Source: Alistipes sp.
GTDB lineage: Bacteria > Bacteroidota > Bacteroidia > Bacteroidales > Rikenellaceae
Assembly (NCBI GenBank): GCA_017379015.1
Contig: JAFNXN010000010.1
Location: forward strand, 24,366-88,365
Direction: 5' to 3'
Length of the DNA stretch: 64,000 nt
Made by a program: the position numbers and the translations under genes. Of this stretch, positions 1 to 64,000 are shown piece after piece; the first letter of the stretch is position 1, and every line of letters begins with the position of its first letter. Under the pieces are notes generated by a model. The model was not told the DNA's origin. It was given only the letters and a program-made list of their open reading frames with translations, and made no database searches.

Positions 1-1
1 T

Positions 2-1312
2 CTCCACGAGGGTCATGTCAATCTGTTGCGCCGAGCAAAGGAGCTTGGCGACTACCTCATCGTGGGTGTTACCAACGATAGCTTCGACCGCGATCGTGGC
101 AAGCTCAATGTGCGCAACAATGTGCTTGAGAGGGTTGAGGCGGTAAAGGCAACAGGCTTTGTCGATCAGGTTATCATAGAGGACTATGTGGGGCAGAAGA
201 TTGATGATATCATCAAGTATGATGTCGACATATTTGCCATTGGCTCGGACTGGGAGGGTAAGTTCGACTATCTGAAGGAGTATTGCGAGGTAAGGTATCT
301 GCCTCGTACCGAGGGTGTTTCGTCGACAATGCTACGCGCTGAGAGCGAGATAGTTATACGACTAGGTGTTGTTGGCTGTGGTCGTATTGCACAACGTCTT
401 GTTGCCGAGAGCTCGAAGGTTGATGCTGTGCATATCGAGGCACTCTACGACATTGATAGAGCCCGTGCTGAGGCTCTTAAGCCCGATGGTGCTCAGGTTG
501 TCGATTCGTTCGAGGAGCTTGTGTCAAGGGTTGATGCTGTATATATCGCCACACCTCACCTTAGCCACTATCCTCAGGCAAAATATGCCTTGGAGCACCA
601 CTGTCATGTGCTTTGCGAGACCCCTATGGTGCTTAGCGGAAGTGAGGCTGAGGAGCTTTTCAGCGTTGCCGAGCAGAACGATGTAGTGTTGCTGGAGGCA
701 AATAAGACTGCCTACTGTCCAGCCTTCAATCACCTTATAACGCTGATTAAGAGTGGACTTATTGGCGATGTTGTGGGCATCGATGCCTCGGAGTCGAAGC
801 TCTGGGGTGAGGAGCATCTGCGTCGTGAGCTCGACCCTAGCATGGCTGGGGGCTCGCTTTATGAGATGGGCTCCTATCCCTTGTTGCCAATCATGCGCCT
901 TTTGGGTACTGAGTATGAGAATATCAACCTATATAGCCGCATGAATAGCAATGGTGTTGATGTCTATACGCGAGGCATTATGCGTTTTCGTAGTGCCGTG
1001 GCATCGTTCCAGCTAGGTCTAGGTGTTAAGACTGAGGGTAACCTTGTGATATCTGGCACTAAGGGCTACGCCTATGTTCCATCGCCATGGTGGAAGACCG
1101 ACTACTTTGAGCTTCGCTACGAGGACCAGAACCTTAATAAGAAGTATTTTTATAAGTGGGACGAGCCAGGTCTGAGATATGAGCTACAGGAGTTCGTATC
1201 GTGCATTGTCAACCATCGTATGACCTCGGCGCGTCTTCGCCCTCAGGATAGTATTGCCATGGCACGCATCATGCAGCAGTTTGCAGAGCGTCGAAACTTC
1301 TTTGAACTATGA
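2..1312 (+). CDS. Cytidylyltransferase / Gfo-Idh-MocA oxidoreductase fusion (5' end outside window)
   Basis: The frame is open from base 2, so the start lies before the window; a TTG at 26 is not the true start. Residues 1 to about 115 are a small TagD-type nucleotidyltransferase: the HxGH motif is visible as LHEGHVNLL, and RTEGVSSTM matches the RTxGIS/TT motif of glycerol-3-phosphate cytidylyltransferases. After a short junction, IRLGVVGCGRIAQR starts a Rossmann fold of the Gfo/Idh/MocA oxidoreductase family that runs to the end. Family knowledge suggests the first half makes a CDP-activated alcohol or polyol phosphate and the second half oxidises or reduces a sugar or polyol. The substrate is not readable from sequence. 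The stop overlaps the start of the following SDR gene by 4 bases, and a GT2 gene comes next, so this is the end of a capsule or surface-glycan operon. Confidence 0.85.
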   Translation, partial: LHEGHVNLLRRAKELGDYLIVGVTNDSFDRDRGKLNVRNNVLERVEAVKATGFVDQVIIEDYVGQKIDDIIKYDVDIFAIGSDWEGKFDYLKEYCEVRYLPRTEGVSSTMLRAESEIVIRLGVVGCGRIAQRLVAESSKVDAVHIEALYDIDRARAEALKPDGAQVVDSFEELVSRVDAVYIATPHLSHYPQAKYALEHHCHVLCETPMVLSGSEAEELFSVAEQNDVVLLEANKTAYCPAFNHLITLIKSGLIGDVVGIDASESKLWGEEHLRRELDPSMAGGSLYEMGSYPLLPIMRLLGTEYENINLYSRMNSNGVDVYTRGIMRFRSAVASFQLGLGVKTEGNLVISGTKGYAYVPSPWWKTDYFELRYEDQNLNKKYFYKWDEPGLRYELQEFVSCIVNHRMTSARLRPQDSIAMARIMQQFAERRNFFEL

Positions 1313-2028
1313 AAAATGCAATAGTCACAGGTGCTACGAAGGGTATAGGCCTTGCCGTAGCGCAGATGCTCCTTCGAGAGGGTTACCATGTTGTTGTAAC
1401 CTATGCCCACGACGAGAAGTCGGCAGAGGAGTGTCGCGCCAAGTTAGCACTGATATCTAGTGAGTTTGAGGTAATCAAGGCTGATCAGTCGGATAAGGAG
1501 GCTATGCGAGAGTTTGCGCAAAGCATGCTTAAGCTAAGCACCATCGACTGTATCGTCTGCAATGCTGGTACGACGCTACGTTGTGATTTAGAGAGTATTA
1601 CCGATGAAGATTGGGAGCGCACGATGCAGGTAAACCTAAATAGTAACCTATATCTCATTCGTGATCTCTATAAGCGCATACCCGAGAATAGTCGCATCGT
1701 CTTCATTGGCTCGCTTATGGGTGTATATCCTCATGGCACGTCACTGGCGTATGGCGTAACCAAGGCAGCGGTGCATGCACTCGCCCTTAACCTTGTGAAG
1801 TGTTTTGAGGGAACTAATACAACGGTGAATGCCATTGCTCCAGGCTTTGTTGAGACGGAGTGGCAGGCGACAAAACCTCTTGAGATTAGAAATAACATCT
1901 ATCAGAAGAGTGCTGTGAAGCGTTTTGCGCAGACCGAGGAGGTTGCTGATGCTGTGCGCTTCTGTCTAAATAATGGCTTTGTAAATGGCTCTGTGATAGA
2001 GGTTAGTGGTGGTTACTGCTTTAAATAG
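1309..2028 (+). CDS. SDR-family oxidoreductase
   Basis: A 239-aa short-chain dehydrogenase/reductase of normal family length. The N-terminal cofactor motif reads TGATKGIGLAVAQ, followed by NAG near residue 87. The catalytic Ser is in IGSLMG and the YxxxK pair is in AYGVTKAAV. It resembles FabG-like 3-oxoacyl-ACP reductases. Its position between a cytidylyltransferase-oxidoreductase fusion and a glycosyltransferase argues for a role in making a nucleotide-activated sugar or polyol rather than in fatty-acid synthesis. The ATG overlaps the previous stop by 4 bases, so translation is probably coupled. Confidence 0.85.
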   Translation: MKNAIVTGATKGIGLAVAQMLLREGYHVVVTYAHDEKSAEECRAKLALISSEFEVIKADQSDKEAMREFAQSMLKLSTIDCIVCNAGTTLRCDLESITDEDWERTMQVNLNSNLYLIRDLYKRIPENSRIVFIGSLMGVYPHGTSLAYGVTKAAVHALALNLVKCFEGTNTTVNAIAPGFVETEWQATKPLEIRNNIYQKSAVKRFAQTEEVADAVRFCLNNGFVNGSVIEVSGGYCFK

Positions 2029-2035
2029 TGTGATT

Positions 2036-2977
2036 ATGAATAAGCCCTTGACTATCTCGGTTATAGCACCTATCTATGGTGTGCAAGACTATATTGTGCA
2101 GTTTGCCGAGTCGCTGCTCTCGCAGTCATATCCCCATATCGAGTTTATCTTTGTCAACGATGGCACGAAGGATCGCTCTATTGAGCTTCTTGAGGAGCTT
2201 ATTGAGCGTAAGTATAGTGCTCTTAGTTCACGTATCAAGATTGTTCATAAGGAGAATGGTGGATTGCCCGCTGCACGACGTACGGGCTTGGACCACGCAA
2301 CGGGCGACTATATCTACCATGTAGACTCAGATGACTGGCTCTCACAGGAGGCTATACGCAAGATTGCAGATCGCATTCAGCAGAGCGATGCCGATATTGT
2401 CTATTTCAACCATGTCAAGGAGTACCCATCACGCTCTAAGTTAAAGAGTGACAGGATATATGAGTCGGATGCTCAGAGGGAGTATGTACGTAATATGTAT
2501 AATCATCGCTCCTATGCAAGTGTCTGGAATAAGTGTGTGCGCCACTCGCTCTACAAGGAGCACGAGATATTTACGCCCAAGTATGGCTATGCCGAGGACT
2601 GCTATCTCATGTCGCAGCTTGTGGGCTACTCGCGAAGCATCGCCTATCTCGATGACTACCTCTATCACTACCGCAAGGGTAACCCCAATGCACTCACCTC
2701 ACAGCAGCGACGTAAGCGTAAGAGGGAGTATGCTCTCAACTTTATTGACCTCTACGAGAGGTATCGCGATGTGCCACGTGAGCAAAACCCCGTTGCCTGC
2801 ATCTTCGATGATATCTTGATACAGGCGGGGTGGTACTCTATATTTTATCGCCTCGATCTCTTCAAGCACTATCCATGGTTAGCTAAGGCTGTTCGTGGTG
2901 CGAAGATACGAGGTGGAGGATCCGATGTGCCTATTGTGGCTCAGCTTCTGACAAAGTTTGTGGCTCTGTTCAAGTAG
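2036..2977 (+). CDS. Glycosyltransferase family 2
   Basis: A 313-aa GT-A fold glycosyltransferase. The N-terminal SVIAPIYGVQDYI, the FVNDGTKDRS segment and the DxD-type metal site in HVDSDDWLS are typical of GT2. AEDCYLMSQL supplies the acidic ED motif used by many capsule and LPS transferases. The start MNKPLTISV at 2036 is preferred over an in-frame start inside the SDR gene, because GT2 proteins begin right at the first beta strand. It is the last gene of the polysaccharide operon, lying 7 bases after the SDR stop. Donor and acceptor sugars cannot be inferred. Confidence 0.88.
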   Translation: MNKPLTISVIAPIYGVQDYIVQFAESLLSQSYPHIEFIFVNDGTKDRSIELLEELIERKYSALSSRIKIVHKENGGLPAARRTGLDHATGDYIYHVDSDDWLSQEAIRKIADRIQQSDADIVYFNHVKEYPSRSKLKSDRIYESDAQREYVRNMYNHRSYASVWNKCVRHSLYKEHEIFTPKYGYAEDCYLMSQLVGYSRSIAYLDDYLYHYRKGNPNALTSQQRRKRKREYALNFIDLYERYRDVPREQNPVACIFDDILIQAGWYSIFYRLDLFKHYPWLAKAVRGAKIRGGGSDVPIVAQLLTKFVALFK

Positions 2978-2995
2978 AGGCTCTCTAGGCTTAGC

Positions 2996-3514
2996 TTACT
3001 GCTTTACCCATATTAGTTTCGTTGTGTCGTAGCCTCGTTGCTTGGCGATCTCCACGATCTCACTCTTCGTGGTGCTATCTAGCTTGCGCGTGCGCGAGAG
3101 TATCCATAGGTACTTAGGCGATTTGCTTCCTATGAGTGCCCACTCGTAGTCTTGGTCTAGAGCTAGGATGTTGTAGTCCGAGTAGAATATCCAGAAGAAC
3201 GATACGCGTAGTTGGCCTGGTGCTTCGCTCATCTTAGCCTTGCCGTATGATGTCTTACGCTGCTGGTTCTCTGAGTTTATACCCGTGTTTGTAACGCTTA
3301 TTTTACCATCTGGTTGTAGCGAGTAGAAAGCCTCGCAATACTGCAAGTTGCGCTCGAATGAGTGGTCAAATCGCGCTATCTCGTACCAGCGTCCCATGTA
3401 ACGCTTGAGGTCTACGTCGTTTACCGTTGTGCGGTCTATATCAACATCTTGAGCTCTGCTCGATAGCGCGGTAAGAAGTGTTGCTGCCATAATAAGTATG
3501 TATCCCTTTTTCAT
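2996..3514 (-). CDS. Lipocalin family protein (Blc-like)
   Basis: A 172-aa secreted lipocalin. It has an N-terminal signal peptide ending near SSRAQ. The lipocalin GxW motif is in KRYMGRWYEIARF (about residues 38-50), and the C-terminal structurally conserved arginine region is in ILSRTRKLD. It is close to bacterial Blc/apolipoprotein-D-like lipocalins, which bind lipids or fatty acids in the envelope. Unlike Escherichia coli Blc there is no lipobox cysteine, so it should be released in the periplasm or exported rather than lipid-anchored. It converges on the GT2 gene and shares no operon with it. Confidence 0.88.
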   Translation of the reverse strand: MKKGYILIMAATLLTALSSRAQDVDIDRTTVNDVDLKRYMGRWYEIARFDHSFERNLQYCEAFYSLQPDGKISVTNTGINSENQQRKTSYGKAKMSEAPGQLRVSFFWIFYSDYNILALDQDYEWALIGSKSPKYLWILSRTRKLDSTTKSEIVEIAKQRGYDTTKLIWVKQ

Positions 3515-3751
3515 AGTTTTTGTTTACTATTAGGAGTACATTTATCATGCCATTTTAGTAGCTTGCGGCTATACTCTTGGTATATATAAATAGAGAAGGC
3601 AGCTAATAAAAGCCACCTTCATTATCTACTATTTGTTGTCTGTCGCAATCCATCCACTCGCCACACCCTCTTTTCTTGCTCGGGCTGGACTGCTAACGCT
3701 TAGCCGTTTTTTTTGTGGGGACTGGGATTTGCCGCACAGGGTTGTTGGCTA

Positions 3752-4813
3752 CTAGTCGCCCCACTCGATGACGATCTCCTTGTCGAACTCTGGGTTGATA
3801 CCGAAGCCACCAGTACCGAACGACGTTGTTAGCATACGTCCCTCGATGATTGTCTCCATGTTACGCTTTAGAGGCACTGAGATACCCGTCCACTGGCTGA
3901 TCTTCTCACCTACGATCTCGCCGCTATCGCTGATAGATACCTCGCCATCGAAGAACATCATGTTAAGCTTGACGTTTGTCTGCTTACCGTTCACGAATAC
4001 GTAGTCGTAGAATAGCTCAAGCTCGCCATCCTTGTCGAAGTGTGCCTTGGTGATGAATGTTCGTGTAGGCTCGAAGTAGTTTGGCTTCTGCTCCTCGACG
4101 TTGTAACCTGCTGATACATACTGCACATACTGCACCACGGCAGTTATATCCTCGGCACTCTTACCCTCCTTGATGTAGTCGTTCTTATCGGTTGTGATAC
4201 ACTTAAATCTTCCCTTAGGACGCTCAAGCTCAAGTGGGTAGACAAATTCGAAGTGGCCCTCTGAGTAGAAGTACTCGCGGAGGTCTACGTCAAGCATGTT
4301 AGTGAAGACATCCTTATCGTTGTTGTCGAGAACCTCCACGTCTGAGTAGACAATCTTGCGAAGGTCGTCAGTGTTATAGTACCACGATGTACGCTCGTCA
4401 TCCTTCACGTAGTCGCACCATACGAGCACCTTGTACTGCTCAGCATTGACGTTGAATACCGCCTTAGCCTGTGGGTTAGGATCCTCGACATCGGCGAAGT
4501 AGACCTGACGCTCAACAAATATTGAGTGTGATGATGTGATGCGATATAGATCCACGATGTAGCGCAGACACACTGGCTCTGTAAATCGAGTACCCTGAGG
4601 CATGATCTGCTGTGCTCGTACCACGTATGAAGTACCCTTCTCGGGCTCACACTCTACGGTTGCGAAGTATTCCGGTGCTGTGAGATCCACTGAACACTCG
4701 ACAACGATCTGTATGTCGTGTGTTGCGGGATACTCGTGGATGGTCATATCGCAACCCGATAGCGCGAGCCACGACATGAGTATTATTACTATATATTTTA
4801 TACGACCAAACAT
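3752..4813 (-). CDS. Lipoprotein, DUF6562-like, fimbria-associated
   Basis: A 353-aa lipoprotein: the signal peptide has the lipobox LALSGC with cysteine near residue 21. The central part (YKVLVWCDYVKD, then WYYNTDDLRKI) matches my memory of the Bacteroidales DUF6562 family. That assignment is from recall only and needs a profile search. It lies 20 bases downstream of an OmpA/DUF3575 protein gene and is probably co-transcribed with it. Such pairs commonly sit in fimbria (Mfa/Fim-like) loci, which suggests a surface assembly or anchoring role. No catalytic motif is visible. Confidence 0.65.
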   Translation of the reverse strand: MFGRIKYIVIILMSWLALSGCDMTIHEYPATHDIQIVVECSVDLTAPEYFATVECEPEKGTSYVVRAQQIMPQGTRFTEPVCLRYIVDLYRITSSHSIFVERQVYFADVEDPNPQAKAVFNVNAEQYKVLVWCDYVKDDERTSWYYNTDDLRKIVYSDVEVLDNNDKDVFTNMLDVDLREYFYSEGHFEFVYPLELERPKGRFKCITTDKNDYIKEGKSAEDITAVVQYVQYVSAGYNVEEQKPNYFEPTRTFITKAHFDKDGELELFYDYVFVNGKQTNVKLNMMFFDGEVSISDSGEIVGEKISQWTGISVPLKRNMETIIEGRMLTTSFGTGGFGINPEFDKEIVIEWGD

Positions 4814-4833
4814 CTCTTATACTTAAGGGTTAC

Positions 4834-6138
4834 TTACTTATTCTTCTTCTTGTAGTCTATGCGATATGAGATGTCGATGCCGAGGCGTGTTGGTCCCCAG
4901 TAGTTCATCGTCTCGGTGCGGAGGTACTTACCATTAAATACACCCTCATATACATCATATACTATGTTCATATATCCCAAACCTACGGTAAACTCGACAC
5001 CCCAGCCAGTGTTTTTGCCTAGAGGGAGTGCGTAGCCATAGCTAAGACCCACGCCCCAAGCAGCTCTGTTAGGGTCTTGGTATCTGTGGTCGCCCAGCTG
5101 CACGTTGAATCCAGTTACTGGAACGTGTAGACCTACAAAGTGACCCTTGACGAGAGGATTGCCAAACCAGTAGCGCAACTCAGGCTGAATGGCAAATACT
5201 CGTATCTTGCGATCATACTTGAAGTAGTCGTATGGCGAGTAGTGGCCGATGACGTCGAATGACATCTTAGGTGCAATACGCACCTCGGCACCGATGTTCG
5301 CGATAAGTCCAGCCACCTCAAGGGCATTTGTCTTGAAGCTGATCAGACCTATGCGCTCTACAGGCTCTGGTGCTGGTTCTGGCTCTGGCTCGGGTTCTGG
5401 AGTGGGCTCTGGCTCTGGCATTGCCAATGAGCCACCCTCTAGCTCCTCCTCTTCCGCCTCCTGCTCAAGGAGTTTCGCAGCCTCTTCCTCCTCGGCAACC
5501 TTGCGCACGGTGACGATGATCACCCATGCGTTACGCATGTGTACGAAGTGTCGCTTGAGCATAAGGTTCCACACCCTGCCATTATCAAGCTTGCGCAGCT
5601 CGGTGATTCGTCCATCCACCATTCTTCCGTTAGGACCCCAGGTGCTTGGATACTCTGTGTTCAAAATCTTGAGCACCTCGTCGCGCATTGGCATCTCAGT
5701 GTCAGCTACAACAAGGTCGATGAGGTGATCCCAGCCAATGTAGTGCTCATCCTCAATAATTATACCCTCGGGGATGTCGATGCGCTCGCGCACCATCTTC
5801 TCGAGAGCCAACATACGGTTGCGGCTAAGGCGGTAGTTGATTTCTGTCGAACCCTCGGGAGATGCCGTACCGTAGAAGCCTACAGATACGATCTCGTAGG
5901 TTGTGTCGCGCTCCAACTTGCGATACAACGAGTCGATACGCTCAAGAGCCTCTGCGTTGTTATGGTAGTTGGGGTCTATGACTGTACTATTTACGCGGAA
6001 GTCCACACTTATGCCGTGGCGGTTGTCATTCTGCCACGACTCGCTAAGACGAATATCCTGTGCGCTAACTATTGTTGGCGCAACGATCGCTGCAATAAGA
6101 AGTGCGATTGTGGTAAATATGTTACGTTTTGCAAACAT
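4834..6138 (-). CDS. OmpA-like / DUF3575 outer-membrane protein
   Basis: A 434-aa protein with signal peptide (cleavage near IVSAQ). Residues about 30-215 form a DUF3868/OmpA-like region, with GFYGTASPEGSTEINYRLS and RNRMLALEKMV resembling the peptidoglycan-binding OmpA fold. Residues about 240-265 are a Pro-Glu linker of PEPEP repeats. Residues about 268-434 are a DUF3575-type eight-strand barrel with alternating aromatic strands. In Bacteroidales this architecture accompanies fimbrial genes. A strong vegetative promoter lies about 140 bases upstream, leaving a long leader. The downstream DUF6562-like gene is probably in the same transcript. Confidence 0.8.
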   Translation of the reverse strand: MFAKRNIFTTIALLIAAIVAPTIVSAQDIRLSESWQNDNRHGISVDFRVNSTVIDPNYHNNAEALERIDSLYRKLERDTTYEIVSVGFYGTASPEGSTEINYRLSRNRMLALEKMVRERIDIPEGIIIEDEHYIGWDHLIDLVVADTEMPMRDEVLKILNTEYPSTWGPNGRMVDGRITELRKLDNGRVWNLMLKRHFVHMRNAWVIIVTVRKVAEEEEAAKLLEQEAEEEELEGGSLAMPEPEPTPEPEPEPEPAPEPVERIGLISFKTNALEVAGLIANIGAEVRIAPKMSFDVIGHYSPYDYFKYDRKIRVFAIQPELRYWFGNPLVKGHFVGLHVPVTGFNVQLGDHRYQDPNRAAWGVGLSYGYALPLGKNTGWGVEFTVGLGYMNIVYDVYEGVFNGKYLRTETMNYWGPTRLGIDISYRIDYKKKNK

Positions 6139-6276
6139 TGAGCTCTATTTTCTTGTTATAGTTTTTCAAACAACACTTAATACTCAACTCCTTACCGCGG
6201 TTTGTGTACTAGATGTGTAAATTTTTCGTGGTCTTACCCATTGTGCATATTGTTGCACGAGGGCGTCATTTCTTGA

Positions 6277-6307
6277 CAAAGGTATAAAATTTATTTTTAT
6301 TCACAAA
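6277..6307 (-). promoter_or_regulatory. Bacteroidetes vegetative promoter
   Basis: On the minus strand, TTTG (6304-6307), a 19-nt spacer and TACCTTTG (6277-6284) match the Bacteroides sigma-ABfr consensus exactly. It drives the OmpA/DUF3575 gene with a leader of roughly 130 nt. Confidence 0.8.
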
Positions 6308-6442
6308 ACTTTTTCACCTCTAAGTTGTATATAAATAGGTGTTTGAACTCTTTTGGCGATTTGTTATCCTCTCGAGCCCAGTAGTAAAGTGATCTTAAAT
6401 AAAAGATATATGGTCTTAAATAAGGCTATATTCTAAATAAAT

Positions 6443-6481
6443 ATGGGACTGATCCTCTTTTTTATGCGGAGTCAGTCCCAT
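6443..6481 (-). terminator. Terminator behind the sigma factor / small ORF
   Basis: Perfect 10-bp inverted repeat ATGGGACTGA...TCAGTCCCAT around a 19-nt loop, followed on the minus strand by an AT-rich stretch. It ends the transcript of the ECF sigma factor and the 44-aa ORF. The rest of 6139-6500 holds only this hairpin and the promoter of the OmpA-like gene. Confidence 0.6.
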
Positions 6482-6500
6482 CACTTTTGCGAGAATTTGG

Positions 6501-6635
6501 CTAGCCTTTGAACTTGAAGATGTCGGTTAAAAATGTGTCCAGGAAGAGTAGCTCGTGATCCTGTTGTATGACATCATTAAGTAGTAGACCCTCCTCGCTG
6601 TAGAGTTGTAAAGTGCGATTGTCAATTTCACCCAT
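6501..6635 (-). CDS. Small ORF (44 aa) downstream of the ECF sigma factor
   Basis: An ATG-initiated 44-codon frame that starts MGEIDNRTLQLYSEEG and ends in DIFKFKG. It is acidic, amphipathic and has no signal peptide. It begins 64 bases after the sigma factor stop, and a clear terminator hairpin follows about 20 bases beyond its stop. The transcript therefore appears to be sigma factor, small ORF, terminator. I recognise no family. The composition (regular hydrophobic spacing in LLLNDVIQQDHELLFLDTFL) is compatible with a helical cytosolic peptide. It could regulate the sigma factor, or it could be a chance frame in a 3' UTR. Confidence 0.45.
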   Translation of the reverse strand: MGEIDNRTLQLYSEEGLLLNDVIQQDHELLFLDTFLTDIFKFKG

Positions 6636-6698
6636 AGGCAAGTTGTTTTGAGGTTTTACTCTATCAACGCTGCCCGATGGGTTTTATTGTATCGCTTG

Positions 6699-7289
6699 CT
6701 AGTTTAGTACAATATTTCTATCCTTGATCATCTTTCGAAGATTGATCAGCGCATATCGCATTCGTCCCAAGGCGGTGTTTATGCTCACCTCGGTCTCGTC
6801 GGCAATCTCCTGAAACGATAGCTTTGAGAAGTAGCGTAGGCGCACCACCTCTTGCTGTTCGTCGGGTAGTGAGTCGATCAGCTCGCGTATGGTCTGTTCG
6901 ATCTCACCCTGAATCATGTCGTCCTCGGTGTTCGGCTCGGCAAGGCGTAGTGAGCCTATCATGTCGTAGCCTGCCTCGGTCTCGTTTATCTGGCGACTAG
7001 ACTTCTCGCGACGGAAGTGGTCGAGTACGCGGTTGTGTGCAATGCGCAGTACCCACGAAAGGAACTTTCCCGAGTCGGTGTAGCGTCCCTCGTCGATAAC
7101 CTTTACCGCCTTGATAAATGTCTCCTGAAAGATGTCGTCGGCAATGTCGTCGTTGCGCACCATCATGCCGATATAACTACGTACGCGCTGACTATGGCGC
7201 TCGATAAGTTCAGATATAGCACTCCTATCTCCCGAAAGGTAATTATTAAGCAACACGCGGTCGCTCAACATATTCACATTCGTGTTCAT
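6699..7289 (-). CDS. ECF RNA polymerase sigma factor
   Basis: A 196-aa sigma-70 family member of ECF type. Region 2 includes DDIADDIFQETFIKAVKVI and the -10-reading helix with LSWVLRIAHNRVLDHFRR. Region 4 includes LPDEQQEVVRLRYFSKLSFQEIA with the helix-turn-helix TEVSINTALGRMRYAL. Length and layout are those of Bacteroidetes RpoE-like factors. No anti-sigma gene adjoins it; a 44-aa ORF follows. The upstream promoter has an altered -7 box, which might reflect regulated expression. Confidence 0.9.
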   Translation of the reverse strand: MNTNVNMLSDRVLLNNYLSGDRSAISELIERHSQRVRSYIGMMVRNDDIADDIFQETFIKAVKVIDEGRYTDSGKFLSWVLRIAHNRVLDHFRREKSSRQINETEAGYDMIGSLRLAEPNTEDDMIQGEIEQTIRELIDSLPDEQQEVVRLRYFSKLSFQEIADETEVSINTALGRMRYALINLRKMIKDRNIVLN

Positions 7290-7372
7290 ACTCCCATTAT
7301 TTTAATTAGTTCAAGAGCAGAGTTTTTTCGATAGGCAATACTTTTTTTGTAGTTAATACTTTGTTTTCGATT

Positions 7373-7403
7373 GCAAGGTACGCAAAAAATGCGAAACCAC
7401 AAA
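7373..7403 (-). promoter_or_regulatory. Promoter of the ECF sigma factor gene
   Basis: Minus-strand TTTG (7400-7403), a 19-nt spacer and TACCTTGC (7373-7380). The last two -7 bases depart from TAnnTTTG. It lies about 85 bases upstream of the ATG. The remainder of 7290-7618 shows only this promoter and the fabD terminator. Confidence 0.5.
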
Positions 7404-7567
7404 ATTATTCCCCACATTGCCAACTCACTCGTTGCCCTAAAATATTAGCATAAGCATTGAGCAAAAGCCGTGCCAATCAGGGAGTTATGCGATAGTCTTT
7501 TTATTTTTAGGGCGTTGTCGCTATTGGTGAAACGGCAAATTATGGCGGTGAAATGACTCAAAAAAAA

Positions 7568-7592
7568 CACCGCAAGCTTGCGACTTGCGGTG
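7568..7592. terminator. Bidirectional intrinsic terminator
   Basis: Stem CACCGCAAG / CTTGCGGTG with a 7-nt loop, flanked by A-runs on one side and T8 on the other. It lies 27 bases beyond the fabD stop and would terminate fabD on the minus strand. Confidence 0.88.
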
Positions 7593-7618
7593 TTTTTTTT
7601 GAGTGTCGATGCAAGATG

Positions 7619-8500
7619 TTAGAGCGTAGACTTAGACTCTGCGCTAACCTCGCGGCTAACCTTAGATACAAGACCCTGAAGGACGTTGCCTGGGCCAACC
7701 TCTGTAAACTCTGTTACACCATCCTCGATCATCTTCTCAACGATCTGTGTCCAGCGTACTGGTGCTGTGAGCTGTGCGATAAGGTTTCTCTTGATTGCCT
7801 CAGCGTCGGTATATGGCAGTGCGTCAACGTTCTGATATACAGGGCATGATGGTGTCATGAAGTTTGCCTCGGCGATAGCCGCCTCAAGCTCCTGACGTGC
7901 TGGCTCCATGAGTGGTGAGTGGAAAGCACCGCCTACAGGAAGACGCAAAGCGCGACGTGCACCAGCCTCCTTTAGCTTAACGCAAGCTGCATCTACAGCC
8001 TCGTCAGCACCCGAGATAACGAGCTGACCTGGACAGTTGTAGTTAGCACCTACGACCACACCATCGACTGCGGCACATACCTCCTCTACGGTCTTGTCGT
8101 CAAGGCCCAACACCGCTGCCATGCCACCAGGCTGCTGCTCGCAGCACTTCTGCATGGCCATAGCTCGCTTCGATACAAGCTTAAGGCCATCCTCGAACGA
8201 GAGTGCTCCAGCCACTACAAGAGCCGAGAACTCGCCAAGCGAGTGACCTGCAACGGCATCTGGCTTTACGCCGAGTGCCTTTGCTAGGATGACTGAGTGT
8301 AGGAATACGGCTGGTTGTGTTACCTTTGTCTGCTTAAGCTCCTCGGGAGTACCAGCAAACATAATATCTGTAATTCTAAATCCGAGAATCTCGTTAGCCT
8401 TCTCAAAGAGCTCTTTTGCTTCGGGCACATTATCATAAATATCCTTGCCCATACCTACGGCCTGTGAACCCTGGCCTGGAAATACATAAGCGTGCTTCAT
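7619..8500 (-). CDS. fabD: Malonyl-CoA:ACP transacylase
   Basis: A 293-aa FabD that transfers malonate from CoA to acyl carrier protein for fatty-acid elongation in the cytosol. It shows the N-terminal FPGQGSQ, the nucleophile elbow GHSLGE with the catalytic serine, and GGAFHSPLM carrying the catalytic histidine. QQPGGMAAV and the C-terminal EVGPGNVLQGL are also typical. The start MKHAYVFPGQG at 8500 fits the family better than an in-frame ATG 12 bases earlier. It is monocistronic, with a terminator 27 bases downstream. A possible -7 box (TAACTTTG, 8555-8562) lies about 55 bases upstream on the minus strand. Confidence 0.95.
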   Translation of the reverse strand: MKHAYVFPGQGSQAVGMGKDIYDNVPEAKELFEKANEILGFRITDIMFAGTPEELKQTKVTQPAVFLHSVILAKALGVKPDAVAGHSLGEFSALVVAGALSFEDGLKLVSKRAMAMQKCCEQQPGGMAAVLGLDDKTVEEVCAAVDGVVVGANYNCPGQLVISGADEAVDAACVKLKEAGARRALRLPVGGAFHSPLMEPARQELEAAIAEANFMTPSCPVYQNVDALPYTDAEAIKRNLIAQLTAPVRWTQIVEKMIEDGVTEFTEVGPGNVLQGLVSKVSREVSAESKSTL

Positions 8501-8738
8501 AAATTTAAGCATTAGTTTTACTAATCAACTTTAGCTATCTGCTATTTAACTGCGCAAAGTTAATAAAATTTTCAATTTCTGAGTATCTCTCTGTCGGTGT
8601 AGATCGGCTATTGCGGGTATGGATTAGTGTGTTATGCATGCAAGGTGTTGGGAATTAGCTGTTTATATCTAGGTGTGTGACGTGCCTTAATTAATATTTT
8701 TTGCGTGGGGAGCTAAAATAATTGGTGTTTTATGTGTG

Positions 8739-8760
8739 ATTAACAAATCTGTTTGTTAAT
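8739..8760. repeat. Perfect 9-bp inverted repeat, possible operator
   Basis: ATTAACAAA, 4-nt loop, TTTGTTAAT, located 48 bases before the lipoprotein start at 8808. It is not followed by a T-run, so it looks more like an operator or mRNA hairpin than a terminator. Confidence 0.4.
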
Positions 8761-8807
8761 TTTGTGCACTCTTTGACTGATAATGTTTTAAATCCTTGAT
8801 ATATAGT

Positions 8808-9947
8808 ATGAAGAGAACTTTACAAATTTGTATGCTTATGGGCCTTACGCTCCTTGTGGGGTGTTTTCTCGATGAGCCTATTGAGATTGTGCCGGGACAA
8901 CCCGACCTCAAGATTCATACCACGGAGGTTGCTGTCACGGCGGATGGTGGGCACTTCGAGGTGGAATACACGCTGCTCAACCCTGTGCAGGATGCTGAGC
9001 TTAGTGTGCGTTCGGAGTGCAGCTGGGTGAAGAATATCGACCTTACGAAGGAGGGCGTTGTGGCATTTGATGTGGCAGCAAGCTTTGAAAAGGAGGGGCG
9101 CAGTGCTACCATCGAGCTTATCTATCCCGAGCTGTCGTATACTCCCTCGATTGTGGTTAATCAGGCGGTGGGTAAGGAGCACTCGATTAGCTTCGAGCTT
9201 GTGTCGGCTGCGGCAACAACGGTCACGCTAAATGTGACACCTCAGGACGATGAGTTGTCGTATATCCTCATTTTGGGCAATGGCAAGTATCTGAACGATA
9301 ATGGCTTGTTGGGTGATGATGAGGCTCTGTGGGCAAGTGATATGGAGCTTTTCCAGGGGTATGCAGATGCCTTTGGTGGCGATATTCAAGGTGCTGCTGA
9401 GGCATTTATGCAGCAGGGAGAGTTGGATCTCTATCAGTTTAGTGGCGTCGCTCCCGATGCTACCTATGTTGCCTACGCCTATGGCTTCGATCTAGCGACG
9501 ATGAAGCCAACTACCGAGGTTTCGTATTTGGAGATCACCACAGCGGCGATTGCTGATAGTGTGCTAGGCTTTGAGTTTGATGTTGTGGCAACGGGCGAGG
9601 GCGTTACGCTTAAGGTGCTCCCCGAGGAGTATGATGGTTACTACTATTATACGGTATTTAGTGCCGAGGATGTCGATGGTGCTACCAGTGAGCAGCTGCG
9701 CAGCTATTGCGAGGCGGAGTGGGAGATCGCTAAGGCGGTATATCTCTACGCGACGGAGGGCTCGGAGCACTCGTTTGACTCTCTGTTTGAGGAGTTGGCG
9801 TACGCGGGAGCCTCAGAGCAGACAGTGCATATTGCTGATAGCTCGGAGTATGTGCTCTGCGCTTTTGGCATCGACTCGCAGGCTATGATGAATAGCTCTC
9901 CTGTGAGCTGTAGATTTACCGCTAAGGGGGTTGTGTCGGATATGTAG
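8808..9947 (+). CDS. BACON-domain surface lipoprotein
   Basis: A 379-aa lipoprotein with lipobox LLVGC. After the cysteine, about residues 30-115 form a BACON-type beta-sandwich (VTADGGHFEVEYTL, SECSWVKNI, then SIVVNQAVG). Two further fibronectin-III-like modules follow, beginning ISFELVSAAATTVTLNVTP and VLGFEFDVVATGEGVTLKV. The same module order recurs in the lipoproteins at 32761, 48741 and, without BACON, 59560. The start MKRTLQICML is chosen because it begins the signal peptide; an ATG 12 bases upstream is less likely. BACON domains are thought to bind glycans or mucin; the ligand is unknown. It appears monocistronic. Confidence 0.75.
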   Translation: MKRTLQICMLMGLTLLVGCFLDEPIEIVPGQPDLKIHTTEVAVTADGGHFEVEYTLLNPVQDAELSVRSECSWVKNIDLTKEGVVAFDVAASFEKEGRSATIELIYPELSYTPSIVVNQAVGKEHSISFELVSAAATTVTLNVTPQDDELSYILILGNGKYLNDNGLLGDDEALWASDMELFQGYADAFGGDIQGAAEAFMQQGELDLYQFSGVAPDATYVAYAYGFDLATMKPTTEVSYLEITTAAIADSVLGFEFDVVATGEGVTLKVLPEEYDGYYYYTVFSAEDVDGATSEQLRSYCEAEWEIAKAVYLYATEGSEHSFDSLFEELAYAGASEQTVHIADSSEYVLCAFGIDSQAMMNSSPVSCRFTAKGVVSDM

Positions 9948-10087
9948 CCTCTCTGTTGCGTGTAGGCTGATTTGCGGCTCTTGGGTCGCGTTATGATCGA
10001 TTGGGTTGACTGAAAAAATATTCGGTTGACCCTCTCTTTTTTTTTGATGATTTTTAAAATTTGTAGATAATTTCCAAATTTTTTTAT

Positions 10088-10095
10088 TATCTTTG
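10088..10095 (+). promoter_or_regulatory. -7 promoter element of the ROK gene
   Basis: TATCTTTG matches TAnnTTTG. The nearest TTTG (10060-10063) is 24 nt away, so the -33 match is weak. It sits 30 bases before the ATG at 10126. Confidence 0.5.
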
Positions 10096-10125
10096 TATAG
10101 CAAATGCAAAATATCAAGATAAATC

Positions 10126-11355
10126 ATGACGTCTTTAGCTAAGTTTTTCAATATTGAGGCGGAGTCTTCCCTCAAGGGTATAACGCATAAGAATAATATC
10201 ATTAAGCGCAATATCATTGCCTATATGGCACTCAATGGTGAGTGTATCCTCTCGGAGCTTACACGTGAGTTGCATATCAGTGTGCCGACGATGACCAAGC
10301 TTGTGCAGGAGCTTGTTGATGATCATATTGTCATTGATCTTGGTAAGGTTGAGACCCCGGGTGGTCGTCGACCTAATGTCTTTGGTCTGGCAAACTCGGC
10401 TATATATTTTATAGGTATAAACGTCGGTCGCGACCACATGACATACGTGGTTACCGACCTTCAAAATAATGTGATCACCGAGCGTGTGGATAGCAGCTTC
10501 GAGCTTGTCGACCGTCCACAGTGCTTGGAGCGTATCTGTCAGAACATCGAGTCGTTCGTGGCGACGTGTGGCGTAGATCGCGAGAAGATCCTTGGCGTGG
10601 GTGTCTCGATGGTGGGACGCGTTAACCCCGAGACGGGACGTTCGTACAAGTACTTCACCTCGAGCGAGGAGTCGCTTACGGATATCATCTCGAAGCGTAT
10701 CGACATACGTGTGATGCTCGAGAACGATACGCGTGCCCGCTGCTATGCCGAATACACTACGGGAAAGTCTAAGAACGAGAGCAATGTGCTCTATCTGCAC
10801 ATGGGTCGTGGTGTGGCTATCGGTATTGTTATCGACGGCAAGCTCTACTACGGCAAGAATGGCTTTGCTGGCGAGTTCGGACATATCCCGTTCTTCGATA
10901 ATGAGATTATCTGTGGCTGTGGCAAGAAGGGGTGCCTTGAGACCGAGGTGTCGGGTATCGCCATCGAGGATAAGATCGTGCAGCTGATACGCAACGGTGT
11001 GAATACCTGCTTGCGTGAGATGTACGACCGTGGCGAGAGCATCCATATCAACGACATCATTGCTGCGGCACATAACGACGATAACCTTGCCATCGAGCTT
11101 ATCGAGGAGGCGGGTGAGAAGGTGGGTAAGGCTGTGGCATTCCTTATCAATACGTTCAATCCTGAGACCGTTATCGTGGGTGGTAACCTCGCTCAGGCGG
11201 GTGAATACCTCATGCTGCCACTCAAGTCCTCTACCAACAAGTACTCGCTGAACCTTGTCTATAAGGATACCAAGTTCCGTGTATCGAAGATGTCGGATAG
11301 CGCAAATGCTTGGGGTGTTGCGATGCTTATCCGCAATAAGATTATCGGTTTGTAG
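10126..11355 (+). CDS. ROK-family transcriptional regulator
   Basis: A 409-aa ROK protein. An N-terminal winged helix-turn-helix (about residues 20-75, ILSELTRELHISVPTMTKLVQEL) precedes a sugar-kinase-like ROK domain. The ROK signature is GFAGEFGHIPF, with the structural zinc site around CGCGKKGCLET (Cys263, Cys265, Cys270) and His253. This is the NagC/XylR-type architecture: a regulator that binds DNA through the HTH and a sugar in the ROK domain. Retention of the DTRARCYAEY segment (the ENDTRA active-site region) leaves kinase activity possible. A GNAT gene starts 3 bases after its stop, so the two are co-transcribed. The regulated genes are not evident. Confidence 0.9.
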   Translation: MTSLAKFFNIEAESSLKGITHKNNIIKRNIIAYMALNGECILSELTRELHISVPTMTKLVQELVDDHIVIDLGKVETPGGRRPNVFGLANSAIYFIGINVGRDHMTYVVTDLQNNVITERVDSSFELVDRPQCLERICQNIESFVATCGVDREKILGVGVSMVGRVNPETGRSYKYFTSSEESLTDIISKRIDIRVMLENDTRARCYAEYTTGKSKNESNVLYLHMGRGVAIGIVIDGKLYYGKNGFAGEFGHIPFFDNEIICGCGKKGCLETEVSGIAIEDKIVQLIRNGVNTCLREMYDRGESIHINDIIAAAHNDDNLAIELIEEAGEKVGKAVAFLINTFNPETVIVGGNLAQAGEYLMLPLKSSTNKYSLNLVYKDTKFRVSKMSDSANAWGVAMLIRNKIIGL

Positions 11356-11357
11356 TT

Positions 11358-11879
11358 ATGTTTATGTTGGATGCCGCCTGTTGCCGTCTGCGTGCCTTGG
11401 AGTTGCGTGATGTCGATCTGCTCTATGTCTGGGAGAACGATGTCGAGGTGTGGCGCGTGAGTGGTAGTACGCAGCCAATATCGTATGAGCGTCTGAGGGG
11501 TTTTGTCGAGGAGCAGTCGTACGATATATATGCTACGCGTCAGATGCGCCTTGTGGTTGAGTGTGAGGGTGTTGCCGTAGGTACGGTGGATATTTTGGAG
11601 TTTGACCCTCAGAACCTGCGCTTTGGCGTGGGTGTGCTTATCTATGGCGATGAGCACCGACGTAGGGGCTATGCTCGTGCGGCACTTGATGCTGTTGAGC
11701 GCTATGGTCGCGAGGTGTTGGGCGTAAGGCAGATATGGGCGTCGGTGGCGGCAGACAATGCGCCAAGCATCGCTCTGTTTGAGGGGCTTGGCTATGAGCG
11801 TTGCGCTGTGCGTCGCGACTGGTTGCGTCGTGGTAGTAGCTATGTTGATCTCTATGACTATCAGCTAATATTTGAGTAG
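11358..11879 (+). CDS. GNAT family N-acetyltransferase
   Basis: A 173-aa acetyltransferase of RimJ/RimL type. LRALELRDVDLLYVWENDVEVW begins the fold. The acetyl-CoA-binding loop is visible as HRRRGYARAALDAV, and NAPSIALFEGLGYE is the conserved C-terminal beta-bulge segment. The substrate, protein N-terminus or small amine, cannot be told. It is coupled to the upstream ROK gene (2-base gap) and lies 12 bases before the TPR regulator gene, so the three probably form one transcript. Confidence 0.85.
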   Translation: MFMLDAACCRLRALELRDVDLLYVWENDVEVWRVSGSTQPISYERLRGFVEEQSYDIYATRQMRLVVECEGVAVGTVDILEFDPQNLRFGVGVLIYGDEHRRRGYARAALDAVERYGREVLGVRQIWASVAADNAPSIALFEGLGYERCAVRRDWLRRGSSYVDLYDYQLIFE

Positions 11880-11891
11880 ATACTGTTTGCT

Positions 11892-13589
11892 ATGATACTG
11901 AGTATTAAATCTTTATATAGAAATGCGGGGCGTAGGGTAGTGGTACTCTTCGCGCTTGTATGCTCTGTTGTGGCTCTTGGTGGCTGCGCCACGGATAGTC
12001 GCACCATGAAGCTGCTGCTCGATGCCGAACGTGTGGCGCAGGACTCTCCCGAGGAGGCTATGCACCTTGTTGAGCAGATCGATCGCTCGGCACTACGCTC
12101 GCAGCACGACATGGCGCGCTATAGGCTCGTAAAGAGTGAGGTGATGTACTACAACCTTATCGACTCGGATAGCGACTCACTCACTGGTCAGGCAGTCAAC
12201 TACTATATGGAGAGTGAACACCACCACGAGGCGGCGCGAGCACTCTATCAGCATGCCTTGGTGTTGCAGCGTCAGGGTGGCGATCACCTTGCCGAGGCTA
12301 TGGTTGCGCTCATCGAGGCTAAGGGGCGTATTGCACTTAGCGATGATTGCCGCTTGCGTGGCTTGATATGCCGATCAATGGGTGATATATATGCTGCGGG
12401 ATGTCTCTTTGCCAACGCTTTAGAGGCCTACGCTGAGGCTAAGGAGCTCTTCGATAGGGCGGGCTTGGAGTATCATAGTGCCAATGTGGTCTACGATATG
12501 GGTGCTATGCAGATCCAACTCAGAGAGTTCGAGAGTGCGCGCGAGCTACTTGAACAGGCTTTGGCGTATAGCATCGAGGTGGAGAATAGGCGATTTATGT
12601 GTGGCGTGCTGCACGAGTTGCTCGACTTAGCTATATATATGGATGACTATCAGATGTGTAGCGAGGTTCTGGGCTACTTTGAGCAGTACGACTCGTTGCT
12701 ATTTGGTGAGTCGCACTATATGGCTGCCGAGGCTATGCTCCTCTCGCATCGTGGTATGAAACACGAGGCGGAGGCTCTGTTGGATCGCGCTGCGGAGACT
12801 GCGGATGTCGAGTGGGCAGACTTGGAGTATGCTCGATATATCATCTATCGCAACACCTCGGATAGTGCTAAGGCACTCTACTGGGAGGAGCGCAGCAAGC
12901 ATGCTCAGGATAGGCTTATGATCGAGGTGCTGGAGCAGCCTGTGCTCAATGTCCAGATAGAGATGTTGCAGGGTAATCTGCAGGCTATGCGTCGTGAGCA
13001 GCAGCTCGTGCGTCAGCGTAATACGGTGATATACTCTGTCATCGCACTTGTTGTCGTGCTTGCAGCCTACTATCTATGGCGTAGGATGCGACGCAAGAAT
13101 GAGGATATAGCCCACTACGTGGAGACTATTCATGAGCTTTCGGTGGCTCTCGATAGTGTGCCCCGCGAGCTATCGTCGTCGCTCGGAGTGTTGTATCGCG
13201 ATCGTTTTAGCGAGCTTAACTCGCTGTGCGATATATACTACGACCATAGTGGCTCGTCGCGCCATAAGAATATGGTGTTTAACAAACTTACCGAGACACT
13301 CGATGCCATAAAGAGCGACGGTGAGCGTTTCTCGGAGCTCGAGGCTGCTGTTAATGAGTATCGCGATGGTCTGCTCACAAGACTAAAGAGGTTGCTGCCC
13401 AAGCTCAGCGAGCGTGACTACCGCGTGGCGGTATACTCGTTTGCGGGCTTCTCGGCGCGTGCCATATCGATATTCATCGATAGCGATCCGGTCTCTGTGT
13501 CGAAGATAAAGTATAATATAAAGTATAAACTTAAGAGTGATGATAGCGAGGATGCACGCCTTGTGGTGGCAGCTCTATCTGAGAAGTAG
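11892..13589 (+). CDS. TPR-transmembrane-HTH regulatory protein
   Basis: A 565-aa protein. Residues 15-32 form a signal segment that ends in a lipobox-like LGGC (Cys32). Residues about 35-360 are helical TPR-like repeats (for example ANALEAYAEAKELFDRAG and ESARELLEQALAYSIEV), expected in the periplasm. Residues 378-396 form a transmembrane helix, followed by a cytosolic part. The last 60 residues, LPKLSERDYRVAVYSFAGFS, then the SVSKIKYNIKYKLK helix, resemble LuxR/SpoIIE-linked HTH ends of Bacteroidetes TPR regulators. It probably senses an envelope signal and acts on DNA or a partner in the cytosol. The coexistence of a lipobox and a second membrane span is unusual. Confidence 0.72.
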   Translation: MILSIKSLYRNAGRRVVVLFALVCSVVALGGCATDSRTMKLLLDAERVAQDSPEEAMHLVEQIDRSALRSQHDMARYRLVKSEVMYYNLIDSDSDSLTGQAVNYYMESEHHHEAARALYQHALVLQRQGGDHLAEAMVALIEAKGRIALSDDCRLRGLICRSMGDIYAAGCLFANALEAYAEAKELFDRAGLEYHSANVVYDMGAMQIQLREFESARELLEQALAYSIEVENRRFMCGVLHELLDLAIYMDDYQMCSEVLGYFEQYDSLLFGESHYMAAEAMLLSHRGMKHEAEALLDRAAETADVEWADLEYARYIIYRNTSDSAKALYWEERSKHAQDRLMIEVLEQPVLNVQIEMLQGNLQAMRREQQLVRQRNTVIYSVIALVVVLAAYYLWRRMRRKNEDIAHYVETIHELSVALDSVPRELSSSLGVLYRDRFSELNSLCDIYYDHSGSSRHKNMVFNKLTETLDAIKSDGERFSELEAAVNEYRDGLLTRLKRLLPKLSERDYRVAVYSFAGFSARAISIFIDSDPVSVSKIKYNIKYKLKSDDSEDARLVVAALSEK

Positions 13590-13593
13590 CGTT

Positions 13594-14001
13594 ATGTCTA
13601 GATTATATAATATATATAGGGTGTTTGCACTGCTCGTTGCAGTGGTGTTGTTTGTCGGCTGTTCGGTGAATGAAGACTTCGCCCCTGACCATGGTAATGA
13701 CAATCCTACAACACCAAATAAACCGCTTGTCCCCATTAAGCGACGTCCTATTGGCGGGCAGGATGTGGAGCGTCCACGTATCGACGAAGATAGAGATTGG
13801 AACTTCTTGATCTATCCACCACATCGTATGTCGATGCCATGTCGCATCACGTTGCGCTCAGTGGCTACGGGCGAGGAGCTCTCTAAGGTGCTTGATGCAG
13901 AGCAGGAGTATTGGGAGGTAAAGCGCGAGGGTAAAAATGGCGAGTATCTGCTCATCGTCGAGTCGGATGGTGTTATTGTAGAGGAAGTCATTGTATTATA
14001 A
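13594..14001 (+). CDS. Small lipoprotein of unknown function
   Basis: A 135-aa lipoprotein: hydrophobic signal with lipobox LFVGC, then a low-complexity Asp/Asn/Pro stretch and a C-terminal all-beta segment (PCRITLRSVATGEELSKV, then GEYLLIVESDGVIVEEV). I recognise no named family. The C-terminal pattern is that of a small immunoglobulin-like or T9SS-sorting-like fold, but the usual sorting-domain motifs are absent. The start MSRLYNIYRV is placed at 13594, 4 bases after the previous stop; longer in-frame starts lie inside the upstream gene. It is probably the last gene of the ROK/GNAT/TPR transcript and might be a partner of the TPR regulator. Confidence 0.7.
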   Translation: MSRLYNIYRVFALLVAVVLFVGCSVNEDFAPDHGNDNPTTPNKPLVPIKRRPIGGQDVERPRIDEDRDWNFLIYPPHRMSMPCRITLRSVATGEELSKVLDAEQEYWEVKREGKNGEYLLIVESDGVIVEEVIVL

Positions 14002-14084
14002 TGAGTTACGGTGTTTTGTGGGGCTGTGATGCAGAGTGATCAGAAATAAAAGTGATATTTTTTTGCATTTTTTTTGCGAAAAAA

Positions 14085-14115
14085 TTTGCAGAATAAAAAA
14101 AATGGTGTACCTTTG
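14085..14115 (+). promoter_or_regulatory. Consensus promoter of tRNA-Asn
   Basis: TTTG (14085-14088), 19-nt spacer, TACCTTTG (14108-14115): a perfect match to the Bacteroidetes consensus, ending 35 bases before the tRNA. Confidence 0.88.
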
Positions 14116-14150
14116 CACCGCAATCGAAAGATAACGGTTCTTTAAAACAT

Positions 14151-14224
14151 GCCTGAATAGCTCAGTTGGTTAGAGCACATGACTGTTAATCATGGGGTCC
14201 TAGGTTCAAGTCCTTGTTCAGGCG
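14151..14224 (+). tRNA. tRNA-Asn(GTT)
   Basis: A complete 74-nt cloverleaf. The acceptor stem GCCTGAA pairs with TTCAGGC, and the anticodon stem CATGA/TCATG encloses loop CTGTTAA with anticodon GTT at 14185-14187. The T arm is CTAGG-TTCAAGT-CCTTG. CCA is not encoded. The 208 bases from here to tRNA-Val hold a second consensus promoter; otherwise nothing was recognised. Confidence 0.95.
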
Positions 14225-14379
14225 CTCAAGTGCGAGGGACGCACAAAAAGAGGTAGCAAACGATAAGCTGCATGGCTACGGTCATAGGAGGTGGAGGAAA
14301 AAGCCTTGCCCCGATAGGTAGAAGATGCGGTCGAGCTTCAGAGATGATGACAAGACTCTTAAAAAAACTTATCGAAAAA

Positions 14380-14410
14380 TTTGCAGATTAAAAAAAAAGA
14401 GTTACCTTTG
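14380..14410 (+). promoter_or_regulatory. Consensus promoter of tRNA-Val and tRNA-Glu
   Basis: TTTG (14380-14383), 19-nt spacer, TACCTTTG (14403-14410). It is nearly identical in spacer composition to the tRNA-Asn promoter. Confidence 0.88.
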
Positions 14411-14432
14411 CAGTCCCAAGCCTTAATAAAAC

Positions 14433-14507
14433 GGGAGTTTAGCTCAGCTGGTTCAGAGCATCTGCCTTACAAGCAGAGGGTCGGCGGTTCGAATCCGTCA
14501 ACTCCCA
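14433..14507 (+). tRNA. tRNA-Val(TAC)
   Basis: A 75-nt cloverleaf. The acceptor stem GGGAGTT pairs with AACTCCC, the anticodon stem is TCTGC/GCAGA, and loop CTTACAA gives anticodon TAC. The T loop is TTCGAAT. It is co-transcribed with tRNA-Glu 27 bases downstream. Confidence 0.95.
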
Positions 14508-14534
14508 CTAAGCAATGCGAAAGCTAGCTTACTT

Positions 14535-14606
14535 GGTGGATTCATCTAAGGGCTAGGATACGTGCCTCTCACGCACGACATAGGGGTTCGAATCCCCTAT
14601 CCACTA
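14535..14606 (+). tRNA. tRNA-Glu(CTC)
   Basis: A 72-nt cloverleaf. Acceptor GGTGGAT/ATCCACT starts with a G-T wobble. Anticodon stem CGTGC/GCACG with loop CTCTCAC gives anticodon CTC. T arm AGGGG-TTCGAAT-CCCCT. Glu is assigned from the anticodon and the tRNA-Glu-like D arm. A terminator follows within 5 bases. Confidence 0.9.
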
Positions 14607-14610
14607 CTCT

Positions 14611-14634
14611 AACGGACAACTTCGGTTGTCCGTT
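14611..14634 (+). terminator. Terminator of the tRNA-Val/tRNA-Glu transcript
   Basis: Perfect 10-bp stem AACGGACAAC / GTTGTCCGTT with a UUCG tetraloop, followed by TTTCTTTTTT. Confidence 0.95.
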
Positions 14635-14639
14635 TTTCT

Positions 14640-14880
14640 TTTTTCTGGCTCGCCCCCCCCCTTTTTTGTCGGTGGCGTCGCGAACGACGTTGCCTCTCTC
14701 AGAGACGAGAGAGACGCAGAGACAACAGAGAGAAAAAACAACAAAAAATATGATGCTCGACTTCGTTCTCGTCTCTCTCTTCGTCATTGCGAGAGCCGCA
14801 AGGCTCGTGGCAATCTCCTGCTAAGCGTGCTGATCATGAGATTTCGGATCAGTCCATAACCTCTGTATAGAACTGCCTAT
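14640..14880. repeat. Low-complexity intergenic block with C9 tract and REP-like palindrome
   Basis: The 426 bases between tRNA-Glu and the lipoprotein at 15033 contain no gene. They include nine consecutive C (14653-14661), a GAGA/CTCT-rich stretch (14695-14780), and a REP-like palindrome at 14782-14815. The palindrome is bounded by CGTCATTGCG and GTGGCAATC with an inner GAGCC-GCAA-GGCTC hairpin. Related termini occur at 48038-48233. Confidence 0.6.
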
Positions 14881-14932
14881 ATAGTCGATGCTTTAAACCC
14901 TTAGAAACATTTTTTTATTTGAAAAAATCTAC

Positions 14933-14940
14933 TATCTTTG
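14933..14940 (+). promoter_or_regulatory. -7 promoter element upstream of the fimbrillin-like gene
   Basis: TATCTTTG matches TAnnTTTG. No TTTG lies at the correct distance, only a T-rich run. Transcription would start near 14947, about 85 bases before the ATG. Confidence 0.5.
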
Positions 14941-15032
14941 CAAGCCTAAATTTTTAAGCCCTTCCATGTTGTTGTCCCCGCAATGGCAATGGCGTCGAGG
15001 TGCGATTTTATACTAACTTAATTTTACTACTA

Positions 15033-17561
15033 ATGAAAAGTAAGGTATTACTGTTTGCATTGTTTATTGCTACCTTGTGCATGTTCTCGTCATGCGACAA
15101 GGAGCCTGTGGAGGAGATCACGGGCAAGAGTGTTACCATCTATGCGACCTTGGAGAATGGTCGTGAGTGGAGCGAGGGTGATGAGGTTGTGATCAATGGT
15201 GCTACATTCGTGGCTACCGCTGCCAACACCTCGACAATCACTATCGAGAATGTTGCTGAGGCTGAGCACTACTATGCTGCCTATGACTTTGGCAGTGGCT
15301 CTATCGCTGGCGAGAGCCTCCAGCTTGAGCTTCCAGCAATTCAGGGCTCGAACCTTAAGACTATGCAGCCTATGGTGGCATCGAGCACATCTACAAACCT
15401 TGTGCTTAAGGGCGTGATGGGTGAGCTTGAGCTCAACATCGAGGGTAATGCAACGATCACACGTGCCGTGCTCAGCTCGTTCGACACAGCCTTGGCTGGC
15501 GAGGGTACTATCGACCTTAACTTTGCGGGTAGCCCAAAGCTTAAGCTTGCTGATAGCGGCTCACGCTCGGTAAGCTACGTCTCGGAGGAGGGTATCGAGC
15601 TTCCTGCGTCTATTGCCGTAGCTCTTCCAGCTGCCATCTACTCAGGCTTTGTTGTTACTCTCTATGATGCTGAGGGTCAGGTGATGAGCAATGTCGAGAT
15701 CGCAGCTCGCGAGATCGCACGTGGCGAGAAGTCGAGCGTTGATATTAACTACGAGCCCGATGCAGTGCCTCCTACCTACCTCACAGCGACACTAGAGCAG
15801 GATGCCTATGGCAACGCTCACACATGGAGCACATCGTCGGTAATCTACGTTAATGGCACACCTGTGCAGGTGGCAGATGCCGCTAAGGGCGAGTTTGGTC
15901 CTTTGGCTACTGCCGAGCTTTATATCGCCTCTACATCGTCAACATCGGTAAATGGCGTTAGCGGCAATGCTCAGCGAGTATCTATCCCTATGACACAGGG
16001 CATCAAGGCTAGCTATGCCTCACTTAACCCCGCTGTGGCAAAGTCTACAACGACAAACCTTGCATTTACCTATCTTGCTGGTGTTGTTGAGGTTAAGGTG
16101 ACAGGCGAGCAGAACTTGCGCAAGGCAACGCTCTCGAGTGTGAACAACCGCCGTCTTGCTGGTTCGGGTGTTGTCGACATGGCTACCGATACGCCACGTC
16201 TTGCACTCGGCAACGACGCATCGAAGGATGTGGTATTCGACTGCGGCACCTCGGGAACATCTATCGAGCAGGGTCTTACGCTACGTTTTGTCCTCCCTGC
16301 AGATGATTACGCTGAGGGTATGACCCTAACACTTGAGGCAACAACAGGTCAGACCTACTCTATCGAGCTTGGTGGTTGCGTTGTTGAGCGTAACAAGGTA
16401 TTTACATACGACGATATCCGTTGGGAGAGCCACCAGAATGATGGTAACGACCTCTCGAAGCTAGGATATGCTAACTGTTACATGATTCACGCTGCGGGTG
16501 ATTACTCGTTCAAGACACGCTTGGTGGACAACACTCCAGTGAGTGGCATCGCCAAGGTAGACTGGTTGTGGGCATCATCTGTAGAGGGCGAGAGCGGCAA
16601 CGCTTTGGTGTCGAACATCAACTATGAGAATGGTCTTGTAACCTTTACAGCTACTGGCAACGAGGGTAATGCAGTGCTTGCAGCATTTGATGAGGCGGGA
16701 ACTATCCTCTGGTCATGGCATATCTGGATCACCGACATGCCTGCAATCATCGATTTCAAGAATAATGCTATACCACAGAGTGGTGGCATGACAGATGGCT
16801 ACTACTGTATGGACCGTAACCTCGGTGCTACATCGGCACGCCGCGAGGATGGCTATGAGACCTTTGGTCTCTACTATCAGTGGGGACGCAAGGATCCATT
16901 CATTGGCGATCGTAGCGAGGAGCGCACACGCGATAAGCAGAATGGTGGCTGGATGACTCTTGTGGAGGCCTTTGGCAACAGCCACGAGCTTACTGTATGC
17001 AACCCAGCTTACGCCGAGGCTGAGTGGGTTATGACCACAACATCGGTTGAGAATGGCTCGATAGCATACGCTACGGCACATCCTATGACCTACCTCTATG
17101 GTAACCCTTCGTCGAGCAAGGCCGACTGGGTGATGAAGGATAACTTCGAGAGTAGCGAGTGGAACAACATTGTATATGATGCTGATAAGAGCCTCTGGCG
17201 TCCATTCCAGAAGAGCAACTACGATCCATGTCCTGTGGGCTATCAGGTGCCTCGCAAGGCTATGTGGGTGTCGTTGGTGTCGACAAGCTGCGTATTCACC
17301 CAGTATGAGGGCTTCGAGTATAACGCTGCCGATGGTCAGAGTGTATGGTTCCCACTTGCTGGCTACCGCAGTGCTCACCCTTCGGATGTAGGTACGTTGA
17401 TGAGCGTTCAGAACGATACTGGCTTCATTAAGCTATGGAGCTCGGAGCTTGAGGTGGCTGAGACTGCCTATAGCTTCACATTCAACGACCCATACTACAA
17501 TGCGGCAACAGGCTCGTCGTGGGCTAATGGATATAATGTAAGATGTGTTAGAGCTTATTAA
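15033..17561 (+). CDS. Large fimbrillin-like lipoprotein with FISUMP-like C-terminus
   Basis: An 842-aa lipoprotein (signal peptide from MKSKVLLFAL, lipobox FSSC). Residues about 25-240 and 245-470 are two copies of a fimbrillin-like beta-sandwich. Both carry a KTMQPMVASSTSTNLVLKG or ASLNPAVAKSTTTNLAFTY segment, a VELNI/VEVKV strand and an ATLSSVNNRRLAGSG-type loop. The C-terminal 350 residues resemble the Fibrobacter major paralogous (FISUMP) domain: YYCMDRNLGATSA, GLYYQWGRKDPF and DPCPVGYQVPRKAMW. No enzyme motif is seen. It is probably a surface-exposed structural or adhesive protein. The next gene starts 13 bases after its stop, so the two form an operon. Confidence 0.78.
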   Translation: MKSKVLLFALFIATLCMFSSCDKEPVEEITGKSVTIYATLENGREWSEGDEVVINGATFVATAANTSTITIENVAEAEHYYAAYDFGSGSIAGESLQLELPAIQGSNLKTMQPMVASSTSTNLVLKGVMGELELNIEGNATITRAVLSSFDTALAGEGTIDLNFAGSPKLKLADSGSRSVSYVSEEGIELPASIAVALPAAIYSGFVVTLYDAEGQVMSNVEIAAREIARGEKSSVDINYEPDAVPPTYLTATLEQDAYGNAHTWSTSSVIYVNGTPVQVADAAKGEFGPLATAELYIASTSSTSVNGVSGNAQRVSIPMTQGIKASYASLNPAVAKSTTTNLAFTYLAGVVEVKVTGEQNLRKATLSSVNNRRLAGSGVVDMATDTPRLALGNDASKDVVFDCGTSGTSIEQGLTLRFVLPADDYAEGMTLTLEATTGQTYSIELGGCVVERNKVFTYDDIRWESHQNDGNDLSKLGYANCYMIHAAGDYSFKTRLVDNTPVSGIAKVDWLWASSVEGESGNALVSNINYENGLVTFTATGNEGNAVLAAFDEAGTILWSWHIWITDMPAIIDFKNNAIPQSGGMTDGYYCMDRNLGATSARREDGYETFGLYYQWGRKDPFIGDRSEERTRDKQNGGWMTLVEAFGNSHELTVCNPAYAEAEWVMTTTSVENGSIAYATAHPMTYLYGNPSSSKADWVMKDNFESSEWNNIVYDADKSLWRPFQKSNYDPCPVGYQVPRKAMWVSLVSTSCVFTQYEGFEYNAADGQSVWFPLAGYRSAHPSDVGTLMSVQNDTGFIKLWSSELEVAETAYSFTFNDPYYNAATGSSWANGYNVRCVRAY

Positions 17562-17574
17562 TGTGTAGATAACT

Positions 17575-19065
17575 ATGGCTAAGAAATTTTTTGCAGCTGT
17601 GGCTGTGGTGCTCGCCCTCTTTGCGGTGGCATGTAACGACACCCAGGAGCCAAGCAATGATACCCCCATCGAGATTAACCTTAGCGTAGATCCCGAGACT
17701 CTTCAGATTAACGCCTCTGGCGACGAGGTGACTCTTACTGTCACTACTGATGCCAAGAAGTGGGAGTATGTGAACGCCACATCGTGGATCACCATCCATC
17801 GCTACGAGGATACGCTCACCGTCCTTGCCTCGAACAACGAGAGCGAGGAGGTGCGCAAGGGTACTATCCTTATTGTCGCATCTAGCGGTTCGACACGTGT
17901 AGAGAAGAGCGTTGTTGTTGAGCAGGCACCTAAGAGTGGTGGTACTGCTGGTGCTTCGATGTTCGAGTGTCCAGTCTTCGAGGAGATTATCCTCTCAATG
18001 TATGACTTCGATGGCGATGGCATCCTCTCGGCTGAGGAGGCGCAGCGCATCACCGACCTTGTGCTTACGATGAACGACGAGGAGGAGCGTGAGCCTATCA
18101 CCTCGCTTAAGGGTATCGAGACCTTCGTGAACCTTAAGAACCTCGACTGCGACTGCAACAATATCGTGAAGCTCGACCTCAGTGGTCTTGAGAAGCTGGA
18201 GTATGTAGATTGCTCGTATAACCTTATCACCACTATCGACGTGTCGGGCTGTAAGTCGCTTAAGTGGTTGTATGCCTACTCAAACAAGCTTGAGAGATTG
18301 TATATCACTGGTTGTGATAATCTTATGTTCTTGCAGGCGTACAACAACTCGCTTAAGACTATCGACATCACAGGCTTCCCTGAGATGATCTACCTTGACC
18401 TTCGTCTTAACAACCTTCAGGAGGCGAAGTTCTCGAACTGTCCTAAGCTTCAGATCGCAGCTATCGGCTCTAACAACATCATGTCGCTCGACCTCACGGG
18501 TCTTCCAGAGCTCTACACTCTCGGTTGCTACGAGAATAGCATCACGTCGCTCGATCTCACGGGTCTTCCTAAGCTTGAGATGCTCGAGTGCTATGCCAAC
18601 AACCTTGCTACGCTCGACTGTAGCCACAACCCTGGGCTTATGGCTCTTACATGCCAGCGTAACCTCCTCACGGAGCTTAACATCGCTGGTTGTACAAAGC
18701 TTAAGAAGATTGACTGCAGCAGCAACTATCTCGAGGGCGAGCTTGATGTAAACGCTCTTGGCGATCTCTACCTCTTGCACTGTGGAGGTAATGGCTACAC
18801 CTCGATCAAGGCTAATGAGTGCGTGCTCATGACCGACATGGAGTGTGCTAATACCCAGATCACTGAGCTTGAGGTGTCGCAGTTGACACTCCTTGAGTCG
18901 CTTGTGGCAAACGATTGCCAGCTTACGGAGATGGATTGCAGCAACAACCTACTCCTCGACCAGCTCTACCTCCAGGGCAACCCTCTCGAGGTGCTTTACT
19001 TGGCACAGGGACAGAGCATTGTCGACCTTAAGCTCGACAACCACGACGTTGTGAGCTACCGATAG
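17575..19065 (+). CDS. BACON / EF-hand / leucine-rich-repeat lipoprotein
   Basis: A 496-aa lipoprotein with lipobox FAVAC. Residues about 32-120 form a BACON domain (LSVDPETLQINASGDEVTL, then NATSWITI). Near residue 145, DFDGDGILSAEEA is a canonical EF-hand calcium loop. Residues about 170-490 contain some fifteen leucine-rich repeats of the Bacteroidetes/BspA style, about 21 residues each (LDCSYNLITTIDVSGCKSL). Such LRR proteins typically bind host proteins or glycans. It is co-transcribed with the preceding fimbrillin-like gene and closed by a strong terminator. Confidence 0.85.
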   Translation: MAKKFFAAVAVVLALFAVACNDTQEPSNDTPIEINLSVDPETLQINASGDEVTLTVTTDAKKWEYVNATSWITIHRYEDTLTVLASNNESEEVRKGTILIVASSGSTRVEKSVVVEQAPKSGGTAGASMFECPVFEEIILSMYDFDGDGILSAEEAQRITDLVLTMNDEEEREPITSLKGIETFVNLKNLDCDCNNIVKLDLSGLEKLEYVDCSYNLITTIDVSGCKSLKWLYAYSNKLERLYITGCDNLMFLQAYNNSLKTIDITGFPEMIYLDLRLNNLQEAKFSNCPKLQIAAIGSNNIMSLDLTGLPELYTLGCYENSITSLDLTGLPKLEMLECYANNLATLDCSHNPGLMALTCQRNLLTELNIAGCTKLKKIDCSSNYLEGELDVNALGDLYLLHCGGNGYTSIKANECVLMTDMECANTQITELEVSQLTLLESLVANDCQLTEMDCSNNLLLDQLYLQGNPLEVLYLAQGQSIVDLKLDNHDVVSYR

Positions 19066-19085
19066 AGGCTTCACCTATATATGAT

Positions 19086-19119
19086 AAATGCCGACTCCTT
19101 AGCTTTGGGGTCGGCATTT
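19086..19119 (+). terminator. Terminator of the LRR lipoprotein operon
   Basis: Stem AAATGCCGAC / GTCGGCATTT followed by a T-rich tail. The sequence from 19130 to 19290 is purine-rich and then pyrimidine-rich low-complexity DNA with no gene recognised. Confidence 0.88.
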
Positions 19120-19292
19120 TTTGTTTGATTGAAAGGGAGTCAAAGAGTAGAGTTGAATGTGGAAAGAGGAAAGATGAAAGTGGAATGTTTTCGTTGTCTG
19201 CGACCATCGCTTTGTCGACCTTGTCGCCTTGTCCCTCTGTCTTTCTCCACGGCGTCACTTTGCGCCTCTGTTTTCTCCGCGGCGTCGCTCTC

Positions 19293-19943
19293 TTATATCT
19301 CTACGAGGCGGTTCTTTATGGCATAGACCACAAGGTTTGCAGTGTTCTTGCACCCTGTCTTTTCGAGGATGTTGGCGCGATGCTTATCCACCGTACGCTT
19401 CGAGATAAAGAGCTTGTCGGCGATCTCCTGGTTCGATAGACCGCGACACACCTCCACAAGGATCTCTATCTCGCGCTCCGAGAGGGCATCCTCATCTCCC
19501 GAAGTGGTGGTTGCTAGTCGGCTCATGTTGCGCGTCAGCGAGTCGAGCAGCGTGGGGCTGAAGTAGCTATTACCTGTTACGGCTGTGTCGATTGCAGAGT
19601 AGACCTCCTCGATGTCGGAGTCCTTAAGCAGAAATCCCGAGGCTCCGCACTCCACCATCAGCGAGTAGAAGTGCTCATCGCCATACATCGATAGGGTGAT
19701 GATGTGCAGCTCTGGACGCTGTGCCAAGGCTCTACGCGTAGTCTCCGAGCCATCAATGCCGGGCATAGATATATCCATAAACACCACGTCGACATCTATC
19801 GTGGGGAGTATCGCCAAGAACTCCTCGCCGCTGCCTACGTCGGCAACAACCTCGTAGTCGGGATGCTGGGCCAGCAGGCCAGCAAGACCACTGCGAAATA
19901 GCGTGTGGTCGTCAACAAGTGCAATTCTAATCTCTCTCTTCAT
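19293..19943 (-). CDS. NarL/LuxR-type response regulator
   Basis: A 216-aa two-component response regulator. The receiver domain (residues 5-120) has the acidic pair in LVDDHTLFR, phospho-acceptor Asp57 in VVFMDISMPG, and the conserved lysine in GFLLKDSD. The C-terminal LuxR HTH (about 150-210) reads LSEREIEILVEVCRGLSNQEIA then KRTVDKHRANILEKTG. It overlaps the sensor kinase gene by 17 bases, so they form a pair. It ends the run that begins with the cell-shape genes. Confidence 0.93.
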   Translation of the reverse strand: MKREIRIALVDDHTLFRSGLAGLLAQHPDYEVVADVGSGEEFLAILPTIDVDVVFMDISMPGIDGSETTRRALAQRPELHIITLSMYGDEHFYSLMVECGASGFLLKDSDIEEVYSAIDTAVTGNSYFSPTLLDSLTRNMSRLATTTSGDEDALSEREIEILVEVCRGLSNQEIADKLFISKRTVDKHRANILEKTGCKNTANLVVYAIKNRLVEI

Positions 19944-20934
19944 TCTTCTCCTTTATCTTTAGGCGGCGTAGATCGCGTTTTGTGAGGTGTAGCATGCTCG
20001 ATGAGGTCGATACCTCGCAGTGTGCTCGCATGCCCTCGCCGTGGTTGCTCGTAAGTCGAAACTTACCGCCGAGCGACTGTATGCGTGATTGTATGTTCGA
20101 TATTCCCATACATTGGTCCGAGATCTCCTTGACGAGAAAGCCTCGCCCGTTATCGGCATAGTCAACCATTAGACGGTCGCCGTTTAGGGCTATGTTAAGA
20201 TCTATCTTGGTGCATCCCGAGTGCTTTAGCGAGTTGTTGATAAGCTCGCATACGACGCGGTAGATGATCACCTCGATGTTAGAGTCAAATCGCTCGGTGC
20301 GTAGCGTGGTCCTAAACTCTATGCGCACGTCGTGTAGGGCTATGGTGCGATCGACAAAGTTCTTGATGCCACGCATCAGACCAAAGCTGTTGAGCACGTG
20401 CGGCGATAGGTTGTTCGAGATGTCGCGTAGAGAGCGTATAGCCTCGTCGATGACGGCAGCTGTGTTGTGTAGTGTTGCACGATCCTTCTCCGAGAGCTCT
20501 GCGCGTGAGAGTGCCGAGAGAGACATCTTAGCTGAGGATAGTAGCGGACCTAGTCCGTCGTGCAGGTCGCGCGAGAATGAGGCTCGCGAACGCTCCTCGG
20601 TACGCACGAGGGCTGTCATAAAGTGGTTCTCGAGTAGTCGGCGGTGGTATGTCATGCGGTCGACATAGTTTATCAGCAGACGAGCACATACCACGCACGT
20701 CGAGAAGCAGACCGACACCAAGATGCCGAGCCATGCAAAGGTGAGATTTGAGACGCTGTTGCCCGCAAAGGTGAGGAGCTGAAGGATGCGTTCGACGCTG
20801 AGGGTCATAAGACCGATGATGCAGGCGATCCACAGCACACTATACTTGGTCTCGCGCACCAGAAATACGGCAATCACCATCGCCACGAGCTGCATGATGA
20901 TGGCAACGACCATCAATATCTCAACACCCGACAT
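19927..20934 (-). CDS. Sensor histidine kinase (HisKA_3 type)
   Basis: A 335-aa membrane kinase. Three hydrophobic helices occupy about residues 5-25, 31-50 and 66-88, with no sizeable extracellular domain. The dimerisation helix contains the phospho-accepting His125 in SRDLHDGLGPLL. The HATPase domain has the N box in ELINNSLKHSG (near 233) and the G1 box DNGRGF (261-266). It belongs to the NarX/DegS/LiaS class and partners the overlapping NarL-type regulator. With little external domain it probably senses within or near the membrane. It starts 9 bases after surE ends. Confidence 0.9.
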   Translation of the reverse strand: MSGVEILMVVAIIMQLVAMVIAVFLVRETKYSVLWIACIIGLMTLSVERILQLLTFAGNSVSNLTFAWLGILVSVCFSTCVVCARLLINYVDRMTYHRRLLENHFMTALVRTEERSRASFSRDLHDGLGPLLSSAKMSLSALSRAELSEKDRATLHNTAAVIDEAIRSLRDISNNLSPHVLNSFGLMRGIKNFVDRTIALHDVRIEFRTTLRTERFDSNIEVIIYRVVCELINNSLKHSGCTKIDLNIALNGDRLMVDYADNGRGFLVKEISDQCMGISNIQSRIQSLGGKFRLTSNHGEGMRAHCEVSTSSSMLHLTKRDLRRLKIKEKNEERD

Positions 20935-20943
20935 CGCTACTTG

Positions 20944-21723
20944 CTATTTGATAACACCCTGTAGGCTGCCCAGCATACGGTAGTCCGTCATGTCAACCTG
21001 TACGGGTACCACAGCGACATACCTATGTGCCAATGCCCACTCGTCGGTATCCTCTGCCTCAGGCTCAGCATTCTGAAAGGCTCCCGTAAGCCAGAAGTAC
21101 TCTCTGCCGTGCGGATCTTGACGCGCGTAGAACTCCTCGCGCCAGAAGCCACGTGTCTGACGACAGAGGCGTATGCCCTCGATCTGGTCTGCGGCAATGC
21201 GTGGCACGTTGACATTAAGACATAGTGGGCGAGGTAGCTCGGTTGCGGCCTCAAGTACCGACTTGATCACCATGCGACCATACTTCACCGCACCCTCAAA
21301 GTCAGCATCGGCATCATGGTCGTCGAGCGACAGACCAATAGATGGCACCGAGTAGAAGCTACCCTCGATGGCAGCACCCATCGTTCCCGAGTACATCACA
21401 TTTACCGCAGCATTCGAGCCGTGGTTGATGCCCGAGAGCACTAGGTCGACCTTGCGCCCTACAAAGAGGTGATCGAAGGCTATCTTCGCACAATCTACGG
21501 GGGTTCCCGAGAAGGCATATATCTCAACTCGCTCGCTCGACTCCACCTTGCGCATGAAGAGTGGCTGGTTGATCGTTATGGCCTGGCTCATGCCACTCTG
21601 CACCCTGTCGGGGGCTATTGCCACAACACGTCCAAACTCGCTTGCTAGGTTAACAGCTGCACGAAAACCCTTCGAGAGGTAGCTGTCGTCGTTGGTAACA
21701 AATATGACTCTTTCTGTCTGCAT
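20944..21723 (-). CDS. surE: 5'/3'-nucleotidase SurE
   Basis: A 259-aa SurE phosphatase that hydrolyses nucleoside monophosphates. The N-terminal metal site is FVTNDDSYLSKGF (Asn11-Asp12-Asp13). APDRVQSGMSQAIT carries the conserved serine, GTPVDCAKIAFDHL follows, and SGINHGSNAA gives the metal-binding asparagine. Length and motif order match the family. It lies 12 bases after rodA and 9 bases before the histidine kinase gene. Confidence 0.93.
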   Translation of the reverse strand: MQTERVIFVTNDDSYLSKGFRAAVNLASEFGRVVAIAPDRVQSGMSQAITINQPLFMRKVESSERVEIYAFSGTPVDCAKIAFDHLFVGRKVDLVLSGINHGSNAAVNVMYSGTMGAAIEGSFYSVPSIGLSLDDHDADADFEGAVKYGRMVIKSVLEAATELPRPLCLNVNVPRIAADQIEGIRLCRQTRGFWREEFYARQDPHGREYFWLTGAFQNAEPEAEDTDEWALAHRYVAVVPVQVDMTDYRMLGSLQGVIK

Positions 21724-21735
21724 AAACTCTATACT

Positions 21736-23190
21736 CTATCCAAAATATATACTCTGATCCTCGGTACTTGCGTCGAGGCGTATTGCGATCATAATGAGCA
21801 GTGTCGAGGCAAGAAGCGACGAACCGCCATAGCTCATAAGCGGCAGTGGGATACCCATCACGGGCATCAGTCCTATGGTCATGCCTATGTTTACCCATAC
21901 GTGGAAGAGGAGTATGGCTGCCACGGCGTAGCAGTAGACTCTGCCAAAGGGCTCTTTGATGCGCTCGCCCATCCGCATAAGGCGCAAGATAAGTGCTATG
22001 TAGAGCAGTACAACTATCGACGAGCCTACGAAGCCCCACTCCTCACCTACGGTGCAGAATATGAAGTCGGTATGCTTCTCAGGCAGGTAGTCGTACTTTG
22101 TCTGTGTTCCCTCCATAAAGCCCTTGCCAAAGACTCCTCCCGAGCCTATGGCGATGAGCGACTGGTTGACGTTGTAGTCGATACCCTTGGGGTCGCTCTT
22201 CACACCTACGTATGTCAATATTCGATCCTGCTGGTGCGACTTGAGCTTCGAGAAGAGCATGTCGCACGTGGGCACAAAGAGCATGGCGTAGACAAACATG
22301 ATGATGGGCCAGAGCAACACCATGGCGCGCATCTTGATAGCTATAGCACCCAGCACCAACGCCGATATGCCACATACGATCATCAGCGATGCGTAGCCAC
22401 TTAGTGGCGTGCATAGGCTCAGCAGTAGCGTTGCGAGGAGTGCTAGTGCCAAGAAGCGCACGTGGCTAACCACCTCACCCATCTTCAGCGCACTATATAT
22501 CGTGAAGAGCACCAGCAGCGTCACGAATATTGACACAGGGGTGAAGATAAACGAGACGATGAATAGAAAGACGCTAAAGATCATCGGGAAGTAGAGGTAC
22601 TTGGTGAGTCCCTCGCGTATGAATACAAAGAGGAATGAGCAGAGCACAAGTCCCGATCCTGTATCGTTCTGAAGGATGATGATCAGTAGAGGTATGAATA
22701 TTACCGCCGCAACCTTTATCAGGTCGCGCACGCGGTTGATGTTGAACGAGAAGTCGCTCATCACACGTGCCACCATAAGTGCCGTGGCTATCTTTACAAA
22801 CTCCACGGGTTGTAGCCTTATGCCTCCAAACTCAAACCACGCCTTAGCACCGTTTACCTTGACACCAAAGAGCAGTACTGCCACCAGTAGTCCAATGCCG
22901 AGAATGTAGGAGGGGTAGGCAAACATGTGAAAATATCGGCGGTCGAGCAGTAGGATCACAAGACCCATGACCCAGGCGATGCCTGCCCACATGATCTGCT
23001 TCATGTAGTTGTGGCGAAACGAGAATATGTTCTCCACATCGGGGTCGTATGATGCTGAGGTTATCGATAGGATGCCTATCAGCACGAGGGCAAAGTATAG
23101 ACCAAGTGCTACAAGGTCGATATGTCCAAATAGCGAGCCCGACTTTTGTCCTACCGAGTAGCCTGAAGTATTGTTATATAGAGGTCCCAT
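21736..23190 (-). CDS. rodA: Rod-shape peptidoglycan polymerase RodA
   Basis: A 484-aa SEDS-family membrane glycosyltransferase with about ten transmembrane helices. Signature segments include ARVMSDFSFNINRVRD, IILQNDTGSGLVLCSF, YLPEKHTDFIFCTVGEEWGF and PVMGIPLPLMSYGGSS. It polymerises glycan strands with its partner PBP2, encoded 3 bases upstream. The roughly 480-residue length is longer than Escherichia coli RodA and typical of Bacteroidetes, with an enlarged central loop. Confidence 0.94.
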   Translation of the reverse strand: MGPLYNNTSGYSVGQKSGSLFGHIDLVALGLYFALVLIGILSITSASYDPDVENIFSFRHNYMKQIMWAGIAWVMGLVILLLDRRYFHMFAYPSYILGIGLLVAVLLFGVKVNGAKAWFEFGGIRLQPVEFVKIATALMVARVMSDFSFNINRVRDLIKVAAVIFIPLLIIILQNDTGSGLVLCSFLFVFIREGLTKYLYFPMIFSVFLFIVSFIFTPVSIFVTLLVLFTIYSALKMGEVVSHVRFLALALLATLLLSLCTPLSGYASLMIVCGISALVLGAIAIKMRAMVLLWPIIMFVYAMLFVPTCDMLFSKLKSHQQDRILTYVGVKSDPKGIDYNVNQSLIAIGSGGVFGKGFMEGTQTKYDYLPEKHTDFIFCTVGEEWGFVGSSIVVLLYIALILRLMRMGERIKEPFGRVYCYAVAAILLFHVWVNIGMTIGLMPVMGIPLPLMSYGGSSLLASTLLIMIAIRLDASTEDQSIYFG

Positions 23191-23193
23191 CTC

Positions 23194-25092
23194 TTACTGT
23201 TTTGGGTGTTGCTGGTCGTACTTACGCTGCTTAGCATCGTAGTAGCCGTAGTTAATCTTGTAGTTGAGCACGCGCTGCAACATATCCTGACGCTTGATCG
23301 TGTCGGTGAGGTATAGCTCCTCGATGAGGCTGGCAATAGGCACTGCTATCTCCGAGCCAAATCCTCCATGCTCGACATATACCGAGATGGCTATGCGGGG
23401 GTTGTTGCGTGGAGCAAACGATAGGAATGTTGAGTGGTCGGGGTATCTATATCCCGAGGCATCACGACGGTTGTGCTCAGCTGTTCCCGTCTTGCCGCAT
23501 ACGTCCCACCCCTCGAGCTTTGCCTGACGCGATGTACCATCGTCGTTGACACTCATCCACATGCCATCGATTATAGGCTCAAAGTTATGTGCGCTGACCT
23601 TGGTGTAGTGACGCTCGTAGAAGCGACTATCTATCGAGTCACGACCATCAATCGACTTGATGATGTGGGGTATGTAGTAGTAACCGCGGTTGGCGATGAT
23701 TGCCGCAAGGTTTGCCATCTGTAGGGGAGTACATGCCATCTCACCCTGTCCGATGGCACACGATATGGCAGTACCCCAGTTCCAGCGTCCGTCATATCCC
23801 TTGTCGTAGAACTCAGGTGTCGGCACAAAGCCCTTACTCTCGCCGTATAGGTCGCAGCCTAGGCGATCACCAAATCCAAAGCTAAAGACATACTCGTTCC
23901 ACTTGCGCACTCCCTCCTTGATGTTGCGATACTTGGGGTTGGTGATGATGTCCTTGAACACGTAGCAGAAGTAGGCGTTGCACGACTCTGCTACGGCACG
24001 ACGTAGCGTTAGGGGTGAGCTGTGCGAGTGGCACTTCATCGTACGGCTATTGCGCCCCACGCCATAGGTATAACCATTATGACATGGATACTTATCACCC
24101 GGTGTGAGCACACCCTCCTCAAGACCGATAAGTCCCTGAACGAGCTTGAATGTTGAGCCTGGGGCGTAGTGCTCCTTGAGAGCTCGTGTAAACTGTGGCT
24201 GTCGTTGGTTGCGTGTCATCTCAAGGAAGTTGGCATTACGTTGGCGACCTACCATAAGGTCGGGGTTGTATGTCGGTGAGGAAACCATGACAAGTATCTC
24301 GCCTGTTGAGGGCTCTATGGCAACCACAGCACCCACCTTGCCTACCATGAGGTGCTCAGCAAACTCCTGTAGTCGTCCGTCGATTGTAGATGTTAGCTGT
24401 GTGCCCTTTACAGGTAGCACATCGAGCTCTCCGTTCATGTATGGGCCGACGATCGCGCCACGTGTATCTTTTGCATGGTAGCTTATGCCCTTCTCGCCAC
24501 GTAGCAGAGTCTCGTATGCCGACTCTACGCCACCCACGCCAATATAGTCACCCGCCGAGTAGTACTCCCACTTGCGGATGTGCTCGTTATTCACCTCGCT
24601 AACATATCCCAGAAGGTTACCACCCACCTGACGTGGATACTCGCGTGCCGTGCGGAAGCGGGTGTAGAAGCCCTTGAAGTTGCTCTCGTCGAAGATTAGC
24701 TTTGCCTCCTGCGAGAGGTAGCCAGCCACAAGGTGAGGCGTGCGTGATGCCGAACCAGCACGACGTAGCTCACGACGCAGCTTCTCCATCGAGATGTTGA
24801 GGATTGTTGCCAGACGCACCGAGTCGAAGCCCTCGCGTGGTATGTCGCGCGTCACGACCATAACATCGTAGCATACGCGGCTACGAATTAGATACTCGCC
24901 ACGACGATCAAGAACCTCTCCGCGCATCGGAAACTCGATGTCGGTACGGATGATGTTTGCCACAGCCATAGCCTCATATCTATCGTCGATAATCTGGACG
25001 TAGAACAGACGCCCAAGTATCGCGATGGCTGCAAGTAGCACCACATATTGAAGGCGGTGATAACGCTTGATACCTCTGCTATTGTTTGTCAT
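23194..25092 (-). CDS. mrdA: Penicillin-binding protein 2
   Basis: A 632-aa class B PBP, the transpeptidase of the elongasome. It has an N-terminal membrane anchor (about residues 14-32) and a pedestal domain with VGGVESAYETLLRGEKG. The transpeptidase domain carries APGSTFKLV (SxxK), AESCNAYF (SxN) and CGKTGTAEHN (KTG). Its start overlaps the mreD stop by one base, and rodA follows after 3 bases, so expression is coupled. The partner glycosyltransferase is RodA. Confidence 0.95.
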   Translation of the reverse strand: MTNNSRGIKRYHRLQYVVLLAAIAILGRLFYVQIIDDRYEAMAVANIIRTDIEFPMRGEVLDRRGEYLIRSRVCYDVMVVTRDIPREGFDSVRLATILNISMEKLRRELRRAGSASRTPHLVAGYLSQEAKLIFDESNFKGFYTRFRTAREYPRQVGGNLLGYVSEVNNEHIRKWEYYSAGDYIGVGGVESAYETLLRGEKGISYHAKDTRGAIVGPYMNGELDVLPVKGTQLTSTIDGRLQEFAEHLMVGKVGAVVAIEPSTGEILVMVSSPTYNPDLMVGRQRNANFLEMTRNQRQPQFTRALKEHYAPGSTFKLVQGLIGLEEGVLTPGDKYPCHNGYTYGVGRNSRTMKCHSHSSPLTLRRAVAESCNAYFCYVFKDIITNPKYRNIKEGVRKWNEYVFSFGFGDRLGCDLYGESKGFVPTPEFYDKGYDGRWNWGTAISCAIGQGEMACTPLQMANLAAIIANRGYYYIPHIIKSIDGRDSIDSRFYERHYTKVSAHNFEPIIDGMWMSVNDDGTSRQAKLEGWDVCGKTGTAEHNRRDASGYRYPDHSTFLSFAPRNNPRIAISVYVEHGGFGSEIAVPIASLIEELYLTDTIKRQDMLQRVLNYKINYGYYDAKQRKYDQQHPKQ

Positions 25093-25616
25093 TATCCAAC
25101 AACTTTAGAGGTGAAGAGGCGCACTATTGGCCACGATAGGAGTAGCGAACATAGCGTGCTTAGAAGTGTGGTTACGACAAGGCGCATAAGGCTTGCTGTA
25201 GAGAGCGTCTCGAGCGCAAAGAATAGAGCGTGGTAGATGAGCATCGATACGCCAATGTATAGCATCAACTGACCCACAGAGATTCGCGCCAGCAGCTGTG
25301 TCTGATCTCCCGACTCCGTTGTGCGGTGTGTCGTGAGATAGAGGAGTGTGGTGCGAGCCAAAGCTATGGGGAGCAGTGTGATGACGTATATGCCTGATCC
25401 TCCGAGCATCAGGTCGAGCGTCAGGGCTATCAGGTAGGTGATGATAAGCACCCATATCGACTTCCACTCGACGGGCAGCAGAAGTATGATAAGAGGGAAT
25501 ATCATTGGTCGTATCCAGACAGATATTGAGCTACCTAGGTCGATGTTGTCGATTAGGAATACCTGCAATAGGAGTATCGATAGGGTTAACCAGATATATG
25601 GAATATACTTATACAT
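25092..25616 (-). CDS. mreD: Rod-shape-determining protein MreD
   Basis: A 174-aa integral membrane protein with about five hydrophobic helices and little else, as expected for MreD. SISVWIRPMIFPLIILLLPVE and the ALTLDLMLGGSGIY helix resemble the family (DxxxG motif). Identification rests on membrane topology plus position between mreC and mrdA, because MreD is poorly conserved. It ends on the first base of the PBP2 start codon. Confidence 0.88.
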   Translation of the reverse strand: MYKYIPYIWLTLSILLLQVFLIDNIDLGSSISVWIRPMIFPLIILLLPVEWKSIWVLIITYLIALTLDLMLGGSGIYVITLLPIALARTTLLYLTTHRTTESGDQTQLLARISVGQLMLYIGVSMLIYHALFFALETLSTASLMRLVVTTLLSTLCSLLLSWPIVRLFTSKVVG

Positions 25617-25655
25617 CGTGTCTAATATCTTCTAATTCAGTATTTTGTGGTTTTA

Positions 25656-26504
25656 TTATGGCTTTGATTGGCTCTCGATGTTATCCATCAAGGTCTCTAT
25701 TTCGCCATAGTGTGTGTTTTCGACAATGAGAACGTTGTTGAGTGCCGACATGTCGGCGGCGAGCTTCAGGCGTGCCGAGTACGCTGTCTTTGCGGCATTG
25801 TGCTCGAACGACTCGATGCGACCCACGATGACGCCCTTTGGTAGTCGCTCCGACCACGCCTCCACAGCCATACCCACCTCGATCTGTGCGTAGGTCGATA
25901 CATCTATGATGTCGATGTGGTAGGGTGATTCTCCTGCCCAGCGTAGCGAGCAGGTGTAGTTTGTCATCGAGAGGCTGCCACCCATCGTAAACTCGGTGTT
26001 GAGCACAGGCATTGCCACGGAGTATCGCTCCGAGCACTCTATGATGTAGCCTACGAGGCACTTGTCGGGAGTTATTACACCCATGTTCTTCTTGATGCCG
26101 TCGCGCGCACCCTTGTCTAGGACTATGTAGTTGCGCATGTGGCTGATGGTCATCGATGCTACGCGTGCAGGGTAGTAGCGGTAGTGTAGATCGCCCTCCT
26201 CGGTCATCTTACGCTGCCACGACTCTTCGGTATAGTCGGAGAGCAATTCACGCTCTCGTTCCAGTGTCTGCTCCAACTCGGCTACACGGTGAGTGAGCAT
26301 GCCGTTTTCGCCTGGTAGCGCGAAGAAGTGGTCTATGTTGGTTATCTTCTTGCTGACATAGCCACCCACGGCTGTTGTGCGCGAGAGAATCTTTGCCTCG
26401 GTATAAGGCGATGATGTGGCATACTGCCAAATAGCGATACTCTCCAAGAGCACGAAGAGTAGCACTACGTATATTCGCTTGATAAACTCTAAAAGCCTAT
26501 GCAT
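25656..26504 (-). CDS. mreC: Rod-shape-determining protein MreC
   Basis: A 282-aa protein with one N-terminal membrane helix (about residues 10-28), a coiled coil (MLTHRVAELEQTLERERELL) and two beta-barrel lobes (ARVASMTISHMRNYIVLDKGARDGIKKNMGV in part). It is the periplasmic elongasome scaffold. The start MHRLLEFIKR at 26504 is preferred over an in-frame codon 30 bases upstream, because the membrane anchor then starts at the usual place. mreD begins 39 bases later. Confidence 0.92.
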   Translation of the reverse strand: MHRLLEFIKRIYVVLLFVLLESIAIWQYATSSPYTEAKILSRTTAVGGYVSKKITNIDHFFALPGENGMLTHRVAELEQTLERERELLSDYTEESWQRKMTEEGDLHYRYYPARVASMTISHMRNYIVLDKGARDGIKKNMGVITPDKCLVGYIIECSERYSVAMPVLNTEFTMGGSLSMTNYTCSLRWAGESPYHIDIIDVSTYAQIEVGMAVEAWSERLPKGVIVGRIESFEHNAAKTAYSARLKLAADMSALNNVLIVENTHYGEIETLMDNIESQSKP

Positions 26505-26688
26505 AATCTCTCTTTGAAAGAGGCTGCACGACACTAAAGCCGACAGCCTCTCGATAATCTATCTCTTTAAATCTGTTGCAGCGTGGCATTGCACCTTAGC
26601 TGCCGTAGCTTACACTACCTCCTTAAGCGTACTGCCCGTTGCTCGGCGAATTGCGAGGCTATGGAATAACTTAAGCCCACCCCCTCTA

Positions 26689-26817
26689 CTATGTTGAGGT
26701 TGAAGAAAAAGATGTAGTTTTAGGCGTGCGAAGCTCGAAAAAGCGGAGTTTACTTAGCGTAAATGAGCATTTTGAGAGCGAGCATAACGACAAAATACAC
26801 TTTTTATTCAGCCTCAT
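26689..26817 (-). repeat. Dispersed intergenic repeat, copy 1, with a 42-aa frame
   Basis: This block in the 362-bp mreB-mreC gap has a second copy at 44665-44853 on the other strand. The two share roughly 90 bp at one end and about 27 bp at the other; copy 2 carries about 70 extra bases in between. On the minus strand copy 1 encodes 42 residues from ATG to TAG, starting MRLNKKCILSLCS and ending PKTTSFSSTST. The peptide ends are alike in both copies. I recognise no family; it may be a MITE-like or RNA element rather than a gene. Confidence 0.7.
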
Positions 26818-26866
26818 TGACGAGATAATTCGTTAGCGGCAGTAGATGACACCTTATCACAAAAAA

Positions 26867-27895
26867 TTATTTGTCGCCACCCATTAAGAACGAGAAGTTC
26901 CCAATATTCTTAAGAGCGATGCCAGTACCACGAGCAATGGCGCGTAGTGGATCCTCGGCGATGTGGACAGGGAGTCCCGACTTCTTTGTAAGACGCTTGT
27001 CAAGACCCTTGATAAGAGCACCACCACCAGCAAGGTAGACACCATTCTTCACCACGTCAGAGTACAACTCTGGTGGCATCTCCTCGAGCACCTTCATGAG
27101 TGCGTTGTCGAGCTTCACGAGCGACTTGTCGAGGGCGTATGCTATCTCGCTGTATGTAAGTGTTACGGTCTGAGGCTGTGAGGTGAGCATGTTAGAGCCG
27201 GTGAAGATGTAGTCGTCGGGCTCGTTGTCGAGCTCGGGTACTGCTGCGCCGATGGCACACTTGATCTCCTCGGCTGTGCGCTCACCAATCTTCACGCCAT
27301 GCTGCTGGCGAATGTAGTTCTGAATATCTGAGGTGAAGACATCACCCGCCACGTTGATCGACTCAGAGCATACGATGCCTCCGAGTGAGATACATGCGAT
27401 CTCTGATGTACCGCCACCGATGTCGATAATGAGGTTACCCTCGGGTGCCTCTACGTCGAGACCAGCACCTAGGGCTGCTGCCATAGGCTCGAAGACGAGG
27501 TAGATCTCGCGGCCACCAGCATGCTGTGCAGAGTCGCGCACGGCACGAATCTCCACGTTGGTAGATCCTGAAGGGATGCAGATCATCATCTTGAGCGATG
27601 GGGCAAACATGCCTCGCGCAGCATTTACCTTCTTGATGAAGCCGCGGAGCATGAGCTCTGTGGCCTCAAAGTCGGCGATAACACCATCCTTAAGAGGACG
27701 TATGGTGCGAATGTTTGGGTTTGTCTTACCATCCATGAGGCGTGCCTTGTGACCAATCGCCATGAGGTTTCCCGATTTGATGTTTACTGCAACAATCGAA
27801 GGCTCGTCGACAACAACCTTTCCGTTGTGCATGATTAGAGTATTGGCTGTTCCGAGGTCAATCGCCAACTCCTGTGTTAGTGAAAAAAGTCCCAT
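26867..27895 (-). CDS. mreB: Actin-like cell-shape protein MreB
   Basis: A 342-aa actin homologue. The phosphate-1 loop is DLGTANTLIM, connect and phosphate-2 regions are IIDIGGGTSEIACISLGGI, and the adenosine motif is GVYLAGGGALIKGL. It forms membrane-bound filaments that guide the elongasome encoded by the following mreC, mreD, mrdA and rodA. The start MGLFSLTQELAIDLG at 27895 matches other Bacteroidetes MreB proteins better than the ATG 9 bases upstream. The 362-bp gap to mreC, holding a dispersed repeat, suggests separate or attenuated transcription. Confidence 0.96.
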   Translation of the reverse strand: MGLFSLTQELAIDLGTANTLIMHNGKVVVDEPSIVAVNIKSGNLMAIGHKARLMDGKTNPNIRTIRPLKDGVIADFEATELMLRGFIKKVNAARGMFAPSLKMMICIPSGSTNVEIRAVRDSAQHAGGREIYLVFEPMAAALGAGLDVEAPEGNLIIDIGGGTSEIACISLGGIVCSESINVAGDVFTSDIQNYIRQQHGVKIGERTAEEIKCAIGAAVPELDNEPDDYIFTGSNMLTSQPQTVTLTYSEIAYALDKSLVKLDNALMKVLEEMPPELYSDVVKNGVYLAGGGALIKGLDKRLTKKSGLPVHIAEDPLRAIARGTGIALKNIGNFSFLMGGDK

Positions 27896-28101
27896 ATCTC
27901 TCAATTTTTATTTTTTCCAAAGTTGAGTGTGGCTATCTTAGCAGCGAAAAAACTCGTTGCAAAGTAACCATCTGTATCACAATATTATGCGCCGCATCTT
28001 TCGCACACGTGCGCATATTCACCGACAAAGATAGAAAAAAGAAGTTGAGAATTTGCAAGTTTTACAACTTTTTTATTAAATTTGTCAATAATTTTTCGTT
28101 T

Positions 28102-29106
28102 ATGACACCAGACACAAACGCCAAATGTGCCGTCCTCGGCTACGGCAGCTGGGCAACAGCAATAGTTAAGACACTAACGACAAACCACCACCATGTTGAT
28201 TGGTTGGTGCTCAATGATGATATACGCCTATCGCTGCTCGAGCGAGGCCGTAACCCAAAATATCTGCCATGGTGCGACATCGATCGCCAGTATATCACCC
28301 CGTCGAATGATATCAACGAGGTGGTGCGCGATGCAAATGTTGTCTTTCTGGCTATGCCCTCGGCATTCCTAACGAAGTTCCTAGCCCCCCTCACCGAGTC
28401 GCTGCACGATAAGATTGTGGTCTCTGCCGTGAAGGGTATTATCCCTGGCGACTACCTCACGATCGTCGAGCACATGAATCGCTACTACGATGTGCCAATG
28501 AGCAATATATCTGTTGTCACAGGACCTTCGCACGCCGAGGAGGTGGGACAGTGTAGATTGTCCTATCTCACTGTAGCTTCGGAAGATAGCAACACGGCAA
28601 AGATTGTCGAGGGGCTGCTCTCCAACGACTTCTTCCGTTGTAGCTTGTCACACGATGTGCTAGGTGTCGAGGCTGCAGCCATCATGAAGAATGTCTACGC
28701 CTTGGCAGTAGGTATTGCCGTAGGTTTGCGCTATGGTGATAACTTCCTCGCGGTGCTGATCTCGGGTTGTGCCAACGAGATGAACCGCTTTCTTGGTGAG
28801 GCTGTGCCTATCGAAAATCGCAACATCAACGCCGCAGCATATATGGGCGACCTGCTTGTGACATGCTACTCTCCGCTTAGCCGCAACCGCCGCCTCGGCA
28901 CGCTGCTTGGCAAGGGATGCTCGGTGAAGAGTGCGCTCAACGAGATGACGATGGTTGCCGAAGGCTACTACGCTGCCGAGTGCATACGCCGTAGCTCTAT
29001 GCGTCGTAGCATCGAGATGCCTATTGCCGACATGGTGTGGGAGGTGCTCTATAACAACGCCTCGGCACGCGATGCGATGCTCGCAATAACAAAGATTTTG
29101 AAATAA
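28102..29106 (+). CDS. gpsA: Glycerol-3-phosphate dehydrogenase (NAD(P)+)
   Basis: A 334-aa GpsA that reduces dihydroxyacetone phosphate to sn-glycerol 3-phosphate for phospholipid synthesis. The Rossmann motif is AVLGYGSWATAIV (a tyrosine replaces the usual second residue after Gly). SAVKGI carries the catalytic lysine region, TGPSHAEEV and MKNVYALAVGIAVGL follow, and NINAAAYMGDLLVTCYS forms the substrate pocket. The long in-frame extension upstream of MTPDTNAK is intergenic DNA, so the start is set at 28102. pgi follows 23 bases later. Confidence 0.93.
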   Translation: MTPDTNAKCAVLGYGSWATAIVKTLTTNHHHVDWLVLNDDIRLSLLERGRNPKYLPWCDIDRQYITPSNDINEVVRDANVVFLAMPSAFLTKFLAPLTESLHDKIVVSAVKGIIPGDYLTIVEHMNRYYDVPMSNISVVTGPSHAEEVGQCRLSYLTVASEDSNTAKIVEGLLSNDFFRCSLSHDVLGVEAAAIMKNVYALAVGIAVGLRYGDNFLAVLISGCANEMNRFLGEAVPIENRNINAAAYMGDLLVTCYSPLSRNRRLGTLLGKGCSVKSALNEMTMVAEGYYAAECIRRSSMRRSIEMPIADMVWEVLYNNASARDAMLAITKILK

Positions 29107-29129
29107 TTTAATCTAAATAACATATTGAT

Positions 29130-30461
29130 ATGAAGCTAGTTAATTTTAATGCAGCACACTCAGGTGTGACTATTACGGAAGATATGCAGCGCGCTGCTGC
29201 TGAGGCTAATGCACTACTCCATAATGGCAAGGGCGCAGGCAACGACTTCCTCGGCTGGGTGAACCTCCCATCGTCAATCACCAACTCGGAGCTTAGCGAG
29301 ATTAAGCGCATTGCTGATAACCTTCGTGCTAAGGCAGAGGTTGTTGTCTGCATCGGCATCGGTGGCTCGTACCTCGGTGCTAAGGCTGTGCTTGAGGCTA
29401 TGAGTAACTCGTTCGAGTCATTGAAGAAGAGGCACAACAACCCAACCATCGTCTTCGCCGGCGAGAATATCTCTGAGGACTACACCTATGAGCTTATGGA
29501 TGCTCTCAAGGAGTACTCTATTGCTGCAATCGTGATCTCTAAGTCGGGTACTACCACCGAGCCAGCTATCGCCTTCCGTCTTCTTAAGGCTGAGATCGAG
29601 AGCCGCTATGGCAAGGCAGAGGCTGCTGAGCGCATCGTGGCAATTACAGACAAGGCGCGTGGTGCTCTCAAGACCCTCGCAACACAGGAGGGCTATCCTA
29701 CATTTGTTATCGAGGACAATGTGGGTGGTCGCTACTCGGTACTCTCGCCCGTAGGTCTTCTTCCTTTGGCTGTTGCTGGTGTCGATGTTGAGGCATTTGT
29801 TGAGGGCGCACTCGATATGGAGCGTCTAACATCTGAGGCTACGCCAATCGAGCAGAACCCAGCAGCTCAGTATGCTATTGTTCGTAATGAGCTCTACAAG
29901 GCTGGCAAGAAGATCGAGATACTTGGTTCGTATGAGCCTAAGCTACAGTATATTGCAGAGTGGTGGAAGCAGCTTTATGGCGAGTCTGAGGGCAAGGATC
30001 TTAAGGGTATCTTCCCCGCAAGCGTGACTCTAACAGCCGATCTTCACTCTATGGGTCAGTATATCCAGGAGGGTGAGCGCACACTCTTCGAGACTATCAT
30101 CTCGGTGAAAAACTCTAAGCACGAGGTGAGAGTTGAGGCAGATGAGGCAAACCTCGATGGTCTTAACTTCTTGACAGGCAAGCGTCTCTCTGAGATCAAT
30201 AAGATGGCTGAGCTTGGCGTGCGCCTTGCACATATCGACGGTGGCGTTCCTAACCTTACTATCGAGATCGAGCGCATCGACGAGCGTACCATCGGTCAGC
30301 TGCTCTACTTCTTCGAGAAGGGCTGTGGCATTAGCGGTTATATGCTCGGTGTAAACCCATTTAACCAGCCAGGTGTTGAGGCATATAAAAAGAATATGTT
30401 TGCACTACTCGATAAGCCTGGCTACGAGGAGGAGTCAAAAGCCATTAAGGCGCGTCTATAG
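29130..30461 (+). CDS. pgi: Glucose-6-phosphate isomerase
   Basis: A 443-aa phosphoglucose isomerase of the short bacterial (Bacillus-like) type. [18 protein letters not shown] is the sugar-phosphate site, [16 protein letters not shown] binds phosphate, [19 protein letters not shown] is signature 1, and [19 protein letters not shown] precedes the catalytic region. [13 protein letters not shown] contains the conserved C-terminal lysine. It interconverts glucose-6-P and fructose-6-P. It is probably co-transcribed with gpsA and is followed by a strong terminator. Confidence 0.96.
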
Positions 30462-30480
30462 TGCTTGTATCTATAGCTAT

Positions 30481-30518
30481 AACAAGGAGCTGTCGAGATT
30501 TTTCGACGGCTCCTTGTT
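30481..30518 (+). terminator. Terminator of gpsA-pgi
   Basis: AACAAGGAGC...GCTCCTTGTT with additional TCGA pairing inside, ending in a T-rich tail 20 bases after the pgi stop. Confidence 0.88.
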
Positions 30519-30653
30519 GTGTTTATATTCTCTGTAAAGACGATATTATTAATGTGTGCTGAGCGAGATGCTTAGCTCGCGGATGAGATGCGAGTGGAGT
30601 ATATTTTTTCAAAAAATTAGCATCGTCGCAGAACAACATAACAAAAAAATAGC

Positions 30654-30661
30654 TATATTTG
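30654..30661 (+). promoter_or_regulatory. -7 promoter element of tRNA-Ser
   Basis: TATATTTG fits TAnnTTTG and ends 13 bases before the tRNA. A clear -33 box is missing. Confidence 0.5.
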
Positions 30662-30674
30662 CACTCCGAAAACA

Positions 30675-30761
30675 GGAGAGGTGCCGGAGTGGTCGATCGG
30701 GCCGCACTCGAAATGCGGTGAACGGGCAACTGTTCCGAGGGTTCGAATCCCTCCCTCTCCG
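30675..30761 (+). tRNA. tRNA-Ser(CGA)
   Basis: An 87-nt class II tRNA with long variable arm. Acceptor GGAGAGG/CCTCTCC, anticodon stem CCGCA/TGCGG, loop CTCGAAA with anticodon CGA at 30709-30711. The last part of the gene is repeated downstream, marking it as an integration site. Confidence 0.96.
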
Positions 30762-30777
30762 CTGAAATGATGCAGAG

Positions 30778-30800
30778 CAGACGACTTAAGAAGTCGTCTG
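30778..30800 (+). terminator. Terminator of tRNA-Ser
   Basis: Perfect stem CAGACGACTT / AAGTCGTCTG with a 3-nt loop, then TTTTGTTTTT. Confidence 0.93.
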
Positions 30801-30995
30801 TTTTGTTTTTGTGCTTATGCCTTGTGTGCCAGCACCCCAGCATAACCCCTAAAACAAAACTGCCCGTGGCAGCTGCTCTGCATCTAAGTAGAGCGAGGCA
30901 TTGCTCACTTAATGTGGGGTTGAGCCGATATTAAAGTGTTTATTGCTCGGGCTTAAGCCCTGCGCTTAATATGTATCGGCTCTACGGCTAAAGCC

Positions 30996-31017
30996 GTTCG
31001 AATCCCTCCCTCTCCGC
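30996..31017 (+). repeat. Duplicate of the tRNA-Ser 3' end (att-like site)
   Basis: 22 bases identical to 30741-30762 (T loop through discriminator of tRNA-Ser plus the next base). A terminator-like hairpin follows at 31032-31059 (AAAAGGTATCGA / TCGATACCTTTT), as after the real tRNA. The 651 bases from the tRNA to the nuclease gene contain no other gene. Confidence 0.85.
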
Positions 31018-31218
31018 AAGATCACGAAGCAAAAAGGTATCGAGTAATCGATACCTTTTGTTTTTTATACCTCGGCACAAGCTTGCTTGTAGACGTAGGT
31101 GTAGAAAACAAAAGATACGGCTAGCCGCTTTTTGCGTAGTAGGGCTTGCAGGGGCCCCTGCGGCGAGCAGTAGGGAAAGGCGTTAAGCGGAGCAGATCTA
31201 TCTGCGCAGTAGCCAATC

Positions 31219-31230
31219 CCTCCCTCTTAG
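31219..31230 (+). repeat. Left 12-bp direct repeat of the nuclease island
   Basis: CCTCCCTCTTAG recurs at 32742-32753. Its left part also continues a 13-base match to the tRNA-Ser 3' end (31215-31227). A hairpin GGGTGTAAATC / GATTTACACCC (31238-31271) with T6 tail follows. Confidence 0.65.
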
Positions 31231-31412
31231 CAGCAAAGGGTGTAAATCAAGTAGTTACGAGATTTACACCCTTTTTTACACCCAAAAATAGAGGTTGTGT
31301 ATTTTTTGAATTTTTAAAATATATGCTGGCTAAAAATAGGATTTATTCTATTATCATGCCCCATATAATATGTTTTTAATATATGCTATCACAACTATAA
31401 TAACAGCATAAA

Positions 31413-32543
31413 CTATAGTAATTTCTTTAATTCTTCAATATCGGGTAGTGCATTACGCAATCGCTCAGGCATATCTTTTGTTGCCCTATAAGTTGCAACG
31501 CCCATAGGCTTGTCATAATCTCGGATAGCAAACTCAACGAACGACTGATTCATATCGCGACATAATAGGATGCCAATTGCAGGGTTTTCGTGCGGTTTCC
31601 TTACATATGTGTCAAGAGCCGACAGATATGTACTTAATTGTCCCAAGTATGAAGAACGGAATTTCCCTGATTTTAGCTCGACGGCAACAAGTGAGTTTAG
31701 TTCTCGATTGAAGAAAAGCAAATCAACAAACATTTCCTCTCCTGAAACCTCCAACCTATATTGGTTGCCTACGAAAATAAAATCTTGTCCGAAGGTCAGA
31801 ATAAACCTTTTGATGTTATCCACAATGGACTTTTCGAGCACACGCTCGTTCAAATCTTCATCTTGTGTATCAAGTTCTTCTACATTGATAAAATCCAACA
31901 AGTATTCATCCTTGAATGCGTTTACAGCCTTTAATGCCTGCTTTGTACTCGGCATTGTAGCGGTGAAGTTATTGGGTAGCGTACCTCGATGGCTGTATAA
32001 GTCCGCTTTGAGATAATCTCTTAAAGTGTATTTGTTCCAAAAGCGTGTGGCGGATTCGTGTATATAGAACAAACGAGCATCTAAAGACTTAGCCTTTGTT
32101 ATAATCTCAATATGATGGCTAAAGCCGATAGCAACAAAGTCCGCCCAATTAAATTCGTCAGCCATCGGCTGGCGAATTTCCATAAGCAACATTTGTTCGT
32201 CAAGTATCGAATCGCTAACCGCAGTTAGCGTTTTATTTTCGTCAGCCATAGGCTGGCGATTTATAACGGGCGACCATTCTTCGTAGAATGAACGCATATT
32301 TTTTATGTTAGTGGCTGAGAAACCACGAAGCCCAGGCAACTCCTTTTGTAGTTGCTGGCTAATGGACTCAATTGCACCTTTGCCCCAGAAACCCTCACGG
32401 GAGTTTTTAGAAACATAGCAACCTATACCGTAATACAATGATAGTTGCTCTTTATTAGCCGCAGATGCTGCACGATACTGACTACGCAATATCGCTCCCT
32501 TAATAACTCGTACCGCTTCGGCGTATGTTTGTAAATCGCTCAT
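31413..32543 (-). CDS. PD-(D/E)XK nuclease, DUF1016/YhcG family
   Basis: A 376-aa protein. Residues 1-130 form the DUF1016 N-terminal helical domain (YYGIGCYVSKNSREGFWGKGAIE, LPGLRGFSATNIKNMRSFYEEW in parts). The C-terminal nuclease domain shows MFVDLLFFNRELNSLVAVELK, that is the D...ExK active site, then YLGQLSTYLSALD. A linker holds a repeated RQPMADE motif. Start MSDLQTY at 32543 is chosen because the upstream TTG lies within a -7 box. AT-rich codon use differs from the neighbours, and the gene lies between direct repeats next to a tRNA, so it is probably acquired. YhcG-like proteins are linked to restriction-modification loci and DNA processing; defence is an inference. Confidence 0.88.
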   Translation of the reverse strand: MSDLQTYAEAVRVIKGAILRSQYRAASAANKEQLSLYYGIGCYVSKNSREGFWGKGAIESISQQLQKELPGLRGFSATNIKNMRSFYEEWSPVINRQPMADENKTLTAVSDSILDEQMLLMEIRQPMADEFNWADFVAIGFSHHIEIITKAKSLDARLFYIHESATRFWNKYTLRDYLKADLYSHRGTLPNNFTATMPSTKQALKAVNAFKDEYLLDFINVEELDTQDEDLNERVLEKSIVDNIKRFILTFGQDFIFVGNQYRLEVSGEEMFVDLLFFNRELNSLVAVELKSGKFRSSYLGQLSTYLSALDTYVRKPHENPAIGILLCRDMNQSFVEFAIRDYDKPMGVATYRATKDMPERLRNALPDIEELKKLL

Positions 32544-32561
32544 ATGCTTATTATTTGCCAA

Positions 32562-32569
32562 CAAAGGTA
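32562..32569 (-). promoter_or_regulatory. -7 promoter element of the nuclease gene
   Basis: TACCTTTG on the minus strand, about 19 bases before the ATG at 32543. It implies a very short leader and supports that start. No clear -33 box. Confidence 0.5.
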
Positions 32570-32741
32570 TGAAAAGAATCGCAGATGAAACGGCGATTGT
32601 GTCGTTTTTCTTCTTCTAACCGATAATATTTATATGTCAAAATGCAGCCTATGAGTTTCAATGAGTTTAATATTTTTATAAACTCTTAATTTACAACGAA
32701 TTGAAATTTTATGAAATTCTATGATTCTGTAAGTTCTAGAG

Positions 32742-32753
32742 CCTCCCTCTTAG
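32742..32753 (+). repeat. Right 12-bp direct repeat of the nuclease island
   Basis: CCTCCCTCTTAG, identical to 31219-31230. With its partner it brackets a 1.5-kb AT-rich segment holding only the nuclease gene. Confidence 0.6.
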
Positions 32754-32760
32754 TATCAAG

Positions 32761-34644
32761 CTAGTTGACATAATCTTTATATAGCTCGACAAACTCCTGA
32801 GCATCACCACGCTCCTCATACTTAAAGCTTATAGGCTCTGAGATGTACATCTCGCCGATATATCCCGACGTGTCCTCGGCAAGACCACATACGACATACT
32901 CATTGCCGTAGGTGCATAGTGCCCAGTCGGGTGACGAGGTGTAGGAGTACTCCAGCAGGCTCTCGCGAATCTCCTCCAATCCGTACTCCTCGAGCAGGTA
33001 GCTTGGGAAGATGTCGAAGTGTAGCGATGGCGATGGCTCTGCAGTGGTGATCTCGACAGATAGGAAGTAGTCGGCATAGCCGATGAAGCTTGAGTAGTAG
33101 GGCTCGAGAGCTGCCACCTCACGAAGGTCGTATGCCGAGCAGCGCACATTGGTGATGGTATTACCACCAGCACCGTCGGCTAGTGTGGCAAAGGTGTAGA
33201 GCTGTAGCTCTGTTGTTGCAGCACCCGCATAGTAGCCATAGATGGCAAGTACAAACTCTGTAGATGGGGGTAGCTGGTCGATATGCTCCCTATATGGACC
33301 CACAAGCTCAATTGGTGGATACTTCTCCATGATGTGTGTTAGCTGCTCCTCGCGGCTACCCTCGGGGAGGTTGTCGGCGTACATCATCACGGCGTTGTAT
33401 GGATAGTCTGCCGATGGGGTGATCGATATGTCTACAGAGCGTGGGCGGATGTTGCTAATCTCAACCTCGAAGGTCATCTCTACCTTCTCCACGTCGCCCG
33501 TGGTGACATATCCAATTGTTGGGCGCGACACCATCATTGGCACATTGCCACCCTCCGAGTCGATGGCATATACCAATATCATATAGTCGTGGTTGGCATT
33601 TAGTGTCTTGTTAATAGTCGTTGCACCCTTATATCCAAGCGTCTGCATAACCTCCTCGGCACTAAGCTCCTGGGTGTAGTATATGTGGTCAGAGATGTAG
33701 AAGAATGACTCGGCTAGAGCCTCCTCGTTTGCTGCGGTAAACTCTTCGCCCTGAGCCACATATCCTGCCTCGCCATCCTCAACAAACTGCACCATGTAGT
33801 ATCCACTCCAGACAAGAGGGTCAACCTCGACACTTATCTCGGGGCCGTTGCTATTTGCTGTGAGGTCAAACACTATGTCGCTACGCTCGGGAAGTCGGTT
33901 CTCTATTTCTTGGTGGTAGACTGGTGTAGTGCGATATAGTATGTCGTCGATGACTGTTACGCCATAGGCGTAAATGATATACTCCTTTGCTGGCGAGAGG
34001 TCTATCCAACTCTGCTTGCAGTTGCCCTTACGCTCGAAGCCGCTACGCTTCAAAAACTCTGCAAGGCCCTCGTCTGGAGTCATGTAACCTCTAAAATATG
34101 CTTCGTTGGCATATACTAGGTCTTCGGCATCGTCGATATCGGTTGCTGCAAAGTAGTCCTTCTCGGCTAGCATCAAGATATATGATATGTCGTCGCTTGC
34201 GGGGACTATATTCGCGCTACACTCCGAGTAGTCGATCGAGGTTATCTCGATTGATAGTTTCTCCTCGCTAGTTGCCGCCTGCTTGATTGTTATCTCGGGG
34301 TGGGTCTTAGCCGATGGATAGCGTAGCGTGAGAACTGTTTCGCGGGGCTCTGCCGTGTCGTTGCACAATACGGTAAACGATACCTCGCCGGGCACCGAGT
34401 TATCAATGTTGGTTATCCACTCAGCCTTGCTGTGTGCCGAGAGTGGGGCGGTTGATATGGGGTTCTCGATGGTGTACGCGATGGTGAAGCGGTCGCCATA
34501 CTCCGAAACATCAATGCTCTGACATTCAGGGATAACGCGTGCTGAGCCATCATCCTCGATGGGGTCGTTCTGGCAGCTAATAGTGCCAAGAAGTAGGGTG
34601 CATATAAGCGAGAGTCTTACTGCAAAAATTCTATTGAGAGTCAT
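32761..34644 (-). CDS. BACON/FN3-like multidomain surface lipoprotein
   Basis: A 627-aa lipoprotein (lipobox GTISC). A BACON-type module (residues about 45-125, including SAHSKAEWITNI and ITIKQAA) is followed by repeated beta modules. Each module begins with an IDxxxITxxS-like strand and contains a helix insert, for example LSIEITSIDYSECSANIVP and FEVEISNIRPRSVDISITP. The C-terminus carries a longer module ending in DAQEFVELYKDYV. The ending closely resembles that of the lipoprotein at 48741 (DAQEFVDYYLGSS), so they are paralogues. No enzymatic motif is visible. A -7 box lies 46-53 bases upstream. Confidence 0.75.
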   Translation of the reverse strand: MTLNRIFAVRLSLICTLLLGTISCQNDPIEDDGSARVIPECQSIDVSEYGDRFTIAYTIENPISTAPLSAHSKAEWITNIDNSVPGEVSFTVLCNDTAEPRETVLTLRYPSAKTHPEITIKQAATSEEKLSIEITSIDYSECSANIVPASDDISYILMLAEKDYFAATDIDDAEDLVYANEAYFRGYMTPDEGLAEFLKRSGFERKGNCKQSWIDLSPAKEYIIYAYGVTVIDDILYRTTPVYHQEIENRLPERSDIVFDLTANSNGPEISVEVDPLVWSGYYMVQFVEDGEAGYVAQGEEFTAANEEALAESFFYISDHIYYTQELSAEEVMQTLGYKGATTINKTLNANHDYMILVYAIDSEGGNVPMMVSRPTIGYVTTGDVEKVEMTFEVEISNIRPRSVDISITPSADYPYNAVMMYADNLPEGSREEQLTHIMEKYPPIELVGPYREHIDQLPPSTEFVLAIYGYYAGAATTELQLYTFATLADGAGGNTITNVRCSAYDLREVAALEPYYSSFIGYADYFLSVEITTAEPSPSLHFDIFPSYLLEEYGLEEIRESLLEYSYTSSPDWALCTYGNEYVVCGLAEDTSGYIGEMYISEPISFKYEERGDAQEFVELYKDYVN

Positions 34645-34689
34645 AGTATAAGGTTAATCTATTTTGTTATTTCCGTTTGTATTGAGTTG

Positions 34690-34697
34690 CAAAGATA
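34690..34697 (-). promoter_or_regulatory. -7 promoter element of the BACON lipoprotein gene
   Basis: Minus-strand TATCTTTG matches TAnnTTTG; no good -33 match at 19-20 nt. Confidence 0.5.
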
Positions 34698-34771
34698 TAA
34701 AAAATGGCGGTTTGTAATATTATTTGTAGGTGGAATAGTTTAGATTTATTTCTGATTTTGCCAACGGAGGT

Positions 34772-34802
34772 CTTGGATATTGTGTAAAATTTAGTAAATT
34801 TG
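34772..34802 (+). promoter_or_regulatory. Promoter of the small acidic peptide gene
   Basis: CTTG (34772-34775), 19-nt spacer, TAAATTTG (34795-34802). Transcription would start near 34809, about 32 bases before the ATG at 34841. Confidence 0.68.
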
Positions 34803-34840
34803 CCGTTTCTTAACGCTATGTTTATAAAATATTTAAAATA

Positions 34841-34987
34841 ATGAAGAGTATTATGCACACAAACATCTACGAAGAACCTACCGTAGAGCTTATCTACGTT
34901 GAGGTTGAGGAGGGCTTTGAGGGCTCTACTGGCAACTGGGGAGAACCAGGTGAGGACCCCGATTTTAATGATTTTGGTGAATTCTAA
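34841..34987 (+). CDS. Small acidic peptide (48 aa) upstream of the fimbrillin-like gene
   Basis: An ATG-to-TAA frame of 48 residues with no signal peptide. It starts MKSIMHTNIYEEPTVELIYV and ends in an Asp/Glu/Gly/Pro-rich tail (GNWGEPGEDPDFNDFGEF). The pattern of a short leader-like half (PxVELIxVEVEEGFEGS) followed by a Gly/acidic half is common in tiny Bacteroidales genes placed before surface lipoproteins. It resembles a precursor with a leader and a core. It has its own good promoter, and the lipoprotein ATG follows 15 bases after its stop, so the two are co-transcribed. A radical-SAM gene lies 2 kb away on the other strand. No function can be assigned. Confidence 0.72.
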   Translation: MKSIMHTNIYEEPTVELIYVEVEEGFEGSTGNWGEPGEDPDFNDFGEF

Positions 34988-35002
34988 AAAGGGGGTATGA
35001 AT

Positions 35003-37069
35003 ATGAAGAGAGTACTATTTCTAGCCTCACTATTGGCTATCGTTGCTGTGAGCTGCGCTAAGGAGGATGCAGCTGAGATCGTTATGGAGAACAAGACAAC
35101 CATCAAGGTTGCTGTTGATGTCGAGCCTGAGACTCGTACCTACCTTGAGGGCGAGAAGATTAAGTGGGCTGAGTCGGGCGAGCAGCTTAATATCATCTAC
35201 TTTGCCGATGATAATAGCGCAACGCGTCGTCAGACAGCTACACACTCGGACTATGTTATCGACTCTGAGGGTCGCATCGAGTTCACTGCCGACTTCACGA
35301 CAACCGATGGCGCAAAGTCTTATACGCTTGGTGCCTTCTATCCTTACGCTAAAAAATCTACGACGTCATCTATTAACCTTGTTGTGCCTCAGGAGCAGAC
35401 ACCTACGGCTGATAGCTACGACCCTAAGAGCGACATTCTTGTGTCGATAGAGCCTGTTGTGGTTGAGGGAACTCCAGAGAGTGTGAAGTTTACCTTTGCG
35501 CGTATGGTTGCCTTTGCCAAGATGACACTTAAGGGCATTGGTGCTGGCGAGACCATCCAGTCGGTTACCTTCTCGTCATCGGCAAAGCCTGCTGGTGCAG
35601 TAGAATTTAAGGTACACGAGGCAGCTACTGTAGAGAATGCAAAGTGGTATAACAACTACGAGGATATTACCATCTCGCGTGATAATTGGGTGGCTACAGG
35701 CGAGGATGTGGTATGGATGACCACTGTGCCTACTGTGCTTAGCGACACATACTTTACTGTTACCGTTGTTACTGATCAGTATATCTATACCAAGAGTGTT
35801 GACCTCACTGGCAAGACTCTTGAGTTTAAGCGTGGCGATGTTGCTGTGTTCGCCGTTAAGGATTTGCAGCGACTCGAGAAGCCTAAGGCCTATAAGCTCC
35901 TTACCGACATCAGCAAGCTTAACGCTGGTGATGAGATTCTTTTCTGCATTAAGAACACTCCGTCGCAGACAGCAAAGCTTCTCTCGACAACTGCCGATGG
36001 CAATGCGCTAAAGTTCACCTCATCTGTAACGGTTAGTGATGGTTTGGAGATCTCTGCGGAGGCTCTTCCTGCCGATGCTGCTATCCTCGCTGTGGAGGCT
36101 GGTGCGACACCAGGTACATTGGCACTTAAGGATGCTAACATGGGCTACTTGTATGGTACTTACGACGATGCGAACTGGTCGAGCAAGCTCGGCTTTAAGG
36201 CCTCTTTGGATCGCGAGGCAGAGTGGAATATCTCTCTTAGCTCGAGCTATGCCGTGAAGGCCTATGCCTACTACACTGATACCGCTTACCGCTACCTGAA
36301 TAACTACTCTGGCACTAAGTTTAACTTTGCTGGTAGCCAAGGTTCTTATTACTACTATATCTATTACGTCGATGGCACATCTAGCGACGAGGGTGGCGAT
36401 GAGCCTACCGTAACACCTCTTGCTACGCCAGTTGTTACGGCATCGGCTGAGGGCGATGTTGTTACCGTATCGTGGGGTGCAGTTGCAGGTGCTAAGGACT
36501 ATACCGTAACTTGTGGCACAGTCACAACTACTGTTTCGACTACAACAGCTACGTTTAAGGGCGTTGAGGCTGGCGAGCATAAGGTGTCGGTTGTTGCTAA
36601 CCCTGCGGATGCTACGCTTAACACTGCGTCGGAGGCTGGCACGGCGACCGTTACTGTTGAGGCTCCAATGGGCGAGTCAAAGACTATCGAGATTGAGTTC
36701 CCTGTGGAGGGCGCAGTAAGCGGTAACGAAGTAGGTACTATCTATTCGGGTGATGTTATCATCTCATCTAAAGGCTCTTGGCGTACTGATAAGGCTGATG
36801 GTCGTGACTGTATCTACATTGGTCGCTCGACATCTAATGATCTACGTATCGAGGCTCAGAATGGTAAGATCATTACTAAGGTAACGCTCACAGCTCCTGC
36901 AGGTTATCTTGTCGATCTTAAGGCTAAGGAGTACGATAGTTTTTCGACCCAGACATTCGCTTCTGCTACTGAGGCTGTTTGGACTGGTGAGTGCAAGTCG
37001 CGCATCGTCTATACTCCTGCTGGAGGTTCGCACTCTAACATCGCTAAGATCGTTGTTGAGTATCGTTAA
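35003..37069 (+). CDS. Fimbrillin-like lipoprotein with FN3 module
   Basis: A 688-aa lipoprotein (MKRVLFLASL, lipobox AVSC). Residues about 25-275 are a fimbrillin-like domain with TRTYLEGEKIKWAESGEQL, the xKIxWxxGD-like start typical of Mfa/FimA-type proteins. A middle beta region (about 285-460) is followed by an FN3-like module (ATPVVTASAEGDVVTVSWGA) and a C-terminal beta-sandwich. The ATG 8 bases after GGGGG is preferred over one 6 bases earlier, which would crowd the GGGGG stretch. It follows the 48-aa peptide gene by 15 bases and is closed by a terminator shared with the convergent radical-SAM gene. Confidence 0.78.
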   Translation: MKRVLFLASLLAIVAVSCAKEDAAEIVMENKTTIKVAVDVEPETRTYLEGEKIKWAESGEQLNIIYFADDNSATRRQTATHSDYVIDSEGRIEFTADFTTTDGAKSYTLGAFYPYAKKSTTSSINLVVPQEQTPTADSYDPKSDILVSIEPVVVEGTPESVKFTFARMVAFAKMTLKGIGAGETIQSVTFSSSAKPAGAVEFKVHEAATVENAKWYNNYEDITISRDNWVATGEDVVWMTTVPTVLSDTYFTVTVVTDQYIYTKSVDLTGKTLEFKRGDVAVFAVKDLQRLEKPKAYKLLTDISKLNAGDEILFCIKNTPSQTAKLLSTTADGNALKFTSSVTVSDGLEISAEALPADAAILAVEAGATPGTLALKDANMGYLYGTYDDANWSSKLGFKASLDREAEWNISLSSSYAVKAYAYYTDTAYRYLNNYSGTKFNFAGSQGSYYYYIYYVDGTSSDEGGDEPTVTPLATPVVTASAEGDVVTVSWGAVAGAKDYTVTCGTVTTTVSTTTATFKGVEAGEHKVSVVANPADATLNTASEAGTATVTVEAPMGESKTIEIEFPVEGAVSGNEVGTIYSGDVIISSKGSWRTDKADGRDCIYIGRSTSNDLRIEAQNGKIITKVTLTAPAGYLVDLKAKEYDSFSTQTFASATEAVWTGECKSRIVYTPAGGSHSNIAKIVVEYR

Positions 37070-37089
37070 ACCTTTGCAGGTAAAAAAGT

Positions 37090-37123
37090 TAGGGGTTGGC
37101 TCTTTGTGTTGAGCCAACCCCTA
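37090..37123. terminator. Bidirectional terminator
   Basis: TTAGGGGTTGGCTC / GAGCCAACCCCTAA with an 8-nt loop. It lies between the convergent fimbrillin-like gene and the radical-SAM gene. Confidence 0.92.
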
Positions 37124-37156
37124 AATTTTTGATATTAACCGCTATATGGTTATTGT

Positions 37157-38230
37157 CTATTTAAGCATGTTGTAGTGGCAGTACATAAGACGCTCCTCAT
37201 CATCGCGGAGGTGCATGCCGCCGCCCTCGCAAAACTCCCACACCTTACATTCGGCACACTCGTCGCGGTGTGCCCACTCGCGATTGCGGAACTTCTCGAA
37301 GCGGTTTTGCCATACATCCCAGAAGCTATCCTTGTAGATGTTACCCTGCGTGAAGTTGCCACGCACGCTGGTGCATCCCGAGATGTCGCCATTGACGCGT
37401 ATCGATGCTACGTTGACACCCGCGGCACACATGTAGAAGTGGTCGCGCACCTCGCTCTCGTAGCCTCCAAGGAAGCCCTCGCAGGCGTAGTTGAGCTTGA
37501 TGCGTCCCTCGCGGCGTGTGAGTCGTATAAACTCCATAACCTTGCGGAACTGCTCCGTAGAGAGGTGTAGCGTGTCGTCGCGCTTAGCGCGTCCGGCGGG
37601 GAAGATTGAGAATATGCGCCACGACTTTATGCCCTCGGCTATGAGTAGCTCCTTCCACTCCTCGAGGCGGTCGACCATCTCGGGAGTTACACATGTTATC
37701 GCGTCGTAGGCAATACCACTCTTGCTTATGAGGCGCAGTGCTGCGAGCGCACGATCGTAGCTTAGTGCGTTTTGGCGTATGTTGTTGTGTATCTCCTTGA
37801 AGCCGTCAAAGCTCACTGACACTGAGCTTAACCCAGCATCGATGAGCGCATTAAAGCGTGCGGGGGTGAGAGCCATGCCATTTGTTACCATTCCCCACCT
37901 ATATCCGCGGCGCGACACCTCGCGACCAGCCTCCTCAAGGTCGCGGCGCATAAGAACCTCGCCACCCGAGAAGATGATGAGTACGTCGCGTGGGTTGACA
38001 TTAGGTGTTATCTCATTGTCGAGTACGCTGAGGAAGTCCTCGAGTGGCATGTCCTGCTCGGCTACATCGGTGCGGCAGTCGCTACCACAGTGACGACAGC
38101 TCAGATTACAACGAAGCGTACACTCGAAGAAGAGTGTACGCAACGCATGACGCTCGACGACCTGCTCTCTGATGCCCTTGAATAGTTTGAGCCCTAGATG
38201 TTTACGCAGTCCTAATCGTTTGCCTTTCAC
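37157..38230 (-). CDS. Radical SAM/SPASM enzyme of the rSAM/lipoprotein system
   Basis: A 357-aa radical SAM protein. The 4Fe-4S site is CNLSCRHC (Cys41, Cys45, Cys48). IIFSGGEVLMR is the GGE SAM-binding motif. The C-terminus has a SPASM domain with cysteines in YMCAAG, SGCTS, ECAECKVWEFC and MYCHY, able to hold auxiliary clusters. From memory it fits NCBIfam TIGR04133 (rSAM partnered with a lipoprotein). SPASM enzymes usually modify ribosomal peptides or proteins. The only plausible partner, a 134-aa lipoprotein, is 39 bases upstream in the same transcript. The chemistry is unknown: a Cys-, Asp- or Phe-directed crosslink or epimerisation are all conceivable. Confidence 0.88.
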   Translation of the reverse strand: MKGKRLGLRKHLGLKLFKGIREQVVERHALRTLFFECTLRCNLSCRHCGSDCRTDVAEQDMPLEDFLSVLDNEITPNVNPRDVLIIFSGGEVLMRRDLEEAGREVSRRGYRWGMVTNGMALTPARFNALIDAGLSSVSVSFDGFKEIHNNIRQNALSYDRALAALRLISKSGIAYDAITCVTPEMVDRLEEWKELLIAEGIKSWRIFSIFPAGRAKRDDTLHLSTEQFRKVMEFIRLTRREGRIKLNYACEGFLGGYESEVRDHFYMCAAGVNVASIRVNGDISGCTSVRGNFTQGNIYKDSFWDVWQNRFEKFRNREWAHRDECAECKVWEFCEGGGMHLRDDEERLMYCHYNMLK

Positions 38231-38269
38231 TGTATGTGATTATTTTCTTTTGCTAGTTTGTTAGCTATT

Positions 38270-38674
38270 CTACTGGTTCTCCTGAGCTGCCTGCTGAGCT
38301 GCCTCCTCATTGCCCTGCTTGAGCTCCTCGATGAGCTTCTTAGCCTCCTCCTCAGAGATAGGCTTTACAATGCTGCCATCCTCAAAAGGTACACCCTCAT
38401 TCTCGGCTGCCGAAGCCTCCTGCTCAGCACCCTTCTCCGCCTCACGCTTGAGTGCCTCGATCTCCTCTTTTGCCTGCTCTGGGTCGATAGGACGAGCTAC
38501 CTCGCCATCAGGAAATGGCACGCCATACATAAGCATGATGCGTGGGTCATCAATTTCGCTCTCGATATTATTTGGTTCTGAGGTCTCTGCCTTCGATGCC
38601 TTCTTAGTTGTGCAACAGCCTGCTGTTGAGAATCCGAGCAACGTAAGAAGTGCCACTTTCCACTTGATATTCAT
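38270..38674 (-). CDS. Small lipoprotein, probable substrate of the radical SAM enzyme
   Basis: A 134-aa lipoprotein with lipobox STAGC (Cys20). Two tandem repeats of 43-residue period follow: MYGVPFPDGEVARPIDPEQA (from 49) and EGVPFEDGSIVKPISEEEA (from 93). Each ends in a charged helix (EIEALKREAEKG; LIEELKQGNEE). The GVPFxDG core is invariant except one residue. The DDPRIMLMYGVP segment recalls the TIGR04134 family of rSAM-partner lipoproteins, from memory. The repeated motif is the natural candidate for modification by the downstream enzyme. It has a good promoter. Confidence 0.82.
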   Translation of the reverse strand: MNIKWKVALLTLLGFSTAGCCTTKKASKAETSEPNNIESEIDDPRIMLMYGVPFPDGEVARPIDPEQAKEEIEALKREAEKGAEQEASAAENEGVPFEDGSIVKPISEEEAKKLIEELKQGNEEAAQQAAQENQ

Positions 38675-38699
38675 ACCCTATATTATTTTGATTTACCTA

Positions 38700-38731
38700 C
38701 AAAAGTAAGAGTTTTTTTCATATTCTACAAA
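38700..38731 (-). promoter_or_regulatory. Promoter of the rSAM/lipoprotein operon
   Basis: Minus-strand TTTG (38728-38731), 20-nt spacer, TACTTTTG (38700-38707), 26 bases upstream of the lipoprotein ATG. Confidence 0.72.
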
Positions 38732-38758
38732 TGTAACGTTAAAAAATGGCATAATAGT

Positions 38759-38789
38759 ATTGCTGTGCGGAATAAAATGTGTAACTTTA
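38759..38789 (+). promoter_or_regulatory. Promoter of the cold-shock gene
   Basis: ATTG (38759-38762), 19-nt spacer, TAACTTTA (38782-38789): one mismatch in each box. It leaves a leader of about 45 nt. Confidence 0.5.
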
Positions 38790-38841
38790 CATTGTCAAAA
38801 TGTAATACAACCCAGGTGTTGTGTCATAATAATTATGAACT

Positions 38842-39051
38842 ATGGAGGGACGTGTAAAGTGGTTTGATGATAAGCGTGGCTATGGCTTTATCACTGGTAG
38901 TGATGGGGTAGATGTATATGTACACTATACCGCCATTCGGAGCGATGGCTACCGTACACTGAAGCATAATTGGCGCGTTAGCTTTGAGGTTGAGCGTGTT
39001 GATGATAAGCATACCGAGGCTCGTGATGTCTGCGTGCTTCCCCGCCTCTGA
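38842..39051 (+). CDS. Cold-shock domain protein
   Basis: A 69-aa single cold-shock domain. KWFDDKRGYGFI is RNP1-like, and DVYVHYTAI is RNP2-like with the expected aromatic residues, followed by RTLKHNWRVSFEVE. It binds single-stranded nucleic acid. VYVHY replaces the usual VFVHF. Monocistronic with a long terminator. Confidence 0.92.
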   Translation: MEGRVKWFDDKRGYGFITGSDGVDVYVHYTAIRSDGYRTLKHNWRVSFEVERVDDKHTEARDVCVLPRL

Positions 39052-39080
39052 TCGCCGCGGGGTGCATGTTCCAAATATCT

Positions 39081-39138
39081 TTGGGGTTAATATTAACGTG
39101 GTGAACAGCCATTTGCTGCCACGTCATATTAACCCCAA
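39081..39138 (+). terminator. Terminator of the cold-shock gene
   Basis: Long imperfect stem: TTGGGGTTAATATTAACGTGG pairs with CCACGTCATATTAACCCCAA around a 19-nt loop, then TTTTTTC. It starts about 30 bases after the stop. Confidence 0.82.
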
Positions 39139-39225
39139 TTTTTTCTTTATCTATGAGTGCAATATGTGCGTAGCTATCGTAGTAACAAGTTTTAATAAAA
39201 AAATTTAAAAATTTTCTGTTAAAAC

Positions 39226-39256
39226 TTTCACAGTCCAAAATTATTTTGTAACTTTG
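39226..39256 (+). promoter_or_regulatory. Promoter of pckA
   Basis: TTTC (39226-39229), 19-nt spacer, TAACTTTG (39249-39256). The leader to the ATG at 39382 is about 120 nt. Confidence 0.72.
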
Positions 39257-39381
39257 CCTCGATTTTGTTCAATTTAGCGACTATCCATACTACTCGTTAG
39301 TAAGAAGCCGTTAGAATGGAGCAGAAGTTGAGATGTATAAAAATTTGGAAGTATTATAATTATATATTAAAAAGTAAAACT

Positions 39382-40986
39382 ATGGCAACAATTGATCTAT
39401 CTAAGTACGGTATTACCGACGTGAAAGAGGTGTTGTATAACCCCTCATACGAGACACTCTTCGAGGAGGAGACCAAGGAGGGCCTTACTGGCTACGACAA
39501 GGGCGTACTCACAGAGATGGGTGCTGTAAATGTGATGACAGGTGTTTACACTGGTCGTTCACCTAAGGATAAGTTCTTCGTAATGGATGAGACCACTAAG
39601 GATACTATCTGGTGGACATCTGACGAGTATAAGAACGATAACAAGCCTGTAACTGAGCAGACTTGGGCTGAGCTTAAGAAGCTTGCTTCTAAGGAGCTCT
39701 CATCAAAGAAGCTCTACGTGATGGATACTTTCTGCGGTGCTAACGAGAATACTCGCCTCAAGATCCGTTTCATCATGGAGGTTGCTTGGCAGGCTCACTT
39801 CGTAAAGAATATGTTCATCCGTCCTACTGAGGAGGAGCTTGCAAACTATGGCGAGCCTGACTTCGTAGTGCTTAACGCTTCAAAGGCTAAGGTAGAGAAC
39901 TACGCTGAGCTTGGTCTTAACTCTGAGACTGCTGTTGTGTTCAACCTCACTGAGAAGATGCAGGTGATCATCAACACTTGGTATGGTGGTGAGATGAAGA
40001 AGGGTATGTTCTCATACATGAACTACCTCCTCCCATTGAAGGGTATCGCTTCAATGCACTGCTCTGCTAACACCAACGAGAAGGGCGAGACAGCTATCTT
40101 CTTCGGTCTTTCAGGTACAGGTAAGACAACCCTCTCGACAGATCCTAAGCGCCAGCTTATCGGTGATGACGAGCACGGTTGGGACGATGACGGTGTGTTC
40201 AACTTCGAGGGCGGTTGCTACGCTAAGGTTATCAACCTCTCAAAGGAGAACGAGCCAGACATCTGGAACGCTATCCGTCGCGATGCATTGCTCGAGAACG
40301 TAACTGTTGATGAGAATGGTAAGATCGACTTCGCAGATAAGTCAGTAACCGAGAACACTCGTGTATCTTATCCTATCAACCACATCAACAACATCGTGAA
40401 GCCAGTATCTAAGGCTCCAGCAGCTAAGAAGGTTATCTTCCTATCTGCTGATGCTTTCGGCGTGTTGCCTCCAGTATCTGTCCTCACTCCTGAGCAGACT
40501 AAGTACTACTTCCTCTCAGGCTTTACTGCTAAGCTTGCAGGTACTGAGCGTGGTATCACTGAGCCTACTCCTACATTCTCTGCTTGCTTCGGCGCAGCAT
40601 TCCTCTCACTCCACCCAACAAAGTATGGTGAGGAGCTCGTTAAGCGTATGCAGGCATCAGGTGCTACTGCTTACCTCGTAAACACTGGCTGGAACGGTAC
40701 TGGTAAGCGTATCTCTATCAAGGATACACGTGGTATCATCGACGCTATCCTCGATGGCTCAATCGACAATGCTGAGACTAAGCAGATTCCTATCTTCGAC
40801 TTCAAGGTGCCAACAGCACTTCCAGGCGTAGATCCAGCAATCCTCGATCCTCGCGACACTTATGCTGATGCTGCTGAGTGGAACACTAAGGCAGAGGACC
40901 TTGCAGGTCGCTTCATCAAGAACTTCGCTAAGTTCACAACTAACGAGGAGGGTAAGGCTCTTGTGGCTGCCGGCCCACAATTGTAA
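39382..40986 (+). CDS. pckA: Phosphoenolpyruvate carboxykinase (ATP)
   Basis: A 534-aa ATP-dependent PEPCK that interconverts oxaloacetate and PEP. In gut Bacteroidetes it usually runs in the CO2-fixing direction during succinate formation. [10 protein letters not shown] binds substrate, [16 protein letters not shown] is the kinase-1a P-loop, [20 protein letters not shown] is the metal site, and ENTRVSYPI and the adenine loop are intact. The start [10 protein letters not shown] at 39382 is chosen; an upstream in-frame ATG lies in AT-rich leader DNA. Strongly biased codon use (GCT, ACT, AAG) indicates high expression. Confidence 0.97.
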
Positions 40987-41019
40987 TGTGATAGCGGTGC
41001 ATTAGCGACGCTTCAGTCC

Positions 41020-41064
41020 AAAGGGCGAAAGGGAAATACGTCAAGTATGTCCCTTCCGCCCTTT
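41020..41064 (+). terminator. Terminator behind pckA
   Basis: 15-bp stem with one mismatch: AAAGGGCGAAAGGGA pairs with TCCCTTCCGCCCTTT. The right arm belongs to the 95-bp repeat described next. Confidence 0.65.
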
Positions 41065-41380
41065 CTCGTGTCAGCGCCACTACTGCACCACTCTGACATT
41101 ACAAGTAATTTTCGATTATAAGACCGCATCTGCGGCACATCCCAAAAAGTAAGAGACCTCGGGCTGTACGTTTTGTACTATCCCGAGGCCTCTTCTTTTG
41201 CGATGCACCACATCTACAATCTTCTAATCAAAAATTTTCGCTGATAAGGCTGCATCTGCTTTCCTCTCAATCATTGGGCTGAATAGAAATACGCAAGTAT
41301 GTCCCTTCCGCCCTTTCTCATGTCGGCGTCACTACTGCATCACTCTGACCTTGCAAGAAATATTCGATTATAAGACCGCA
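41034..41380 (+). repeat. Pair of 95-bp direct repeats between pckA and the permease gene
   Basis: Copies at 41034-41128 and 41287-41380 are about 85-90 percent alike, both running from AAATACG to AGACCGCA. Between them lies a hairpin AAGAGACCTCGGG / CCCGAGGCCTCTT (41151-41194). The 478-bp gap contains no gene. Confidence 0.72.
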
Positions 41381-41408
41381 AATCAACCCAATTCTCAAAA
41401 ATTTTGTG

Positions 41409-41416
41409 TACATTTG
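41409..41416 (+). promoter_or_regulatory. -7 promoter element of the permease gene
   Basis: TACATTTG matches TAnnTTTG, 48 bases upstream of the ATG; no clear -33 box. Confidence 0.45.
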
Positions 41417-41464
41417 TTCTGTTAAACACAAACTAACTAACGACACATACTAAACCCCAAACGT

Positions 41465-42877
41465 ATGCTCAACAAACTATTTGGTTTTGATCGTGCGAAA
41501 CACAATGTGCGTACGGAGATCTTGGCAGGTATCACTACCTTCCTCACGATGTCCTACATCTTGGCCGTAAATCCCGACATCTTCAGCAAACTTGATATGC
41601 CTGGTGGGGCGGTCTTCACCTCAACGGCACTTGCGGGCATTATCGGCTGTATGATGATGGCATTCTGCGGTAAGCTCCCCTTTGGCCTTGCACCAGGTAT
41701 GGGGCTCAACGCATTCTTCGTCTACACCGTATGTCTGGGTATGGGCTACCACTGGTCGTTTGCCCTAACTGCCGTGTTCCTTGAGGGTCTACTCTTCATT
41801 CTGCTCACCATCACAAACGTGCGCGAGGCGATCGTAAACTGTATACCCATAAACCTACGATATGCAATTGGCGCAGGTATCGGCCTCTTTATCGCCTTTA
41901 TCGGACTTCAGCACGCCGAGATAATCGTTGCTAGCGATGCTACGCTCGTAACACTCGGTAAGATCACCGAGGGTCCTGCGTTGTTGGGCATCATAGGTCT
42001 GCTTATCACAGGATTTATGTATGTTAAGGGGGTGCGTGGCGCAATGCTCTTTGGTGTGCTTATCACCACGGCGATAGGTATTCCTATGGGTATCACCGAG
42101 TTTAAGGGTGTGGTGTCGTCACCATCGACAATCGAGCCTATATTCTGCAAGTTCCAGTGGGATAACATCTTCACGCTCGATATGCTTGTTGTGGTCTTCA
42201 CCTTCCTCTTTATAGATATGTTCGACACCGTCGGTACGCTGATTGGTGTGAGCCAGCGTGCGGGTATGGTGAACGAGGATGGCAAGATCACGCGCCTCAA
42301 CCAGGCATTTATGTCGGATGCTATCGCCACCACGGCGGGTGCTATTCTTGGTACGTCGACAACTACAACATACGTGGAGAGTGCTGCGGGCGTGGCGCAG
42401 GGCGGTCGTACGGGTCTTACAGCCTTTACGGTAGGCTGCTGCTTTGCCGTTACGTTGTTCTTCTCGCCACTATTCCTCTCGATACCATCGGCGGCTACTG
42501 CTCCCGTACTTATTATCGTGGGTCTACTGATGCTCGAGCCTATACGCAATATCGACTTTAGCGACTACACCGAGTCGATACCAGCCTTTGTGTGCATCAT
42601 CCTTATGCCGCTGTCGTACTCTATCTCAGACGGTATCTTGATCGGCATGATATGCTACGTGTTGCTCAATATCTGCTGTGGTAGGTTTAAGAAACTTACG
42701 TTCACGATGTATGCTCTTGCCATACTATTTATATTAAATTATATATTTATTGTTGTGCCTAATAAGACCACTGAAACAGCTCCTGTGATTGCTGAGGAGG
42801 CAAAGGTTGAGGTTGTGTCTGAGCCACAGACGCAGTCGTCGTTTGAGGGTGAGATAATAGTTGTGGAGAATGAATAA
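41465..42877 (+). CDS. NCS2-family purine permease (AzgA/PbuG type)
   Basis: A 470-aa inner-membrane transporter with about 12-13 hydrophobic helices. EILAGITTFLTMSYILAVNP and CGKLPFGLAPGMGLNAFF are hallmarks of the AzgA subfamily, which imports adenine, guanine or hypoxanthine by proton symport. FLFIDMFDTVGTLIGVSQRAG and GTSTTTTYVESAAGVAQGGRTGL contain conserved substrate-site residues. Its stop overlaps the start of a PfkB kinase gene by 8 bases, suggesting a shared purine-salvage role. The last 45 residues are an unusual acidic hydrophilic tail. Confidence 0.92.
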   Translation: MLNKLFGFDRAKHNVRTEILAGITTFLTMSYILAVNPDIFSKLDMPGGAVFTSTALAGIIGCMMMAFCGKLPFGLAPGMGLNAFFVYTVCLGMGYHWSFALTAVFLEGLLFILLTITNVREAIVNCIPINLRYAIGAGIGLFIAFIGLQHAEIIVASDATLVTLGKITEGPALLGIIGLLITGFMYVKGVRGAMLFGVLITTAIGIPMGITEFKGVVSSPSTIEPIFCKFQWDNIFTLDMLVVVFTFLFIDMFDTVGTLIGVSQRAGMVNEDGKITRLNQAFMSDAIATTAGAILGTSTTTTYVESAAGVAQGGRTGLTAFTVGCCFAVTLFFSPLFLSIPSAATAPVLIIVGLLMLEPIRNIDFSDYTESIPAFVCIILMPLSYSISDGILIGMICYVLLNICCGRFKKLTFTMYALAILFILNYIFIVVPNKTTETAPVIAEEAKVEVVSEPQTQSSFEGEIIVVENE

Positions 42878-43877
42878 ATGTAGTGTTATTGGTATCGGTA
42901 ATGCGCTTACCGATATGCTTGTAAATCTTCCGAATGATGCCGTTCTTTCGGAGTATCAGCTTGCTAAGGGCTCTATGAGCCTTGTCGACAGTCAGTTTCA
43001 GACTGCAATATCTAAGTCGGTGGCAGGATGCCCCTACTCACTCTCGCTGGGTGGCTCGGCGGGCAATACCATTCGTGCCATGGCACGCCTCGGCACTACT
43101 GTTGGCTTTATAGGCAAGGTGGGTGATGATGGCACTGGCGAGTTCTACGTTCAGGCTTTGCGAAACATCGGCGTAGCACCCTACATACTTATCTCCGACG
43201 AGAAGTCGGGTAAGTGCGTGGCACTCGTATCGCCCGATGGCGAGCGTACCTTCGTAACGCACCTCGGTGCTGCTGCAAACCTCCGTGCCGAGGAGATCGA
43301 CGGGGCTGTGTTTGATGGCTACGACTACCTATATATTGAGGGCTACTTAGTTCAGGATCACGATCTTATACGTTCGACTATCGAGCGTGCCAAGGAGCAT
43401 GGACTTAAAGTTGCAATAGACCTTGCGTCGTTTAATGTTGTCGAGGAGAACCGCGCCTTCTTGCGCGATATTGTCGAGCGTTATGTCGACATTCTCTTTG
43501 CCAACGAGGATGAGGCGCGCGCCTTTACGGGCGAGGCTGAGCCTGAGAGGGCGTTGCAGCAGATTGGTGCTATGTGCGAGTTGGCGGTTGTGAAGATCGG
43601 TATGCGTGGTGCGCTAATCAAGCGTGGCGAGGAGGTTGTTCACGTAGGTATTATGGCGGCAGCTAAGCGTGTCGATACCACGGGTGCTGGCGACTTCTAT
43701 GCTGCTGGCTTTATGGTGGGTCTTACCGAGGGTCTTAGTCTGCGTCAGTGTGGTACGTTGGGTGCTATCGCTGCTGGCAAGGTTATCGAGGTTGTGGGCA
43801 CCACTCTCAGCGAGGAGGCGTGGAGCGAGATTGAGACACTCGCTCGTGAGGTGCGCACTGAGCAGTATCTGTTCTAG
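42870..43877 (+). CDS. PfkB-family kinase, probably adenosine kinase
   Basis: A 335-aa ribokinase-fold kinase. LGGSAGNTIRAMARLG is PfkB signature 1. DTTGAGDFYAAGFMVGL is signature 2 with the catalytic aspartate and anion hole. Close Bacteroidetes relatives are annotated as adenosine kinase, and the overlapping purine permease supports a nucleoside substrate, but sugar specificity is not excluded. The ATG at 42870 overlaps the permease stop; an earlier in-frame start is less likely. A hairpin terminator follows. Confidence 0.88.
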   Translation: MNKCSVIGIGNALTDMLVNLPNDAVLSEYQLAKGSMSLVDSQFQTAISKSVAGCPYSLSLGGSAGNTIRAMARLGTTVGFIGKVGDDGTGEFYVQALRNIGVAPYILISDEKSGKCVALVSPDGERTFVTHLGAAANLRAEEIDGAVFDGYDYLYIEGYLVQDHDLIRSTIERAKEHGLKVAIDLASFNVVEENRAFLRDIVERYVDILFANEDEARAFTGEAEPERALQQIGAMCELAVVKIGMRGALIKRGEEVVHVGIMAAAKRVDTTGAGDFYAAGFMVGLTEGLSLRQCGTLGAIAAGKVIEVVGTTLSEEAWSEIETLAREVRTEQYLF

Positions 43878-43918
43878 ATATTTTGATCGATAAGCCGATA
43901 TTTTAAATACCTAAAAGC

Positions 43919-43953
43919 GATGGGGATGACTAATACGATTAGCCATCCCCATC
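43919..43953. terminator. Terminator hairpin, recurrent type, copy 1
   Basis: GATGGGGATGACTAAT / ATTAGCCATCCCCATC with 3-nt loop and one mismatch. It separates the convergent PfkB and SlyD genes. The same arms recur at 44862-44896 and 59218-59254. Confidence 0.85.
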
Positions 43954-43976
43954 TTGTCTGTAGGTTGAACTCTCTA

Positions 43977-44525
43977 CTAGTGGCAGCTGCCGCAGTCGCA
44001 AGAGTCACCACACTCGTGGTCGCCACAACCGCCACCGCAGTCGCCGCAGCCACAGCCGCCCTGTGATGCAAGGTCCTCAGGAGTTACGTCGCGTACCTCG
44101 ACAACAGTAACCTCGAAGTTAAGAGTCTTGCCTGCCATAGGGTGGTTGAAGTCCATCATCACGGTCTCCTCCTTAACCTCCTTAACAATACCCATCATGT
44201 GCTGACCCTCAGCAGTAGCCATAGGAATCTGGCTGCCTACGAACAAGATCTCCTCAGCGATCTTGCCATCCATCATGAATACAGTCTTAGGGAGCTCAAC
44301 GATAGCCTCAGGAATAGTCTCGCCGTAGCCATCCTTAGCCTCAAGAGTGAACTTTACTGACTCGCCAGCACCAAGACCCATGATAGCCTCCTCGAACTTA
44401 GGAAGCAACATGCCCATGCCGCAGATAAACTGCAATGGCTGACCTGGCTGTGACTTATCAGCAATCTGACCATCTACAGTGAGGGTGTAGTCCACGCTCA
44501 CCATCTTATTCTTCTCTACCTTCAT
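43977..44525 (-). CDS. FKBP-type peptidyl-prolyl isomerase, SlyD-like
   Basis: A 182-aa SlyD-type FKBP. The N-terminal FKBP half includes VSVDYTLTVDGQIADKS, then GMLLPKFEEAIMGLGAGE. The insert-in-flap chaperone domain spans about residues 70-125, and DFNHPMAGKTLNFEVTV closes the fold. Residues about 156-182 are a Gly/Cys/His tail (GGCGCGDCGGGCGDHECG and onward) with nine cysteines and two histidines. It is comparable with the nickel-binding tail of Escherichia coli SlyD. It probably combines proline isomerisation with metal binding. Confidence 0.92.
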   Translation of the reverse strand: MKVEKNKMVSVDYTLTVDGQIADKSQPGQPLQFICGMGMLLPKFEEAIMGLGAGESVKFTLEAKDGYGETIPEAIVELPKTVFMMDGKIAEEILFVGSQIPMATAEGQHMMGIVKEVKEETVMMDFNHPMAGKTLNFEVTVVEVRDVTPEDLASQGGCGCGDCGGGCGDHECGDSCDCGSCH

Positions 44526-44568
44526 AGTTATTTAGTTTTTAATTAATAAATCTTTTTTTTAGCGTGTG

Positions 44569-44600
44569 CAAAGATAAACACTTGCTCCCAAGCAACCAAA
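44569..44600 (-). promoter_or_regulatory. Promoter of the SlyD-like gene
   Basis: Minus-strand TTTG (44597-44600), 20-nt spacer, TATCTTTG (44569-44576); TSS near 44562, about 37 nt before the ATG. Confidence 0.78.
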
Positions 44601-44664
44601 TTTTCGCACAAAATTCAGCATAATAATTATTTATATAGGTATAATATAGCGTGACAAAACAAAA

Positions 44665-44853
44665 ATGAAGCTGAATAAAAAGTGTATCTTGTCGTTATGC
44701 TCGCCCTCAAAATCCTCATTTACACTAGTAAACTCCGGTTTTTCGGGCTTCGCAGCGCCGCGATTAAGTGAGAGCAGAGGCTGCTTGCAGACTATGCCGA
44801 GCGTGAGCGGTGAAAAGGCACTTAAGCCTAAAACTACATCTTTTTCTTCAACT
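44665..44853 (+). repeat. Dispersed intergenic repeat, copy 2
   Basis: Inverted relative to copy 1 (26689-26817). The first 90 bases align with few changes, including one single-base deletion near 44728. About 70 bases unique to this copy follow, then the shared end CCTAAAACTACATCTTTTTC. A frame starting MKLNKKCILSLCS continues through to 44937 and has no other support. Together with a terminator hairpin it fills the 395-bp gap between the SlyD-like gene and prs. Confidence 0.7.
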
Positions 44854-44861
44854 TCTAAACA

Positions 44862-44896
44862 AATGGGGATGACTAATATGATTAGCCATCCCCATT
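44862..44896. terminator. Terminator hairpin, recurrent type, copy 2
   Basis: AATGGGGATGACTAAT / ATTAGCCATCCCCATT with a 3-nt loop. It lies 24 bases beyond the prs stop (minus strand). Confidence 0.82.
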
Positions 44897-44920
44897 GGGT
44901 CAAAATCCTATACCGAGTGA

Positions 44921-45862
44921 TTAGCGGTAGAAGATAGATGAGATTGATTTGTAGTTGTGTACACGCTCGATAACGTCGGCAAAGATTGGCGCAACGCTGA
45001 GTACGGTAAACTTTGACAAATCCTCGCCCTCCTTCAATGGAATAGTATCGGTGGTGATAACCTCCTGGATGGCACTCTCGTTGATGCGGTCGTATGCCTT
45101 GCCCGAGAGAACAGGGTGGGTTACGGCAGCACGTACGCTCTTAGCACCACGGTCCATGAGCATGTTAGCAGCCATGCAGATAGTACCTGCGGTGTCGATC
45201 ATATCGTCAACGATGATCACGTTGCGACCCTCAACCTCGCCAATAGCGGTCATCGAGCCAACGACATTAGCCTTAGCACGCTCCTTGTGCGAGATGATGA
45301 TTGGTGCCTGGAAGTGCTTAGCGTATGACGAAGCACGCTTTGCACCACCCATATCTGGAGAGGCAATCGATAGATCAGGAATGTTGAGCTTCTGGATGTA
45401 AGGCACAAAGATGCCCGAAGCGTAGAGCGCATCCATAGGTAGATCGAAGAAACCCTGAATCTGGTCGGCGTGGAGGTCCATGGTCATCACGCGCTGAACA
45501 CCTGCTGCGATAAGCATGTTGGCAACAAGGCGTGCGGTGATAGGCACACGTGGACGATCCTTACGATCCTGACGTGCCCAGCCGAAGTAGGGGATAACGG
45601 CGATTACCTGATGTGCTGAGGCACGACGTGCAGCATCAGCCATCATGAGAAGCTCCATCAGATTGTCTGATGGTGGGAATGTAGACTGGATGATAAAGAC
45701 TGTACAGCCACGAATAGACTCGTGGAAGCATGGCTGGAACTCACCGTCGCTAAACTGCAAGACGTCTGAGTCACCGAGTGGAATACCATACTCGGCAGCG
45801 ATCTTCTCGGCGAGGTAGCGTGAGCCTCGACCAGCGAAAAATTTGATTTTATGGATAGCCAT
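44921..45862 (-). CDS. prs: Ribose-phosphate pyrophosphokinase
   Basis: A 313-aa PRPP synthetase that makes PRPP from ribose 5-phosphate and ATP for purine, pyrimidine, His and Trp synthesis. FAGRGSRYLAEKIA starts the first domain. YFGWARQDRKDRPRVPI is the flexible catalytic loop, MDLHADQIQGFFDLP binds substrate, and IIVDDMIDTAGTI is the PRPP-binding motif. Standard length. It has its own promoter and a terminator of the recurrent type. Confidence 0.97.
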   Translation of the reverse strand: MAIHKIKFFAGRGSRYLAEKIAAEYGIPLGDSDVLQFSDGEFQPCFHESIRGCTVFIIQSTFPPSDNLMELLMMADAARRASAHQVIAVIPYFGWARQDRKDRPRVPITARLVANMLIAAGVQRVMTMDLHADQIQGFFDLPMDALYASGIFVPYIQKLNIPDLSIASPDMGGAKRASSYAKHFQAPIIISHKERAKANVVGSMTAIGEVEGRNVIIVDDMIDTAGTICMAANMLMDRGAKSVRAAVTHPVLSGKAYDRINESAIQEVITTDTIPLKEGEDLSKFTVLSVAPIFADVIERVHNYKSISSIFYR

Positions 45863-45890
45863 AATTTTTATTAGTTAGGTTTACGTAGTA

Positions 45891-45922
45891 CAAATTTATG
45901 CTAAATAAGCCGAATAAGCAAC
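45891..45922 (-). promoter_or_regulatory. Promoter of prs
   Basis: Minus-strand GTTG (45919-45922), 20-nt spacer, TAAATTTG (45891-45898), 28 bases upstream of the ATG. Confidence 0.65.
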
Positions 45923-45951
45923 TTTTTTGCACTTATTTTACTAAATTATAT

Positions 45952-46560
45952 TTAATAATGCAAATAATTTGTCAGCAACGAGTCGATGAAGGTTAATATC
46001 TCCTCGCGACCTAGACCCTTCTCGCTCGACGATATGAAGGTGGGGGGTAGCTCTTCCCACTGTTCGGCGAGGGTCTGTTTATAGGTCTTTATATTTCGAT
46101 TTAGCTGAGCCTGAGAGAGTTTGTCGGCCTTGGTGAAGATAATGCCAAAGGGGATGCCATGCTCGCCAAGTAGCTCAATAAATCTGAGGTCGATCTTTTG
46201 AGGCTCTAGGCGCGAGTCGACAAGCACGAAGAGAAAGTGTAGCTTCTCACACTTGAGCACATAGTCGGTGATAAGCTTCGAGAACTCGCCACGTGTCGAC
46301 TTCGATACTCGGGCGTAGCCATATCCAGGAAGATCGACAAGATACCAGCTATCGTTGATGCTAAAGTGGTTTATCAGGCGTGTCTTGCCGGGTGTTCCCG
46401 ATACCTTGGCAAGTCCCTTGATGCCCGTGAGCATGTTTACCAATGAGGACTTACCCACGTTACTGCGCCCGATGAAGGCGATATCCTTAAGGTCGTCTTT
46501 GGGCACTTGTGAAATCTTCTCGGAGCTACACTTAAATTTTGCTTTTATTGTAATAGCCAT
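45952..46560 (-). CDS. engB: Ribosome biogenesis GTPase EngB (YihA/YsxC)
   Basis: A 202-aa small GTPase needed for large-subunit assembly. G1 is GRSNVGKSS, G2 region TPGKTRLINHF, G3 DLPGYG, G4 TKAD, with the family SSSEKGLGREEI near the C-terminus. It is complete from MAITIKAKFK. A second copy of its first 24 codons lies at 47172-47247, upstream of a lipoprotein gene, so the original promoter region of engB now seems to sit about 700 bases away. Confidence 0.96.
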   Translation of the reverse strand: MAITIKAKFKCSSEKISQVPKDDLKDIAFIGRSNVGKSSLVNMLTGIKGLAKVSGTPGKTRLINHFSINDSWYLVDLPGYGYARVSKSTRGEFSKLITDYVLKCEKLHFLFVLVDSRLEPQKIDLRFIELLGEHGIPFGIIFTKADKLSQAQLNRNIKTYKQTLAEQWEELPPTFISSSEKGLGREEILTFIDSLLTNYLHY

Positions 46561-46620
46561 TTCTCTGTATTTTTTGCAAAGTCTATTAACTTAATCTGTT
46601 ATCAGAGTGTCATTGTTGCC

Positions 46621-47157
46621 TTAATCCTCCTCGAATAACCACTCTTTAATAGAGAAAGTCCATTGGAACAATATATAATCATTTATTCCTTTTTTCTCGA
46701 GGTTGTAGTACCATTCGTCGAATGGATTCTTAGTCGATGGGTTGTAATTATTATATAGCCACTCTTTGAGTAGTGTGCCGCTGATATTCCAAACCTTTAT
46801 GTAGCTGTGAGCGCCAAGTCCGTCAAGATAGTTTTTGCAAAACTCATCGTCTATTTCTATCGGGCCATTGTGGAATTCTTCTACCTCTATTTGCTTTTGA
46901 TGTATAGCTATTGATTCTCCAACTTCTAATACAATTGTTGAACTTTCTGCATTTGAACTATCAAGGTTATGCTCTATGGCTATTGGGCGCTCAGTCTCAT
47001 TCTTAAGGTAGATTATTCCCTCATAAGTTCCGACAATACCTGTTGGCTCGGGCATATTACTGCTTAAATCTTCTCCAAATATCTCTAAAAGCCAGTCGCA
47101 TGAAACAGCAGATAAAGCTATTGTTAATATTAGTAAGATGTTAAAAAAGTATTTCAT
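46621..47157 (-). CDS. Lipoprotein in a module inserted before engB
   Basis: A 178-aa lipoprotein (MKYFFNILLILTIALSAVSC). The mature part is acidic and all-beta in appearance (GIVGTYEGIIYLKNETERPIAIEHN) with aromatic-rich segments near the end (WYYNLEKKGIN, FQWTFSIKEW). No family recognised. Codon use is AT-rich compared with engB. The frame is open upstream and continues into a copy of the engB start (MAITVKAKFKCSSEK), so a fused form starting at 47241 is possible. Start 47157 gives a proper signal peptide and is preferred. Confidence 0.65.
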   Translation of the reverse strand: MKYFFNILLILTIALSAVSCDWLLEIFGEDLSSNMPEPTGIVGTYEGIIYLKNETERPIAIEHNLDSSNAESSTIVLEVGESIAIHQKQIEVEEFHNGPIEIDDEFCKNYLDGLGAHSYIKVWNISGTLLKEWLYNNYNPSTKNPFDEWYYNLEKKGINDYILFQWTFSIKEWLFEED

Positions 47158-47171
47158 AATTTTATTATGGA

Positions 47172-47247
47172 TAAGGTCGTCTTTGGGCACTTGTGAAATC
47201 TTCTCGGAGCTGCACTTAAACTTTGCTTTTACTGTTATAGCCATTGC
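47172..47247 (-). pseudogene. Partial copy of the engB 5' end
   Basis: About 75 bases matching 46491-46562 with four differences: three synonymous and one Ile-to-Val change. It encodes MAITVKAKFKCSSEKISQVP and four more EngB residues, then departs. It marks one boundary of the lipoprotein module. Confidence 0.88.
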
Positions 47248-47264
47248 GATAGTGGTTATTAATT

Positions 47265-47300
47265 TTTGCAAAAGTGCAAAATTTTTCGTAAATTTGCAAA
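47265..47300. promoter_or_regulatory. Overlapping divergent promoters
   Basis: Plus strand: TTTG (47265-47268), 20-nt spacer, TAAATTTG (47289-47296), toward the gene at 47343. Minus strand: TTTG (47297-47300), 20-nt spacer, CACTTTTG (47269-47276), toward the engB copy and lipoprotein. The two occupy the same 36 bases, so use of one should exclude the other. Confidence 0.68.
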
Positions 47301-47342
47301 TGTGCGATTTTGCTTGTAGTTAAACCTTATAATTACACTGTT

Positions 47343-48020
47343 ATGAAAAGGCTTATATCTCTTATCGTTTTGATTTTTACATCTTTTTCTCTTTATGCTC
47401 AAAATGATGTTACCACCTTTTTAGGTATTCCTGTTGATGGTTTTAAACCAGAAATGATTAAGCAACTTAAAGCCAAAGGTTTTGTTAGTTCTATATTTGA
47501 TGCTGATATTCTGGAGGGAGAGTTTAATGGTCAAGATGTTGATGTGCATATTGTTACTAATAACAATAAAGTATATCGCATTGCGGTGTTTGATAAAAAT
47601 ACAATCAGTGAATCTAGTATCAAGAATAGATTTAATATTTTGTGTAATCAATTTACAAATAATCAAAGGTATATTTCATTTTTAGATTATACTATCCCAG
47701 CAGAAGAAGATATATCATATGAGATGAATATCCATGATAAAAGATACGAAGCACATTTTTACCAAAATTTATCTGATGAAACATGTAAAAGTTTAGCAGC
47801 AGAAGTAGAATCGATAATATATTCCAAATATCTTCCAGAACAACTAGAGAATGCTACAGAGGAGATAAAAAATGAGGTAATATCACTCACCTCAAGACTG
47901 ACTTATGAAGCATTGGCAAAAAAAACTGTTTGGTTTACAATTGAAGAATATGGGGGAGAGTACTATATTGCAATGTATTATGACAATGGATATAACCAAG
48001 CAAACGGAGAGGATTTGTAA
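47343..48020 (+). CDS. Secreted protein, FxGIPxxG family
   Basis: A 225-aa protein with signal peptide (cleaved near LYAQ) and no lipobox. The mature start, FLGIPVDGFKPEMIKQLKAKGF, matches the protein at 60933 (FKGIPIEGSMTEFCQKLKAKGF) in position and spacing. The rest is predicted mixed alpha/beta. The C-terminal WFTIEEYGGEYYIAMYYDN also corresponds to IENSYGIYEGIVMISYRN there. I know no function. Very AT-rich codon use suggests acquisition. It is transcribed away from the engB module from overlapping promoters. Confidence 0.75.
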   Translation: MKRLISLIVLIFTSFSLYAQNDVTTFLGIPVDGFKPEMIKQLKAKGFVSSIFDADILEGEFNGQDVDVHIVTNNNKVYRIAVFDKNTISESSIKNRFNILCNQFTNNQRYISFLDYTIPAEEDISYEMNIHDKRYEAHFYQNLSDETCKSLAAEVESIIYSKYLPEQLENATEEIKNEVISLTSRLTYEALAKKTVWFTIEEYGGEYYIAMYYDNGYNQANGEDL

Positions 48021-48037
48021 TAACCAATAGACATATG

Positions 48038-48233
48038 CGTCATTCCGAGGGAGAGCAATTGAGAGTAATAAGAGTGTATAAACCTACTATGCTCGACCGT
48101 GGGAATCTACCGCTGTTTATAGACGGTGGTAAGCGGTATCAGTAAGGTAGTCGCCAAAGGTGGATTGCCACAGAATTGCATAGAAAGCAATAAGTATCAG
48201 AAAGAATAATAGATGCAATTCTTCGCAATGACG
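48038..48233. repeat. Two REP-like elements
   Basis: Element A is bounded by CGTCATTCCG (48038-48047) and GTGGGAATC (about 48099). Element B is bounded by GATTGCCAC (48163-48171) and CGCAATGACG (48224-48233), inverted relative to A and to the element at 14782-14815. The 309-bp gap otherwise holds a terminator and a promoter. Confidence 0.55.
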
Positions 48234-48246
48234 AAGTAATATTAGA

Positions 48247-48284
48247 TTAAGGCAAAGAAATTCGAAAAATTTTCTTTGCCTTAA
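48247..48284 (+). terminator. Intrinsic terminator
   Basis: Perfect 14-bp stem TTAAGGCAAAGAAA / TTTCTTTGCCTTAA with a 10-nt loop and T-rich tail, just ahead of the MazG-like gene promoter. Confidence 0.78.
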
Positions 48285-48294
48285 TTTATTTTGT

Positions 48295-48302
48295 TATCTT
48301 TG
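48295..48302 (+). promoter_or_regulatory. -7 promoter element of the MazG-like gene
   Basis: TATCTTTG matches TAnnTTTG. A TTTG at 48275-48278 is 16 nt away, shorter than usual. TSS about 20 nt before the ATG. Confidence 0.55.
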
Positions 48303-48329
48303 CTCTATTGAATACACAAAACGAAAAAT

Positions 48330-48731
48330 ATGAAGAAAGAGTGGAACGATGTTCGTGAATTTCACGATAAGTTTGGACATCCCGTAGCATCTGAGCCTAA
48401 GATGATTGACAAGAAGCGTGCGCTGTCGCGTGCTAAGTGGATGAATGAGGAGGTTGCCGAGTTCCTTATTGCCGATAATATCTATGAGCAGGCAGATGCA
48501 ATGATCGATCTGATGTACTTTGCACTCGGCACAATGGTGGAGATGGGTCTTGAGGCTGACGAACTCTTCGAGATTGTGCAGCAGGCAAATATGGCTAAGC
48601 TCTGGCCCGATGGCAAGCCCCACTACAACCCCAAGGATGGCAAGGTCATAAAGCCCGATACGTGGGAGGACCCCGCGCCAAAGATCAAGGCATATATCGA
48701 TTCTGTTATTGAGTCAAAAAAACTAAAATAG
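48330..48731 (+). CDS. MazG/PRA-PH-like NTP pyrophosphohydrolase
   Basis: A 133-aa all-alpha protein. WMNEEVAEFLIADN followed by EQADAMIDLMYFALG reproduces the ExxE...ExxD metal-binding pattern of MazG/HisE-like phosphohydrolases. It probably hydrolyses a nucleoside triphosphate, perhaps a non-canonical or damaged one. It is 9 bases upstream of a large lipoprotein gene and likely shares its transcript, though no functional link is apparent. Confidence 0.8.
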   Translation: MKKEWNDVREFHDKFGHPVASEPKMIDKKRALSRAKWMNEEVAEFLIADNIYEQADAMIDLMYFALGTMVEMGLEADELFEIVQQANMAKLWPDGKPHYNPKDGKVIKPDTWEDPAPKIKAYIDSVIESKKLK

Positions 48732-48740
48732 TGATCACTG

Positions 48741-51044
48741 ATGAAAGCTAAATTCTTAAGAGTGCTTGCAATGGTAGTTGTGGTGCTCTCAGCCCTTGTG
48801 TCGTGTTCAAAAGATCCCGCTACCGACAGCGGAGATATCGAGATCTATGTCGAAACCCTCGAGGTGCAGCCCGAAGGTGGAAACTTACGCTTCAACTATA
48901 CGGTCACAAAGCCTGTTGCGGGGGTCGAGCTTACTGCCTCGTGTGATGCCGACTGGGTGTCGAATATCATTGTTACATCGAGCTTCGTGAGCCTCGATGT
49001 GGCAAAGAATATCTCTGGTGAGCTACGATCTTCATCTATTGTGTTGAGCTATGGAGGTAGTCGTAAGTCGCTGGAGATAAGCCAACAACCATTTGTTGAT
49101 CCAATAAGCCTCAAGGTGGATTCTGTCGATGCAACATCGGTGACTATAAGCGTCGCTACACGCGATGAGAGCACTACGTGGATCGGACAGATCGTTGGTC
49201 GCGAGTGGTTTGAAGCCTACGACGAGGAGCAGATTTTCGCGGAGGACATGGCATATTATGTCTCGATGGCATCAGAAGCTGAGGTTGAGCTTGAGACCCT
49301 ACTCGGTCAGATACTCAGCACCGGATCGCACAGCGGTATTCGCATGGCGGGACTCGACACCGAGAGTGAGTATGTGGTATATGTCTATGGTATGAATACT
49401 GCTGGCGAAAAGACCACATCTATCTACTATGAGGCATTTACAACGACGCCTCCTTATGAGGGTAACGACGTGACGTTTGATATCAATGTCGAGCTAAATC
49501 GTGCCCTAGCATCTATCTCTATTCAGCCTTCGCACGAGGGTGTTGCCTATTACCATAACCTCACCACGCGAGAGCATTTTGAAGAGTTTGGTGGCGATAT
49601 TGACGCTTTGGCAAGGGATGTTGTTGCCACGGCTCTTGATAACTACCTTTATTGGGAGTATACCAAGGAGGAGTTTTTTGAGTATAACACCTACTATCTT
49701 GCTGATAACTACGAATTTGAGGCTATGGCAAATACCGAATACGTGGTCTTCGCCTTTAAGTGGGACGAGTCGCTTGAGCCACTTAGCGAGGTATCATACA
49801 AGTGGTTTACGGTCGATGATATTCCACCGTCGGAGAATGAGCTCGCGATGACCATTAGCAACATCACGCAGACCACGTTCGATATAGATGTTACGACGTC
49901 TAACGACGACCCATATACAATCTTTGCTGTGCCAATGTTGGAGATTGCTAAGTTTAACTCCGATGCGCAGATCTTCAAGCATATAATGAATAAATATGGT
50001 GCGTCGGAACTTGCTGCCAACCAGTGCGTTGGTCCAGTGAAGGGTACGTTTAGCGGTTTGGAGCAGGATACTGATTATGTTGTGCTGCTATTTGGCTATG
50101 AGGCGGGTGTTTGCACCACGAAGATGGTTAGCGAGGAGATTCACACGGTAAAGGCTGGTAGTATCGATGCCTGTCAGTATGAGGTCGTGCTATCGGAGGT
50201 TGGCGATCGTGAGGTGCATGTCGATATTACCCCTAGCGATTATAGTGTTTGGTACTACTGGAACGTCTTCGAGGCTTCGACGAGCGAGGAGGAGATCAAG
50301 GAGTATATCCTCGACCTCTATAATAAGTACTATTATGCTGATTATTGGGAGTTTAGCTACTATGAGTTGTGTCAGGGTCATACGAGTAGCTATATCTCGC
50401 AGCTACGCCCAGCAACCAACTACAAGGTTGTAGTTTTGCCAATGGATGCTTATGAGTTTAAGTATAAGGGTGCGATGCGTGTTGTGGGCGAGTTTGCAAC
50501 CTCTGAGGCTGTGGTTGCCGATATTGAGATTACGGCTGGCTTCGATAAGTATTATGATGGTGATGAGGTCTATGCTCTTAATACAGACTATTTTAGCAAC
50601 TTTAAGGGCTATGCTATCCTCCCAATGAGCGTTTCGATTGAGGGTGAGTATTCGCAATTCCTATACACAATCTTCAACTATATCGACGGATTGGAGGATC
50701 CAGCCAAGTATAGCGACGATGTTTTGCTTGAGACACTCTACGAGGTTGGTGCCTACTGGACTCCTGCCTACTTCCGTGGCGAGTGGGAGAAGGATCTGAT
50801 GATTGCTGCCGTGGCGTTTGATGCTGAGGGTAATCCAAGTAGGGTCTATCGTGAAAAGTTCTTCCTAACGCGTGAGGGTGCTGCTGATGCTCAGGAGTTT
50901 GTCGATTACTATTTGGGAAGTAGCTCATTATCAGCTGATAGTGGTCCGAAGAGTGATGTTCAATCTACGGCGAAAGCCCCAGAAATAGGTCTTCGCTCGA
51001 AACACCTCTCCTCGGCGCGTAAGGTCACTTTTGCTAGGGAATAG
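48741..51044 (+). CDS. Large BACON/FN3-like surface lipoprotein
   Basis: A 767-aa lipoprotein with lipobox ALVSC. A BACON-type domain (EVQPEGGNLRFNYTV, SCDADWVSNIIV) is followed by about five repeated modules. Each opens with a beta strand such as SLKVDSVDATSVTISVAT or ELAMTISNITQTTFDIDVT, then a helical insert and a YVVYVYG/YVVFAF strand. The arrangement parallels the proteins at 8808, 32761 and 59560. It ends DAQEFVDYYLGSSS plus a basic tail of about 30 residues not seen in the paralogues. Function is unknown; glycan or protein binding at the surface is likely. Confidence 0.77.
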   Translation: MKAKFLRVLAMVVVVLSALVSCSKDPATDSGDIEIYVETLEVQPEGGNLRFNYTVTKPVAGVELTASCDADWVSNIIVTSSFVSLDVAKNISGELRSSSIVLSYGGSRKSLEISQQPFVDPISLKVDSVDATSVTISVATRDESTTWIGQIVGREWFEAYDEEQIFAEDMAYYVSMASEAEVELETLLGQILSTGSHSGIRMAGLDTESEYVVYVYGMNTAGEKTTSIYYEAFTTTPPYEGNDVTFDINVELNRALASISIQPSHEGVAYYHNLTTREHFEEFGGDIDALARDVVATALDNYLYWEYTKEEFFEYNTYYLADNYEFEAMANTEYVVFAFKWDESLEPLSEVSYKWFTVDDIPPSENELAMTISNITQTTFDIDVTTSNDDPYTIFAVPMLEIAKFNSDAQIFKHIMNKYGASELAANQCVGPVKGTFSGLEQDTDYVVLLFGYEAGVCTTKMVSEEIHTVKAGSIDACQYEVVLSEVGDREVHVDITPSDYSVWYYWNVFEASTSEEEIKEYILDLYNKYYYADYWEFSYYELCQGHTSSYISQLRPATNYKVVVLPMDAYEFKYKGAMRVVGEFATSEAVVADIEITAGFDKYYDGDEVYALNTDYFSNFKGYAILPMSVSIEGEYSQFLYTIFNYIDGLEDPAKYSDDVLLETLYEVGAYWTPAYFRGEWEKDLMIAAVAFDAEGNPSRVYREKFFLTREGAADAQEFVDYYLGSSSLSADSGPKSDVQSTAKAPEIGLRSKHLSSARKVTFARE

Positions 51045-51072
51045 CGATTTTGTTCTAGAGGTATATTTTGCG

Positions 51073-51101
51073 GGGTCATTTGCCAATAGGTCGAATGACC
51101 C
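51073..51101 (+). terminator. Terminator of the MazG-lipoprotein transcript
   Basis: GGGTCATT / AATGACCC around a 13-nt loop, then TTTTTT. Confidence 0.82.
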
Positions 51102-51163
51102 TTTTTTCGTCTTGTAAATAGGGGCGTTCGTTGATTTTTTTTCATTCGGGAGGAAGTTTGTGT

Positions 51164-51171
51164 TATATTTG
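51164..51171 (+). promoter_or_regulatory. -7 promoter element of the five-lipoprotein operon
   Basis: TATATTTG, 37 bases upstream of the ATG at 51208; no clear -33 TTTG. Confidence 0.5.
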
Positions 51172-51207
51172 CGGGCGATAATAATTATAATTGTCTAACT
51201 GTTGTCT

Positions 51208-52989
51208 ATGAAGATTATTAACAAGATAGCCATGCTTATGGGTGCGATGCTTGCCGTGTCGGCATGTAGCACAACATTTGATGAGGCTATTATCAACGAG
51301 CCAGCACCCGTTGAGGTTGGCTTCTCTCTTTTGGATGAGACTACTCGTACGTCACTCGACCCTGATGGTGTAACTACGCGTTGGGCTGTGGGTGATAAGA
51401 TTGCTGTGTGGGCTAAGGATAGTGAGGGTAATTTCTATTTTGAGAATACGACGTTTATGTTGCGTTACTTCTCAGAAGAGTACTCTAACGCCTTTTTTGC
51501 TGCCAACATAGCACCTATGGATGAGGGCGAGTACACATATCTTTTGTCCTATCCTTTGCCAACATCGACAAATGGTACGCTGGCTACATACACAATCTCT
51601 GCTGAGCAGAGTGGTGCGTATGATGGTAAGTACGATGTTATGCTTGCCGAGCCTGTTGTTGAGGATGCGCTTACGGGCAAGACACGCGTTGAGCTCAACA
51701 CCGTTATGCGTCATAAGATGCACGCTCTGAAGATCACTATCCCCGAGGGTCGTAACCTCTATGGTGAGCGTTTCTACCGCCTCGAGATCGAGTTCCCAAC
51801 GGCTGTTGTGGGCGATATGACTATCGATGTGAGCAATCCTGATGCAGCACCCGTATATAGCAACACCTCAAACAAGGTCGTTGTTGAGAGTGCTGAGGGC
51901 TTCGATGAGGGTGACGACATTTGGGTATTTGTGCTTCCAGGCACTGTCGATGGCGATGTGAGCTACATGGTGCGTGGTGAGCGTCGTAAGTCGAATACCT
52001 CAACCTATCAGCTTCAGCGCGAGATGCGAGCAGGTCATGTGACACCTATCAATATGGCTGTGCCTACAATCTATCCGCTCTATACCTCTGTGACGATCTC
52101 GGTTGATCAGAACAACCTTGGTGAGGATTTCAACTTCTTCGATGTCTACGACTCGAATGGTGTTCACATGGGTAAGTTTGAGCGCAATGCTAGCAATAAG
52201 TACTTTATCGACTACGAGGGCGAGTTTGATGCTGACCAGTACGATAACAGCACATGGCGCGTGGTCTTCGACTCGGAGCATGCTGTGGTCGAGACAGCCA
52301 TTAACCTTGGCGATATGACTGACTACTCGGAGCATACACGTTGGATGAATGTGCCATATCTCTTCTCGGAGGACTTTAGCTCGCTTGCTACGTATGATGG
52401 CGACTACAAAGCTGGTCCGCACACATCTACCAGTGATGCGGCGAGGGCGGGTCGCGATCTCGCGCAGTATGGTATATCGGCAGGATGGACCGGTGCGCGT
52501 ACTGGTTGCGATGCTGCGGGCACTGCTATCCTTGTGGCGGGCCGTGTAGACTGTGTTATCTTGGGTGCTACGCGTGCTTATGGACGTCTTGACTCGCCAG
52601 CAATGTCGGCACTTAAGGAGGGTGCTGAGGTTAAGGTTAAGCTAACGTTCGATTATGGTGGTAGCCGTAGTGGTAGCTCGACATACTACCCTGTAGGTCG
52701 TGTGGGTTACACTACAACGCCAGGTGCCCTTAGTGCTTATGCAACCCAGTTTAATAACAATGAGGCATTTGATAGTGAAAATCTGTTAGGTGCAGTGGTT
52801 GTGCCCAGCATCCCAACATCGGGCTCAGCAACAGCTCTTAAGCAGTCGATGACCTACACGCTTGATGCTTGTACATCGGCACACCGTATCACATGGCACG
52901 TAGGAAACATGGGTTATAAGTCGTGGAAGGTCGACAATGGCTATAGCTGGATGTATGTCGATAATGTGAAGGTGCAGATCGTAAAATAG
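51208..52989 (+). CDS. Fimbrillin-like lipoprotein, operon gene 1
   Basis: A 593-aa lipoprotein (MKIINKIAML, lipobox AVSAC). The N-terminal half is fimbrillin-like: DETTRTSLDPDGVTTRWAVG followed by DKIAVWA, the TRTxxxxxxxxxWxxGD pattern of Mfa/fimbrillin proteins. Residues about 290-360 form a second beta module. The C-terminal 230 residues (from LFSEDFSS) look like a jelly-roll, ending SWMYVDNVKVQIVK. That ending resembles the SWMYVDDIVF of the PCMD-type protein at 55478, so a carbohydrate-binding-like fold is plausible. First of five same-strand lipoprotein genes. Confidence 0.78.
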   Translation: MKIINKIAMLMGAMLAVSACSTTFDEAIINEPAPVEVGFSLLDETTRTSLDPDGVTTRWAVGDKIAVWAKDSEGNFYFENTTFMLRYFSEEYSNAFFAANIAPMDEGEYTYLLSYPLPTSTNGTLATYTISAEQSGAYDGKYDVMLAEPVVEDALTGKTRVELNTVMRHKMHALKITIPEGRNLYGERFYRLEIEFPTAVVGDMTIDVSNPDAAPVYSNTSNKVVVESAEGFDEGDDIWVFVLPGTVDGDVSYMVRGERRKSNTSTYQLQREMRAGHVTPINMAVPTIYPLYTSVTISVDQNNLGEDFNFFDVYDSNGVHMGKFERNASNKYFIDYEGEFDADQYDNSTWRVVFDSEHAVVETAINLGDMTDYSEHTRWMNVPYLFSEDFSSLATYDGDYKAGPHTSTSDAARAGRDLAQYGISAGWTGARTGCDAAGTAILVAGRVDCVILGATRAYGRLDSPAMSALKEGAEVKVKLTFDYGGSRSGSSTYYPVGRVGYTTTPGALSAYATQFNNNEAFDSENLLGAVVVPSIPTSGSATALKQSMTYTLDACTSAHRITWHVGNMGYKSWKVDNGYSWMYVDNVKVQIVK

Positions 52990-53026
52990 ATTAATACAAA
53001 TATAACTTAAATTAAATCAATTAATT

Positions 53027-53797
53027 ATGAGAAAGTTTTTTACAATCGCTTCGCTCTTTGCGTTGACACTTTCGGCTTGTTCGAAGGAGTCTGTTAAGGG
53101 CGATGAGAAGGGTGAAGGACAGGTATCTATCAGCTGCGTGGCAATCACTGAGGTTGATGATACACGTGCCAATGTTTGCTGCACAACCCCAGCAGCTGAG
53201 GATTTCTCGCTTCGAATTGAGGGCGTAGGTCACACCTACACTGCCGACTATGCAACTATTGCAGAGTTCAACGAGGGCGATAACTATCTTCATTATGGCA
53301 ATTTCAAGGCTACGGTGACGGCCGGTGACATCGCTGACGAGGGCTACGACAAGGCAGTTTTTGTTGGTAGCGCAGAGTTTGTAGTGGAGCCTCGTAAGAG
53401 CACTGCAGTTGAGGTTATAGCAACCATCGCCAATTCGTTGGTTAAGGTTGAGGTTACCGACAGCTTTAAGAACTATTTTGCTGGTGGTCACACTCTTAAG
53501 CTTGTGACTTCGGCAGGTAATGAGTTCGATGTAACTGAGCAGACTGAGCCTCTGTTTGTTGCTCCAGAGGCGTTTACCGTAACTGGTACTGCCGTGAAGC
53601 AGCCTAATCAGTCGGGTGCTGAGGGTACGGTTGTTACATTGCCTGAGTACAAGACTACTGAGGTTAAGGCACAGACGCTCTATACCGTGAAGCTTGATGT
53701 GGAGAATGCTGGTAGCGCACAGCTTACAATCACTCTTAATGACACTCTTGTAGAGTCAATCGACATTGAGCAGGAGCTTAACGATAACGCTAAATAA
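53027..53797 (+). CDS. DUF4493-like lipoprotein, operon gene 2
   Basis: A 256-aa lipoprotein (lipobox TLSAC). GEGQVSISCVAI, then DFSLRIEG and YADDEGY-like motifs (AGDIADEGYDKAVFVGSAEFVV) and IANSLVKVEV follow the DUF4493 pattern of Bacteroidales (assignment from memory). It consists of one such domain plus a C-terminal beta extension. It starts 37 bases after gene 1 and ends 15 bases before gene 3. Confidence 0.72.
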   Translation: MRKFFTIASLFALTLSACSKESVKGDEKGEGQVSISCVAITEVDDTRANVCCTTPAAEDFSLRIEGVGHTYTADYATIAEFNEGDNYLHYGNFKATVTAGDIADEGYDKAVFVGSAEFVVEPRKSTAVEVIATIANSLVKVEVTDSFKNYFAGGHTLKLVTSAGNEFDVTEQTEPLFVAPEAFTVTGTAVKQPNQSGAEGTVVTLPEYKTTEVKAQTLYTVKLDVENAGSAQLTITLNDTLVESIDIEQELNDNAK

Positions 53798-53812
53798 TAG
53801 GAGATCAAGAAT

Positions 53813-55447
53813 ATGAAATCAGTAGTAAAGAAGATGGGTTTCGCCCTAATAGCACTCATAATGCTTGGTGCTTGTAAAGAGGTGGACACTATAGTACCAA
53901 ATGACTCAAAGAGTAGCATTGGCTACCTGCTCGTAAGTGGTATGGAGGCTTCAATCTTGGAGGATACCGAGAATGTGGCTACTCCATCAACACGTGCTGA
54001 GGGCATTGACATCAACAACTTTGATGTTGTAATCACAAATGCTAATGACGAGGTTGTTAGCACGTTCAAGTATGGCGAGCGTCCAACAGAGCCTATTGCA
54101 TTGGAGGGTGGCGTATATAAGATCGCTATGTCATCTGCTGCAATGCAGGGTGCTGCTTGGGAGATGCCAGTATATGCTGGTGAGCGCGAGGTTATCATCA
54201 CTCGTAAGCAGACCACCGAGGTTAATAATTTCGTTTGTAAGCTTGCTAACATCAAGGTTACTGTAGGCTACTCAGCTGACCTTAGCGAGCAGCTAGATCC
54301 TGAGTTCACAAAGATGACCGTAGAGCTTGAGGGTAGTGCCTTGGAGTATGCCTTTGCGGAGGAGCGTGCTGGTTACTATGCTCCTGTGGCTAAGGAGAAC
54401 ACTCTTAAGCTTACGTTCAGCTGCCGTTACAAGGGCGAGTCGAAGGATATTATCATGACTAACGAGATCAAGGGCGTTAAGGCTGCTCAGTGGCGTAAGA
54501 TCAATGTTGTTGTTCAGCACGCTGCTGATGGTACTGGTACAATTGGCATTGTTTGTGATACTTGGACCTACGACGAGGAGGTTACGTTCGACACCTCTGT
54601 GTCGCTTATGGAGGAGGTGATCGCTGATGATACTGATGCTCCAGTAATCGTTTGGGAGGGTCACGACCTTGCTGAGGTATTTGAGCTTACCGATGATATG
54701 TTTGATGCTGAGGGTAACTTTAACTCTAATATCAACGTTGATATTACAGCTAAGTCGGCTATCAAGTCGTTGGTTGTGAAGGTGTCGTCGGACAATGCAG
54801 ACTTTACTAAGGCTTACTCGGAGATTATGTCTTTGGAGGAGGATCTATGTGCTCCTACAACCTCATCGGCAATCCTTAAGATGATGGGTTACCCAACAGA
54901 TGCTAAGGATGCAACCGTTACACGCCTAAAGTTTGCTTTGCAGACCGATCTTCTCACATCATACGAGGGTACTCACTCTTATGAGATCTCGGTTGCAGAT
55001 GTTAATGGCGCAAAGTCGACATCAACGCTTCGTATTAAGTATGGTCAGAATGTTGCTCCTACCATCGTTTGGGTCGGTTATGACATCGACAAGCAGCAGA
55101 CCTATGTTGCTGGCATGACTTGCGATTTGAAGGTTACTGCACCACTTAGCATCGCTGACTTCCAGGTTAAGATTATCTCTGCTACGCTTACTCCTGAGGA
55201 GCTTGCAGGTGTAGGTCTTGCGGGCGAGTTCAGCCTTGTTAACGATACTCAGTTCTTCCCATCACTCATCAATCTTGGCTTCCCAGTTGGCGATGAGGTA
55301 GCGGGCAAGACAGAGCTCGATCTAAGTATCACTAACTTCCTCAGCGTGCTTAACATGCTTGGTGCTGGTGAGCATAGCTTCGAGATGTCGGTTACTGATG
55401 CAGAGGGTAATACAACAGTTAAGACTGTTATGATGCGCTTTGAGTAG
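53813..55447 (+). CDS. DUF4493-like lipoprotein, operon gene 3
   Basis: A 544-aa lipoprotein (lipobox LGAC). A DUF4493-like domain (SSIGYLLVSGMEAS, then INNFDVVITNANDEVV, CKLANIKVTVGY) is followed by two or three Ig-like repeats. Two repeats share APVIVWEGHDL and APTIVWVGYDI openings and a THSYEISVADVNGAKST or EHSFEMSVTDAEGNTT ending. It appears to be a multi-domain surface rod. Preceded by AGGAGA 6 bases before the ATG. Confidence 0.75.
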   Translation: MKSVVKKMGFALIALIMLGACKEVDTIVPNDSKSSIGYLLVSGMEASILEDTENVATPSTRAEGIDINNFDVVITNANDEVVSTFKYGERPTEPIALEGGVYKIAMSSAAMQGAAWEMPVYAGEREVIITRKQTTEVNNFVCKLANIKVTVGYSADLSEQLDPEFTKMTVELEGSALEYAFAEERAGYYAPVAKENTLKLTFSCRYKGESKDIIMTNEIKGVKAAQWRKINVVVQHAADGTGTIGIVCDTWTYDEEVTFDTSVSLMEEVIADDTDAPVIVWEGHDLAEVFELTDDMFDAEGNFNSNINVDITAKSAIKSLVVKVSSDNADFTKAYSEIMSLEEDLCAPTTSSAILKMMGYPTDAKDATVTRLKFALQTDLLTSYEGTHSYEISVADVNGAKSTSTLRIKYGQNVAPTIVWVGYDIDKQQTYVAGMTCDLKVTAPLSIADFQVKIISATLTPEELAGVGLAGEFSLVNDTQFFPSLINLGFPVGDEVAGKTELDLSITNFLSVLNMLGAGEHSFEMSVTDAEGNTTVKTVMMRFE

Positions 55448-55477
55448 CATAACTAAACCCCTAAGATTATGCATATT

Positions 55478-57535
55478 ATGAAAAAGATATTAGCATTTTT
55501 GAGCGTGGCTCTTGTCATGGTAGCCTGCTCTAAGGATATTGATACAAACGTTGAGATGGCACAGGGCGAGGGTGCTATGCGCCTCGCTATTGCTACTCAG
55601 TCTAACATTGAGGCTGATGATGCCATTGTCGTTAAGATCTATAAGGTTGAGGGCGAGGAGCAGTCGCTTATTCGCCGCTACGAGTCGCTAAACGATGTTC
55701 CTGAGTACCTTGCGCTTCTTGCTGGTAACTACGTAGCAAAGGTTCAGGTGGGCGAGAGACATGCCGTATCGTTCGACGAGAAGTACTACTATGGTGAGTC
55801 GCAGTTCGAGGTTAAGCCTTCGGAGGTGGCTGCCGTTACGGTAGATTGTAAGCTTCAGTCAACAATCGTTGCTGTGAACTACGATGCAACGGTAGAAGAG
55901 AAGCTCTCTTCGGGTTACTTCACAACAGTGGCTATTGCAGAGTCTTACGACGAGCAGGCTATCGCTACTGGCGATGTGTTGTCGCTTACTTACGAGGAGT
56001 CGAAGGATGGCTATGTGATGATGCCCGAGGGTAAGACATCTCTTTACTGGCACTTTGAGGGTACTCACCCTGTTGAGGGCGATATTGTAAAGGAGGGACT
56101 TATCCAGAATATCAAGCCCGCAGCGCGCTACACCATTACGCTTAAGTACTCGAAGGATGCTCCAGGTAACCTTGTATTTGAGGCTACAGTCGATGAGTCG
56201 GTTGAGGAGTATGACGACGTTATGATCTTCTCGCCAGACCCAACAGTCATCGGCGAGGGCTTCGACCTATCGGAGCAGCAGCTCTCAACAACAGCTTCAC
56301 GCACATATAACGTTGCTTCGTTGGCAGCTATATCAACAATGACCCTCAGCGCATCGGGTGTTGAGCACGACTTGCTTGGCAACGTGCCAACTGGTATCAC
56401 TGTAGTTAAGAGCGATGAGCTTACCTACAAGGTGACTATTGCTGAGTCGTTCTTTACTAATGTTGTTGGTGGTGCTCAGGCCCTCACATTCCACATTGAG
56501 GATGTTGATGGTGGTAAGCTCACCAAGGATGTAAACTACCTTGTTCAGGGTGTTATGCCTCTCTCAACCTCGGATTATGACCTTTGGTTTGGTAATGTTA
56601 CCTTTAAGGCTATGGTGCTAAACACTGCGGCTTCATCAGTGAAGATCGCCTACTCGGCAGATGGTGCAACATGGACCGAGGTGGCTGCTGTGGCTGGTGC
56701 TGATGGCACTTATACGGCTGTTGGTGCAGATTTTGCTGCCGAGAAGAACTACGCGTATAAGCTTGTTGTAGATAGCGTAGATGCTGGTAAGACTCTTGCT
56801 CACGAGACTGCTGCTGGTGCTCAGATCCCTAACGGCGATATGGAGTTGTGGTCGGATGCTGGTGGCGTTGTCTTCCCTTATGCTGCTGGTGCATCACCAT
56901 TCTGGCTTACTGGTAACGAGGGTGCTGCTATGGCAGGTGCTACACTTACTAAGGCATCGGAGGATGTGCGTCCTGGCTCAACAGGTAAGTATTCGGCATA
57001 CCTCAAGTCGCAGAAGGCATCTGTGATGGGTATCGGTAAGTTTGCTGCTGGTAACCTCTTCGTAGGTACATTCTCGATGAGTGGTCTTAATGGTACTGTA
57101 AGCTTTGGTCGTGACTTTAAGTTTACTGCTAAGCCTAAGAGCCTATCGTTCTGGATGAAGCACAACGAGGGTAATATCGACGAGAAGGGTTCAGGTGCCC
57201 CTGCTGATGCTACAGGTGTCGATAAGGCTACAATCATGGTGATTATCACTAGCTGGGATAAGCCTTATGCCGTGAATACTGCTGATACATCGACATTCTT
57301 CTCAATGGCAGACCTCGCAACAATGGAGGGTGTGATTGGCTATGCTTCTCTTGAGAAGCGTGAGTCTAATACAGAGTGGACTGAGTACACGCTCGACATC
57401 ACCTATCGTGAGGATATGAAGAACGTTAAGCCTAAGAAGCTTGTCGTGTCGTTCACACCTTCGGGCTTTGGTGACTACTTCACTGGTTCTACCGGATCGT
57501 GGATGTATGTCGACGACATTGTCTTCAACTATTAG
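55478..57535 (+). CDS. DUF4493 + PCMD lipoprotein, operon gene 4
   Basis: A 685-aa lipoprotein (MKKILAFLSV, lipobox MVAC). An N-terminal DUF4493-like domain (AMRLAIATQSN, YVAKVQVGE, VTVDCKLQSTIVAV) is followed by beta modules (about 250-435). A C-terminal PCMD-type domain (putative carbohydrate metabolism domain, from memory) begins IPNGDMELWSD and contains PGSTGKYSAYLKSQKASVMG, GKFAAGNLFVG and GDYFTGSTGSWMYVDDIVF. The last domain is clearly homologous to that of gene 5. A glycan-binding or processing role is inferred from family naming only. Confidence 0.8.
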   Translation: MKKILAFLSVALVMVACSKDIDTNVEMAQGEGAMRLAIATQSNIEADDAIVVKIYKVEGEEQSLIRRYESLNDVPEYLALLAGNYVAKVQVGERHAVSFDEKYYYGESQFEVKPSEVAAVTVDCKLQSTIVAVNYDATVEEKLSSGYFTTVAIAESYDEQAIATGDVLSLTYEESKDGYVMMPEGKTSLYWHFEGTHPVEGDIVKEGLIQNIKPAARYTITLKYSKDAPGNLVFEATVDESVEEYDDVMIFSPDPTVIGEGFDLSEQQLSTTASRTYNVASLAAISTMTLSASGVEHDLLGNVPTGITVVKSDELTYKVTIAESFFTNVVGGAQALTFHIEDVDGGKLTKDVNYLVQGVMPLSTSDYDLWFGNVTFKAMVLNTAASSVKIAYSADGATWTEVAAVAGADGTYTAVGADFAAEKNYAYKLVVDSVDAGKTLAHETAAGAQIPNGDMELWSDAGGVVFPYAAGASPFWLTGNEGAAMAGATLTKASEDVRPGSTGKYSAYLKSQKASVMGIGKFAAGNLFVGTFSMSGLNGTVSFGRDFKFTAKPKSLSFWMKHNEGNIDEKGSGAPADATGVDKATIMVIITSWDKPYAVNTADTSTFFSMADLATMEGVIGYASLEKRESNTEWTEYTLDITYREDMKNVKPKKLVVSFTPSGFGDYFTGSTGSWMYVDDIVFNY

Positions 57536-57600
57536 TAGATAAGAGAGATGGTGGTGGTCTTGCGACTGCCACTATCTTGACTATTCGTTTAAAGGTAAAT

Positions 57601-59199
57601 ATGACAAAAATTTATAAATCTATACTCTTGGCTCTTGTTGCCGTATTGTCAGTAGGGTGTTTCCTTCGCGACGAGACAGTGTCGATACCAAGTATAGACA
57701 TTCTCAGCATTGAGGTTGAGGGCCTAAAGTCGGAGCCTGCGATAGATATTGTTACAAAGTCTGTTAAGCTGGACTTGGACGAGGTTGTGGATCTTCGCAA
57801 TGTCTACATTAGCTCTGTGACTCTTACCGAGGGGGCAAGCTCCTCTGTTGAGTTCCCTGGCTACTTCGATCTGCGACAGCCACTCTATGTCAATGTGCGT
57901 AAGGGCGAGATCGTCGAGTGGACGATTACAGCTACGCAGCATATCGAGCGTTACTTTAGCGTTGAGGGACAGATTGGCGAGTCGGTAATCGATACCGATC
58001 ATCATATTGCTACGGCTTATGTATCCAAGTCGCAAGATCTTAGTAATATCGTTGTCACAGCACTTAAGCTCGGGCCTGAGGGTATCACAACCTATTCGGA
58101 TGATCCATTGTCGTTTACAGACTTCAACGACTCTGTGCGTCAGATTACAGTGTCGTATCATGACGATATTGAGGAGGAGTGGACTCTGCGCGTGCTGACA
58201 AAGGATATTGAGGTCGAGATCACCTCTGTCAATGCCTGGGCAAAGCGCATCTGGCTTACTGCTCAGGGACTTAGCGGTGCTGAGCTAGGCTTCAACTATC
58301 GTAAGTCGGGTGACGAGGAGTGGATCGCGGTTGACGATGTAGAGATCTCGGGAGGTAGCTTCTCGGCATGTCTTGTCGACCTTGAGCCTAGCACCGAGTA
58401 TGAGATTGTGGCTCACTCCAACGACAATGTTACGCCCGTAACAAAGGTTACTACGGAGGATGCCTTCGTGCTGCCAAACGGTGGCTTTGAGGATTGGTCG
58501 TCGAAGGGTGGTGTTGTCTACCCTTATGCCTCGGGCAGCCAGCCATTCTGGGGTACTGGTAACGATGGCGCGGCTATGGCTAATACAACGCTAACAGAGT
58601 CGACAACTGACATTCGCCCAGGTAGCGAGGGTAAGTATGCCGCATCGTTGCAGTCGAAGAAGGCGGCATTGATGGGTATCGGTAAGTTTGCCGCAGGTAA
58701 CATCTTCCTAGGCGAGTTTGGAGGTCTTCAGGGCCTCAATGGCTTGGTGAACTTTGGTCGTCCATGTACTGCGCGCCCTATTGCGCTTCGCGGCTGGGTG
58801 AAGTATAACTGTGGTACTATCGACGAGGTAGGTAGTGTGCCTTCGGCACGTCCTAACCTTAAGAAGGGCGATAAGGATGAGGGTCAGATTATGATCGCCG
58901 TAGGTTGCTGGACAGCAGAGGAGTATGGCGGTAGCCATAGCTGCCCTGTGACGGTGAACACTAAGGATGAGAGCACCTTCTTCAACAAGAATGGCAAGGA
59001 TGTCATTGGCGTTGGTGAGCTTATCTTCACCGAGTCAACCGACGGATGGGTTGAGTTTACCCTTCCTCTCGACTATCGTTCTGTGAACGAGGTGCCTACG
59101 CACATGATCATCGTCTGCACAGGCTCACGCTTTGGCGACTACTTCACTGGCTCGACAAAGAGTAAGATGATTGTCGATGATCTGGAGTTGGTTTATTAA
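57601..59199 (+). CDS. PCMD-type lipoprotein, operon gene 5
   Basis: A 532-aa lipoprotein (MTKIYKSILL, lipobox LSVGC). N-terminal beta modules resemble those that precede PCMD domains (ATQHIERYFSVEGQIG). The C-terminal PCMD domain opens LPNGGFEDWSSKGGVVYPYA and contains PGSEGKYAASLQSKKAALMG, GKFAAGNIFLG and GDYFTGSTKSKMIVDDLELVY, parallel to gene 4. Start at 57601; a longer frame overlapping gene 4 is rejected for lack of a signal peptide. It lies 65 bases after gene 4 and ends the operon at a strong terminator. Confidence 0.8.
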   Translation: MTKIYKSILLALVAVLSVGCFLRDETVSIPSIDILSIEVEGLKSEPAIDIVTKSVKLDLDEVVDLRNVYISSVTLTEGASSSVEFPGYFDLRQPLYVNVRKGEIVEWTITATQHIERYFSVEGQIGESVIDTDHHIATAYVSKSQDLSNIVVTALKLGPEGITTYSDDPLSFTDFNDSVRQITVSYHDDIEEEWTLRVLTKDIEVEITSVNAWAKRIWLTAQGLSGAELGFNYRKSGDEEWIAVDDVEISGGSFSACLVDLEPSTEYEIVAHSNDNVTPVTKVTTEDAFVLPNGGFEDWSSKGGVVYPYASGSQPFWGTGNDGAAMANTTLTESTTDIRPGSEGKYAASLQSKKAALMGIGKFAAGNIFLGEFGGLQGLNGLVNFGRPCTARPIALRGWVKYNCGTIDEVGSVPSARPNLKKGDKDEGQIMIAVGCWTAEEYGGSHSCPVTVNTKDESTFFNKNGKDVIGVGELIFTESTDGWVEFTLPLDYRSVNEVPTHMIIVCTGSRFGDYFTGSTKSKMIVDDLELVY

Positions 59200-59217
59200 T
59201 CTATACTAGATCAATAA

Positions 59218-59254
59218 GATGGGGATGGCTAATCTACTTTTTAGCCATCCCCAT
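59218..59254 (+). terminator. Terminator hairpin, recurrent type, copy 3
   Basis: GATGGGGATGGCTAA / TTAGCCATCCCCAT with an 8-nt loop, followed by AGC and T9. Same arms as 43919-43953 and 44862-44896. Confidence 0.93.
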
Positions 59255-59273
59255 AGCTTTTTTTTGTTCGGGA

Positions 59274-59386
59274 AGTTAAGGAATTTAAAGAATTTAAGGA
59301 GCTTAAGGAAGTTAATGACGTTTGGGAAGTCTGTCTGCGTCCTCCTTAAACTCCCTAAACTCCCTAATCTCCCTAACGTCCGCGCT
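59274..59386. repeat. Degenerate 9-bp tandem arrays in inverted arrangement
   Basis: About five units of TTAAGGAAT type (59276-59320) face four units of CTCCCTAAA type (59341-59378), which are complementary in style. The 360-bp gap around it holds the terminator and no gene. Confidence 0.6.
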
Positions 59387-59559
59387 TCCTCCGCGACCTT
59401 ATGCCCGTGCTGGATAGCTTTATTCAGTAGATGTATAATCCTAAGCCTCAGTTAGAATAGTAGCAGGCGACACAGCATACCCACATACTCTCTTTAGATC
59501 GAACGCTCTGCGGTATATTGTCGTAGTGTGTTGATGCTTAGCAACCTATGTTGTTATAT

Positions 59560-60795
59560 CTATTTTGCCGCAGAGTCTGACATGTCACCGCGAAATCTAA
59601 TCGTGCCACTGTACTCCACGAGGAATCTCTTGCCGTTGTGGTCGAGAGCATCAATTTTAATGGTATATGTGTCACCACTCTTGCTGATATCCATACTACC
59701 AGACGATAAAAGTTTGTAGTCTATCATGTTGTAGAATTTGTCCGATAAGCTCCAATATGAGCCATATATCGCACCGTCAACCATAGAGCCAACATTTGCA
59801 GTGTTTAGATCTCTGGACGAGCTAAGCTCATATCTTCCCACAAAGTCTGTTGATGTGATCGGAAGATTAATATCGAGTACCACTATATTGATCTCTGTTT
59901 CTGCAAATAGAGCAACTGACCATGTCGTTGAACTATTCTGAGTATCTTTCTCATATATCGCACTAAAGCCACGAACATAATAGTCCCTGACAAGCTCGTC
60001 ACTCTTCTCTGCTAATGTTTTAAAAGGTCTCTTTGTAACGCCCGTTGTTGGCACACCATTGCCCGACATACCGAAGGCAAAGGCATAGTAGTCGGTATTT
60101 GGCTTGAGCAGCGCGTTGAACACATAATGCTTGTTCCCTGACGCCCTTGTGTAGTCTATTTTGTCAGTAAGAGTCCTGAGCTCGGCAACTACACTATGTG
60201 CAAACTCCTCGTCATTCTCGAATTTTTCGTATTCTGCCTTCTCAACTACGTGGAAGTAGTATGGGTCATTGTTCGATGGTATGATCTCTACTCGTGCACC
60301 GTGGTCGGTAATCTTTGATACATCGATGCTAAAGGTGTTATTGCTTGGCTCGTCGGCGTAGGGTAGGGTGGTGAAGGCCTTTAGAGCAACCTCTGTAGAC
60401 TGCTTACCCTCTGCTGTTATGCCAAATGCATAGACAAAGTATTCTGTATCTCCCTTTAGGTTTTTACTTTCACGGCTGTCTACACCTTTTTTGAGAAGAT
60501 CGCTCAAGCTATACCCATTTTTATTGGCCCAATTCTGAATCATCTCAATCTGTGAGGCGGCAAACTCTGCTGGTGTGCCATAACTTTTATACCCCTCCTT
60601 GATGATAAAGCCGTAGTAGTATAGCGTATTGTTGTTTGATGGTGTGACCTTTGCAGTTGCAGAAGTTGTGGTAATGTTGTATATGTCGATAGTGAATGTA
60701 GTTGTTGCCTCTCCTTCATCTGTGCTAGGCTGCGAACTGCGTGCTATATTGCACGTTGCAACAATTGCAAGTATCAAGCAAAATAATCTTTTCAT
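59560..60795 (-). CDS. Secreted FN3-like repeat protein
   Basis: A 411-aa protein with signal peptide. The cysteine in IVATC could be a weak lipobox. It has two modules of the same type as in the large BACON lipoproteins: FTIDIYNITTTSATAKVTPS-like and FSIDVSKITDHGARVEIIPS, each with an NNDPYYFHVV/NNTLYYYGFI strand and a Y/FVYAFG strand. A C-terminal beta domain of about 130 residues (YELSSSRDLN, YTIKIDALDHNGKRF) follows. It lacks the BACON domain. Function unknown; surface or secreted binding protein. Confidence 0.7.
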   Translation of the reverse strand: MKRLFCLILAIVATCNIARSSQPSTDEGEATTTFTIDIYNITTTSATAKVTPSNNNTLYYYGFIIKEGYKSYGTPAEFAASQIEMIQNWANKNGYSLSDLLKKGVDSRESKNLKGDTEYFVYAFGITAEGKQSTEVALKAFTTLPYADEPSNNTFSIDVSKITDHGARVEIIPSNNDPYYFHVVEKAEYEKFENDEEFAHSVVAELRTLTDKIDYTRASGNKHYVFNALLKPNTDYYAFAFGMSGNGVPTTGVTKRPFKTLAEKSDELVRDYYVRGFSAIYEKDTQNSSTTWSVALFAETEINIVVLDINLPITSTDFVGRYELSSSRDLNTANVGSMVDGAIYGSYWSLSDKFYNMIDYKLLSSGSMDISKSGDTYTIKIDALDHNGKRFLVEYSGTIRFRGDMSDSAAK

Positions 60796-60932
60796 AGTGT
60801 CTATTCTTTGTTATTTGTGTTTTATCTTGATTATTTTTTTGACAAGATGTTATCGCATATATCGCTCGTTCAAGCGTTTTACAAACTCCTCCTATGCCAT
60901 ATAAGAAAAGTGAGGCAAGAGCCTTCCTAGCC

Positions 60933-61511
60933 TTAAATATCTTCTAAATCATTTTGAATTTTCGCTTCTACATTTTGAGAATTTCGATAGCTAATCATCA
61001 CTATTCCCTCATATATTCCATAAGAGTTTTCGATGGACAATTCTATCTCTCCACCTGTTACTTCCCACGCACAACCCCATACAACAGTTTCTTGATACAC
61101 TTCTGCCATTAAGGCGGTGTTGGAATCTGAATATGCAGGGTTATTCTCTATTAATGTTGTTGGCTGACCATATTTACGAGTGTATAGGTCCTTATAGTAA
61201 TCGTAAGTACTAACTAGCGTTTTCCACTCTCCACATGGGTCAAAAAATACTACTACGGCAAATACATCTCTTCCGTCGTCGGTAGCTGCTACGCCTACAG
61301 TAACGTTACGGCCTGTAAAATCTCCTTGAAATGCTGCATTATTATTCTCGCTGCCTAGATATGTAAATCCCTTTGCTTTTAATTTCTGACAAAATTCAGT
61401 CATACTACCCTCTATGGGAATGCCCTTGAAAGAGAGATGCTCATTACTACTTTGAGCATACGATGCAAAGGCAATAGTTATAAATGCGAACAATGCAATA
61501 AGTCTTCTCAT
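60933..61511 (-). CDS. Secreted protein, FxGIPxxG family
   Basis: A 192-aa protein with signal peptide ending near ASYAQ. The mature start, LSFKGIPIEGSMTEFCQKLKAKGF when read in two parts, parallels the protein at 47343. The remainder (NVTVGVAATDDGRDVFAVVVFF, YYKDLYTRKYGQPT) suggests a compact alpha/beta fold. AT-rich relative to neighbours. Like its relative it sits immediately beside a duplicated housekeeping gene end. No function known. Confidence 0.75.
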   Translation of the reverse strand: MRRLIALFAFITIAFASYAQSSNEHLSFKGIPIEGSMTEFCQKLKAKGFTYLGSENNNAAFQGDFTGRNVTVGVAATDDGRDVFAVVVFFDPCGEWKTLVSTYDYYKDLYTRKYGQPTTLIENNPAYSDSNTALMAEVYQETVVWGCAWEVTGGEIELSIENSYGIYEGIVMISYRNSQNVEAKIQNDLEDI

Positions 61512-61755
61512 AATCTGCCACGTTTTTACAATATACTACAAAATTAAAAATAAATTCCGAAACGGACAATACGTAACGACTTAGATTAGCTCAACATTGA
61601 TAAGAAACAGTAACTCCTCATGATATGAAACAAAAAGAAGTAAGCCCAAAGGTCTACTTCGTTCAATGCATTATAAATCAATTAGTTGATTGGTGTTGAA
61701 TGGGGCTGTGAGTTTAATTTCTTGTCAGATGTCGTGAGATGTGGTAGCAAATGAA

Positions 61756-61803
61756 AACTCCCCGGATAGGATATACTCAGCGTATTTCCTATTCGGGGAG
61801 TTG
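61756..61803. terminator. Hairpin beside the GGGtGRT copy
   Basis: AACTCCCCGGATAGGA / TCCTATTCGGGGAGTT with one mismatch. A further hairpin at 61637-61660 (minus-strand GAAGTAGACC...GGCTTACTTC then TTTTTG) resembles the terminator after the intact GGGtGRT gene. The 532-bp gap 61512-62043 holds these and the gene-end copy. Confidence 0.55.
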
Positions 61804-61839
61804 AGTTTGATGCCGCAGATTGCGGCTTATCACAAGAAA

Positions 61840-61951
61840 TTAGTTCATTGCCTGCTGGATAGCTACCGCAATCGCCACAGTTGCACCTACCATTGGGTTG
61901 TTACCCATACCGAGGAAGCCCATCATCTCAACGTGTGCTGGTACTGATGAA
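61840..61951 (-). pseudogene. Copy of the 3' end of the GGGtGRT gene
   Basis: 112 bases matching 63465-63576, stop codon included. All five differences fall at third codon positions and are synonymous, so this copy comes from a once-functional allele. It lacks the rest of the gene. Confidence 0.9.
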
Positions 61952-62043
61952 TAAGCGCTGTTAAATGAAAGAGCATATTTATTAGCTAGTGGTTATACAC
62001 ATAATTAGAGTAAAATATTATGCTTTATACATTTAATATAATA

Positions 62044-62637
62044 TTACATATTACCCTGCAGCTCTTTGATATGTTCAAGAATCTCCGTTGACTTACTGAC
62101 AATCTTGCGATTTATACGATAGCCAACAATGCCTCCCAATATAACTCCCACACCTATACCTGTTAGAAATCCCATCTGAATTGGACTGGGTTCCATTCGA
62201 GTTATTCCCTCACATGCCAGCCAGCTAGTCCAAAGCAAAATCATCGGAAGCGCAATCTTTATCCACTCATGGTAGTGCGTTTTCACTTTATTCAGTTTCG
62301 TTGCCACATCAACAAGGTTGCCCTGTGTAAAGTCAAAACTCTTCAATGAAGATCTCTGCTTAATGGTTATTCCAAGGCAGACAGCCAACATTAGGCCTGT
62401 AGCCACGATAAACAGTAACGAGAATCCAAACTTGTAGAATATCCAAATGCAATATGGCAATGACAAAGCTCCTATGAAAATCGTACAAGCAATTATTTTA
62501 GTCATTTCAGACTGCTTTGATTTCATAGAGTTGCGGATGTGTGTATCACTGACTATAGTCTGTTTTTCGAGCTTCTTCTTCAGTATATCAACCTGTAAAC
62601 GCATCTGCTCAAGTTCATGTGAATGTATATTTTCCAT
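62044..62637 (-). CDS. Membrane protein paired with an ECF sigma factor
   Basis: A 197-aa protein. An N-terminal coiled coil (LEQMRLQVDILKKKLEKQTI) is followed by four predicted transmembrane helices in two hairpins (about residues 47-67, 70-90, 128-146, 152-172) and a short basic/charged tail. It starts 12 bases after the sigma factor stop. It is not a FecR- or zinc-type anti-sigma factor by sequence, but its N-terminal cytosolic helix and position suggest it could hold the sigma factor at the membrane. Confidence 0.7.
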   Translation of the reverse strand: MENIHSHELEQMRLQVDILKKKLEKQTIVSDTHIRNSMKSKQSEMTKIIACTIFIGALSLPYCIWIFYKFGFSLLFIVATGLMLAVCLGITIKQRSSLKSFDFTQGNLVDVATKLNKVKTHYHEWIKIALPMILLWTSWLACEGITRMEPSPIQMGFLTGIGVGVILGGIVGYRINRKIVSKSTEILEHIKELQGNM

Positions 62638-62649
62638 CTTATTTGCAAT

Positions 62650-63123
62650 TTATTCGTTAGACATTTTCTTGAGTTGGTCCTTGATTCGAACAAGACGTAC
62701 TGACACATTCTTAGCAGATATTCCGACAATAGCGCCTATCTCATCGTAACTAAGGTTCTCCAACCACAGAAGCACTATGGCTCGATCGAATGGTCCAAGC
62801 TTGCTGATACGGGCTCTTAGCATCTGAACCTGCTTTGAGTCTTCGTCAGAATCATCAAAAAGGTTTATATCCATCTTCAAAGGAAGAGTATCTTTGTTGC
62901 GACTCTCTTTCCTTTCAGAGGATATACAGGTATTTAAGCTAACACGGTATATCCATGTTCTAACATTACTATCGCCACGGAATTTTGGGAAACCCTTCCA
63001 TAGGTTTATCAGAATCTCTTGAAAGAGATCTGCCACCTCCTGGGGATTGTTCGAGAACATATAGCAGACAGTATATATCGTACCTTTATGCTCCCTTATA
63101 GTTTGTGTGAATTTTAGCTCCAT
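62650..63123 (-). CDS. ECF RNA polymerase sigma factor
   Basis: A 157-aa short ECF sigma factor. Region 2: VADLFQEILINLWKGFPKFRG, NVRTWIYRVSLNTCIS in parts. Region 4: LGPFDRAIVLLWLENLSYDEIG then ISAKNVSVRLVRIKDQL. It is AT-richer than core genes and lies between two copies of the GGGtGRT gene end, so it is probably acquired together with the downstream membrane protein. Confidence 0.9.
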   Translation of the reverse strand: MELKFTQTIREHKGTIYTVCYMFSNNPQEVADLFQEILINLWKGFPKFRGDSNVRTWIYRVSLNTCISSERKESRNKDTLPLKMDINLFDDSDEDSKQVQMLRARISKLGPFDRAIVLLWLENLSYDEIGAIVGISAKNVSVRLVRIKDQLKKMSNE

Positions 63124-63156
63124 TTATTTTATTCTTTGGTTTTGCACATTAGACGC

Positions 63157-63188
63157 GCAAGTTAACGATTTACTACAAGATTTTCAAT
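63157..63188 (-). promoter_or_regulatory. Possible promoter of the sigma factor gene
   Basis: Minus-strand ATTG (63185-63188), 20-nt spacer, TAACTTGC (63157-63164). The -7 box ends in TTGC like that of the other sigma factor gene. The 341-bp gap to 63464 also contains the GGGtGRT terminator (63411-63436). Confidence 0.4.
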
Positions 63189-63410
63189 TAATGACCGTTT
63201 TTATGATTTTAAAATGCTCAATTTGCAAGTGCATAACGGGTGCGCGATGGGTGCGGCAATGCCCAAATAAAGGCTATTTATAAGTTCCATATCGCATCTT
63301 TATTCATTCTGCACACAAACTACTATCTTAACATTATATCACCCCAAATAGTCCCCAAAACACACCCTAATCGCATCCAACTCTCACCATCATACAGCTG
63401 CAAACAAAAA

Positions 63411-63436
63411 AGGAACAAACCCGTAGGTCTGCTCCT
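63411..63436 (-). terminator. Terminator of the GGGtGRT gene
   Basis: Minus-strand AGGAGCAGACC...GGTTTGTTCCT imperfect stem followed by T7, about 30 bases after the stop. Confidence 0.68.
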
Positions 63437-63464
63437 TTCATTGTATTATAAACCAATCAGTTGC

Positions 63465-64000
63465 TTAGTTCATTGCCTGCTGGATAGCTACTGCGATAGC
63501 AACAGTTGCACCTACCATTGGGTTGTTACCCATACCGAGGAAGCCCATCATCTCAACGTGTGCTGGAACTGATGAAGAGCCTGCAAACTGTGCGTCAGAG
63601 TGCATACGACCCATTGTGTCGGTCATACCGTAAGATGCAGGACCTGCAGCCATGTTATCTGGGTGCAAAGTACGGCCTGTACCACCACCTGAAGCTACTG
63701 AGAAGTACTTCTTACCTGCAAGTGTACGCTCCTTCTTGTATGTACCTGCTACTGGGTGCTGGAAGCGTGTTGGGTTTGTAGAGTTACCAGTGATTGATAC
63801 GTCTACGTCCTCCTTCCACATGATAGCTACACCCTCGCGAACGTCGTCAGCACCGTAGCAGTTGACCTTGGCGCGTGGACCGTCGCTGTAAGCGATGCGG
63901 CGTACTTCCTTAAGTTCACCAGTGAAGTAGTCGAACTCAGTCTGTACATATGTGAAACCGTTGATACGAGCGATGATCTGAGCTGCGTCCTTACCGAGAC
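63465..64000 (-). CDS. GGGtGRT protein (5' part outside window)
   Basis: The C-terminal 177 residues of a protein that runs past the window edge. The motif SGGGTGRTLHPDNMAAG names the family (Pfam GGGtGRT, from memory). YFTGELKEVRRIAYSDGPRAK, ITGNSTNPTRFQHPV and GNNPMVGATVAIAVAIQQAM are highly conserved in style. The biochemical function is not established as far as I know. Codon use suggests strong expression. Its 3' end is repeated at 61840-61951. Confidence 0.87.
   Translation of the reverse strand, partial: LGKDAAQIIARINGFTYVQTEFDYFTGELKEVRRIAYSDGPRAKVNCYGADDVREGVAIMWKEDVDVSITGNSTNPTRFQHPVAGTYKKERTLAGKKYFSVASGGGTGRTLHPDNMAAGPASYGMTDTMGRMHSDAQFAGSSSVPAHVEMMGFLGMGNNPMVGATVAIAVAIQQAMN

Follow-up and report, generated by a model that had tools for sequence, protein, structure and literature searches.

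The radical-SAM/SPASM enzymes of family TIGR04133 probably excise tyramine from an X-Y-G tag of exported lipoproteins, which would leave a ketoamide in the protein backbone. This chemistry is deduced from sequence; what the data establish is the gene order, the family of the enzyme, the conserved X-Y-G tag, the way this tag accompanies the enzyme from genome to genome, and a relationship to splicease-type enzymes. The lipoprotein is very probably the enzyme's substrate, and we think it highly likely that the tyrosine of its tag is altered in one way or another, be it by tyramine excision or, with much smaller probability, by a different reaction.

In the window, by which we mean the whole stretch of 64,000 nucleotides analysed here (part of a 1.71 Mb draft genome of 78% completeness), a gene for a 134-residue lipoprotein is followed on the minus strand, after a gap of 39 bp, by one for a 357-residue radical-SAM/SPASM enzyme, the arrangement that an earlier, sequence-only reading had described. 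The good promoter which that reading placed before the pair was also recovered, as an exact match (38731-38700) to TTTG-N19..21-TANNTTTG, presumably the Bacteroidales promoter pattern, 25 bp upstream of the lipoprotein start codon; exact matches to this pattern number seven in the window against 0.46 expected. The relevant features are:

38700..38731, minus strand: promoter-like site TTTG-20-TANNTTTG, an exact match to the Bacteroidales pattern
38270..38674, minus strand: lipoprotein gene, 134 aa, proposed substrate (open reading frame and co-occurrence with the enzyme)
38630..38638, minus strand: signal-peptide motif Leu-Gly-Phe (residues 13-15), a candidate for the leader element (LGF counts; Leu13 and Gly14 invariant in 30 aligned proteins)
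38615..38617, minus strand: lipobox cysteine, residue 20, invariant in 30 aligned proteins
38522..38530, minus strand: Met49-Tyr50-Gly51, the X-Y-G tag and proposed splicing site (locus survey; splicease motif published in PMC10533398)
38396..38524, minus strand: repeat 1, residues 51-93, GVPFPDG and a charged stretch (self-alignment)
38273..38395, minus strand: repeat 2, residues 94-134, GVPFEDG and a charged stretch, without Tyr (self-alignment)
37157..38230, minus strand: TIGR04133 radical-SAM/SPASM enzyme, 357 aa, GTG start (TIGR04133 profile; Pfam Radical_SAM and SPASM)
38087..38110, minus strand: C41-X3-C45-X2-C48, radical-SAM site, with G49-S50 just after it common to splicease-type enzymes
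37178..37429, minus strand: SPASM region, residues 268-351, with six of the seven usual cysteines and Gly at position 338

Divergent from the lipoprotein promoter lies a small plus-strand ORF (38842-39051) that by eye is cold-shock protein-like.

The window enzyme scores 550.2 bits against TIGR04133 (curated cut-off 425), with 349 of 350 positions covered, so that the enzyme half of the TIGR04133/TIGR04134 pairing named in the sequence-only reading held; the lipoprotein half did not, TIGR04134 (cut-off 39.8 bits) giving no match to the window lipoprotein even at E-values up to 1. The CX3CX2C triad (C41/C45/C48), described as intact, is invariant at 83/83 unique loci, the window included. The auxiliary cysteines had been called intact as well, and here the description fails at one position: C268, C286, C325, C328, C334 and C351 are present, and residue 338, the last Cys of what we take to be the expected SPASM pattern CX2CX5CX3C, is Gly in 80 of the 83 loci. 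Both the CX3CX2C motif and the SPASM domain that are looked for in a splicease are thus found in the window enzyme, albeit with six of seven SPASM cysteines, and C52, C180 and C250 are additional invariant cysteines of TIGR04133 enzymes. After TIGR04133 the top named family is TIGR03913 (122.9 bits). The heme enzymes AhbD and NirJ2 (120.8 bits each) both score above TIGR04103, presumably the PlpX family (IPR026482), for which the window enzyme, at 97.6 bits, falls far short of the cut-off of 725; profile scores for the mycofactocin and ranthipeptide maturases are 94 and 64 bits. The nearest enzymes in named records come from Alistipes MAGs of ruminant guts (75-86% identity in the first twelve matches), and no splicease by name appears among the solved structures matched by the window enzyme (12) or by a TIGR04103 enzyme from Nostoc (4).

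The lipoprotein itself has no NCBIfam or Pfam family above cut-off; matches to CHIPS, Hydant_A_N and other families were dismissed as below cut-off. By eye it is of low complexity, and we treat it as a short type separate from TIGR04134. Window-type lipoproteins were sought with a profile from an alignment (A1) of the window protein with 29 of 38 MYG lipoproteins chosen by regular expression. Across 120 sampled genomes of the family, TIGR04133 occurs in 55 (E up to 1e-100), and in a wider Bacteroidota sample in 2/296, one being the window's own. TIGR04134 occurs in 41 of the 120, 39 of them TIGR04133-positive on comparison of the lists by eye, the two exceptions (G058 and G088) being 84% and 85% complete. 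Window-type lipoproteins occur in 27, all TIGR04133-positive, and 26 of the 27 matches adjoin the enzyme; many of these matches arise by construction, since A1 rows came from the searched genomes, and the informative part is the count of zero among TIGR04133-negative genomes. In one genome the window-type lipoprotein (G099:C3:23002-23292) and the TIGR04133 enzyme are on different contigs, and this lipoprotein is perhaps a substrate in trans.

Taken together, a partner lipoprotein of either type is detected by profile in 54/55 TIGR04133-positive and 2/65 negative genomes (counted by eye; Fisher 1.5e-30, indicative only, as the genomes are related and some supplied A1 rows), which supports the earlier proposal that the lipoprotein is the enzyme's substrate. 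The one TIGR04133-positive genome without a profile match, G085, does carry a partner, with two MYG tags (L134). The comparable scores of heme-pathway enzymes might be taken to mean that the enzyme has lost its action on peptides and is tied to the lipoprotein by gene neighbourhood alone; we hold this highly improbable, given that two kinds of lipoprotein track the enzyme through the 120 genomes and that YG lipoproteins adjoin it in Treponema, Parabacteroides and Phocaeicola.

The genome from which the window is drawn has a second TIGR04133 enzyme (575 bits) on contig C3, downstream of three lipoproteins with TIGR04134 matches, of which two exceed the cut-off; it is on this contig that the genome's detected TIGR04134 proteins lie.

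L006:5528-10466 (contig C3 of the window genome, G000): second TIGR04133 operon, with three TIGR04134-type lipoproteins, an LRR protein, a 177-aa protein, an extra radical-SAM/SPASM enzyme and TIGR04133

The extra enzyme is above cut-off for the general SPASM-domain model only, and locus L034 has a like operon end (lipoprotein, extra radical-SAM enzyme, TIGR04133). Nif11/NHLP leader families were found neither in the window lipoprotein nor in five other proteins of the second operon.

The tag emerges from a survey of 85 TIGR04133 loci, 83 of them unique, comprising 60 places in the 120 family genomes besides the window genome's two, 20 from named genome contigs, three plasmid records and the window genome's two. 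At 81 of the 83 unique loci a lipoprotein of the operon has YG in its mature part: at 77 it follows the lipid cysteine in a lipoprotein-like ORF within 700 bp of the enzyme, at L006 and L112 the YG lipoproteins lie further upstream within the operon, and L137 and L138 have CYG lipoproteins that the ORF filter missed. The two loci without it are L131, which reads CYA, and L133, which begins at a contig end. One more locus, the 84th, belongs to a different class of Bacteroidota; its partner (L148:1008-1481) carries LGF and EYGVREP without a lipobox cysteine. YG is present in 91 of 103 lipoprotein-like ORFs near the enzyme, against a mean of 28.6 and a maximum of 39 when the mature parts were shuffled (500 rounds), and lies within 60 residues of the Cys in 88/103, against 14/159 control lipoprotein-like ORFs that are far from the enzyme or on the opposite strand. 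For YG-x-P/R the counts are 73/103 and 7/159, a contrast biased against the tag reading because six of those seven controls come from the very same operons. Of the 12 near ORFs that lack YG, most appear spurious on inspection by eye; L107, L131 and L135 have real-looking lipoproteins without it, L107 and L135 alongside another partner with YG.

The first YG is preceded by Met in 51, Cys in 15 and Glu in 11 of the 91 ORFs; positions +2 and +3 from the Tyr are variable, +2 being most often Val (47) or Thr (19), and the distance from tag to Cys varies from 1 to over 50 residues. More than one YG occurs in 14 ORFs, not all being tags; L095, L109 and L136 have two tags, one on each side of a long middle, and the partner at L134 (G085) has two MYG tags.

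The two 43-residue repeats reported for the window lipoprotein are real: GVPF recurs at residues 51 and 94 with a period of 43, 19/41 ungapped positions are identical, and the best 20-mer self-match is 11, against no more than 8 in 100 shuffles. Their GVPFxDG core had been put forward as the modification site, and its presence in both repeats speaks for that; the conservation check spoke against it. GVPFxDG is found in 12/83 TIGR04133 loci, was rejected as an element common to them, and, being absent from most enzyme loci, was rejected as the site too. It is X-Y-G that goes with the enzyme, and the window repeat overlaps this tag in its first unit only. Among 17 window-type lipoproteins that first unit reads MYGVP[FMS]P[DEN]G, and the 19 later units caught by pattern in these proteins drift to EFPDG, ALFPDG and KSPEG, with Tyr in 0/19. 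Modification of the GVPFxDG repeats therefore seems to us hardly credible.

LGF occurs in the signal peptide of 71/103 neighbouring lipoprotein-like ORFs and 3/159 controls, and TIGR04134-type partners share YG and mostly LGF. In A1 the conserved parts of the short partners are the signal peptide and MYG only, where the columns M, Y and G are invariant because the rows were chosen for MYG; the unbiased counts are those of the locus survey. LGF and YG may have been kept in part by descent, the short and TIGR04134-type partners perhaps having an ancestral N-terminus in common, and the conserved LGF has a plain alternative explanation in a shared origin of the partners. The tag might also serve for docking only, the enzyme altering another part of the lipoprotein or a third molecule. 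The regions beside YG, which differ greatly between partners and in some contain a carboxypeptidase-regulatory-like domain, fit such a role, as does the conservation of LGF in the signal peptide. We regard docking alone as improbable, however, because no other element common to the partner classes was seen, the short partners (rows chosen for MYG) keeping signal peptide and MYG only, and because some partners have two widely separated tags.

Kinship with splicease-type enzymes bears on what happens at the tag. Outside TIGR04133, the closest BLAST matches are enzymes of splicease type, namely L061 (152 bits), GDL enzymes (134, 133 and 106), TIGR04103-like enzymes (120-129) and one from Agathobacter (126); TIGR04347, which is not a splicease family, comes among them with 108, more than the Nostoc TIGR04103 protein with 101 or Tropicibacter with 88, and MftC and PqqE reach 80 and 48 bits. 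A 36-row tree groups 16 TIGR04133 and 11 splicease-type rows against nine others (99/97), and a 42-row tree groups 16 and 11 such rows against 15 other SPASM rows (99/96), with MftC, PqqE and NirJ outside; the branch leading to TIGR04133 is long (1.7-2.1). Seven residues, L39, G49, S50, W204, G252, E258 and S288, are common to TIGR04133 and the splicease-type enzymes and occur in at most one of the nine others. When two remote anSME rows were added, the tree placed both within the group (29 rows, 91/98) with a branch length of 4.9, a result that we read as long-branch attraction; the clade is still sensitive to remote rows and depends on their omission. The sequences thus argue that TIGR04133 and the splicease-type enzymes are kin of common ancestry (99/96), a grouping that the anSME rows disturb. 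The trees hold 16 of the 83 TIGR04133 enzymes, 11 of these rows being BLAST-matched stretches rather than full proteins; the Nostoc TIGR04103 protein stands in for PlpX, and triceptide and ranthipeptide maturases have no rows. L077 was omitted from the anSME and 42-row trees and the second radical-SAM enzyme of L006 from all trees; in the outgroup search in Bacteroidota NirJ was found in 0/198 and AhbD in 1/148 genomes, and the NirJ rows were taken from plasmids.

Peptides with X-Y-G/A/M adjoin 7/11 splicease-type enzymes. The Nostoc TIGR04103 enzyme (853 bits) is flanked on one side by a Nif11 peptide that ends in ALYGLPPELF and on the other by a 71-aa gene that resembles PlpY by size and position only, and upstream of the L059 enzyme is a protein ending LLYGTPPVPLYQAPSK. 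GDL enzymes adjoin DUF1843 peptides with MLYGG, KPYGV, PMYMA, VLYAA, PMYAA and QPYGA, and those of L057 have VLYGV and MPYGV.

L067:4028-6425, L068:4171-6374 and L057:828-2862: TIGR03913 (GDL) type enzymes with DUF1843-type peptides, Tyr then Gly, Ala or Met

These GDL enzymes may be spliceases with a looser site. No small YG peptide was seen within the flanks examined at L058, L060, L062 and L074 (4/11). Three further loci were observed in passing. Directly behind the splicease-type enzyme of L061, whose genome belongs to the same order, is a protein (L061:2955-3596) with six KYGYP copies, five of them then followed by Cys. On an Agathobacter rectalis plasmid an unannotated 35-aa ORF ending PVMYGTGVRM (L069:4809-4913) precedes a splicease-type enzyme and an MFS transporter, and on a Tropicibacter plasmid (L074:1-6365) a splicease-type enzyme is accompanied by a second radical-SAM gene, a phosphotransferase, a trypsin-like peptidase and an M23 peptidase.

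SPASM reactions are diverse, and the Tyr of X-Y-G could be the target of another one, either a ring cyclophane or ether cross-link to a neighbour, such as joins the Tyr ring to a nearby residue in triceptides, or some other Tyr oxidation, with loss of hydrogens only. The conserved Tyr would suit this, the commonest +2 residues (Val 47, Thr 19 of 91) offer a beta carbon through which a Y-G-x bridge could form, and the profile scores for the mycofactocin and ranthipeptide maturases point the same way. Against it, the tree places TIGR04133 with the splicease-type enzymes and away from MftC, PqqE and NirJ (triceptide and ranthipeptide maturases being without rows), the GDL group has Tyr then G, A or M, and the Met before Tyr and Gly at +1, which PlpXY uses according to PMC10533398, are favoured whilst +2 and +3 vary. 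We consider such a reaction unlikely.

Tyramine excision, the reading we prefer, would proceed as follows. The promoter and the 39-bp gap suggest that the lipoprotein and enzyme genes are co-transcribed. Radical-SAM enzymes act in the cytoplasm, so that the signal peptide would still be present and may be the enzyme's handle; before export, the TIGR04133 enzyme would recognise the precursor, probably via its unusual signal peptide, in which Leu-Gly-Phe would replace a RiPP leader. Tyr50 would be attacked and tyramine removed from X-Y-G, leaving a ketoamide in the backbone, and the protein would then be exported and lipidated on Cys20, which from the lipobox position would put the ketoamide about 29 residues from the membrane anchor. 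Speculatively, the ketoamide, to which spliceotides owe their inhibition of proteases, could bind nucleophiles at the cell envelope, proteases among them. With somewhat more doubt than confidence we propose that TIGR04133 is a splicease for exported proteins that works without a RiPP leader, the role of leader being taken on by a type II signal peptide with conserved Leu-Gly-Phe, and whose product is a lipid-anchored backbone-ketoamide protein, a membrane-tethered protease trap of gut Bacteroidales.

A pairing of TIGR04133 and lipoproteins for which we found no assigned function thus acquires a prediction that can be checked by mass, namely a loss of 135.068 Da at Met-Tyr-Gly: the tryptic peptide IMLMYGVPFPDGEVARPIDPEQAK computes to 2672.3342 unmodified and 2537.2658 with tyramine excised. 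The splicing loss is printed as 135.0757 in PMC10533398, and the mass of C8H9NO computes to 135.0684. If the reading is true, gut bacteria would have membrane proteins with backbone ketoamides and no RiPP leader, signal peptides would act as enzyme recognition elements, and in Cys-Tyr-Gly partners (15/91) the lipidated cysteine itself would become an alpha-keto-beta-amino acid. Spliceotides inhibit proteases, according to PMC11117315 and PMC10373908, so the products would then point to a new kind of envelope protease defence.

NCBIfam calls the two families 'TIGR04133 family radical SAM/SPASM protein' and 'radical SAM-associated putative lipoprotein' (TIGR04134). The literature that was searched gave no publication naming either family or under these name wordings, none that combines radical SAM with lipoprotein, SPASM and Bacteroidales, and, among the matches listed for splicease/ketoamide/lipoprotein and radical SAM/lipoprotein/RiPP/Alistipes, none on the pairing by title. 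The main splicease survey is reportedly Scott 2022, on ribosomal beta-amino-acid peptides and proteins by its title, and the TIGR04133 family may already be covered there.

Compared with known systems, TIGR04133 resembles the TIGR03913 GDL systems in that their peptides have Tyr then G, A or M, and differs from them in that theirs are tandem 56-64 aa peptides without a signal peptide (by eye), served by enzymes of 474-516 aa with a C-terminal extension. MftC, presumably directed to a C-terminal Val-Tyr, differs in target position and lies outside the clade; it is a SPASM enzyme working on Tyr of a ribosomal peptide, as described in PMC8326336. PlpX belongs to IPR026482 and is active when co-expressed with PlpY, according to a review (PMC11002830). 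No PlpY-like gene was seen on the downstream side of the 83 TIGR04133 loci; at 11 of them the longest ATG ORF that begins on the same strand no more than 150 bp downstream encodes 45-130 aa, these ORFs being mutually unlike by eye and one of them a YG lipoprotein. TIGR04133 substrates are exported lipoproteins with a signal peptide, in contrast to the Nif11/NHLP leader peptides of the PlpX/PlpY system, and the Gly in place of the seventh SPASM Cys is a departure from PlpX. For these three reasons, no downstream PlpY, no Nif11/NHLP leader and one SPASM cysteine replaced, we do not class TIGR04133 in the PlpX family. The likeness to PlpX/PlpY consists in a SPASM radical-SAM enzyme with an X-Y-G substrate tag, the splicease-type enzymes being the nearest group in the tree. 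X-Y-G is the published splicease site, with M-Y-G and L-Y-G as natural forms, according to PMC10533398, where PlpXY tags placed in FtsZ read GGPIRP[L or G]YGLPI and GAVAAGYGVVFPG and were spliced in 2 of the 16 insertions tried, so that YG alone would be insufficient for PlpXY. The second of these tags, ending GYGVVFPG, is there an engineered M-to-G form, from which we infer that the natural version should read MYGVVFPG, and the MYGVPFPDG of the window lipoprotein is close to it.
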